Shown here piece by piece: positions 1 to 36,071 of a DNA stretch of 36,071 bases; the first letter of the stretch is position 1, and every line of letters starts with the position of its first letter. Source of the DNA: Egibacteraceae bacterium (lineage in GTDB: Bacteria; Actinomycetota; Nitriliruptoria; Euzebyales; Egibacteraceae); assembly GCA_035540635.1 (NCBI GenBank), contig DATLGH010000061.1, forward strand, positions 1 to 36,071, read 5' to 3'. Made by a program: the position numbers and the translations under genes. The notes beneath the pieces are model-generated. The model was not told where the DNA came from, did not search any database, and was given only the letters and a program-made list of their open reading frames with translations.

Positions 1-943
1 GCGGAGGGGGCGGCGCGGCGGCGACCGCGGCGACGGCCAGGGCGGCGGCGAGGTCGACCCGGCCCGCCGACCCGGGCATGGGCCGGGCGGTGGACAGCAG
101 CCGCTCGCGCACCTGCCCCGGCGGGACCTGCGCCGCGCGCAGCATCGCGGCGCCGGCGGAGACGATGGGGGTGGCGAAGGACGTGCCGTCGGCGCGGGCG
201 TACCCGTGGCCGGTGTGGGTGGAGATGATGTCCACACCGGGCGCGAACAAGGTCCGCGCGTCGCGGTTGGAGTGCCGCCACACCGCGTCGCCGCGGTCGC
301 TCGCGCCCACGACGATCACCGGCACCGACGGCGCGTAGGGGGTCGAGCCGCGTCCCTCGTTGCCGGAGGCGGCCACGACGACCGCCCCGGCGGCGTGCGC
401 CTCGGTGATGGCCGCCTCGACGTCACTGCCGATGATCCCGCTCGCGTTCGGGACGAGCCCGGGCGCCTCGGCGAGGCTGAGGTTGATGACCTGCGCGCCG
501 TTGCGGGCCGCCCAGCGGATGCCCTCGGCGACGTCGGCGGAGTTGCCCGTGCCGCCCGCGTCGAGCACCCGCACCGGCATGATCCGCGCTCCCGGGGCGA
601 CGCCGGTCCCGCCCACGCCGTTGCCGGCGATCGCGGCGATGACCCCGGCGACGAGGGTGCCGTGGCCGTTGGGGTCCTCGGGAGGCGTCCCCCGCTCGAC
701 GAGGTCGATGCCGGGAGCGATGCGCCCCGCGAGGTCGGGATGGGTCGCGTCGACGCCCGTGTCGACCACCGCCACGACCACGCCCGCGCCCTGGTTGCTC
801 GCCCACGCGTCGAACACGCCGACCTGGGTGAGGTGCCACTGCTCGCCGACAAGGGGGTCCCCGGGAGGCGCCACCGCCGCCAGGGCGAGCGTGGACAGCA
901 GCACGAGGGCCCAGGTCAACACACGATGCATGCGGAGAAGCAT
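1..943 (-). CDS. Secreted subtilisin-like serine protease (S8), 3' end outside window
   Basis: An open minus-strand frame runs off the left edge. From the ATG at 943 it starts with a short basic stretch and a hydrophobic run (about residues 8-24), a signal peptide, so the enzyme is probably exported. The S8 triad is complete: Asp61 (VVDTGVD), His94 (NGHGTLVAG) and Ser255 (DGTSFATP), with oxyanion Asn195 (ASGNEG). There is no I9 inhibitor propeptide; only about 30 residues separate the signal from the catalytic domain, as in thermitase-like or mycosin-like members. The last visible residues are Ala/Pro-rich, perhaps a linker to a C-terminal membrane anchor beyond the window. A second ATG at 931 would still leave a signal peptide. 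No good ribosome-binding site is seen for either start. The gene is divergent from the radical SAM gene, with 90 bases between. The substrate is unknown. Confidence 0.9.
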   Translation of the reverse strand, partial: MLLRMHRVLTWALVLLSTLALAAVAPPGDPLVGEQWHLTQVGVFDAWASNQGAGVVVAVVDTGVDATHPDLAGRIAPGIDLVERGTPPEDPNGHGTLVAGVIAAIAGNGVGGTGVAPGARIMPVRVLDAGGTGNSADVAEGIRWAARNGAQVINLSLAEAPGLVPNASGIIGSDVEAAITEAHAAGAVVVAASGNEGRGSTPYAPSVPVIVVGASDRGDAVWRHSNRDARTLFAPGVDIISTHTGHGYARADGTSFATPIVSAGAAMLRAAQVPPGQVRERLLSTARPMPGSAGRVDLAAALAVAAVAAAPPPP

Positions 944-1005
944 GACAGTACGGCGCGCGGCTCGCACCTGTGCGCAGGCAAAACCCCTGCCGACCGGGAA
1001 GGGTG

Positions 1006-1035
1006 TTGACGCTGCGCCGGGTGCGGGGGGATCAT
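1006..1035 (+). promoter_or_regulatory. Possible promoter of the radical SAM gene
   Basis: TTGACG (1006-1011) and GATCAT (1030-1035) are separated by 18 bases. The -35 box is close to consensus and the -10 matches at four of six positions. If real, transcription would begin near 1042, which would exclude the ATG at 1034 and favour the GTG at 1070. Confidence 0.3.
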
Positions 1036-2605
1036 GGCCCCGGTCGCGTGGGGGTGGGCAGGGAGGCTCGTGGAGACGGCAGGGCCGCATCGACGCAACC
1101 CGGTCACGCCGCGGCAACGCGCCCGCGACTGGTCGGGGGACCGGCCGCTGCTGCACCTCGTGTTCCCGCGTTGGCAGCCGCTCGGGCTGCACCGCGTCTG
1201 GGGTCATCGCATGCCGCCCATGGCGCTGCTCGTCCTCGCCGCGGTGGCGCGCCGCAGCGGGTGGCGGGTCCGCCTCGTGGACCGCAACGTCAAGGGTCAT
1301 GCCACCGAGTCGGGCGACGAGCGCCCGGACCTCGCCGCAATCACCGTGTGGACGCCGCTAGCCGGGGACGCCTACCGCATCGCCGACGCGTACCGGCGGC
1401 GGGGCGTCCCCGTGGTCCTCGGCGGGGTGCACCCGTCTCTTCTGCCGACGGAGGCCCTCCGGCACGCCGACGCGGTCGTGTCGGGCGAGGCCGAGTCGGT
1501 CCTGCCCACGGTGCTCGCCGACGCGGCGGCCGGTCGCCTGGGTCGCCTCTACCAGGGCACGTGGGGTTCGATGGACGACACCCCGACGGTCCACGAGTGG
1601 GCCGACCTCCTGCGGGCCTGGCCGATCAGCCGCTACGTGCCCCTCAACACGCTGCAGACGACGCGGGGCTGCCGCTTCAACTGCGACTTCTGCTCGGTGA
1701 TCCGCATCAACGGTCAGGCGTCGCGCCACCGCGATCCCGATGTCGTCGTCGATGAGCTTCGGGTGCTGAAGCGGGTCGGTCAGCGCGTCGGTGACTTCAC
1801 CTACGTGTTCTTCCTCGACGACGACCTCGCCGCCGACCGAGCCTACATGGGCGAGCTCTGCGAGGCGATCCTGCGCTCGGGCGTGCGGGTGACGTGGGGA
1901 ACGCAGGGGTCGCTCGTCGTGGCCCGCGACGAGGAGCTGCTCGACCTCGCCGCGCGCAGCGGCATGCGTGCGTTGTTCACCGGCTTCGAGAGCGTCTCCC
2001 CCGGCAGCCTCCGCGAGGCGAAGAAGCAGCGCAACCGTCCCGGGGAGTACGGCGAGCTCGTCACCCGCCTGCACCGTCGCGGGATCGGGGTCGAGGGCGG
2101 GTTCATCTTCGGCTTCGACCACGACCCTCCGACGGTGTTCACCGAGACCGCCGAGCTCGCCGACCGCATCGGCGTCGACGCCGCGCACTTCTCGCTGCTC
2201 ACGCCCTACCCCGGGACGCACACGTTCGCCCGGTTCCTCGCCGAAGACCGCATCACCAGCTTCGACTGGTCGTGCTACGACCTCTACCACGCGGTCATCA
2301 CCCCCGCCCGGATGAGCCGCGAGCAGCTCGAGCAGGGGCTGTGGACGGCGTACCGCGTGTTCTACTCCGGTCGGCGCAGCGTCCGCAGGCTCGCCCGCGA
2401 GCTGCCGCGACGGGCACCCTCGTTAACGCTGTTCGCCGGGCTCACACTCGCCGACTACGCCCGCCACTACCGGCGCTCCACTCCCCCGCCCCCGGCGCGT
2501 GCGCACCCCACCGCACCCGAGGACGTCGCCCGCCTCGCCGCCGTGAGCGCCGCCCCGGCGCGCGAGACCCTGACGCTCGCCTACCGCGACGCGACAGAGC
2601 CCTGA
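1034..2605 (+). CDS. B12-binding-domain radical SAM protein
   Basis: The 523-residue frame has an N-terminal Rossmann-like cobalamin-binding domain (about residues 40-175, with GGVHPSLLP and SGEAE) followed by a radical SAM barrel. The 4Fe-4S ligands are Cys213, Cys217 and Cys220 (RGCRFNCDFC). Downstream, FFLDDDL, FTGFES, GGFIFGFDHD and TPYPGT are typical of the large B12/radical SAM class that includes the hopanoid and bacteriochlorophyll enzymes HpnP and BchE. Such enzymes methylate or rearrange unreactive carbons, often in lipids. The exact substrate cannot be read. The canonical DxHxxG cobalamin motif is not evident, as in many of this class. The start is uncertain: ATG 1034 has a G-rich stretch just upstream, while in-frame GTG 1070 follows GGGAGG only three bases away. 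It converges on proB with 22 bases between. Confidence 0.85.
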   Translation: MAPVAWGWAGRLVETAGPHRRNPVTPRQRARDWSGDRPLLHLVFPRWQPLGLHRVWGHRMPPMALLVLAAVARRSGWRVRLVDRNVKGHATESGDERPDLAAITVWTPLAGDAYRIADAYRRRGVPVVLGGVHPSLLPTEALRHADAVVSGEAESVLPTVLADAAAGRLGRLYQGTWGSMDDTPTVHEWADLLRAWPISRYVPLNTLQTTRGCRFNCDFCSVIRINGQASRHRDPDVVVDELRVLKRVGQRVGDFTYVFFLDDDLAADRAYMGELCEAILRSGVRVTWGTQGSLVVARDEELLDLAARSGMRALFTGFESVSPGSLREAKKQRNRPGEYGELVTRLHRRGIGVEGGFIFGFDHDPPTVFTETAELADRIGVDAAHFSLLTPYPGTHTFARFLAEDRITSFDWSCYDLYHAVITPARMSREQLEQGLWTAYRVFYSGRRSVRRLARELPRRAPSLTLFAGLTLADYARHYRRSTPPPPARAHPTAPEDVARLAAVSAAPARETLTLAYRDATEP

Positions 2606-2627
2606 GCGCTGTCGGGGACCGGGGTCG

Positions 2628-3752
2628 TCAGACGACGACGACGAGCGAGTCGCGGTGGATGAGCGCGCGGGCGTACGCGGCCCCGAGCTCGGCGGTGACT
2701 GCCGCGGTCGAGCGCCCGAGGAGGCGCTCGACGTCCGCGCGGCCGTAGCTCACGAGCCCACGGGCGACCACCCGCCGGTCGGGGCCGACGACGTCGACGG
2801 GATCGCCGGGGGCGAAGTCGCCGTCGGCGGCGACGACGCCGGCGGCGAGCAGGGACTTGTTGCCGTCGACGAGCGCCTTCACCGCGCCCTCGTCGACGAC
2901 CACCGACCCTTGGGGCGCGGTCGCGAACGCGATCCACAGCTTGCGGCTCTCGGGCCGGCGCGAGCTCGGCGGGAACCACGTGCCGACATGCGCGCCGGCG
3001 ACGACCTCGCGCACGACGCCGGGGCGCCGCGCGTTCGCGATGACCGCGTGCGCGGCGCTGAACGTCGCGATGCGCACCGCCTCGAGCTTGCTCGCCATCC
3101 CGCCGCTGCCGACGTCGGAGCCCGTACCGCCGAACAGCCGCGGGTCGAGCGACGACAGGTCGTCGACGCGGCCGAGGACCGGCAGGTCCGCGACCTCGGA
3201 CGGGTCCCCGTCGAGCAACCCGTCGACGTCGGAGAGCAGCACGAGCACGTCCGCGCCGAGCATGCTCGCAGCGAGCGCGGCGAGGCGGTCGTTGTCGCCG
3301 AAGCGCAGCTCGTCGGTGGCCACGGTGTCGTTCTCGTTCACGATCGGCACCGCCCCGAGCTCGAGGAGCTTCTCGAACGTCTGGCGGGCGTTGAGGTAGC
3401 GCGCGCGCTGGACGATGTCGCCGGGGGTGAGCAGCACCTGCCCGCAGACCATGCCGTGCACGGCGAAGGACTGCTGGTAGGTGTGCACGAGGATGCCCTG
3501 CCCGACGCTCGCCGCGGCCTGCAGCCCGGGAAGGTCGGTCGGCCGGCGCAGCAACCCGAGGGGGCGCAGGCCGGCCGCGACCGCCCCGCTCGACACGAGC
3601 ACCACCTCGGTGCCCTTGCCGCTCACGGCGACGATCTGGGCGACGAGGTCGGCGACGAGGTCGCGGTCGAGCCCCCCGGCGCGGTCCCGCAGGCTCGAGG
3701 AGCCGACCTTGACGACGACGCGGTCCGGTCGGGGGAAGCGGGGCCCGGTCAC
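2628..3752 (-). CDS. proB: Glutamate 5-kinase
   Basis: ProB phosphorylates L-glutamate to gamma-glutamyl phosphate, the first step of proline synthesis, in the cytosol. The 374-residue protein has an N-terminal amino-acid-kinase fold (VVVKVGSSSL near the start, then SSGAVAAG, NENDTVA and GGTGSDVGSGGM) and a C-terminal PUA domain of about 80 residues, the usual length and layout. The start is the GTG at 3752, which overlaps the obg stop in GTGA, so the two are probably translationally coupled. The frame is open further upstream, but that part is the other strand phase of obg. The usual next gene, proA, does not follow; the next gene is the convergent radical SAM gene. Confidence 0.95.
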   Translation of the reverse strand: MTGPRFPRPDRVVVKVGSSSLRDRAGGLDRDLVADLVAQIVAVSGKGTEVVLVSSGAVAAGLRPLGLLRRPTDLPGLQAAASVGQGILVHTYQQSFAVHGMVCGQVLLTPGDIVQRARYLNARQTFEKLLELGAVPIVNENDTVATDELRFGDNDRLAALAASMLGADVLVLLSDVDGLLDGDPSEVADLPVLGRVDDLSSLDPRLFGGTGSDVGSGGMASKLEAVRIATFSAAHAVIANARRPGVVREVVAGAHVGTWFPPSSRRPESRKLWIAFATAPQGSVVVDEGAVKALVDGNKSLLAAGVVAADGDFAPGDPVDVVGPDRRVVARGLVSYGRADVERLLGRSTAAVTAELGAAYARALIHRDSLVVVV

Positions 3753-5098
3753 GCGCCGGCCTCGCCGTCCGTGGCCTGCGGGGCCCCCGGAGGCTCGTCG
3801 GGTTCGGGCAGGTCGGGCTCGAAGGCGAACACCGCCCCGGCGATCTCCACGTCGTCGCCCCGCCTCGCCCCCGCCTGTGTCAGCGCGCGCTCGACCCCGG
3901 CCCGCACGAGCCTTCCCTGCAGGTGGCGGACCGCCTCGGGGTTGTCGAGGTCGGTCATGACCACCCAGCGCTCGACGCGCTCCCCGCTCACCCGGAAGCC
4001 GTCCCGGGTCCGTTCGACCGTGAAGCCCTCCCCCGCCCGCCGGCCGGCGGGCCGCAGCACCGGCCGGCCGGCCGGCGCACCCGGCCCGGCCTCCTGGCGC
4101 TCCGCCCGCGCGAGGCGCACGAGCGCGGCGAGACGGTGACGCAACGCGTCGAGGCCCTCGCCGGTCACGGCGCTGCCCGCGAGCACCTCCCAGCCGGCCG
4201 CCTCGAGGTCGGGCCGGACGATCTCTGCGGTGTCCCGGTCGGCGTCGACCTTGTTGAGCCACAAGAGCGCGGGCCGCTCCACGAGGTCTGGCTGGTACGC
4301 GGCCAGCTCGCCGACGATGGTCTCGAGGTCCTCGCGGGGGTCGCGCTGCTCGTAGCTCGCGCAGTCGAGGACGTGGACGAGCACGCCGGCGCGCTCGACG
4401 TGGCGGAGGAACTCGTGGCCGAGCCCCCGCCCCACGCTCGCACCCTCGACGAGCCCCGGCACGTCGGCGATGACGTAGTCGATCTCGTCGTCGTTGACGA
4501 CGCCGAGGTTGGGCGCGAGCGTCGTGAACGGGTAGTCGGCGATCTTCGGCTTGGCGGCGGACAGCCGGGCGATGAGCGAGGACTTGCCGGCGTTGGGGAA
4601 GCCGACGAGCGCGACGTCGGCGGCGAGCTTGAGCTCGAGTACGAGCCAGCGCTCCCCAGCCGGCTCGCCGAGCTCGTGGAAGCGCGGGCCCCGCCGCTGC
4701 GCGCTCTTGAAGGCGGCGTTGCCCCGGCCGCCCCGCCCCCCGGCCACCGCGACGACCTCGTCGCCGGGCCGCACGAGGTCACCGAGGAACGTCCCGTCGG
4801 CGTCGCGCACGACCGTGCCCACCGGCACGCGAAGGACGACGTCCTCGCCGTCGGCCCCTCGGCGCTGATCCCCCTCGCCGTGGCGGCCGTGGCCCGCCTT
4901 GCGGTGCGGGCGGTGGTGGTAGTCGACGAGGGTCGCCACGTCGAGGGAGGCCCGGAGCACCACCGACCCGCCGTGACCCCCGTCCCCGCCGTCGGGGCGC
5001 CCCTTCGGCTCGAAGGGCTGGCGGGCGAACGACGTCACCCCGTCCCCGCCCCGGCCCCCGGCGACGTGGATCTTGACCTGGTCGACGAACGCGCTCAT
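3749..5098 (-). CDS. obg: Obg-family GTPase (ribosome assembly / stringent response)
   Basis: Obg is an essential GTPase that binds the large ribosomal subunit and links ribosome assembly to growth control. The 449 residues show the Gly-rich Obg fold (FVDQVKIHVAGGRGGDG onward, residues 1-158), then the G domain with G1 GFPNAGKSS, switch residues FTTLAPN, G3 DVPGL and G4 NKVD, and a C-terminal OCT domain (about residues 345-425) ending in an acidic tail. The linker before OCT is encoded by the palindromic GGCC-rich run at 4036-4075. A TAGGCT box seven bases before the ATG suggests a leaderless start and a promoter independent of the metB-like gene, which ends 43 bases upstream. proB follows with a four-base overlap. 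Confidence 0.96.
   Translation of the reverse strand: MSAFVDQVKIHVAGGRGGDGVTSFARQPFEPKGRPDGGDGGHGGSVVLRASLDVATLVDYHHRPHRKAGHGRHGEGDQRRGADGEDVVLRVPVGTVVRDADGTFLGDLVRPGDEVVAVAGGRGGRGNAAFKSAQRRGPRFHELGEPAGERWLVLELKLAADVALVGFPNAGKSSLIARLSAAKPKIADYPFTTLAPNLGVVNDDEIDYVIADVPGLVEGASVGRGLGHEFLRHVERAGVLVHVLDCASYEQRDPREDLETIVGELAAYQPDLVERPALLWLNKVDADRDTAEIVRPDLEAAGWEVLAGSAVTGEGLDALRHRLAALVRLARAERQEAGPGAPAGRPVLRPAGRRAGEGFTVERTRDGFRVSGERVERWVVMTDLDNPEAVRHLQGRLVRAGVERALTQAGARRGDDVEIAGAVFAFEPDLPEPDEPPGAPQATDGEAGA
4036..4075. repeat. Two perfect GC palindromes inside obg
   Basis: CCCGCCGGCCGGCGGG (4036-4051) and four tandem CCGG units (4060-4075) are each perfectly self-complementary. They encode the Arg/Pro/Gly/Ala linker between the G and OCT domains of Obg. 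They may be only a by-product of linker composition in very GC-rich DNA, but both could fold in DNA or mRNA. Confidence 0.8.
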
Positions 5099-5105
5099 CG
5101 CCGCC

Positions 5106-5111
5106 AGCCTA
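5106..5111 (-). promoter_or_regulatory. Putative -10 box of obg (leaderless start)
   Basis: TAGGCT on the minus strand lies seven bases before the obg ATG at 5098. At that spacing the transcript would begin at or next to the start codon. No separate Shine-Dalgarno is present and no clear -35 is seen. Confidence 0.4.
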
Positions 5112-5141
5112 GTCCGGCGGGTAGCCCCCCCGGGGCGGGCG

Positions 5142-6284
5142 CTAGCCGAGTGCCTGCTCGACGTCGGCGACGAGATCCTCCGGGTCCTCGATCCCGACGG
5201 ACAGGCGCACGAGGTCGTCGGGGACGGCCACCGGTGAGTCGGCCGTTGACAGATGCGTCATCCGCCCGGGGTGCTCGACGAGCGACTCCACGCCCCCGAG
5301 GGACTCGGCGAGGGCGAACACCCGGAAGCGCGCGCAGGCCTTCACCGCGGCGTCGGCGTCGGCCATGCGGAACGACACCATCCCGCCGAAGTCGCGCATC
5401 TGCCGAGCGGCCGCAGCGTGGCCGGGGTGCCCGGGCAGGCCGGGGTAGAGCACGCTCGTCACGGACGGGTGCTCGACGAGGGCGTGGACGACGGCGCGCG
5501 CGCCGGCGCAGTGGGCGCGCATCCGCACCGCGAGCGTCTTCACGCCCCGCAGGGTGAGCCAGGCGTCCCACGGCCCCGGCACACCTCCGATGGCGTTCTG
5601 CAGGAACCCGATCCGCTCGGCGAGCGCGTCGTCGTCGAGCAGGACCGCGCCGCCGACGACGTCGCTGTGCCCCCCGAGGTACTTCGTCGTGGAGTGCACG
5701 ACGACGTCGGCGCCCAGACTGAGCGGCTGCTGGAGGTAGGGGGTGGCGAAGGTGTTGTCGACGACGACGAGGGCCCCCCGCTCGTGCGCGAACCCGGCGA
5801 GCTCGGCGATGTCGAAGACCGTGAGCAGCGGGTTGGTGGGGCTCTCGATCCAGAGCATCCGGGTCGTGTCGCGCCAGGCTGCGGCGACGGCGTGGAGGTC
5901 GCCGAGGTCGGCCGTGTCGAAGAACAGGCCCCAGGGCGCGTGGACCTTCGCGAACTGGCGGTAGGTGCCCCCGTAGACGTCGTCGGCGAGCACGACGTGG
6001 TCGCCGGGCGTGAGCGTGCGCAGGACCGCGTCGCTCGCCGCGAGACCGGAGGCGAACGCGTAGCCGTGCGCCGCTCGCTCCAGGGAGGCGAGCGCCGCCT
6101 GCAGCGCGTCGCGGGTCGGGTTGCCGCTGCGGGCGTACTCGTAGCCGGAGTGTCGGCCGACCTCGGCCTGCACGAACGTGGACGTCTGGTAGACCGGGAC
6201 GGCGACCGCCCCGGTCAGCGGGTCGGGGTCCTGGCCGGCGTGGATCGCCCGCGTCGAGAACCCCGCGTCGTCCCAGGCGCTCAT
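5142..6284 (-). CDS. Cystathionine gamma-synthase/lyase family PLP enzyme
   Basis: This 380-residue protein is a Cys/Met-metabolism PLP enzyme of fold type I. The PLP lysine is Lys201 in HSTTKYLGGHSDV. YEYARSGNPT, GGTYR, WIESPTNP and VVDNTFATP are the family blocks around PLP and substrate. It either makes cystathionine from activated homoserine (metB) or cleaves cystathionine to cysteine (gamma-lyase). Next to a cystathionine beta-synthase, the lyase role, completing homocysteine-to-cysteine conversion, is attractive but cannot be decided by sequence reading. The ATG at 6284 overlaps the upstream stop in ATGA, so the pair is one translationally coupled unit. Longer in-frame extensions upstream lie inside that gene and are not used. 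Confidence 0.92.
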   Translation of the reverse strand: MSAWDDAGFSTRAIHAGQDPDPLTGAVAVPVYQTSTFVQAEVGRHSGYEYARSGNPTRDALQAALASLERAAHGYAFASGLAASDAVLRTLTPGDHVVLADDVYGGTYRQFAKVHAPWGLFFDTADLGDLHAVAAAWRDTTRMLWIESPTNPLLTVFDIAELAGFAHERGALVVVDNTFATPYLQQPLSLGADVVVHSTTKYLGGHSDVVGGAVLLDDDALAERIGFLQNAIGGVPGPWDAWLTLRGVKTLAVRMRAHCAGARAVVHALVEHPSVTSVLYPGLPGHPGHAAAARQMRDFGGMVSFRMADADAAVKACARFRVFALAESLGGVESLVEHPGRMTHLSTADSPVAVPDDLVRLSVGIEDPEDLVADVEQALG

Positions 6285-7657
6285 GTCCGCTCGCTGTTCA
6301 TCAGGAAGTCTAGGACGTCGGCGCGGGTGAGCACCCCGACAGGCAGCGGGCCCTCGCAGACGAGCACCGCCGGGGCGCGGGCCGTCAGCACCGCCATCGC
6401 GTGGTCGACGGTGTCGCGGGAGTCGATCATGGGCAGCGGGTCGTCCATCACCTCGCCGACGGTCTTCTCGAGCACGCTCGTGTCCCGGTAGGCGCGGTCG
6501 AGCAGGCCGCGCTCGGCGATGCTGCCGAGCACGTCGTCGCGTGACTCCAGCCGGTCGCGCTTGACGACCGGCATTTGGCTCACGCCGTAGCGGTGCAGGG
6601 TGGCGATCGCCTCGCGGACCGACTCGTCGGGGTGGACGTGGACGATGGCGGGCAGATCCCCGGTGCGTGCGGCGACGACCTCGGCGACCCGCGCGGCGGC
6701 GCCGCGCTTGTCGACGAAGCCGTTGGCGGCCATCCACTCGTCGTTGAAGACCTTCGACAGGTAGTTGCGCCCGCTGTCGGGCAGCAGCACGACGATCGTC
6801 GCGTCCTCGGGGTAGCCGGCCGCCACCTGCAGCGCCGCCCACGCCGCGAGGCCGCCGGACCCGCCGACGAGCATGCCTTCCTCGCGTGCGAGCCGGCGGG
6901 CGGTGACGAACGAGTCCCGGTCGGTCACGGTGACGTAGCGGTCGACGACGTCAGGGTCGAAGGTGCCGGGGATGAAGTCCTCGCCGACCCCCTCGACGAG
7001 GTAGGGCCGGGCCTCGTCACCCGAGTACAGCGACCCCTCGGGGTCGGCGCCGACCACGACGAGGTCGGGGTTGCGCTCCTTGAGGTAGCGCCCCGCCCCG
7101 CTGATCGTGCCGCCCGTGCCGACGCCGGCGACGAACACCTCGATCCTGCCGCCGGTCTGCTGCCAGAGCTCCGGCCCGGTCGAGCGGTAGTGGGCCTCGG
7201 GGTTCGCCGGGTTCCAGTACTGGTTGGGCTGGAAACCCCCGGGGATCTCCTCGGCGAGACGGTCGGCGGTCCGGTAGTAGCTGCGCGGGTCGTCGGGCTC
7301 GACCGCGGTCGGGCACACGACGACCTCGGCGCCGTAGGCGCGCAGGAGGTTGATCTTCTCCTGGCTCATCTTGTCGGGCATGACGAACACGCAGCGGTAA
7401 CCCCGCCGGGCGGCGACGATCGCAAGACCCGCACCGGTGTTGCCGCTCGTCGGCTCGACGATCGTCCCGCCGGGCCGCAGGTGACCCGCGCGCTCAGCGG
7501 CCTCGATCATCGCGAGGCCGATGCGGTCCTTGACGCTGCCGCCGGGGTTCAGGTACTCGACCTTGGCCACGAGCGTCGGCGACACACCGGCGCTGAACCG
7601 CGGCATGCGGACCAGGGGGGTGTCCCCGACGAGGTCCACGAGCGAGTCGACGATCAT
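6281..7657 (-). CDS. Cystathionine beta-synthase
   Basis: The enzyme condenses homocysteine with serine to cystathionine (PLP, fold type II). The 458 residues contain PLP Lys43 (NPGGSVKDR), the cofactor loop PTSGNTGAGLA and the phosphate-binding GVGTGGT. Two CBS domains (about residues 335-455) form a C-terminal regulatory module, giving the length and layout of full cystathionine beta-synthase rather than of a plain cysteine synthase. AGGGGAG three bases before the ATG at 7657 is the ribosome-binding site. A TACGCT box at 7686-7691 may supply a promoter in the 64-base gap behind it. It is coupled to the gamma-synthase/lyase gene downstream. Confidence 0.93.
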   Translation of the reverse strand: MIVDSLVDLVGDTPLVRMPRFSAGVSPTLVAKVEYLNPGGSVKDRIGLAMIEAAERAGHLRPGGTIVEPTSGNTGAGLAIVAARRGYRCVFVMPDKMSQEKINLLRAYGAEVVVCPTAVEPDDPRSYYRTADRLAEEIPGGFQPNQYWNPANPEAHYRSTGPELWQQTGGRIEVFVAGVGTGGTISGAGRYLKERNPDLVVVGADPEGSLYSGDEARPYLVEGVGEDFIPGTFDPDVVDRYVTVTDRDSFVTARRLAREEGMLVGGSGGLAAWAALQVAAGYPEDATIVVLLPDSGRNYLSKVFNDEWMAANGFVDKRGAAARVAEVVAARTGDLPAIVHVHPDESVREAIATLHRYGVSQMPVVKRDRLESRDDVLGSIAERGLLDRAYRDTSVLEKTVGEVMDDPLPMIDSRDTVDHAMAVLTARAPAVLVCEGPLPVGVLTRADVLDFLMNSERT

Positions 7658-7685
7658 GCGCTCCCCTCGGGCTCGGTGTGGGCGC

Positions 7686-7691
7686 AGCGTA
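7686..7691 (-). promoter_or_regulatory. Possible -10 box for the transsulfuration pair
   Basis: TACGCT on the minus strand lies 28 bases before the cystathionine beta-synthase ATG, resembling the TACACT of the rplU promoter. No convincing -35 is seen. It would place AGGGGAG in a short leader. Confidence 0.3.
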
Positions 7692-7721
7692 GCCGAAGGG
7701 CCGCCGCACCCGCTGCGGGCC

Positions 7722-8300
7722 TCAGCAGGCAGCGAGACGTGCGCTCACCCGATCGGCGACGGGGGCGACCGCCGCGACGGAGCGAGGGGTCGGCGCGAGC
7801 ACGGGGTAGGCGACGACGGGGCGCCCGGCGTCCACGACGACCACCCGGTCGGCGAACAGCGTGGCGAGCGTGACATCGTCGACGGCCACGACGGTGGTCA
7901 GCCCGAGGTCGGACAGGCCCGCGAGGTCGGCGATGGCGAGCGCGCGGGCCGGGGCGTTCGCCGCGGAGAACGGGTCGGTGACCGCGAGCGCCTTCACGCC
8001 GACGCGGGCGGCCTGCACGGCCTGGATGCGCACGGTGCCGCCGGCCGCCGCCACCTCCCCGTCGAGACGGACGCAGGCGTCGAGCCCCTCGGCGAGCTCC
8101 TCGACGAGCGCGGCGCTGCCGTCGCCCACCATGGCGAGCGTCTCGCCCGCGAGCACGTTGAGGCCCGGCACGCAGGCGGCGTAGCGGTGCACCCGCTCAC
8201 CGCTCCACGTGCGCAGCACGAGCTCGTCGGGCGTCAGGCCGAACCGCCTCACGACTGGTTCCGGGGTCCCGCACGTCGTCATGGCCCGATGATCGGGCAC
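7722..8300 (-). CDS. Unknown protein resembling a degenerate ABC ATPase domain
   Basis: The 192-residue product belongs to no family I can name with confidence. Its order of motifs mimics an oligopeptide-type ABC ATPase with each catalytic feature altered. GETLAMVGDGSAAL sits where Walker A (GxxGxGKST) would be and lacks Gly-Lys-Ser/Thr. DGEVAAAGGTVR resembles the strand after it. The helical domain with the LSGGQ signature is absent. KALAVTDPFSAANA resembles Walker B plus D-loop (LIADEPTSALD) with the Asp-Glu replaced. TTVVAVDDVTLATLFADRVVVVDAGRPV resembles the H-loop region with Asp for His. If the resemblance is real it should not hydrolyse ATP. GTG 8300 follows GAGGGG at nine bases; ATG 8282 is an alternative. 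It lies between rpmA and the transsulfuration genes. Confidence 0.6.
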   Translation of the reverse strand: MPDHRAMTTCGTPEPVVRRFGLTPDELVLRTWSGERVHRYAACVPGLNVLAGETLAMVGDGSAALVEELAEGLDACVRLDGEVAAAGGTVRIQAVQAARVGVKALAVTDPFSAANAPARALAIADLAGLSDLGLTTVVAVDDVTLATLFADRVVVVDAGRPVVAYPVLAPTPRSVAAVAPVADRVSARLAAC

Positions 8301-8372
8301 GGTCGCTGACCCCTCAACAGGAGGAACAGTGAGAACCGGCCGTCCGCCGCCGAGAGGCAGTGCGAACAGGGT

Positions 8373-8624
8373 TTACTCGGCGAGCACCTCGGCGAACTTG
8401 CGTTTGCCCGAGCTGCGGAACGACACCCTGCCGTCGATCAGCGCGAACAGCGTGTCGTCGCCGCCGCGGCCCACGTTCTCGCCGGGGTGGATGCGGGTGC
8501 CGCGCTGGCGGACGATGATCGTGCCGGCGGTGACCACCTGGCCCCCGTAGCGCTTCACCCCGAGCATCTTCGGGTTCGAGTCACGCCCGTTGCTGGTGGA
8601 GCCGCCGCCCTTCTTGTGTGCCAT
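8373..8624 (-). CDS. rpmA: 50S ribosomal protein bL27
   Basis: bL27 reaches towards the peptidyl-transferase centre of the 50S subunit. The 83 residues start [16 protein letters not shown] and contain [15 protein letters not shown], the family hallmarks, with no cleaved Firmicutes-type N-terminal extension. GAGGAG precedes the ATG at about eight bases. It lies 16 bases after rplU in the same transcription unit. No terminator is evident in the 72 bases after it. Confidence 0.97.
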
Positions 8625-8640
8625 CGTGTCGTCTCCTCGA

Positions 8641-8952
8641 CTACGCGGTGATGTCGTCGACCCGGATCCGGGTCAAGGACTGGCGGTGGCCGGCCTTGCG
8701 GCGGTAACGGGTCTTGTTGCGGTACTTGAAGACGGTGATCTTGTTCCCGCGACGCTGCTCGACGACGCTGGCCCGCACGGTCGCGCCATCGAGGGCGTCG
8801 GGGGTCGCCTTGACGCCGCCGTCGTCGTCGACGAGCAGCACGGGCCGCAGGTCGACGCTGCCGTCCTCGCCGGGCTCGACCTTCTCCACGTCGAGGGTGT
8901 CCCCGACGCGGACGCGGTACTGCTTGCCGCCCGTGGCGATCACGGCGTACAT
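8641..8952 (-). CDS. rplU: 50S ribosomal protein bL21
   Basis: bL21 is a 50S subunit protein that contacts 23S rRNA. The 103 residues start [14 protein letters not shown] and end with the basic RNA-binding part ([20 protein letters not shown]), the full family length. AGGAG lies five bases before the ATG at 8952. It is first in the rplU-rpmA unit and is served by the promoter at 9051-9079, giving a leader of roughly 90 bases that begins with a strong hairpin. Confidence 0.97.
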
Positions 8953-9024
8953 CGTGGCTCCTGCCGAGTGCGGGCTCGGGGCGCCGCGGACCGGGGGTCG
9001 GGGCGCGTCGACGAGCGAAATAAA

Positions 9025-9042
9025 GGTGCGCCTCGGCGCACC
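9025..9042 (-). ncRNA. Hairpin at the 5' end of the rplU leader
   Basis: GGTGCGCC and GGCGCACC form a perfect eight-base inverted repeat (seven pairs around a CGAG loop), followed on the minus strand by TTTATTT (9024-9018). From the promoter position the transcript would begin near 9044, so the hairpin would occupy about bases 3-20 of the RNA. It looks like an intrinsic terminator but is very close to the start site; a 5'-stabilising or ribosomal-protein-responsive structure is an alternative. Confidence 0.55.
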
Positions 9043-9050
9043 GCCTGGGA

Positions 9051-9079
9051 AGTGTAGGGTGCCCCCAATGCCCTGTCAA
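9051..9079 (-). promoter_or_regulatory. rplU-rpmA promoter
   Basis: On the minus strand TTGACA (9079-9074, a perfect -35) is separated by exactly 17 bases from TACACT (9056-9051). This is the best promoter in the window. Its -35 lies inside the first codons of the divergent Clp N-domain gene and its -10 overlaps the putative -10 of that gene. Confidence 0.8.
9055..9060 (+). promoter_or_regulatory. Putative -10 box of the Clp N-domain gene
   Basis: TAGGGT on the plus strand lies seven bases before the ATG at 9068, a leaderless arrangement without a Shine-Dalgarno. It shares two base pairs with the -10 of the rplU promoter on the other strand. Confidence 0.4.
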
Positions 9080-9892
9080 TCAGCGCCCGGGCGGGTGCGC
9101 CTCACCGACCAGGCCCTCGTCGCGGTGGCCGCCGCACGGCAGGCCGGCGCTCACCACGGCAGGCATCCCACCGCCGCCGACATGCTCGTCGGCCTCGCCG
9201 CGGAGCCCGACGGCTGTGCCGGCGCCCTGCTGCGGACCCTGCCGAGTGCGGCGCTCGGCCTCGTCGAGCGGACGCGGACCACGCCGGCGCGGCTTCCCGG
9301 CCTCGAGGCGGTCGTGGGCCGCGCGGCCCGCCGGCAGGGCGCGCGGGCGGTGTCGACGGCCGACCTGCTCGCCGCGCTCCTCGAGGCGGGGGGCCCGGAC
9401 GTGACCGACCTGCTCGACGCCTGCGGGTATGACGCCCGGGCGCTGTACCGGGCCGTCACCGGCGACCCGGCGGCCGCGCACGAGACGTTCGGCCTCGGCT
9501 CGGACCCGGACCTGTCCGTCGATGCGGCGTTCGCCGTCGCCCGCGTGCGCGCCACGGGCGGAGGAGCCGTCGACCTGCTCCTCGCCATCGCCTCGACGGG
9601 GGGTTCGCAGTCCGTGCTGCCAGGAGGCGAAGAGGAACTTGCCGGGAGGCTCGCCGGCCTCTGGGAGGACGGCGAGCCCGCGCGCACGGGGCCGGACTGG
9701 GACCTCGGCCTCGAGGCGGTCCTCGCCGCGGCTCGGGCTATGGTCGCGCCGCCGATCGACGCGCTCGACCTCGTCCGCGCCGCGCTCCTCGCCGGCGGCC
9801 AGGGGCCCGGCCGGCTGCTCGAGAACGCCCAGCCCCCCCAGCCCCGCGCCTCGCGGAGCCCCCAGCCGCCCAGCGAACGGGGGACCGCGTGA
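9068..9892 (+). CDS. Stand-alone Clp N-terminal (double Clp-N) domain protein
   Basis: The 274-residue protein matches the N-terminal substrate-handling domain of ClpA/ClpC-type unfoldases but has no AAA+ module. RLTDQALVAVAAARQAGAHH, HPTAADMLVGLAAEPDG and STADLLAALLE are Clp-N repeats; LDACGYDARALYRAV closes the first module (about residues 10-125). A second, weaker module spans about 140-255 (LSVDAAFAVARVRA, AVDLLLAIAS, IDALDLVRAALLAGG). The last 20 residues are Pro/Arg/Ser-rich. It may bind substrates or arginine-phosphate-like marks, or act as an adaptor or decoy for a Clp machine; this is inference. The start is ATG 9068, with GTG 9095 an alternative that matches the first conserved residue. 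The stop overlaps the next gene in GTGA. Confidence 0.82.
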   Translation: MPCQSAPGRVRLTDQALVAVAAARQAGAHHGRHPTAADMLVGLAAEPDGCAGALLRTLPSAALGLVERTRTTPARLPGLEAVVGRAARRQGARAVSTADLLAALLEAGGPDVTDLLDACGYDARALYRAVTGDPAAAHETFGLGSDPDLSVDAAFAVARVRATGGGAVDLLLAIASTGGSQSVLPGGEEELAGRLAGLWEDGEPARTGPDWDLGLEAVLAAARAMVAPPIDALDLVRAALLAGGQGPGRLLENAQPPQPRASRSPQPPSERGTA

Positions 9893-11118
9893 GCGCGACG
9901 ATCGACGGGTTGGCCGCACGGGCCATAACCGCCGAGGAGTACGCGGCGTTCGCCACGGCGGTCGAGACGGCCTTCGGCGAGGACGCCCAACCCGAGGACG
10001 TGGCGCTCTGGCGCGACATCACCGAGCTCGACCGGACGGTCGCGGTCTTCGACACGGGGCAGATCGTCGCCACGGGCACCGTCGACAGCCTCGAGCTGAC
10101 CGTCCCCGGCGGTGACGCGGTCGCGATGGCCGGGGTCACCGCGATCGGCGTGCTGCCCACGCACCGCCGGCGCGGCCTGCTCAGGGGGATGATGCGGTGG
10201 CTGCTCGACGGGGCGCACGAGCGCGGGGAACCGGTCGCGGGGCTCTGGGCGTCCGAGGCGTCCATCTACGGGCGCTTCGGCTTCGGCCGAGCCACCTGCG
10301 GGCTGCACCTAACCGTCGACACGCGCCGGGCCGCCTTCACCGATCGGGTCGCGCTGCGCGGCCGCACCCGCCTGCTCGACGGCGACGCGGCCGAGGACCT
10401 GCTGCCCCGTGTCTACGAGCGCGCACGGCCTGGCCTGGCCGGCATGCTGTCGCGGTCACCGGCGCGCTGGCGGTGGGTGCGCCACGACCCCGACCACCTC
10501 CGGGACGGCGCGAGCCGCCGGTTCGCCGTCGCCTACGGTGACCGCGGCTACGCGCTCTACCGCATCCGCGACCACGAGACGCCCACCGGGGTCCCCGACG
10601 GCACCGTCCTGGTGGAGGAGCTCGTGACCTGCGACGACGAGGCGCTCGCGGGCCTTTGGCGCTACCTGCTCGACCTCGACCTCGTCGCCTCCCTGCAAGC
10701 GTACAACCGCCCGGCGGACGACCTTCTCCCTCTGCTCCTCGTCGACCCCCGCCAGGCCGACGCACGGCTCGTCGACCGGCTGTGGGTCCGGCTCCTCGAC
10801 GTGCCCGCGGCGCTCACCGCGCGCGGCTACGCGACGGACGGCAGCATCGTGCTCGCGGTCCACGACGCGTTCTGCCCCTGGACGACGGGCACCTACCTGC
10901 TCGAGATCCGCGGCGGCACGGCGCGCTGCGCGCCGACCGCCCAGGACCCCGAGATCTCCGTGGGCGCCGCCGAGCTCGGGGCCGTCTACCTCGGGGGCGT
11001 CCCCCTCTCCCAGCTCGCCCGGGCCGGACGCGCCACCGAGCACCGCGCGGGTGCGCTCGCCCGCGCCGACGCACTCCTCCTCACCACCCGAGCCCCGTGG
11101 TGCCCCTTCGTATTCTGA
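9889..11118 (+). CDS. Eis-family N-acetyltransferase
   Basis: The 409 residues have the three-part Eis layout: an N-terminal GNAT domain with acetyl-CoA loop GVLPTHRRRGLLRGMM, a second GNAT-like domain, and a C-terminal sterol-carrier-like domain (SIVLAVHDAFCPWTTGTYLLE). SEASIYGRFGFG carries the Tyr that serves as general acid in mycobacterial Eis (SE..IYGRFGYG). The protein ends in Phe, as does Eis, whose C-terminal carboxylate reaches the active site. Family members acetylate lysines or amines, including aminoglycosides; the substrate here is unknown. The GTG start overlaps the Clp N-domain stop by four bases, so the two are co-translated. It converges on rne with 43 bases between, in which I see no terminator. 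Confidence 0.9.
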   Translation: MSATIDGLAARAITAEEYAAFATAVETAFGEDAQPEDVALWRDITELDRTVAVFDTGQIVATGTVDSLELTVPGGDAVAMAGVTAIGVLPTHRRRGLLRGMMRWLLDGAHERGEPVAGLWASEASIYGRFGFGRATCGLHLTVDTRRAAFTDRVALRGRTRLLDGDAAEDLLPRVYERARPGLAGMLSRSPARWRWVRHDPDHLRDGASRRFAVAYGDRGYALYRIRDHETPTGVPDGTVLVEELVTCDDEALAGLWRYLLDLDLVASLQAYNRPADDLLPLLLVDPRQADARLVDRLWVRLLDVPAALTARGYATDGSIVLAVHDAFCPWTTGTYLLEIRGGTARCAPTAQDPEISVGAAELGAVYLGGVPLSQLARAGRATEHRAGALARADALLLTTRAPWCPFVF

Positions 11119-11161
11119 CCACCGAGCCCCCGCAGCGGACGCGACCGAGCACCGAGCAACC

Positions 11162-13006
<1,845 letters not shown>

Positions 13007-13161
13007 GGTGACGAGTCCTTGGGTGGTCGCTGCAGGCGCGGTCGGCCACGACAGAACGAGGGCGCGCACGGCGCGTCGTTTCCCAACGACCATGGCAGCC
13101 AGCTGACACGGCGCGCAAAGAGCACGTCGACGAGAAGATCGTCACGGCGGTGCTCACGTCG

Positions 13162-13189
13162 GTCATAGTCGAGTTGTTGGCTGCGTCAA
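13162..13189 (-). promoter_or_regulatory. Putative rne promoter
   Basis: On the minus strand TTGACG (13189-13184) and TATGAC (13167-13162) are 16 bases apart. Transcription from about 13155 would give a leader of some 150 bases before GTG 13006. Long leaders are known for RNase E, which autoregulates through its own leader in Escherichia coli; here that is only analogy. Confidence 0.5.
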
Positions 13190-13259
13190 GTCGTGGCCAG
13201 CCGCTCCCGGGGGCGGAAGTCGCCTCACGGTCCTTCAGGCTCCAAGTGTAAGCGATTGC

Positions 13260-14435
13260 TCACTGGAAGCGACGCATGTGCACGTTCTGGAGCAGACCCA
13301 GCATGAGGTAGGACCCGATGAGGCTCGTGCCGCCGTACGAGACGAACGGCAGTGGCAGCCCGGTGACCGGCATGACACCCACCGACATCCCGACGTTGAT
13401 GAAGAGCTGGAAGCCGAGCACCGCGACGACGCCGGCGCCGATGAGCGTGCCGAACGTGTCGCGGGACATGCCGGTGATGCGCAGGGCACGCCACAGCAGC
13501 AGCGCGTACAGCCCGAGCAGCAGGCTGCCGCCGAGGAACCCCAGCTCCTCGCCAACGACGGTGAATATGAAGTCGGTGTGGTTCTCCGGCACGTAGGCGA
13601 GCGCGGTCTGCGACCCCCGGAACAGCCCCTGGCCGGCGAGCTGCCCGGAGCCGATGGCGATCTGGGCCTGCTCGACGTTCCAGCCCGACCCCTGCGGGTC
13701 TGCGGAGGGGTCGAGGAAGGAGGTGATGCGGGCGACCTGGTAGTCCTCCATGATGTCGAGCTGGAGCGCCCCGATGATCGACAGCACGCCGATCAGGGCG
13801 AGCGCGGCGAGGTAGCGCACGCGGACGCGGGCGAGCAGCAGGACCCCGAAGGTGATCGCCACGAAGACGATCGCCGTGCCGAGGTCTGGCTGCGCGAGGA
13901 TGAGCAGCATCGGCACGGCGGCGAGCCCGATGGCCTCGAGAAGCGCACGCAGCCCGAGCGCCGACTCCCGCCGCTCCTGGAACAGCGCGGCGAGGGCGAG
14001 GATGAGGGCGGGTTTGGCGAGCTCGGCCGGTTGGAACTGGAACCCGCCCAACACGATCCAGGCCCGGGAGGCGTTGACGGTCTCGCCGGTGAGGGCGGTG
14101 ACGACGAGCATGATGACCGCCGCCAGGTAGAGCATGGGCGCCCACGCCCGGTACACCCGGTAGTCGAAGAGCGCGACGCCGACCATCGCGACGAGGCCGA
14201 CCCCCAGCGAGATGACCTGGCGGTTGACGAAGTACATCGAGTCCACGCCGCGCGCCTGCAGCTGGTGGAACGTCGCGGAGTAGATCATGAGCAGTCCGAA
14301 GGCGGTGAGGCCGAGGGCCGCGAGGAGCAGGAAGGGGTCGATGTGACGCCCGGGCGCGTAGAGGCGCGCCCACGTGCGTTGGACCGACTCCCGCGCGAGG
14401 CGGTCGGGCTCGTCTCCGAAGGTGACCTTCGACAT
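13260..14435 (-). CDS. rodA: RodA peptidoglycan glycosyltransferase (SEDS family)
   Basis: RodA polymerises lipid II into glycan strands during lateral wall growth, as a partner of PBP2. The 391 residues carry about ten membrane helices. NASRAWIVLGGFQFQPAELAK, LAQPDLGTA and the C-terminal MPVTGLPLPFVSYGGTSL are SEDS hallmarks; the Asp in the large outer loop (ENHTDFIFTVVGEELGF) lies at the known catalytic region. It is last of the mreC-mreD-mrdA-rodA unit, seven bases after mrdA. AGG about seven bases before the ATG is a weak ribosome-binding site. It is followed by the rne promoter region. Confidence 0.96.
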   Translation of the reverse strand: MSKVTFGDEPDRLARESVQRTWARLYAPGRHIDPFLLLAALGLTAFGLLMIYSATFHQLQARGVDSMYFVNRQVISLGVGLVAMVGVALFDYRVYRAWAPMLYLAAVIMLVVTALTGETVNASRAWIVLGGFQFQPAELAKPALILALAALFQERRESALGLRALLEAIGLAAVPMLLILAQPDLGTAIVFVAITFGVLLLARVRVRYLAALALIGVLSIIGALQLDIMEDYQVARITSFLDPSADPQGSGWNVEQAQIAIGSGQLAGQGLFRGSQTALAYVPENHTDFIFTVVGEELGFLGGSLLLGLYALLLWRALRITGMSRDTFGTLIGAGVVAVLGFQLFINVGMSVGVMPVTGLPLPFVSYGGTSLIGSYLMLGLLQNVHMRRFQ

Positions 14436-14442
14436 GTCGCGC

Positions 14443-16476
14443 CTAGTCCGTCGTCGCGCCGGGCCGGATAGAGGACTCGTCCACGGACGGAAGGAGCCCC
14501 TCGAAGATGCGGCGCACGATCGGGGCGGCGGTCTGGCTGCCGCCGCCGCCCTGCTCGACCATCGCCACGATGACGTACGTGCGACCGTCGACCGGGGCGA
14601 CGTTGTAGCCCGCGAACCAGGCGAACGGCTGCTTCGGCTTCAGTTCGGCGGTGCCCGTCTTGCCGGCGATCGTGACGGGGAACGACCCGAACACGCTGCC
14701 CGCGGTGCCGCCGGGCGCGGTGACCCCGATGAGCCCCTCCTCGATGTACGCGAGGTGCCCGGGGCTCACCGGCAGCGTGCCGATGACCTCCGGTTCGATC
14801 GGCGTCACGGTCCCGTCGCGGTGGAGGATCTCCTTGGCCACGTGGGGGCGGTACAGCGTCCCGCGGTTGGCCACGGCGGCGAAGGCGTTCGCCATCTGCA
14901 GGGGGGTCGTCTGCAGGTCGCCCTGACCGATCGACAGGTTCACCGCGTCACCGCCGCGCCAGTCGCCGCCGCGCTCGCACAGGTCGGCGTTCACCCGCTG
15001 CGCATAGCTGTTCGGCTCGAGCTGGCGGGCCTTCGTGCAATAGGTGTCACGGTTCTCCTCCCAGTAGGTCCGCCGCCACGCCCTACCGGGGACCACCCCG
15101 CGGCGCTCGACCGGCAGGTCGATGCCGGTCAGCTCGCCGAGTCCGAAGGCCGCGCTCATCGCGGGCAGGAACTCGTGCTCGGCGCGGTTGGCCTGCTCGT
15201 GCTCCCACATCTCCCGCGCGAGCGCGTAGAACACCGTGTCGCAGGACTCGACGAGTGCCGTGGCGAGGTTCATGGCCCCGGAGTGGCTGCGCTTCCAGTT
15301 GTTGTAGACGCTGGGGCCCCACTCCCACCGGCCGGGGCAGTCGCGCAGCTCGACGGTGTCCATGAAGCCGCCCTCGAGCGCCGCGGCCGCGGAGACGATC
15401 TTGTAGACGGAGCCCGGCGGGTAGCTCGCCTGGATCGCCCGGTTGATGAGCGGGAAGTGGCTGTCGGGGTTCTGGAGGTAGCTCCAGTACTCGTTGTCCA
15501 CCCCGCCGACGAAGCGGGCCGGGTCGAACGCGGGGTTCGAGGCTATGGCCACGATCTCGCCGGTGGCCGCGTCCATGACCACGACGGCGCCGGCGGGTGC
15601 CCTGAAGTAGCCGCCGCGCTGCGGTCCGCTCGCACGGTCGCGGGTTCGCCGCGCGACCTCCATGCCCTCGGCCAGCGCCACCTCGGCGGTCTGCTGGGCC
15701 TCGAGGTCGATCGTGAGACGCAGGTCGGCCCCCGGCTGGGGCAGCGTCTCCTCGACGGTGCGCACCACCTGGTTGTTCGCGTTCACCTCGAGGCGCCGGA
15801 GGCCCTCCTTGCCCCGCAGCACGGACTCGTAGGTGCGCTCGACCCCGGACCACCCGATGAGGTCCCCGGCGCGGTAGCCGGCGTAGCGGTCGCCCGCGAG
15901 CTCCTCGCCGCTGATCTCGCCGAGGTAGCCGACGAGGTGGCTCGCGAGGGAGCCGTGGGGGTAGTCGCGGCGGGGCAGCGTCTCTGCGTACACCCCGGGG
16001 AACCGGTCGGCGCCGTTCTCGTGGATGTAGAAGGCGATCTCCTCGGGCACGTCCACCGCGATCGGCTTGGGCCGCAGCGGGCTGACCCGGGAGTTCTCGA
16101 GCCGGTCGGTGACCTGCTCCATCGACATGCCGAGGAGGTCGGCGACCTCGGCGAGGATCTCGCCGGCGCGCTGCCCCATCTGCTCCGGTTGGACGCTCAC
16201 GACCATCGCGTAGCGGTTGCGCACGAGCACATCGCCGTCGCGGTCGAGCAGCTTGCCGCGGGGCGCCTCGGTGGCGATGGTGCGCACGGCGTTGCCCTCC
16301 GCACGGTCGGCGTAGCGCTCCCCCGCCATCACCTGGAGGAACCACAGCCGCGCGAACAGCAGCACGAACAGGCTCACCACGAGCAACGTGAGGAAGGTGA
16401 GCCGCAGACGGGTGCTCTCCGCCGCGTCAAGGGCGGCGGGCCGGGAGTTGGTCAGCACGGCGCCCGAGGGTAGCAC
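14443..16476 (-). CDS. mrdA: Penicillin-binding protein 2 (class B transpeptidase)
   Basis: PBP2 cross-links peptidoglycan made by RodA. The 677 residues begin with a short cytoplasmic tail and one membrane helix (about 25-48). Then come the dimerisation/pedestal domain (APRGKLLDRDG) and the transpeptidase domain: nucleophile Ser356 with Lys359 (PPGSVYK), Ser411-Cys-Asp413 (the SxD form usual for PBP2), and KTG at 606-608. The length is normal for the family. The start is GTG 16476, shortly after mreD; GTG 16458 is a possible alternative. It lies between mreD and rodA in the elongation operon. Confidence 0.95.
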   Translation of the reverse strand: MLPSGAVLTNSRPAALDAAESTRLRLTFLTLLVVSLFVLLFARLWFLQVMAGERYADRAEGNAVRTIATEAPRGKLLDRDGDVLVRNRYAMVVSVQPEQMGQRAGEILAEVADLLGMSMEQVTDRLENSRVSPLRPKPIAVDVPEEIAFYIHENGADRFPGVYAETLPRRDYPHGSLASHLVGYLGEISGEELAGDRYAGYRAGDLIGWSGVERTYESVLRGKEGLRRLEVNANNQVVRTVEETLPQPGADLRLTIDLEAQQTAEVALAEGMEVARRTRDRASGPQRGGYFRAPAGAVVVMDAATGEIVAIASNPAFDPARFVGGVDNEYWSYLQNPDSHFPLINRAIQASYPPGSVYKIVSAAAALEGGFMDTVELRDCPGRWEWGPSVYNNWKRSHSGAMNLATALVESCDTVFYALAREMWEHEQANRAEHEFLPAMSAAFGLGELTGIDLPVERRGVVPGRAWRRTYWEENRDTYCTKARQLEPNSYAQRVNADLCERGGDWRGGDAVNLSIGQGDLQTTPLQMANAFAAVANRGTLYRPHVAKEILHRDGTVTPIEPEVIGTLPVSPGHLAYIEEGLIGVTAPGGTAGSVFGSFPVTIAGKTGTAELKPKQPFAWFAGYNVAPVDGRTYVIVAMVEQGGGGSQTAAPIVRRIFEGLLPSVDESSIRPGATTD

Positions 16477-16482
16477 CCGCCG

Positions 16483-17010
16483 TCAGAGCGGGGAACGTGG
16501 CGTGACCGCGGGAGCCCCGGGCACGCGTCGGGACAGGACGCCCACGGGGACGACGACGAGCGGGGCCAGCAGCGCGTTGTACAGCCCGGTGGCGAGACCC
16601 GACTGGACAGCGTCGAAAGGCGTGGAGGGCGCCGCCTCGAGCAGCTGGGAGAGCAGCCCGTAGGCGAGGACCGCGACCGTGCTCGCCGCCGCGGCGAGAG
16701 CGACCTGGCCGACGAGCCCGGTCGCCGACAGGTAGGGGCGCACGACCCCGCAGCCGTAGCCCACGAGCACGAGCACGAGGGCCCCCGTGCCGACGAGCTG
16801 GCTCCCGGTCGACAGCAGGTCGACCGCCAACCCCGCGGCGAAGCCGTAGCGGGCCCCGGTGCCGGGCCCGTCGACGAGGGCGAACCCCACCACGGTGAGC
16901 ACGAGGACGTCGGGCCGCCACATCCCGAAGGAGAGCCCGGGCAGTACGACGGTGTCGAGGAGGAGCGCGGTCATCGCGACGAGCGTCATCATCGCCGCTC
17001 TGGCGATCAT
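16483..17010 (-). CDS. mreD: Rod shape-determining protein MreD
   Basis: MreD is the small integral membrane part of the elongasome. The 175 residues are almost all hydrophobic helices (about five), with the MreD-like RPDVLVLTVVGFALVDGPGTGARYGFAAGL-type segment near residues 32-61 and LVGYGCGVVRPYL. Sequence conservation in this family is low, so position between mreC and mrdA is strong support. Its ATG overlaps the mreC stop by four bases (ATGA), so translation is coupled. Confidence 0.93.
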   Translation of the reverse strand: MIARAAMMTLVAMTALLLDTVVLPGLSFGMWRPDVLVLTVVGFALVDGPGTGARYGFAAGLAVDLLSTGSQLVGTGALVLVLVGYGCGVVRPYLSATGLVGQVALAAAASTVAVLAYGLLSQLLEAAPSTPFDAVQSGLATGLYNALLAPLVVVPVGVLSRRVPGAPAVTPRSPL

Positions 17011-17975
17011 GTCCGGTTCGTGTCTCCCCCTGGCTGTCCCTGGGTCTGGCCTTGCTCAGGCGAGTCGGCCGGGGGCGCGTGGCGGGGAGGCATCGGTGGG
17101 GGACGCGGCGGGTCCCCCCCCTCGACGAGCTCCTCGGGATCGAGGTCGTCGGGGTGCACGGGTGCGTCGAGCACGATCTGCACGAAGCCAAGCCGCGCGA
17201 AGTTGACGTGGGGGCGGACCGACACCACCGCGCCGCCCGCCTCCCGTGTCTGCGGGTGCTCCTCGACCACGCCGACGGGGATGCCGTCGGGGATGCTCGA
17301 CCCCCGGAACGCGTAGGTCACGACCTCCGCGCCGGGCTCCACCTCCATTTCCGCGTTGGCCATGTCGAGCTGGTAGGGGCGGGAGCCACGACCGGACAGG
17401 AAGCCCTCCGCGCCGCTGTCGGCGATCTTCACGACGTAGCCGGCCTGGGGCGAGGACACCAGCTGCACGCGCGCGTGGGAGCGGGTCACGGCGACGACCT
17501 TGCCGACCAGCCCGTCCTCGTTTAGGACGGCCATGCCCTGGCGCAGGCCGCTGTCGGCCCCGGAGTCGATGAGGACGGTCCACTCGAAGGCGCCTGGCGC
17601 CTCGGCGATGACCTGGGCGCCGGTGGTCGTGAAGCCGAGGCGGTCGCGCATGGCGAGCTGCGCCCGCAGCTCGCGGTTCTGCCGCTCCAGGTCCGCTTCG
17701 GACAGCCGCGCCTCCCGCAGCCGCTTGAGCTCCTCGGCCTGCGCGGCGTTCTCGTCACGCAGCCGCCGCAGGTCGGCGACGGAGGCGAAGAACGAGCCGA
17801 CGGGACGCACCACCCCGGCGAAACCCTCCTGCACCGGCCCGAACACGGCCATGGCGCCGCGTTGCACGGCAGCGACCGCCCCACCGTCACCCTGCCGGTA
17901 GTCGACGGTGAGCAGCACGAGCGACACCAGCACCAAGACGGCGAGCATGGTGGGGTTGCGGCGACGGTCAGGCAT
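17007..17975 (-). CDS. mreC: Rod shape-determining protein MreC
   Basis: MreC is a membrane-anchored periplasmic scaffold that activates PBP2/RodA. The 322 residues show an N-terminal membrane helix (about 8-24), a coiled coil (about 66-108, DLRRLRDENAAQAEELKRLR) and the beta-barrel core (ADSGLRQGMAVLNEDGLVGKV, RVQLVSS, IPVGVVEEH). A Pro/Gln-rich tail of about 45 residues follows, which is unlikely to fold. GAGGT lies five bases before the ATG. It is the first gene of the mreC-mreD-mrdA-rodA unit, with a likely own promoter in the 137-base gap after mreB. Confidence 0.95.
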   Translation of the reverse strand: MPDRRRNPTMLAVLVLVSLVLLTVDYRQGDGGAVAAVQRGAMAVFGPVQEGFAGVVRPVGSFFASVADLRRLRDENAAQAEELKRLREARLSEADLERQNRELRAQLAMRDRLGFTTTGAQVIAEAPGAFEWTVLIDSGADSGLRQGMAVLNEDGLVGKVVAVTRSHARVQLVSSPQAGYVVKIADSGAEGFLSGRGSRPYQLDMANAEMEVEPGAEVVTYAFRGSSIPDGIPVGVVEEHPQTREAGGAVVSVRPHVNFARLGFVQIVLDAPVHPDDLDPEELVEGGDPPRPPPMPPRHAPPADSPEQGQTQGQPGGDTNRT

Positions 17976-18007
17976 TCACGACCTCGGTACCACCTGCGGT
18001 GGGTCAG

Positions 18008-18047
18008 ACTGCCCCGCCAGGCTAAGCCGTGGGCACTGCCCCGTCAG
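18008..18047. repeat. Direct repeat in the mreC promoter region
   Basis: ACTGCCCCGCCAG (18008-18020) and ACTGCCCCGTCAG (18035-18047) match at 12 of 13 bases and lie 27 bases apart start to start. The near-palindrome GGCTAAGCC lies between them. They overlap the -10 and -35 of the mreC promoter candidate and could be paired operator sites; no regulator is known. Confidence 0.6.
18019..18047 (-). promoter_or_regulatory. Putative mreC-mreD-mrdA-rodA promoter
   Basis: On the minus strand CTGACG (18047-18042) and TAGCCT (18024-18019) are 17 bases apart. The -10 uses the same TANNNT form as other boxes here. A start near 18012 would give a leader of about 36 bases with GAGGT before mreC. Confidence 0.45.
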
Positions 18048-18112
18048 GTTGACCAAACGGGGGCGGGCCCTGACCACGCGCTCACGCACTCCCCCTACGT
18101 CAGAACGCGGGG

Positions 18113-19165
18113 TCAGTGGCGCGACGACGAGATGAGGACCCGGCGCAGGGCCTCGAACTCCTCCAGGCACTTGCCCGAGCCCACCGCGACGGAGTGCAGC
18201 GGGTTGTCGGCCGTGTGGATCGGCATCCCCGTCTCGTGCTTCAGCCGCTCGTCGAGCCCGTGGAGCATCGCCCCGCCGCCGGTGATGACGATGCCCTTGT
18301 CCATGATGTCGGCGGCCAGCTCGGGCGGGCAGCGGTCAAGCGTCGACTTCACCGCGTCCACGATCGAGTTGACCGGCTCCTCGATGGCCTTGCGGACCTC
18401 TTCGGCGCTCACGATGATCGTCTTCGGCAGGCCGCTCACGAGGTCGCGCCCGCGGATCTCGGCGTGGTTCTCCTCGGGCAGCGGGAAGGCGCTGCCGATC
18501 GCCATCTTGATCTCCTCGGCGGTGCGCTCGCCGAGCATGAGCGAGTACTCCTTCTTCACGTAGTTCACGACCGCCTCGTCGAGCTCGTCGCCGCCGATGC
18601 GGATCGAGGCGCTCGTCACGATCCCACCGAGGGAGATGACCGCGACCTCGGTCGTGCCCCCGCCGATGTCGACGACCATGTTGCCGGCCGGCTCGTGGAC
18701 GGGCAGGCCGGCCCCGATCGCCGCGGCCATCGGCTCCTCGATGATGTAGGCGGCGCGGGCGCCGGCCTGGATAGAGGCCTCCTCGACGGCGCGCTGCTCG
18801 ACCCCGGTGATGCCCGAGGGCACGCACACGACCACCCGGGGCTTGTTGAGGAAGGTGAAGTAGCGGCGGCGGTGCACCTTCTGGATGAAGTAGCGCAGCA
18901 TCTTCTCCGTCACGTCGAAGTCGGCGATGACGCCGTCCTTCAGGGGGCGGATGGCGACGATGTGGCCGGGGGTCCGGCCGATCATGCGCTTGGCCTCGGA
19001 CCCGACGGCGAGGATCGCGCCGTTCTTCGTGTTGATGGCGACGACCGAAGGCTCGTTCAGGACGATGCCGCGTCCCCGCACGTAGACGAGGGTGTTCGCG
19101 GTGCCCAGGTCCACGGCGATGTCACGGCCGAAGAACTGGAGGGCGGAGACGACGTTCTGCGCCAC
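18113..19165 (-). CDS. mreB: Rod shape-determining protein MreB (bacterial actin)
   Basis: MreB forms membrane-bound filaments that orient wall synthesis. The 350 residues show the actin phosphate loops: [17 protein letters not shown] (phosphate 1), [16 protein letters not shown] (phosphate 2) and the adenosine motif [26 protein letters not shown] and IGGDELDEA are also MreB-typical. The start is GTG 19165 with AGGGAG five bases upstream; the frame extends another 36 codons upstream but that part has no MreB similarity. It is separated from mreC by 137 bases and from radC by 104 bases, where I see only a TACATT box (19205-19210) without a good -35. Confidence 0.97.
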
Positions 19166-19269
19166 GCAAGCTCCCTGGGGGAAGGAGGGGACAGCCGAGC
19201 GGACAATGTACGGACGGTGGGCGTCGGTGCCCGGCCGGCAGCCTACCGTGCCCTGCCGGAGCGCAGTAG

Positions 19270-19734
19270 TCAAAGCACGCCCATCCGGGCAAGGCTCGTC
19301 CAGTCGGGGTCGCCGACGACGAGGTGGTCGAGCAGCTCCACGCCGAGGGTCGAACCGGCCTGCGCGAGGCGGCGCGTCAGTGCCCGGTCGTCGGCGCTCG
19401 GGGTGGCGTCGCCGCTCGGGTGGTTGTGGGCGAGGAAGATGGCGCTCGCCCCGACAAGGAGCGCGTCACGGTAGACCTCGCGGGGAGCCATGAAGGTGTG
19501 GTCGGCCGTGCCGACCGACACGGTCGCCACGCCGAGCAGCCGGTGCTTCACGTCGAGGGTCACGAGCAGGCAGTGCTCCCGGTCGAGCCCCGTCAACAGC
19601 GGTACGACCAGCGCCGCGGCGTCCTCGGGGGTGGTCACCTGGGTGCGCTGTCGGGGGGGCCCGGGGCGGAACGCGCGGCCGGCCCCGACCGTGCAGGTGG
19701 GACAGGCGGGGACGATCGGCGCTGCGGTCACCAC
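19270..19734 (-). CDS. RadC-type JAB/MPN domain protein, short form
   Basis: The 154 residues are almost entirely the RadC JAB/MPN+ domain. The metal motif [14 protein letters not shown] and the partner Glu in [10 protein letters not shown] are intact, so a zinc hydrolase fold is likely. The helix-hairpin-helix N-terminal region of full RadC (UPF0758) is missing; instead there are about 35 residues with one CPTC pair. The role of RadC is unsettled; it is often tied to mobile or defence contexts. GTG 19734 follows a perfect AGGAGG at five bases and is chosen; the open frame continues upstream through WCDAC but into the hairpin of the neighbouring gene. It lies between mreB and a surface-protein gene. 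Confidence 0.85.
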
Positions 19735-19829
19735 GGGGGCCTCCTGTCTGGCGCAAGCGTCGCACCAGCATGGCCCGGTGGGGCTCCCCCGGAGGGCGCC
19801 GCCGGCCCTGCGCCTGGGGAAAACGGCGA

Positions 19830-19854
19830 ACGGCCCGCCAGCGTGGCGGGCCGT
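19830..19854 (-). terminator. Intrinsic-type terminator after the surface-protein gene
   Basis: ACGGCCCGCCA and TGGCGGGCCGT form a perfect 11-base stem around GCG, 24 bases beyond the stop at 19879. On the minus strand TCGCCGTTTTCCCC follows, a weak T run. It would separate this gene from radC. Confidence 0.7.
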
Positions 19855-19878
19855 CCGCAACCGCTTCCGGCTACGTGG

Positions 19879-21285
19879 TCAGCCGCGGAGCCGCAGGAGG
19901 CCGGCGCCGAAGGCCATGAACGCCAGTCCGGCGAGCGGGAACGCACCACCGGTGCGCGGCAGCTGGCCAGGTCCGGCGGGGCCGGCAGGGGCCGGACGCT
20001 CACCGACACGCGGGCCGGTGAAGTCGAGCCCGCCCTGGACGGGCTGGCCGTCGCAGTCAGCCGTCACCCGCAGCTGCTCGGCGTACGTCGAGCCGGCGGG
20101 GGCGTTGTCCGGGACTCGGACACCGATGGTGAGGCGAACGCTCTGGCCTGGCCCGATGGGGCCGACGTCGTTATACGTCACCGTGAGACCGTCGACGTTG
20201 TCAGCCTGCGGCGTGGTGGAGGTGATCGTGGACCCGGGCGGGCCGGTGATCGTGTCGACCACGCGCACGTTGGTCAGCGTGCAGGTCGGGCTCTGGTTCG
20301 GCACGTCGATCGTGTAGGTGAACGTGTCGCCCGGGAAGACGACGTCGCTCGAGGCGGTCTTCGTGATGCCGTCCAGCGGCCCGCCGGGGCCCTGCGGGCC
20401 GGCGGCGCAGTTGGTGACGGACGCCTCCGCATGGCTGACGATGATGTCAACCGTGCCGGTCTCCTGCTGCTGCACCTGCACGTCGCTGCCGGCCGGCGGC
20501 TCGAGGTTCAGCAGGTCACCGAGGATGTCGGGCAGCGGGATGAGGCCGCCGCCGTCGCCAACGCCGGTGAGCACCTGGATGCGCAGCGCGTTGACGAACA
20601 CGGTGTTGCTGCCGTCGGTCGTGCCGGTCCTGCCGTCCCAGTTGGTCTCCCAGAACACGACCCGGATGACCGGCGACAGGTCCACCACCAGCGTGTTCGG
20701 CGCCTGCGTCAGGTTGAGCACCGGCGACAGGTCGATCTCGAGCGCGTCGAGCAGCGGCGCGAGGACCTCGGTCTCGGCGAGGCGCAGGTTCGCGACGTTC
20801 GCGCCGGTGGCGAAGACGGGCTGGCCGCCGACGCAGCTGGCGACCGCCTCGGCCTCGACGACCTCCGCCTGCAGCAGCGTGTCGACCACGGCGAGCTCCT
20901 CGGTGACCGCGTAGGAGGCCACGTTGAACGCGTCGGGGATGACGCCCGGTCCGGTGAAGTCGACCCGCTCCTCCTGGAGTCGTCCGGACAGGCCACCGGC
21001 GGCGTTGACCTGGTTCTCGGCGACGAGGGTGCCCGACTCGAGCACGCCCTCGACGGGCACGTCGACGAGCACCTCACGGCAGAAGGCCTCGGCCTCGGGG
21101 GGGATCTCGGCGGTGCAGTTCGGGGTCTGGTCGAGCAGCGCCGACCCGCCGAGCGCGGCGTTGATCCCGTAGCTGTACCCGCGGGCGGCGTTCGCCGTCT
21201 GCGCGGCGGCCGGCAGCACCCCCGCCGCAAGGACAGCCATGGCGCAGAGCGCCAGGACGAGCGACTTCTTTGCTATCTTCGGCAT
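19879..21285 (-). CDS. Secreted surface protein with DUF11-like domain and LPRTG anchor
   Basis: The 468 residues begin with a signal peptide (KIAKKSLVLALCAMAVLAAG, cleavage near AAAQT). The first 270 residues resemble the choice-of-anchor P type (GYSYGINAALGGSALLDQTP, repeated beta segments, scattered Cys). About residues 305-430 form a DUF11-like Ig repeat (ITKTASSDVVFPGDTFTYTI, TLTNVRVVDTI, GPIGPGQSVRLTIGV). The end is a Pro/Gly linker, LPRTGG, a hydrophobic helix and a basic tail (LRLRG), the plan of a sortase substrate. It is probably displayed on the cell wall. No sortase lies in the window. GGAG lies six bases before ATG 21285. It sits alone between ndk and radC, with its own terminator. 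Function is unknown. Confidence 0.85.
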   Translation of the reverse strand: MPKIAKKSLVLALCAMAVLAAGVLPAAAQTANAARGYSYGINAALGGSALLDQTPNCTAEIPPEAEAFCREVLVDVPVEGVLESGTLVAENQVNAAGGLSGRLQEERVDFTGPGVIPDAFNVASYAVTEELAVVDTLLQAEVVEAEAVASCVGGQPVFATGANVANLRLAETEVLAPLLDALEIDLSPVLNLTQAPNTLVVDLSPVIRVVFWETNWDGRTGTTDGSNTVFVNALRIQVLTGVGDGGGLIPLPDILGDLLNLEPPAGSDVQVQQQETGTVDIIVSHAEASVTNCAAGPQGPGGPLDGITKTASSDVVFPGDTFTYTIDVPNQSPTCTLTNVRVVDTITGPPGSTITSTTPQADNVDGLTVTYNDVGPIGPGQSVRLTIGVRVPDNAPAGSTYAEQLRVTADCDGQPVQGGLDFTGPRVGERPAPAGPAGPGQLPRTGGAFPLAGLAFMAFGAGLLRLRG

Positions 21286-21368
21286 TCTCTGCTCCCGAAC
21301 TCGGCGGACTAGTACCCGGACAACTGAGTAACGACGGGGGGAAGACACCGGTTACGGTGACCGGCGGG

Positions 21369-21398
21369 AGCCTAGCCCCGCATGGGCGGCGAGGTCCA
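21369..21398 (-). promoter_or_regulatory. Possible promoter of the surface-protein gene
   Basis: On the minus strand TGGACC (21398-21393) and TAGGCT (21374-21369) are 18 bases apart, in the 145-base gap after ndk. The leader would be about 77 bases. The match is weak at the -35. Confidence 0.3.
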
Positions 21399-21430
21399 GC
21401 CACTGCAACGGACAATAACGACCTTCAGGA

Positions 21431-21841
21431 CTACCCGCCGAAAAAGATCCGCATCTCGCGATCGGCGCTGTCCGGCGAGTCCGACCCGTGGACGACGTTC
21501 TCGCCGATCTCGGTCGCGAAGTCGCCGCGGATCGAGCCGGGGGGCGCCTCGACGGGGTTCGTGGCGCCCATGAGGGAACGGGTTGCGGCGACCGCGTCGG
21601 GGCCCTCCACGACCATCGCAACGAGCGGGCCGCTCGTGATGAACGTGACGAGCTCCTCGAAGAACGGCTTGTCGACGTGCTCGGCGTAGTGCTCCTCCGC
21701 CACCCCCCGGTCGATGGTCCGCAGCTCCAGCCGGGCGACCGTCAGCCCCTTGCGCTCGATGCGCGCGAGGACCTCGCCGATCAGGCTGCGGCGGACACCA
21801 TCGGGTTTGACGAGGACGAGGGTGCGTTGCGCGGAGGTCAT
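21431..21841 (-). CDS. ndk: Nucleoside diphosphate kinase
   Basis: Ndk transfers the terminal phosphate of ATP to nucleoside diphosphates through a phosphohistidine, in the cytosol. The 136 residues are the normal length. [12 protein letters not shown] begins the fold, and catalytic His118 lies in NVVHGSDS, with [18 protein letters not shown] before it. It ends in RIFFGG rather than the common F/E-Y-I ending, which is acceptable. No ribosome-binding site precedes the ATG; a TAGCCT box lies eight bases upstream. It stands 88 bases after folC on the same strand. Confidence 0.97.
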
Positions 21842-21849
21842 GGGGCGGC

Positions 21850-21855
21850 AGGCTA
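21850..21855 (-). promoter_or_regulatory. Putative -10 box of ndk (leaderless start)
   Basis: TAGCCT on the minus strand lies eight bases before the ndk ATG, with no Shine-Dalgarno between and no clear -35. Transcription would begin within a base or so of the start codon. Confidence 0.35.
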
Positions 21856-21929
21856 GCGGCTGTGGCCCTCGGGCCGCACGTCGCTGGCACCCCGCAGGCG
21901 CGCCGTCCGCGCGTGGCGCCTCGCCGCCG

Positions 21930-23264
21930 TCACGCCACCGCGAGGCCGAGCGCCGCCCGCGCCGCGCCGACGGTGTAGAGCGACCCGGTGACGACGACGG
22001 CGTCCTCCTGCGCCGCCAGGCCCGACGCGAGCTCCACCGCCGAGGCGACGTCCGGGGCGACCTCGACCGTGGGCGCCCGCCGGGTTCCCGCTCGCGACGC
22101 GCGCCGGATCAGCTTCTCGAGCCGGTCGGCGGGCGCCGCCCGGGTGCTCGGCGGTTCGGTCACCACGACGTGCTCGGCGACCTCGAGCAGCGCGTCGACG
22201 ATCCCCTCGACGTCCTTGTCGCCGAGCACCCCGAGCACGAGGACCCGGTGGCGGAAGGCGAACTCGTCCTCGAGGGCGCTGGCGAGTGCCTGCGCCCCGA
22301 GAGGGTTGTGCGCTCCGTCGAGCACGACCGTGGAAGCATGCGGTCGGCGCACGACCTCGAGACGGCCCGGCGACCGCACGGCGGCGAAGCCCTCACGGAT
22401 CACCGCAGGATCGAGGTTGCCGGCAAACCCGAGGAAGCCTTCGACGGCCGCGAGTGCGCAGGCGGCGTTGAGCGCTTGGTGCACCCCGTGGAGAGGCAGG
22501 TACACGTCCTCGACGTCGCCGGTGACCCCCCGCAGGGTGAGCAGCTGCCCCCCGACGGCCAGCTCCCGCGAGGCGACGTCGAAGTCGCGCCCGGCCACGA
22601 CGAGACGGCCCCCCGCGCGCTCGGCCGCGTCGACGATGATTTCGGAGACCGCCGGCTCCTGGCGGGCCGCCACCACCACGGCCCCGTCCTTGATGATCCC
22701 GACCTTCTCGCGGGCCACCGAGGCGGGATCGGGCCCGAGCTCGGCGTGGTCGACGCCCACCCCGGTCAGGACCGCCACCTCCCCCCGCACGAGGTTGGTC
22801 GCGTCCCACCGGCCCCCCATGCCGACCTCGAACACGCCGACGTCCACCGGACGGTCGGCGAAGTGCACGAGCGCGAGCGCGGTGAGCACCTCGAAGAAGG
22901 TCACCCGGTCGTGGTGGCGGACGTCGACCTCGGCGAGGAACGGCCCGAGGTAGTCGAGCCCCTCGGTGAAGGCCTCCCGGCTGATCGGCTCCCCGCCGAC
23001 GCGGATCCGTTCCCGGACGTCCTGGAGGTGCGGCGAGGTGAAGGTGCCCGCCGCGAGACCGAGCGCCCCGAGCAGGCACGTCACCATCGCCGCGGTGGAG
23101 GTCTTGCCGTTCGTGCCGGTGAGCTGGATGGCCGGGAAGGTCTGGTCGGGCCGGCCGAGCAGCTCGACGAGGGTCCGCATCCGGTCCAGGTCGGGCACCA
23201 TCCGCTCGGGTTGGCGCGCGTACAGGGCGGCCACGCTGTCGGCGTAGGAGCCCGGGTCGCTCAC
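21930..23264 (-). CDS. folC: Folylpolyglutamate synthase / dihydrofolate synthase
   Basis: FolC adds glutamate to dihydropteroate and to reduced folates, in the cytosol. The 444 residues contain the P-loop [10 protein letters not shown], the omega-loop region [33 protein letters not shown] and LDGAHNP of the Mur-ligase-like C-terminal domain. The start is GTG 23264 with AGGGG seven bases upstream; the open frame upstream is a phase of valS and has no FolC similarity. It is 22 bases after valS, so the two are one unit. Confidence 0.96.
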
Positions 23265-23286
23265 TGACGGCCCCTGGCGCTGCGCT

Positions 23287-25902
23287 TCATGCGAGCGTGT
23301 CGAGCTGGGCGGTGAGCTTGTCGACGGTGGCACGCCACGCCGCGAGCTTGTCGCGCTCGCTTCGGACGACCGCGTCGGGAGCCTTGGCGACGAAGCCCGC
23401 GTTCCCGAGCTTGCTCTCGGCCCGGCGCACCTCCGCGCGGGCCTTGTCGAGCTCGCGCTGCAGTCGGGTGCGCTCCTCGTCGAGATCGACGACCCCGAGG
23501 AGCGGCACGTAGAGCTCGGCGCCCGGCACGACGACCTTGCCGACCGGCGCCTCGGCCGGCGCGATCGCGCTGAACGTCCACGACCCGACGCCGGCGAGTC
23601 GGGTGACGCCCTCGATGCCGGTCTCGAGCACGGGCCTACGGGCTGCGTCGGCCACGGCGACGACGTCGATGCGGGCCGCGGGCGCGAGGCTGTGGTCCGC
23701 CCGGAAGCGCCGCAGCTCGGTGACGACGTCGACGAGGGCCCCGAACCCCTCCTCGGCGTCGCGGTCGCGGCGCTGCGGGTCGGGCGCCGGCCAGGCGGCG
23801 CGCATGATCGTGCCGTCCTCGCCGGCCCCCCGCACCGTGCGCCAGACCTCTTCGGTGACGAACGGAACAATCGGATGGAGCAGGCGCAGCACGACGTCGA
23901 GCACGTGGACGAGGACCTGGCCGGCGGCGGGGTCGCGGCGCAGCTTCGCGAGCTCGAGGTACCAGTCGCAGAACTCGTCCCACACGAAGTGGTAGAGCGC
24001 CTGGGCGGCGCGCGCGAGGTCGTACGCGGCGAAGGCGGCGTCGACGGCGGCGCGGGTGGCCTCGAGGCGGGACAGGATCCAGCGGTCCTCCAGGGCGAGC
24101 ACCCCGTCCGGTGGCAGGCCGCCGTCCGGGACGCCGTCCGCGGTCCGGCCGAGCACGAAGCGGGCGGCGTTCCACAGCTTGTTCATGAAGCGGCGCGCGC
24201 CCTCCACCCACTCCTCGGCGATCGGCACGTCCTGACCGGGTGCGGCCGCGCGCAGGAGACCGAAGCGGAGCGCGTCCGCGCCGTAGCGGTCGATGAGGTC
24301 GAGCGGGTCGATGACGTTGCCGAAGGACTTCGACATCTTCTTGCCGTGCTCGTCGCGGACCATGCCGTGGTTGAACACCGTGCGGAAGGGCACGTCGTCG
24401 AGCAGGTGCAGCCCGATCATGAGCATCCGGCTCACCCAGAAGGTGTTGATGTCGTAGCCGGTCTCCATGACGGTGTTGGGATACCACGCCTCCAACGCGG
24501 GGTTCGTGTCGCCCGGGTGGGTCCAGCCGAGGGTCGTGAACGGCCACAGCTGCGAGGAGAACCAGGTGTCGAGGACGTCGGGGTCCTGGCGCAGCCCGGA
24601 ACCCTCCGGCGGGTCCTCGCGCAGCACGTGGAGGTTGCCGTCCTCGTCGTACCAGGCGGGGATCCGGTGACCCCACCACAGCTGCCGGGAGATGCACCAG
24701 TCGTGAAGGTTGTCGAGCCAGTCGAGGAAGCCCTTCGCGTGGTGTGGGGGCACGAAGCGCGTGCGGCCGTCGCGCACCGCCTCGATGGCGCGCTCCGCGA
24801 GGGGCCCGACCTTGACGAACCACTGGTCGGACAGCCGCGGCTCCACGATGGTGCCGCAGCGCGAGCAGTGCCCCACGGCGTGCGTCCGGCGCTCGACCCG
24901 CACGAGCAGGCCGAGCGCGTCGAGGTCGGCCTTCACGCGTTCCCGGCACTCCATGCGGTCAAGACCGGCGTAGGCGCCGCCCGCGGGGCCGATCGTGGCC
25001 TCGTCGGTCATGACGTCCACCGCCTCGAGGTCGTGACGGCGGCCGATCTCGTAGTCGTTGGGGTCGTGCGCGGGCGTCACCTTCACCGCGCCGGTGCCGA
25101 ACCCGGGGTCGACGTGGGCGTCGGCCACGACGGGGATGTCGCGGTCCTGCAGGGGCAAGCGGACCGTGCGGCCGACGAGGTGGGCGTAGCGCTCGTCGTC
25201 GGGGTGCACGGCCACGCCGGTGTCGCCGAGCATCGTCTCCGCCCGGGTCGTGGCCACGACGACGCCGTCGGAGCCGTCGGCCCCGGGGTAGCGCAGATAC
25301 GCGAGCTCGCCGTCCTCCTCGACGTGGTCGACCTCGATGTCCGACAGCGCGGTGCGGCAACGCGGGCACCAGTTGATGATCCGGTTGCCGCGGTAGACGA
25401 GGCCGTCGTCGTAGAGCTGGCAGAACACCTCGCGGACGGCCCGGCTGCGCGGCGCGTCGAGCGTGAAGGCCTCCCGGTCCCAGTCGCACGAGGCGCCGAG
25501 CCGGCGCTGCTGGCGCATGATGCGCCCGCCCGACTCGGCCTTCCACGCCCACACCCGCTCGACGAACGCCTCCCGCCCGAGGTCGTGGCGGGACAAGCCC
25601 TCCCCGGCGAGCTGACGCTCGACGACGTTCTGCGTAGCGATGCCCGCGTGGTCCATGCCGGGCAGCCACACGGCGTTCCTGCCGCTCATGCGGGCCTGGC
25701 GGACGAGGGCGTCCTCGATCGCCGAGGTGAGCGCGTGGCCGAGGTGCAGGCTGCCGGTCACGTTCGGCGGGGGCATGGCGAGCGAGAACGGCTCGCCGGG
25801 ATCGTCCGGCTCGGCGTGGAAGAAGCCCGACTTCTCCCACCACGTGTAGAGGCGCTCCTCGACCTCGGCGGGGTCGTAGGTCTTGGCCAGCTCGCGCAAC
25901 AT
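23287..25902 (-). CDS. valS: Valyl-tRNA synthetase
   Basis: ValS charges tRNA-Val and edits mischarged threonine. The 871-residue class I enzyme has HLGH in PPNVTGSLHLGHAL (about residue 54) and KMSKS in EHGKKMSKSFGNVIDP. Between these lie the CP1 editing domain (ATTRAETMLGDTGVAVHP) and zinc-type Cys pairs (WCPRC, HCSRC). An anticodon-binding helical domain and the C-terminal coiled-coil tRNA-binding arm (DEERTRLQRELDKARAEVRR) follow. The start is ATG 25902; an upstream extension lies inside the beta-propeller gene. TACACT lies six bases before the ATG and no Shine-Dalgarno is present. Confidence 0.97.
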   Translation of the reverse strand: MLRELAKTYDPAEVEERLYTWWEKSGFFHAEPDDPGEPFSLAMPPPNVTGSLHLGHALTSAIEDALVRQARMSGRNAVWLPGMDHAGIATQNVVERQLAGEGLSRHDLGREAFVERVWAWKAESGGRIMRQQRRLGASCDWDREAFTLDAPRSRAVREVFCQLYDDGLVYRGNRIINWCPRCRTALSDIEVDHVEEDGELAYLRYPGADGSDGVVVATTRAETMLGDTGVAVHPDDERYAHLVGRTVRLPLQDRDIPVVADAHVDPGFGTGAVKVTPAHDPNDYEIGRRHDLEAVDVMTDEATIGPAGGAYAGLDRMECRERVKADLDALGLLVRVERRTHAVGHCSRCGTIVEPRLSDQWFVKVGPLAERAIEAVRDGRTRFVPPHHAKGFLDWLDNLHDWCISRQLWWGHRIPAWYDEDGNLHVLREDPPEGSGLRQDPDVLDTWFSSQLWPFTTLGWTHPGDTNPALEAWYPNTVMETGYDINTFWVSRMLMIGLHLLDDVPFRTVFNHGMVRDEHGKKMSKSFGNVIDPLDLIDRYGADALRFGLLRAAAPGQDVPIAEEWVEGARRFMNKLWNAARFVLGRTADGVPDGGLPPDGVLALEDRWILSRLEATRAAVDAAFAAYDLARAAQALYHFVWDEFCDWYLELAKLRRDPAAGQVLVHVLDVVLRLLHPIVPFVTEEVWRTVRGAGEDGTIMRAAWPAPDPQRRDRDAEEGFGALVDVVTELRRFRADHSLAPAARIDVVAVADAARRPVLETGIEGVTRLAGVGSWTFSAIAPAEAPVGKVVVPGAELYVPLLGVVDLDEERTRLQRELDKARAEVRRAESKLGNAGFVAKAPDAVVRSERDKLAAWRATVDKLTAQLDTLA

Positions 25903-25908
25903 GCGGGA

Positions 25909-25914
25909 AGTGTA
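25909..25914 (-). promoter_or_regulatory. Putative -10 box of valS (leaderless start)
   Basis: TACACT on the minus strand lies six bases before the valS ATG and is followed by TCCC, the same ten-base string as in the rplU promoter. Transcription would begin at the start codon. No -35 is recognised. Confidence 0.45.
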
Positions 25915-25946
25915 CGAGGGGCGCTGGCCGCGCCGCCCGTCGCGCG

Positions 25947-27782
25947 TCAGGGGGCGTGGTGGGTCGTAGCCCCCACGCTGACCCGCAGCAGGTCGGTGCC
26001 GCTGAACACGTAGAGGCGCCCCCCGGCGTCGACGCGCACCGGCGGGTTGGGGGTGAACGCGACGTGGACGAGGCCGCGCGCGAGCACGGTCGTCGCAAGC
26101 GTGACCGGGTCGATGCGGACGAGCCGCCTGCCGTCGACCCCGTAGAGCGCACCGTCGGCGGCGAGCAGCTCGCCGGTGCGCCCGGCGGTGAGGTTCCTGC
26201 TGGCGGTGACCTTGCGCGTGGCGGCGTCGAGGGCGAACAGCGTCGCGTCGCGGGCCAGGCCGTAGACGGTGCCGCCGATGGCCGCCAGGCCTGAAAGGCG
26301 CCCGCCGCCGGGGACCGGCACCGTCGCCCACAGCCGCCGGCCCGTGCGCGCCTCGACCGCGGCGAGGCGCGCGTCGTCGCCGATGCCGCCGACCACGGCG
26401 ACGGCGCCGGGCAGCGACGTGACGGCGTTCGGCTCCTGGCCTCCGCCGAGCGGGTCGGGGTGGACGTGGAGCAGGGACCCCGCGTCGTCGGTGACGACGA
26501 GCGCGCCGCCCCCGGCGAAGTCGGCGTTGGCGACGACGAGCAGGAGGCCGGCCGCGGCGTCGTGGTGGATCGCCCGCGGCCGGTTGTAGACATCGGCCCA
26601 GTTGGCGACCCGGGCCGCGGCGCCGGCCCCCCGCACCTCCCAGAGCTGCCCGTTCGGGTAGGTCGCGAGGTAGGCCCTGGCGCCGACCGCCGTCGCGGTC
26701 TTCGCCTCGCCGGAGATGACGACGCGGCGTGAGCCGCTGCCGTCGGCGGCATGGACCTCGGCGGCGTTGTTCGTGCCGACGACCACGTCCTCGCCGGCGA
26801 CCGCGAGCGACTGGGGCCGCTCGACGCCGCCCTGCGCCCCCGCACCGACGAGGTCGGTCAGGGTGACCTCCCCCGTCGGCAGGTCGTGGCTGAACACGAT
26901 GCCGGGAGCGGTCACGCCGAGCAGCCGGTTGGCCACACGCACCGACCGCCGCGTGGGCACGTGCGCGACCGGGGTCGACAGCGCCTCGAGCGCACCCGTG
27001 CGCCGGTCCATCCGGTAGAGGGTGCCCGAGGCGATGCCGCTGAAGTAGACGCTGCGGCCATCGACCTCGACCGCCCCGACGGCGTGCTCTCCGGGCGGCT
27101 CGACGATGCGGTAGCTCGCCGGGTTATGGCGGTCGATCACGCCGACCCGCGCGGGCTCGGCCTGCGTCGCGGCGACCACGAGCAACTCGGTCACGCGCAG
27201 GGAGTAGACCCCGACGCCGTCGCGGAGCTCCGGCGGGAGGATGTGGCGGGCCGCCCCGGAAGCCCGGTCGATGGCCACGAGCCCGGCGCGCCGCCGGCCC
27301 AGGCCGACGTAGACGGTGTCGGCGGTGGCGGCGACCGCGGTGACCTCGCTGCCGGTGGGGTCGGCGAAGGCGAGCCGTCGGACCCGGCGGGTGGCGATGT
27401 CGTAGGCGAAGACCACGCCGCTTCGCGCGGTCCCGAGGTAGAGGGTGCGCCCGTCAGGGGAGGCCGCCATCGACGAGTAGGCCTGGTCGAGGGGCCGGGA
27501 CCCCTCGAGCCTGCGCCGCGTCGCGTCGAAGCGGTAGAGGTTCGCCTCGCCTCCACGGGTCCCCCACATGCCGATGTAGACGTCCGCGCCGATCGCCGCC
27601 ATCGCCCAGCAGCGCAGACCCGTCGGGATGAGGAGGGTGTCGGTGACGAGACGCCGCGCGGGGTCGTACTCGGCGAGGCGCGCCGGTTGGAGGCCGAGCG
27701 TGACGACGTACAGCCGCTCGCCGTTCCAGGCGGCGCTGTTCGCCGGGAACCCGCTCGCCGCCGGCCCGAGGTTCTCGATCAC
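25947..27782 (-). CDS. Beta-propeller repeat protein (PQQ/YVTN-like)
   Basis: The 611 residues are made of repeated blocks of about 40-45 residues, each with strands of the form VYVG/LYLG followed by Asp and Arg ([52 protein letters not shown]). This is the pattern of WD/PQQ/YVTN-type propellers, probably two propellers in tandem. No enzyme residues can be named. Similar proteins that I recall from Streptomyces are exported, but this one starts with no signal peptide and only 67 bases lie between it and clpX. GTG 27782 is the first possible start after an in-frame stop. The ribosome-binding site is poor. Function is unknown; it lies between clpX and valS. Confidence 0.75.
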
Positions 27783-27849
27783 GCCGGATCCACGCCTACG
27801 GCGGCACCGGCCGCGTCAGGTCCTCATGTCGCCCAGTCGGGGCGCCCCA

Positions 27850-29142
<1,293 letters not shown>

Positions 29143-29229
29143 CCCTGCTCGTCCCCTTCCGGTTCCCGTCGCTCGGCGTCATGGTAGCGAACCCGGGTCC
29201 CGCAGACACGGTCCCCCGACGCCGCCCGG

Positions 29230-29865
29230 TCAGCTCGCCCGAAGAGCAGCCTCCTGCAGCTTGCGGGTCTCGATGACCCCGTCGATCACGCCGTACTCCT
29301 TGGCCTCGGCGGCCGTCATGATGAAGTCGCGGTCGGTGTCCGAGGAGATCTTCTCGATCGGCTGACCGGTCTTGCCGGCGAGGATCTCGTCGAGCAGGTC
29401 GCGGATCCTCTGGATCTCCCGGGCCTGGATCTCGATGTCGACCGACTGCCCCTCCGCCCCGCCGTGCGGCTGGTGGAGCAGCATCCGGCTGTGGGGGGTG
29501 GCGAAGCGCTTGCCCTTCGTGCCGGCGGCGAGGAGGACCGCCGCCGCGCTCGCCGCCTGGCCGAGGCAGAACGTGCCGACGTCGGGCTTGATGAACTCCA
29601 TCGTGTCGTAGATGGCCAGTGCCGCGGTCACCGACCCGCCCGGTGAGTTGATGTAGAGGTTGATGTCCTTGTCGGGGTCCTCGCCCTCGAGATGGAGCAG
29701 CTGGGCCATCATGAGGTTGGCGATCTCGTCGGTGATCGGCGTGCCGAGGAAGATGATGCGCTCCTTCAGCAGCCGCGAGTAGATGTCGAACGAGCGCTCC
29801 CCCCGATTGGTCTGCTCGATGACCATGGGGACGAGGTAGTTCGCGACGGGCTCCACAGCTGGCAT
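29230..29865 (-). CDS. clpP: ClpP protease subunit
   Basis: ClpP is the serine peptidase chamber of ClpXP/ClpCP. The 211 residues contain Ser106 (LGQAASAAA), His131 (MLLHQPHGG) and Asp180 (SSDTDRD), with the same Ser-His and His-Asp spacing as the Escherichia coli enzyme (25 and 49 residues), so it should be active. AAGGAG lies seven bases before ATG 29865. Most Actinomycetota have two tandem clpP genes between tig and clpX; here there is one. A second copy could lie outside the window. Confidence 0.97.
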
Positions 29866-29903
29866 CCTCGGACTCCTTCGCAGGTGTGGGGCCACGATAC
29901 CGC

Positions 29904-31259
29904 TCAGGATGCGGTGTCGTCGCCAAGGTCGGTGCGGTCGGTGGACGGCGCCTCCTCGGCGGCCTGCGGCGGGCCGGACAGGACCTGCACGCCCGCCACG
30001 AGGTGCTCGACGGCCTTGCGCCGGTAGGTCTGCCCGACCAGGGCGGTGACGCCCTCAGGGTGGCCCATGAGCTCGGCGAGCTCGTTCGCGTCGCGCCCGA
30101 GGTGCGCGGCCTGCCGGGTGAGCTCCTCGCGCAGGTCGTCGCTCTCGACCTCGATACCGGCGTCGCGGGCGACCGCCTCGACGACAAGCTGGGCCTTCAC
30201 CGACTTGCGCGCCTCCGCCTCGAAGCGCTCGAGCAGCTGCTCGTTGCTCAGGCCCGCTGCGGACAGGAAGGCGTCGAGGGGCATGCCGTACTGCTCGGCC
30301 TGCCGCTCGACCTGCTCGAGGCGGTAGCGCAGCTCGCTCGCCACCATCGACGGGGGCAGGGGCACCTCGACGAGGTCGCTCACGGCCTCGACGACCCGTC
30401 CGCGAAGCGCGTCCCTCGCCTGGGCGAGCTTCTCGGCGGCCAGGTGCTCGCGCAGCGCCGACCGCAGCTCCTCGACGGTCTCGAACTCGCTCGCGTCGGC
30501 GACGAACTCGTCGTCGAGGTCGGGCAGGCGCCGGGTCTTCACCTCCTTGACGATCACCGTGAACGCCACCTGCTGTCCAGCGCGCTCGCCGTAGTCGGCG
30601 CCGAGCGTGTCGGTGAACTTCAGGATCGCGCCGGCCCTCGCGCCGACGAGGTTGCGGTCGAGCTCGGAGTCGGTCTGCTCAGGGTCGCCGACCTCGTAGA
30701 CGGTGTCGTCGGCGCTCGCCTCGGGGACCGCCTCGCCGCCGCGGGCGCCGCTGACGCTCATGAGGACGTGGTCACCGACCCGTGCGGGGCGGGTGACCGT
30801 CTCGAGGGTCGCGAAGCGCTCCCGGAGCCGCTCGATCTGCTCGTCGACCTCCGCGTCGGTGACTTCCCAGTCGGGGTGCGGGATCTGCAGCTGCGCGTAG
30901 TCCGGGACCTCGATCTCGGGCCGGACCTCCACGGTGGCGGAGAACACCGCCTCGCGGCCGTCCTCGAACGTCTCGAGCTCGATCTCGGGCTGGCTGATGA
31001 CCGCGAGCTCCTCCGCCTGGGCCGCTTCGCTGTAGAAGCGAGGAAGGGCGTCGCGGGCCGCCTCCGCCCAGATGGCGTCCTTGCCGAGACGGCTCTCCAG
31101 CACGCGCTTGGGTGCCCGGCCCGGGCGGAAGCCGGGGATGCGGACCTCGCTGGCGAGCCGGCGGGCGGCCTCGTCGATGGCCTCGGTGACGCGACTGGGC
31201 TCCACGGTCACGGTGAGCTTCACCGTGGTGTCGTCGACGCGCTCGACGGTGGTCTTCAC
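29904..31259 (-). CDS. tig: Trigger factor (ribosome-associated chaperone)
   Basis: Tig shields nascent chains at the ribosome exit and has peptidyl-prolyl isomerase activity. The 451 residues have the ribosome-binding N-domain with [17 protein letters not shown], a PPIase domain (about 155-245, [13 protein letters not shown]) and the C-terminal helical arms ([20 protein letters not shown]), ending in an acidic tail. GTG 31259 has AAGGTG five bases upstream; the frame upstream of it has no Tig similarity. It is followed by clpP after 38 bases, a chaperone-protease grouping. Confidence 0.96.
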
Positions 31260-31294
31260 GTGCGCACCTTGCCTGCGAGGGGACCTGGACGGCC

Positions 31295-31300
31295 ATCGTA
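31295..31300 (-). promoter_or_regulatory. Possible -10 box for tig
   Basis: TACGAT on the minus strand lies 35 bases before the tig start, in the 52-base gap. The nearest -35-like string, TTGGCG, is 19 bases upstream, which is long. Confidence 0.25.
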
Positions 31301-31311
31301 GGAGCGGCGCG

Positions 31312-31563
31312 TCACGGGGCGCCAATGGTCCGGTCCGCGAGGCGCCGCTCGACGCGCGGGGGCGTCGCGCGCCGTCGCCACCGACGCAGGGCGGCTCGAG
31401 CGAGCGCGGACAGCGCCCAGGCCGCGAGCACACCGACCGCAACAGCCACGGCGAGGCTCGCCATGAGCTGGGCGAACAGGACGAGCACGATGGCGGCGAC
31501 GTCACCGGCGGTGAGGTCCGGCCACAGGAAGTCGAGGCCGGCGAGGACGGGTGGGATGAGCAT
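31312..31563 (-). CDS. Small membrane protein, unknown (83 residues)
   Basis: This gene is called from its AAAGGA ribosome-binding site six bases before ATG 31563, the two hydrophobic stretches (about residues 2-14 and 19-48) and the strongly basic tail (RAALRRWRRR, then PRVERRLADR). That is a small membrane protein with a positively charged cytoplasmic end. I do not recognise a family. ATG 31578 would add five residues. It is last in the lipid cassette, 38 bases after the 102-residue gene and 52 bases before tig. Confidence 0.6.
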   Translation of the reverse strand: MLIPPVLAGLDFLWPDLTAGDVAAIVLVLFAQLMASLAVAVAVGVLAAWALSALARAALRRWRRRATPPRVERRLADRTIGAP

Positions 31564-31601
31564 GGCCGGTCCTTTCATCGCGGGGTGAATACGCGGGGTG
31601 G

Positions 31602-31910
31602 TCAGCGCGCCGTGGCGCGGCGCCACGCGACGAGGGCGGCGCACGCCGCCCAGACGGGGGCGTAGGCGAGGGCGTTCAGCTCCCAGCCGTACACCCCGGC
31701 GCGGGAGGCGAGGAGGGCGAGCGACCCGGCAGCCGCCGCACCCAGGCACCAGCCGGCGCACCAGCCGGCCACCCGGCGCCGGGCGAGGTGCGCGCCGGCC
31801 ACCGCGCCGGCCAGGCCGGCGGGCGCCGACCAGACGATAGCGGCGCCGGTGAGCACGAGGAGCAAGAGGCTGGTGAAGCCGGGGCCGTCGAAACCGGCGA
31901 TGAGGACCAT
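31602..31910 (-). CDS. Small membrane protein, unknown (102 residues)
   Basis: The frame from ATG 31910 has AAAGG eight bases upstream and encodes three or four hydrophobic helices (TSLLLLVLTGAAIVW, LAGAVAGAH, WCLGAAAAGSLALLA, AYAPVWAACAALVAW) with short Arg-rich links. Cys and Trp residues cluster in AGWCAGWCLG. No family is recognised. It starts 17 bases after the PlsC-YqaA stop, so it is probably co-transcribed with the lipid genes and could be an accessory to them. Confidence 0.6.
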   Translation of the reverse strand: MVLIAGFDGPGFTSLLLLVLTGAAIVWSAPAGLAGAVAGAHLARRRVAGWCAGWCLGAAAAGSLALLASRAGVYGWELNALAYAPVWAACAALVAWRRATAR

Positions 31911-31927
31911 GGCGAGGGCCTTTCGTC

Positions 31928-33316
31928 TCAGGAGCGGGCAACGACCTCGACGAGGCCGAGGGTGAACAGCACGAGCAGGCAGGCCACGGCGGCGGCGTAC
32001 ACCCCGGGGACGCGCCGGGGCGGGCACAAGCGGCGCAGCACGGCGCCGAGGCCGGCCATGACCGCCGCGACGGCGAGCATGCGGGCCCCGCGCGCCAGGG
32101 CCGTGACCGCGAGGAACGGGCCGAGTGCGGCGCCCTCGCCGGCGGCCTGGAACGCGAACGCCTTGTAGGGCACCGCGGACAGCGGCTGGGTCCAGACCCC
32201 TCCCGCCCCGGCGTCGGCGAGCAGGGTGCGTGCGGTGTCGGCCATGCCGGCGGTCACAAGCGGCAGCGCGGGCACGTGGCCCGCGGCGCCGAGGCCCCAG
32301 GCGGCGGCGCCTCCGGTCACCGATCCGGCGGCCCCGGCGAGCGCGAGCGGCAGGAACCGGGTCGGGGCGGCGGCGGCGAGCAGGCCGATGCCGAGGTCGG
32401 GTATGACGGGGAAGACGAGCGCCTCGGCGAACGACCAGGCGAAGACCACCGCGATGCCGCGGGGGGTTGCGGCGAGGGCGCGGGCCCGGGCGTACACGGT
32501 GGGCCGGGGCGCCCGGCGGCCGGCTGGGCCGCCGTCGGCGGCCGCCCCCGCGTCACGCGTGTTCCCGGCCGCGGTCGCTGCTGCGGCGTCGGCGGCGAGG
32601 TGGCGGACCCGGTCCTGGAGGTCCGCGGCGACGGCGGCGGGGTCCGCGCCGGGCGGGTAGCGGCGGGCCTGGCCGAACACCACCGCGACGGGTCCCCGGC
32701 GAGGACGCCGGGCGCCCTTCGGCAGCAGCGCCGCGGTGCCGGCCAGGCCCACCGGCACGACGGTCGCCCCGGCCACCGCGAGCCGGCCGATCCCCGCGCG
32801 GAACGGGCCCCCGTCTCGCGTGCCCTCGGGGAACAGCAGCACGACGCGGCCTGCGGCGAGCTGCGCGGCGGCGCGCTCCAGCCCCGCGGGCCCGCGGCGG
32901 GGGAACGGGAAGGCGCCGAGCAGCGCCGCGGAGAGCGTCCCGCGCAACCTGCCGGCGAAGAAGTAGTCCTCGGCGGCTGCGGGCGCGAGGCGGCCGCGCA
33001 GCCGGCGCGGGAGGGCGCGCAGGATCACCGCGGTGTCGGCGTGGCTCGTGTGGTTGGCGACGAGCACGACCGCGCCGTCGGGCAGCCTGTGGGCGCCATT
33101 CACGGGCAGCCGGCCGGCGGCGGCGCGCAGGAGCGGGAAGATCGCAAGCCTTCGCACGAGCACGCGCAGCGCAAGCAGGGGCCAGGTGCGGACCGCGCCC
33201 CGGTGGAGCGGGCCGGAGCGACCCACCCGCGAAGGCGTGGACGGTGGGGTGTGGCGGGCGGCGCCCGCGACGGGCTCGCAATGGGGCCGGGCGGCACCGA
33301 GCGGCGTCACGCCCAT
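31928..33316 (-). CDS. PlsC-type acyltransferase fused to a YqaA/DedA-like membrane domain
   Basis: The 462-residue protein has two parts. Residues about 60-230 are a 1-acylglycerol-3-phosphate acyltransferase-like domain with the NHTSHAD catalytic motif (HX4D) and FPEGTR. Residues about 300-445 resemble YqaA/VTT proteins of the DedA superfamily: the acidic-Pro motif SFAEALVFPVIPD and LSAVPYKAFAFQAAG, among four or five helices. DedA/VTT proteins include lipid scramblases, so one chain might make and move a lipid; that is inference. Between the parts is a Pro/Ala/Arg linker. ATG 33316 has a GGTGG stretch upstream; GTG 33310 overlaps the cdsA stop (GTGA) and is an equal candidate. Confidence 0.85.
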   Translation of the reverse strand: MGVTPLGAARPHCEPVAGAARHTPPSTPSRVGRSGPLHRGAVRTWPLLALRVLVRRLAIFPLLRAAAGRLPVNGAHRLPDGAVVLVANHTSHADTAVILRALPRRLRGRLAPAAAEDYFFAGRLRGTLSAALLGAFPFPRRGPAGLERAAAQLAAGRVVLLFPEGTRDGGPFRAGIGRLAVAGATVVPVGLAGTAALLPKGARRPRRGPVAVVFGQARRYPPGADPAAVAADLQDRVRHLAADAAAATAAGNTRDAGAAADGGPAGRRAPRPTVYARARALAATPRGIAVVFAWSFAEALVFPVIPDLGIGLLAAAAPTRFLPLALAGAAGSVTGGAAAWGLGAAGHVPALPLVTAGMADTARTLLADAGAGGVWTQPLSAVPYKAFAFQAAGEGAALGPFLAVTALARGARMLAVAAVMAGLGAVLRRLCPPRRVPGVYAAAVACLLVLFTLGLVEVVARS

Positions 33317-34221
33317 GCGAGCACCCACCCCGTGGCCAGCGGCGCGGCGACGAGCAAGGAGTCCGCCCGGTCGAGCAGGCCGCCGAAGCCGGGCAGCCAC
33401 CCCCCGGCGTCCTTCACGCCGGCGTGGCGCTTGACGAGCGACTCGAGCAGGTCACCCCACACACAGCCGGCGGCGACGACCACGGGCAGGCCGATGGCCA
33501 CCGGGGCGGGCAGGCCGGCCAGCGCGAAGCCCATGAGCGCGACACCAGCTGCCGCGCCGGCGAGGTTGCCCGCGACGCCGGCGCGCGTCTTCGCGGGGCT
33601 GATCCGAGCGGCGAGGGCGGCGCCGCCGAGGCCACGGCCGGCGACGAACGCGCCGACGTCGCTCGCGGCCACCGCGACGACGAGGGCGAGGAGAATGCCT
33701 GCCCCACCCGGGACGTGCAGGCGCAGCACGAGCAGGCATCCGGCCAGCCACGGCACCCACGCGAACCCGAGGGCGGCGGCCGCGAGGTCGCGCAGCCCCC
33801 CGGGGTCCTGGCGGACGAGCGGGACGGCCGAGGCGGCGAGCAGAAGCGCGGGCAGCAGCACGAGCCAGGCGAGGGGCGAGCAGGCAGCAGCCGCACAGGC
33901 GACCACCGCGGCGGCGCACAGCCCGTGGCGCCACCCCCGCGGCAGTCGCACCAGGCCCGCGTACTCCCGGCCGGCCTGCAGGGCCAGGGCGGTGACCGCC
34001 GCCAGCGCCCCCCAGGAGCTCGCCACGGCGAGCGCGAGGAGCGGCGCAACGGCGGCCCAGCTCGCCCAGCGCCGCAGCAGCGTCCGACCCGGCAGGTCGC
34101 CCACGCCGCGGCGCTCGGCGACGAGGACGGCGGCGAGGCCGGCGAACAGGACCGCGCCGATCCGCGTGGCGCCGGGACCGAGGAGCGGCGCCGACGTCTG
34201 CCCGAGCACTGCGGCGCTCAC
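33307..34221 (-). CDS. cdsA: Phosphatidate cytidylyltransferase (CDP-diacylglycerol synthase)
   Basis: CdsA converts phosphatidate and CTP to CDP-diacylglycerol, the precursor of all phospholipids, in the membrane. The 304 residues have about eight helices and the C-terminal family signature SLVKRHAGVKDAGG followed by LPGFGGLLDRAD. In that signature the usual His (PGHGG) is Phe279, and the residue before the last Asp is Ala. AASDVGAFVAGR and ISPAKTRAG also fit the family. GTG 34221 overlaps the stop of the phosphatidyltransferase (GTGA). The Phe might mean a divergent substrate; a second cdsA elsewhere in the genome would support that. Confidence 0.88.
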   Translation of the reverse strand: MSAAVLGQTSAPLLGPGATRIGAVLFAGLAAVLVAERRGVGDLPGRTLLRRWASWAAVAPLLALAVASSWGALAAVTALALQAGREYAGLVRLPRGWRHGLCAAAVVACAAAACSPLAWLVLLPALLLAASAVPLVRQDPGGLRDLAAAALGFAWVPWLAGCLLVLRLHVPGGAGILLALVVAVAASDVGAFVAGRGLGGAALAARISPAKTRAGVAGNLAGAAAGVALMGFALAGLPAPVAIGLPVVVAAGCVWGDLLESLVKRHAGVKDAGGWLPGFGGLLDRADSLLVAAPLATGWVLAWA

Positions 34222-34910
34222 GGCGCGCTCACCGCCCGGGGCGTCCGGGGCGTCCGGGCCGTCGCGCGGCGCAGCCGGACCAACCGCGCGACGGCCGTGA
34301 CCACCCCGCCGGCGAGCACGGCGGCGGCGGCGACGGTGATCGGCGTCGCCGCGCCGGTAGCGCCCGCGGCGGCGGCGCCCAGACCGACCACGGCGACGCG
34401 TTCGGCCTTGCCGAACGGACCGCCGCAGTCCCGTCGCCCCGTGACGGCGAGGGCGAGCACCCCGACGAGGCTGGCCGCGAGCGCCGCGGCCAGCGCGCCG
34501 GCGGCCAGGGCCGTGGACGTCACGGCCGCCACACCGGCGAGCAGGCCGACGTCCCCGAGGCGGTCCCCCACCTCGTTCGCCACCACGCCGGACGGCCCCG
34601 CTGCGCCGCTCCTGCGCGCCAGCCGGCCGTCGAGGGCGTTGGCCGCCAGGCGGGCGACGCCGAGCGGTCCGACCGCCATCCACAGCGCCGGCGTGTCGAG
34701 CAGCGCGCCGAGCGCGAGGCACGTCCCGGCGGCCCAGCCGAACGCGGCCCCGGCGGCGGTGACGGTGCCCGGGCGCACCCCCCGGACGGCGAGTGCGTCC
34801 TCGAGCGGAGCAAGCCGGCGGGTGAACCACGGCTTGGCCGCGTACAGGCCGCAGGGCGGGCGGACGTCGCTGGTCCGCGGGGTCCCGATGCCACGCTGCT
34901 CGACGGCCAC
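34218..34910 (-). CDS. CDP-alcohol phosphatidyltransferase family protein
   Basis: The family joins CDP-diacylglycerol (or another CDP-alcohol) to an alcohol. The 230 residues have about six helices and the signature NALDGRLAR (91-99), Gly108, Asn112 and Asp116. Compared with DxxDGxxAR-x8-GxxxDxxxD, the first and third Asp are Asn91 and Asn112. I recall relatives with the same NxxDG...N pattern, so this may be a subfamily rather than decay, but cannot check it. AGGGGAG five bases before GTG 34910 is an excellent ribosome-binding site. It is first of the lipid cassette. The product lipid cannot be told. Confidence 0.85.
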   Translation of the reverse strand: MAVEQRGIGTPRTSDVRPPCGLYAAKPWFTRRLAPLEDALAVRGVRPGTVTAAGAAFGWAAGTCLALGALLDTPALWMAVGPLGVARLAANALDGRLARRSGAAGPSGVVANEVGDRLGDVGLLAGVAAVTSTALAAGALAAALAASLVGVLALAVTGRRDCGGPFGKAERVAVVGLGAAAAGATGAATPITVAAAAVLAGGVVTAVARLVRLRRATARTPRTPRAVSAP

Positions 34911-34930
34911 CGCTTCTCCCCTCCTCGGCG

Positions 34931-35545
34931 TTGTGTCCGATCGTGCGGCGCCGTCGCGGCGGAGCCATCAGGGACATCCCCGATCTCCTCCCGGGGACGG
35001 CCGGGGCCAGTCTTGGGGGGCGGCCCGGAGCGTTTGGCGGAGCGGCCTCGCCGCGGGCCGTCGCCGCCGGGGTCGCGCGCACCGTCGACGCCATTGCGCG
35101 GGCGGTTGCGCCGGGCGTGGGAGCGGCGGGCACGCCTCGTCGGCGGTGGTGCCGTCCTGGGCTCGCGCTGATGTACCAGCCGGCGCTGCGGCTGGCGGCG
35201 TCGACGGTCGACCTCGACGAAGACGCTGCCGGGGCCGCCGGCTTCCCGCCCCTCGACGAGCGCTCGAGCGTCCTCGCCGCGGACGGCTCCGTCCTCGCGA
35301 TGCTCCACGGCGAGGTCGACCGCCGCGTGGTCCCGCTCGACCAGATCCCCGGGCACGTGCGGCACGCGGTCATCACCGCCGAGGAGCGGCGCTTCAACCG
35401 AGCCCGGCGGCCACGACCCCGAGGCGATCGCCCAGGCGTTCGGGGCGAACTGCGGGGGCGCAGGCGCGGCGCGGTCATCCGGGCCAGCCCCGAGGAGGGC
35501 TACCTCGACGAGGGGGCGGCGCACGCCGCCATGCTGGCCCCGCCC
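34931..35545 (+). pseudogene. Decayed class A penicillin-binding protein (GT51 glycosyltransferase) fragment
   Basis: Frame 2 reads PPLDERSSVLAADGSVLAML, VPLDQIPGHVRHAVITAEERRF, which is the start of a class A penicillin-binding protein glycosyltransferase, with the catalytic Glu in the E-[DE]-RRF motif. The natural continuation, EPGGHDPEAIAQAFGANCGG, appears one base out of frame just after the Asn codon at 35396-35398 (one extra base in AACC). A later piece, SPEEGYLDEGAAHAAMLAPP, is back in the first frame. The remaining glycosyltransferase and all of the transpeptidase domain are absent. A usual N-terminal membrane helix is not clear. The left limit is uncertain; ATG 35171 is the last plausible start. 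A sequencing error alone would not explain the missing downstream part. Confidence 0.7.
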
Positions 35546-35592
35546 AGGGGATGCTTGGGTCGGATCGCCGGGGCATGCCGACGCCCTGGTCG

Positions 35593-35598
35593 TATGCT
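35593..35598 (+). promoter_or_regulatory. Possible -10 box of tRNA-Pro
   Basis: TATGCT lies seven bases before the mature 5' end of the tRNA. A -35 is poor (GGGGCA, 17 bases upstream). Confidence 0.3.
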
Positions 35599-35605
35599 GG
35601 CGTCA

Positions 35606-35679
35606 CGGGACGTGGCGCAGCTTGGCAGCGCGCCGCCTTTGGGTGGCGGAGGTCGCGGGTTCAAATCCCGCCGTCCCGA
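35606..35679 (+). tRNA. tRNA-Pro (anticodon UGG)
   Basis: The 74 bases fold into a full cloverleaf. The acceptor stem is CGGGACG with CGTCCCG (seven pairs). The D stem is GCGC with GCGC, the anticodon stem CCGCC with GGCGG around TTTGGGT (anticodon TGG at 35640-35642), and the T stem GCGGG with CCCGC around TTCAAAT. The discriminator is A35679. CCA is not encoded. Starting with C1-G72 is typical of tRNA-Pro. It reads CCN proline codons, in particular CCA/CCG. Confidence 0.96.
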
Positions 35680-36071
35680 CGTGGCAGTGCCGCACTGCGC
35701 GCCGACGCCTCGCGCTCGTGGCGGCCGCCGTGGACGTGGCGCACACGGGCGCCCGGGGCACGGTGGGGGAGGCGACCGGGGCGGTCGTCCTGTTTCGCGG
35801 CGTGGCCAGCTCGCTTCCTTGCCGTACCGGCGGGCCGTCCTGCTGCCGGGGCGCAGCGGTCGCTGACGCGCCCGGCGGGGCTCCGGGGTGCGGTCAGCCG
35901 GCATGTCGAAGGCTCTCGCCCCTGCGAGACCCGTGGCCCCCACCGGTGCCGACAGGGCCGGCGTCCCCCCCACGCGCACGGCGTCTACCGGGCTCGCCGG
36001 CCTGCCCCGGTGTGTCCGTCGCGGCGGACCCGCCAGCGTCGCTCGGGCGGCGGGCGGGGCGGTCCCGGGGG
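35680..36071. other. No recognisable gene after tRNA-Pro
   Basis: These 392 bases hold no frame that I can tie to a family, on either strand. Long open frames exist only because stop codons are rare at this GC content. GCAGTG (35684-35689) and CACTGC (35693-35698) form a short inverted repeat just after the tRNA that could help end its transcription, but no T run follows. The stretch could hold more decayed sequence or the start of an unrecognised gene beyond the window. Confidence 0.6.

Follow-up and report, generated by a model that had tools for sequence, protein, structure and literature searches.

Two readings present themselves for the compact set of membrane-lipid genes at this locus. 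It may belong to the ordinary phospholipid synthesis of the cell, or it may be a pathway of its own, in which a lipid is made and then moved across the membrane by a dedicated protein. The window, i.e. the whole stretch of DNA analysed, is 36,071 nt long and comes from an Egibacteraceae bacterium (GCA_035540635.1, contig DATLGH010000061.1, positions 1-36,071).

Gene content and coding evidence

The cassette lies on the minus strand and runs from 34910 to 31312, in the order YnbA-like gene, CdsA gene, PlsC–VTT fusion gene, small ORF 1 and small ORF 2. The features and the evidence for them are as follows.

34218..34910, minus strand: YnbA-type CDP-alcohol phosphotransferase, 230 aa (identity to E. 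coli YnbA, NCBIfam, family profile, N/N signature)
33307..34221, minus strand: second CdsA / CDP-diacylglycerol synthase, 304 aa, YnbB-like in context (PF01148, alignment to E. coli YnbB, tree)
31928..33316, minus strand: PlsC–VTT fusion protein, 462 aa (PF01553, AlphaFold2 model, also fused in two further genomes)
32531..33190, minus strand: PlsC acyltransferase half of the fusion, about residues 43-262 (HX4D and FPEGTR motifs, structure match 5kym)
31931..32515, minus strand: predicted divergent VTT/DedA half of the fusion, about residues 268-462, YqaA (COG1238)-like (model, BFVD, profile-profile comparison)
31602..31910, minus strand: small hydrophobic ORF 1, 102 aa (RBS-like AAAGG, coding GC pattern)
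31312..31563, minus strand: small ORF 2, 83 aa, with one hydrophobic segment (RBS-like AAAGGA)

The five ORFs which the initial annotation had placed in one direction at 31312-34910 are all found there. Third-position GC is 0.87-0.95 across all five and the GC content by codon position is coding-like. The GTGA overlaps described between the genes hold for one part of the cassette. Such an overlap is present at the ynbA-like/cdsA junction, and at the cdsA/fusion junction if GTG 33310 is the start of the fusion (with ATG 33316 as the start, the overlap is 10 nt). At the two small-ORF junctions there is no overlap: 17 nt separate the fusion stop from the start of small ORF 1 (31910), and 38 nt lie between small ORF 1 and the start of small ORF 2 (31563). 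That the gene set and its architecture are as described here is hardly open to doubt.

The small ORFs are tied to the system by position and strand alone. Pfam gave no family for small ORF 1 and none above the cut-off for small ORF 2. Of the earlier statement that two tiny membrane proteins belong to the set, the presence of hydrophobic ORFs stands, while no relatives of either one were found in other actinobacterial cassettes.

Phosphotransferase of the YnbA type

The window phosphotransferase shares 30% identity with E. coli YnbA across 162 aa. Archaetidylinositol-phosphate synthase is its closest NCBIfam model (6.5e-11) and the PIP synthase model was also matched; PF01066 was not reached, either in the Pfam search of the genome or in that of the protein alone. 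A profile of seven YnbA-type relatives, compared with solved structures, matched PIP-synthase (7e-14). The protein carries the N/N signature and neighbours a YnbB/CdsA gene, and on sequence grounds it belongs to the bacterial family of which E. coli YnbA is the type.

The signature of the enzyme class consists of eight ‘absolutely conserved’ residues, of which D1-D3 bind metal and D4 acts as the base (PMC4634129). Six of the eight residues of the class I signature, D1xxD2G1xxAR...G2xxxD3xxxD4, are present in the window protein, which reads N-x2-D-G-x2-A-R-x8-G-x3-N-x3-D, with Asn for D1 and D3. The same combination (D1=N, D2=D, D3=N, D4=D) occurs in 83/83 aligned YnbA relatives, a count that is unbiased for D3 and D4 only, as the search pattern had preset the residues of D1 (N) and D2 (D). 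Two proteins found by profile without this pattern, those of G149 and G402, are N/N too, and the controls with a readable motif are D/D in 16/16. The 83-member alignment included the genome's own PIP-synthase-type protein as a comparison. According to PMC4634129, R153 and R191 of PIP synthase are proposed to bind the acceptor phosphate. Two acceptor-site residues, identified by alignment to PIP synthase, are Arg throughout the YnbA relatives (83/83, again without bias from the pattern): the one that corresponds to R191 and one of the two in the RxxR motif. The RxxR register differs by aligner, with HMMER placing Lys on the first Arg and Arg on the second, and MAFFT placing Arg on the first.

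The divergent phosphotransferase motif noticed in the initial annotation is thus real, and as a fixed signature of 83/83 relatives it is not noise. Since it is common to the YnbA family, it is not peculiar to the window. With Asn in place of two metal-binding Asp residues, the chemistry may differ from that of a standard CDP-alcohol phosphotransferase. A literature search of partial coverage found no lipid product of any YnbA member. In another genome of the phylum, G083, the YnbA-like frame (L098 2548-3063) diverges from its relatives after ~138 aligned residues, probably due to a frameshift in the gene or in the assembly.

CdsA of the cassette

The cassette CdsA scores 135 bits against CTP_transf_1 (PF01148; cut-off 24) and shares 29% identity with E. 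coli YnbB across 279 aa. Its alignments to E. coli CdsA and to the genome's own CdsA cover mainly the C-terminal half. The divergence ascribed to its motifs turns out to be mild: Phe replaces the His of GHGG, and the rest of the C-terminal signature, SxxKRxxGVKDxGxxLPGxGGxxDRxDS, is kept. In the tree, it groups with CdsAs of other cassettes, from Actinomycetota and Chloroflexota, and falls outside the YnbB clade; the long housekeeping CdsA branches make this placement relative to YnbB and housekeeping CdsA a tentative one. E. coli YnbB makes CDP-DAG in vitro and cannot support bulk phospholipid synthesis in place of CdsA, and its overproduction leads to more MPIase (PMC6362211, PMC7018664).

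The PlsC–VTT fusion

Pfam Acyltransferase (PF01553) matches residues 72-190 of the fusion with 57 bits (cut-off 23). Both PlsC catalytic motifs, HX4D (NHTSHAD) and FPEGTR, are intact, and the model of this half superimposes on T. maritima PlsC (5kym) with a Z of 18.0 over 203 residues (rmsd 3.8), so that family profile, motifs and fold all identify a PlsC. The AlphaFold2 model of the whole fusion (pLDDT 83) has two domains.

The second domain, modelled alone (pLDDT 89.6, pTM 0.84), shows the DedA pattern of two inverted units, each with an amphipathic helix, a re-entrant loop and a TM helix. In BFVD, SNARE-associated Golgi (VTT) proteins make up the top three matches (prob 1.00, 0.90 and 0.96; E 0.06-0.28). 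Pfam on this half alone returned nothing relevant and did not reach the PF09335 cut-off, and its relatives score 8.7e-8 to 1e-2 against VTT_dom, all below the cut-off. A PDB fold search gave no VTT structure among its matches (Z ≤ 5.6). In profile-profile comparison, for which the reference sets were small, the best match is YqaA/COG1238 with an E of 1.5e-7 over 134 columns, compared to 1.4e-3 for COG0398, 0.075 for COG0586 and 0.22 for an unrelated membrane-family control. Single-sequence hhalign gave weak matches to E. coli YqaA and to the genome's other VTT protein. Model and profiles together support a predicted VTT/DedA fold that would be closest to YqaA. The earlier claim of a PlsC fused to a DedA/YqaA-like domain is thus supported by Pfam, structure prediction and the YqaA profile, the C-terminal half of 31928-33316 folding in prediction as VTT/DedA (pLDDT ~90).

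Across ten sequences from several phyla, E31, P39, P116-Y117-K118, R142 and R145 of the VTT half are invariant and D40 is near-invariant. These conserved residues sit in or beside the two re-entrant segments, E31 and D40 in the first and P116-Y117-K118 in the second. PMC10127716 describes DedA proteins as lipid flippases or scramblases, and reports of COG1238 that 99% of its proteins have a single domain, that they are rare among Actinobacteria and that little is known of their function.

The same two domains form one ORF in G097/L102 and G083/L098, with 46 and 49% identity over the protein; one of these two genomes is public record JAIVGO010000114.1. An identical domain fusion in two other genomes rules out a chance event or an assembly artefact. 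The literature search, partial in its coverage, found neither a PlsC–DedA fusion nor a CDP-alcohol transferase paired with a VTT protein.

The VTT domain occurs outside the cassette too. A relative is encoded on a Pseudorhodobacter turbinis plasmid (L197 3932-4474), and nothing that matches YnbA, CdsA or PlsC lies within 4 kb of it.

Spread and variants of the operon

Within the family, G009 is the only genome besides the window's own with a strong YnbA match, and seven of the 396 genomes searched in the phylum, the window's included, have a match below 1e-20. The PlsC–VTT fusion is found in the window, G083 and G097, all Actinomycetota. PlsC and VTT are separate genes in G107 and in an Acidimicrobiia MAG (L105), and in G090 and G009 the VTT gene follows straight after CdsA, with PlsC absent.

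Among 80 loci from many phyla, YnbA and CdsA are neighbours in most and PlsC is present in most. Operons of YnbA, CdsA, PlsC and VTT were identified in Actinomycetota, Pseudomonadota, Verrucomicrobiota and Bacillota; in most of them, PlsC and VTT are encoded by two genes that overlap. A VTT gene lies directly after PlsC in alphaproteobacterial, Micavibrio-labelled, proteobacterial, Verrucomicrobiaceae and Acidimicrobiia MAGs (names as given in the record titles) and in Shimazuella, and in these the two ORFs overlap by 4-10 nt. Outside the phylum, L112, L118, L137, L142 and L154 have the order of the window with separate overlapping genes, and L163 has all four genes in a different order. The recurrence of the gene set in several phyla strengthens the label of ‘cassette’ which the initial annotation had given it.

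In Enterobacteriaceae and Burkholderia, which make up most of the related operons sampled, YnbC/YnbD stand in place of VTT. Therefore, VTT is not an obligatory part. About 42 of the 80 loci have YnbC and/or YnbD, 9 have VTT and 0 have both, in a sample dominated by Enterobacteriaceae and Burkholderia and with many short contigs. This may hint at YnbC/YnbD and VTT being alternative accessories. In Citrobacter, Serratia and relatives (L106, L107, L109 and others; ~8530-9140), a PlsC gene is located between ynbB and ynbC; E. coli K-12 lacks it, and its ynbB–ynbC gap is 15 nt. Burkholderia-type loci (L122, L135, L150 and others) are arranged as two divergent groups on opposite strands, ynbA-ynbC-ynbD and plsC-ynbB.

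Genomic context

The genome (110 contigs, 96% complete) was searched for further cdsA and phosphatidyltransferase genes, as the initial annotation had proposed. On contig C109 it has another CdsA, and five further CDP-alcohol phosphotransferases pass the Pfam cut-off, among them a PIP-synthase-type protein with the canonical signature (C21) and PgsA-type enzymes (C67 and C59). The window phosphotransferase is too divergent to be listed by this genome-wide search. The cassette is a second, non-housekeeping set.

In a genome of the same genus (G001), clpP and tig are followed by a divergent penicillin-binding-protein gene and then by tRNA-Pro. About 0.9 kb separates the tig start from the first aligned part of the penicillin-binding-protein gene, with no cassette between, and that gene is long and largely intact (L202 4216-5934). 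In the window, the cassette is flanked by tig on one side and, on the other, by a 45-aa penicillin-binding-protein remnant (35252-35386, plus strand), after which comes tRNA-Pro. Gain of the cassette with decay of its neighbour and loss of the cassette in G001 both fit this arrangement; the patchy spread of the YnbA gene favours gain. In G083, a penicillin-binding-protein gene (L098 5424-7553, plus strand) directly follows the cassette, related to the one whose remnant adjoins the window cassette.

Proposed pathway and alternatives

The reading that we prefer, and hold with even confidence, is that the cassette encodes an accessory phospholipid pathway of its own, with a dedicated scramblase or flippase coupled to it. 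Its reactions, acceptor and flipping step are what we infer from the gene set. At the inner face of the membrane, the PlsC half would convert lysophosphatidic acid to phosphatidic acid, from which the second CdsA would make CDP-diacylglycerol. The YnbA-type enzyme would then transfer the phosphatidyl group from CDP-diacylglycerol to a polar acceptor, most likely a phosphorylated polar alcohol, as in PIP and archaetidylinositol-phosphate synthases. Finally, the VTT half, tethered to PlsC, would act as a scramblase or flippase and carry either the product or an intermediate across the membrane. The likely translational coupling of ynbA, cdsA and plsC-vtt, read from the gene junctions, argues for such a pathway, as do the other CdsA and CDP-alcohol phosphotransferases of the genome, the recurrence of the gene set across phyla, the invariant D2, D4 and acceptor-site Arg, the intact PlsC motifs and the published work on YnbB and DedA proteins. 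The related sets in unrelated bacteria suggest that the two parts of the fusion work together on one lipid. Points against the pathway are the two Asn in the metal site, the literature searched, which gave neither a lipid product for YnbA nor transport by YqaA-type proteins, the small ORFs, for which it has no role, the tentative placement of the CdsA, and the many related operons with YnbC/YnbD instead of VTT. Because VTT follows CdsA even without PlsC (G090, G009), it appears tied to the YnbA–CdsA product and not to PlsC alone, which points to the YnbA product as its cargo.

Another explanation is that the cassette duplicates an ordinary pathway, redundantly or for certain conditions, supplying more PIP or PGP, with the VTT half as a generic scramblase. 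We consider this unlikely, although it is the best of the alternatives. It would agree with PIP synthases being the closest solved relatives of the YnbA profile, with archaetidylinositol-phosphate synthase being the closest NCBIfam model, and with the kept acceptor-site Arg. However, the canonical PIP-synthase-type protein and the PgsA-type enzymes are already present in the genome, the altered signature is fixed across phyla against entirely canonical controls, and E. coli YnbB is no substitute for CdsA in bulk phospholipid synthesis (PMC6362211).

Two further explanations are both improbable, to the same degree. In the first, the cassette would make a glycolipid primer of the MPIase kind: from CDP-DAG and a sugar-1-phosphate, the CdsA/YnbB partner, with YnbA as the transferase, would form a sugar-pyrophosphate-diacylglycerol, and VTT would handle the glycolipid. 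MPIase is indeed raised by YnbB overproduction in E. coli, and its proposed first intermediate is GlcNAc-PP-DAG, formed from CDP-DAG and GlcNAc-phosphate (PMC6362211, PMC7018664). A phosphate nucleophile might also fit the less acidic metal site (Asn for Asp) and the conserved phosphate-binding Arg. Against this, deletion of ynbB in E. coli leaves MPIase unchanged and CdsA alone is reported to be sufficient for the step, in a paper that does not mention YnbA (PMC6362211), and the window cassette contains no glycosyltransferase.

In the second, the VTT half would be a mere membrane anchor or scaffold which holds PlsC beside CdsA and YnbA, with no transport. Its divergence, its lack of a Pfam match on its own and the membrane helices that the fusion adds to PlsC in the model are consistent with this, as is the fact that the literature searched contains no demonstrated transport for YqaA-type proteins. 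However, the (near-)invariance of E31, D40 and P116-Y117-K118 over ten sequences is more than an anchor needs, and VTT is kept where PlsC is absent.

A bolder proposal, to which we give slightly less credence still, is that the YnbA family has a distinct chemistry. Asn at D1 and D3 would let a phosphomonoester (e.g. a sugar-1-phosphate) instead of an alcohol attack CDP-diacylglycerol, giving diacylglycerol-pyrophosphate-linked lipids, with the fused PlsC–VTT as the dedicated acyl supplier and flippase of a one-operon make-and-flip machine present in several phyla.

Finally, that these are housekeeping phospholipid genes in their ordinary place, as their position beside tig-clpP-clpX might imply, is almost certainly wrong, being refuted by the second CdsA on C109 and the other CDP-alcohol phosphotransferases, PgsA included, and opposed by the absence of the YnbA-type gene from nearly all same-genus and same-family genomes searched and by the proximity of tig and the penicillin-binding-protein gene, without a cassette, in the same-genus genome.

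Significance and comparison with known systems

The ynbAB operon type is already known by annotation, and E. coli ynbA is annotated by its domain alone. The literature covered gave no earlier description of the PlsC–VTT fusion or of an operon version with VTT. The present analysis shows that, in several phyla, ynbAB keeps company with genes for an acyltransferase and a DedA/VTT protein, and that a single polypeptide can hold both the acyltransferase and the transporter-like domain. The YnbA product becomes a concrete substrate hypothesis for a COG1238-like VTT protein, and both this product and the function of such VTT proteins are made testable in E. coli.

Compared to the E. coli ynbABCD operon (b1408-b1411), the first two genes of the cassette are homologous to YnbA and YnbB, and the N/N signature and gene order are common to both. 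The operons differ in what follows, with YnbC (hydrolase/methyltransferase) and YnbD (phosphatase) in E. coli where the window has PlsC–VTT. The nearest characterised class by sequence is that of PIP synthase and archaetidylinositol-phosphate synthase, with which the window enzyme has the two acceptor-site Arg in common, whereas it has Asn at the metal-site positions D1 and D3. With PlsC (1-acylglycerol-3-phosphate acyltransferase), the fusion shares motifs and fold, and it adds a C-terminal VTT domain. Within the DedA/VTT superfamily, the helix and re-entrant pattern of this domain is that of the YqaA (COG1238) branch. Unlike COG1238 proteins, reported as almost always single-domain, the window domain is fused to PlsC, and whereas the second re-entrant segment of COG1238 is said to be without positive residues (PMC10127716), the window domain carries an invariant PYK with K118, followed by R142 and R145.
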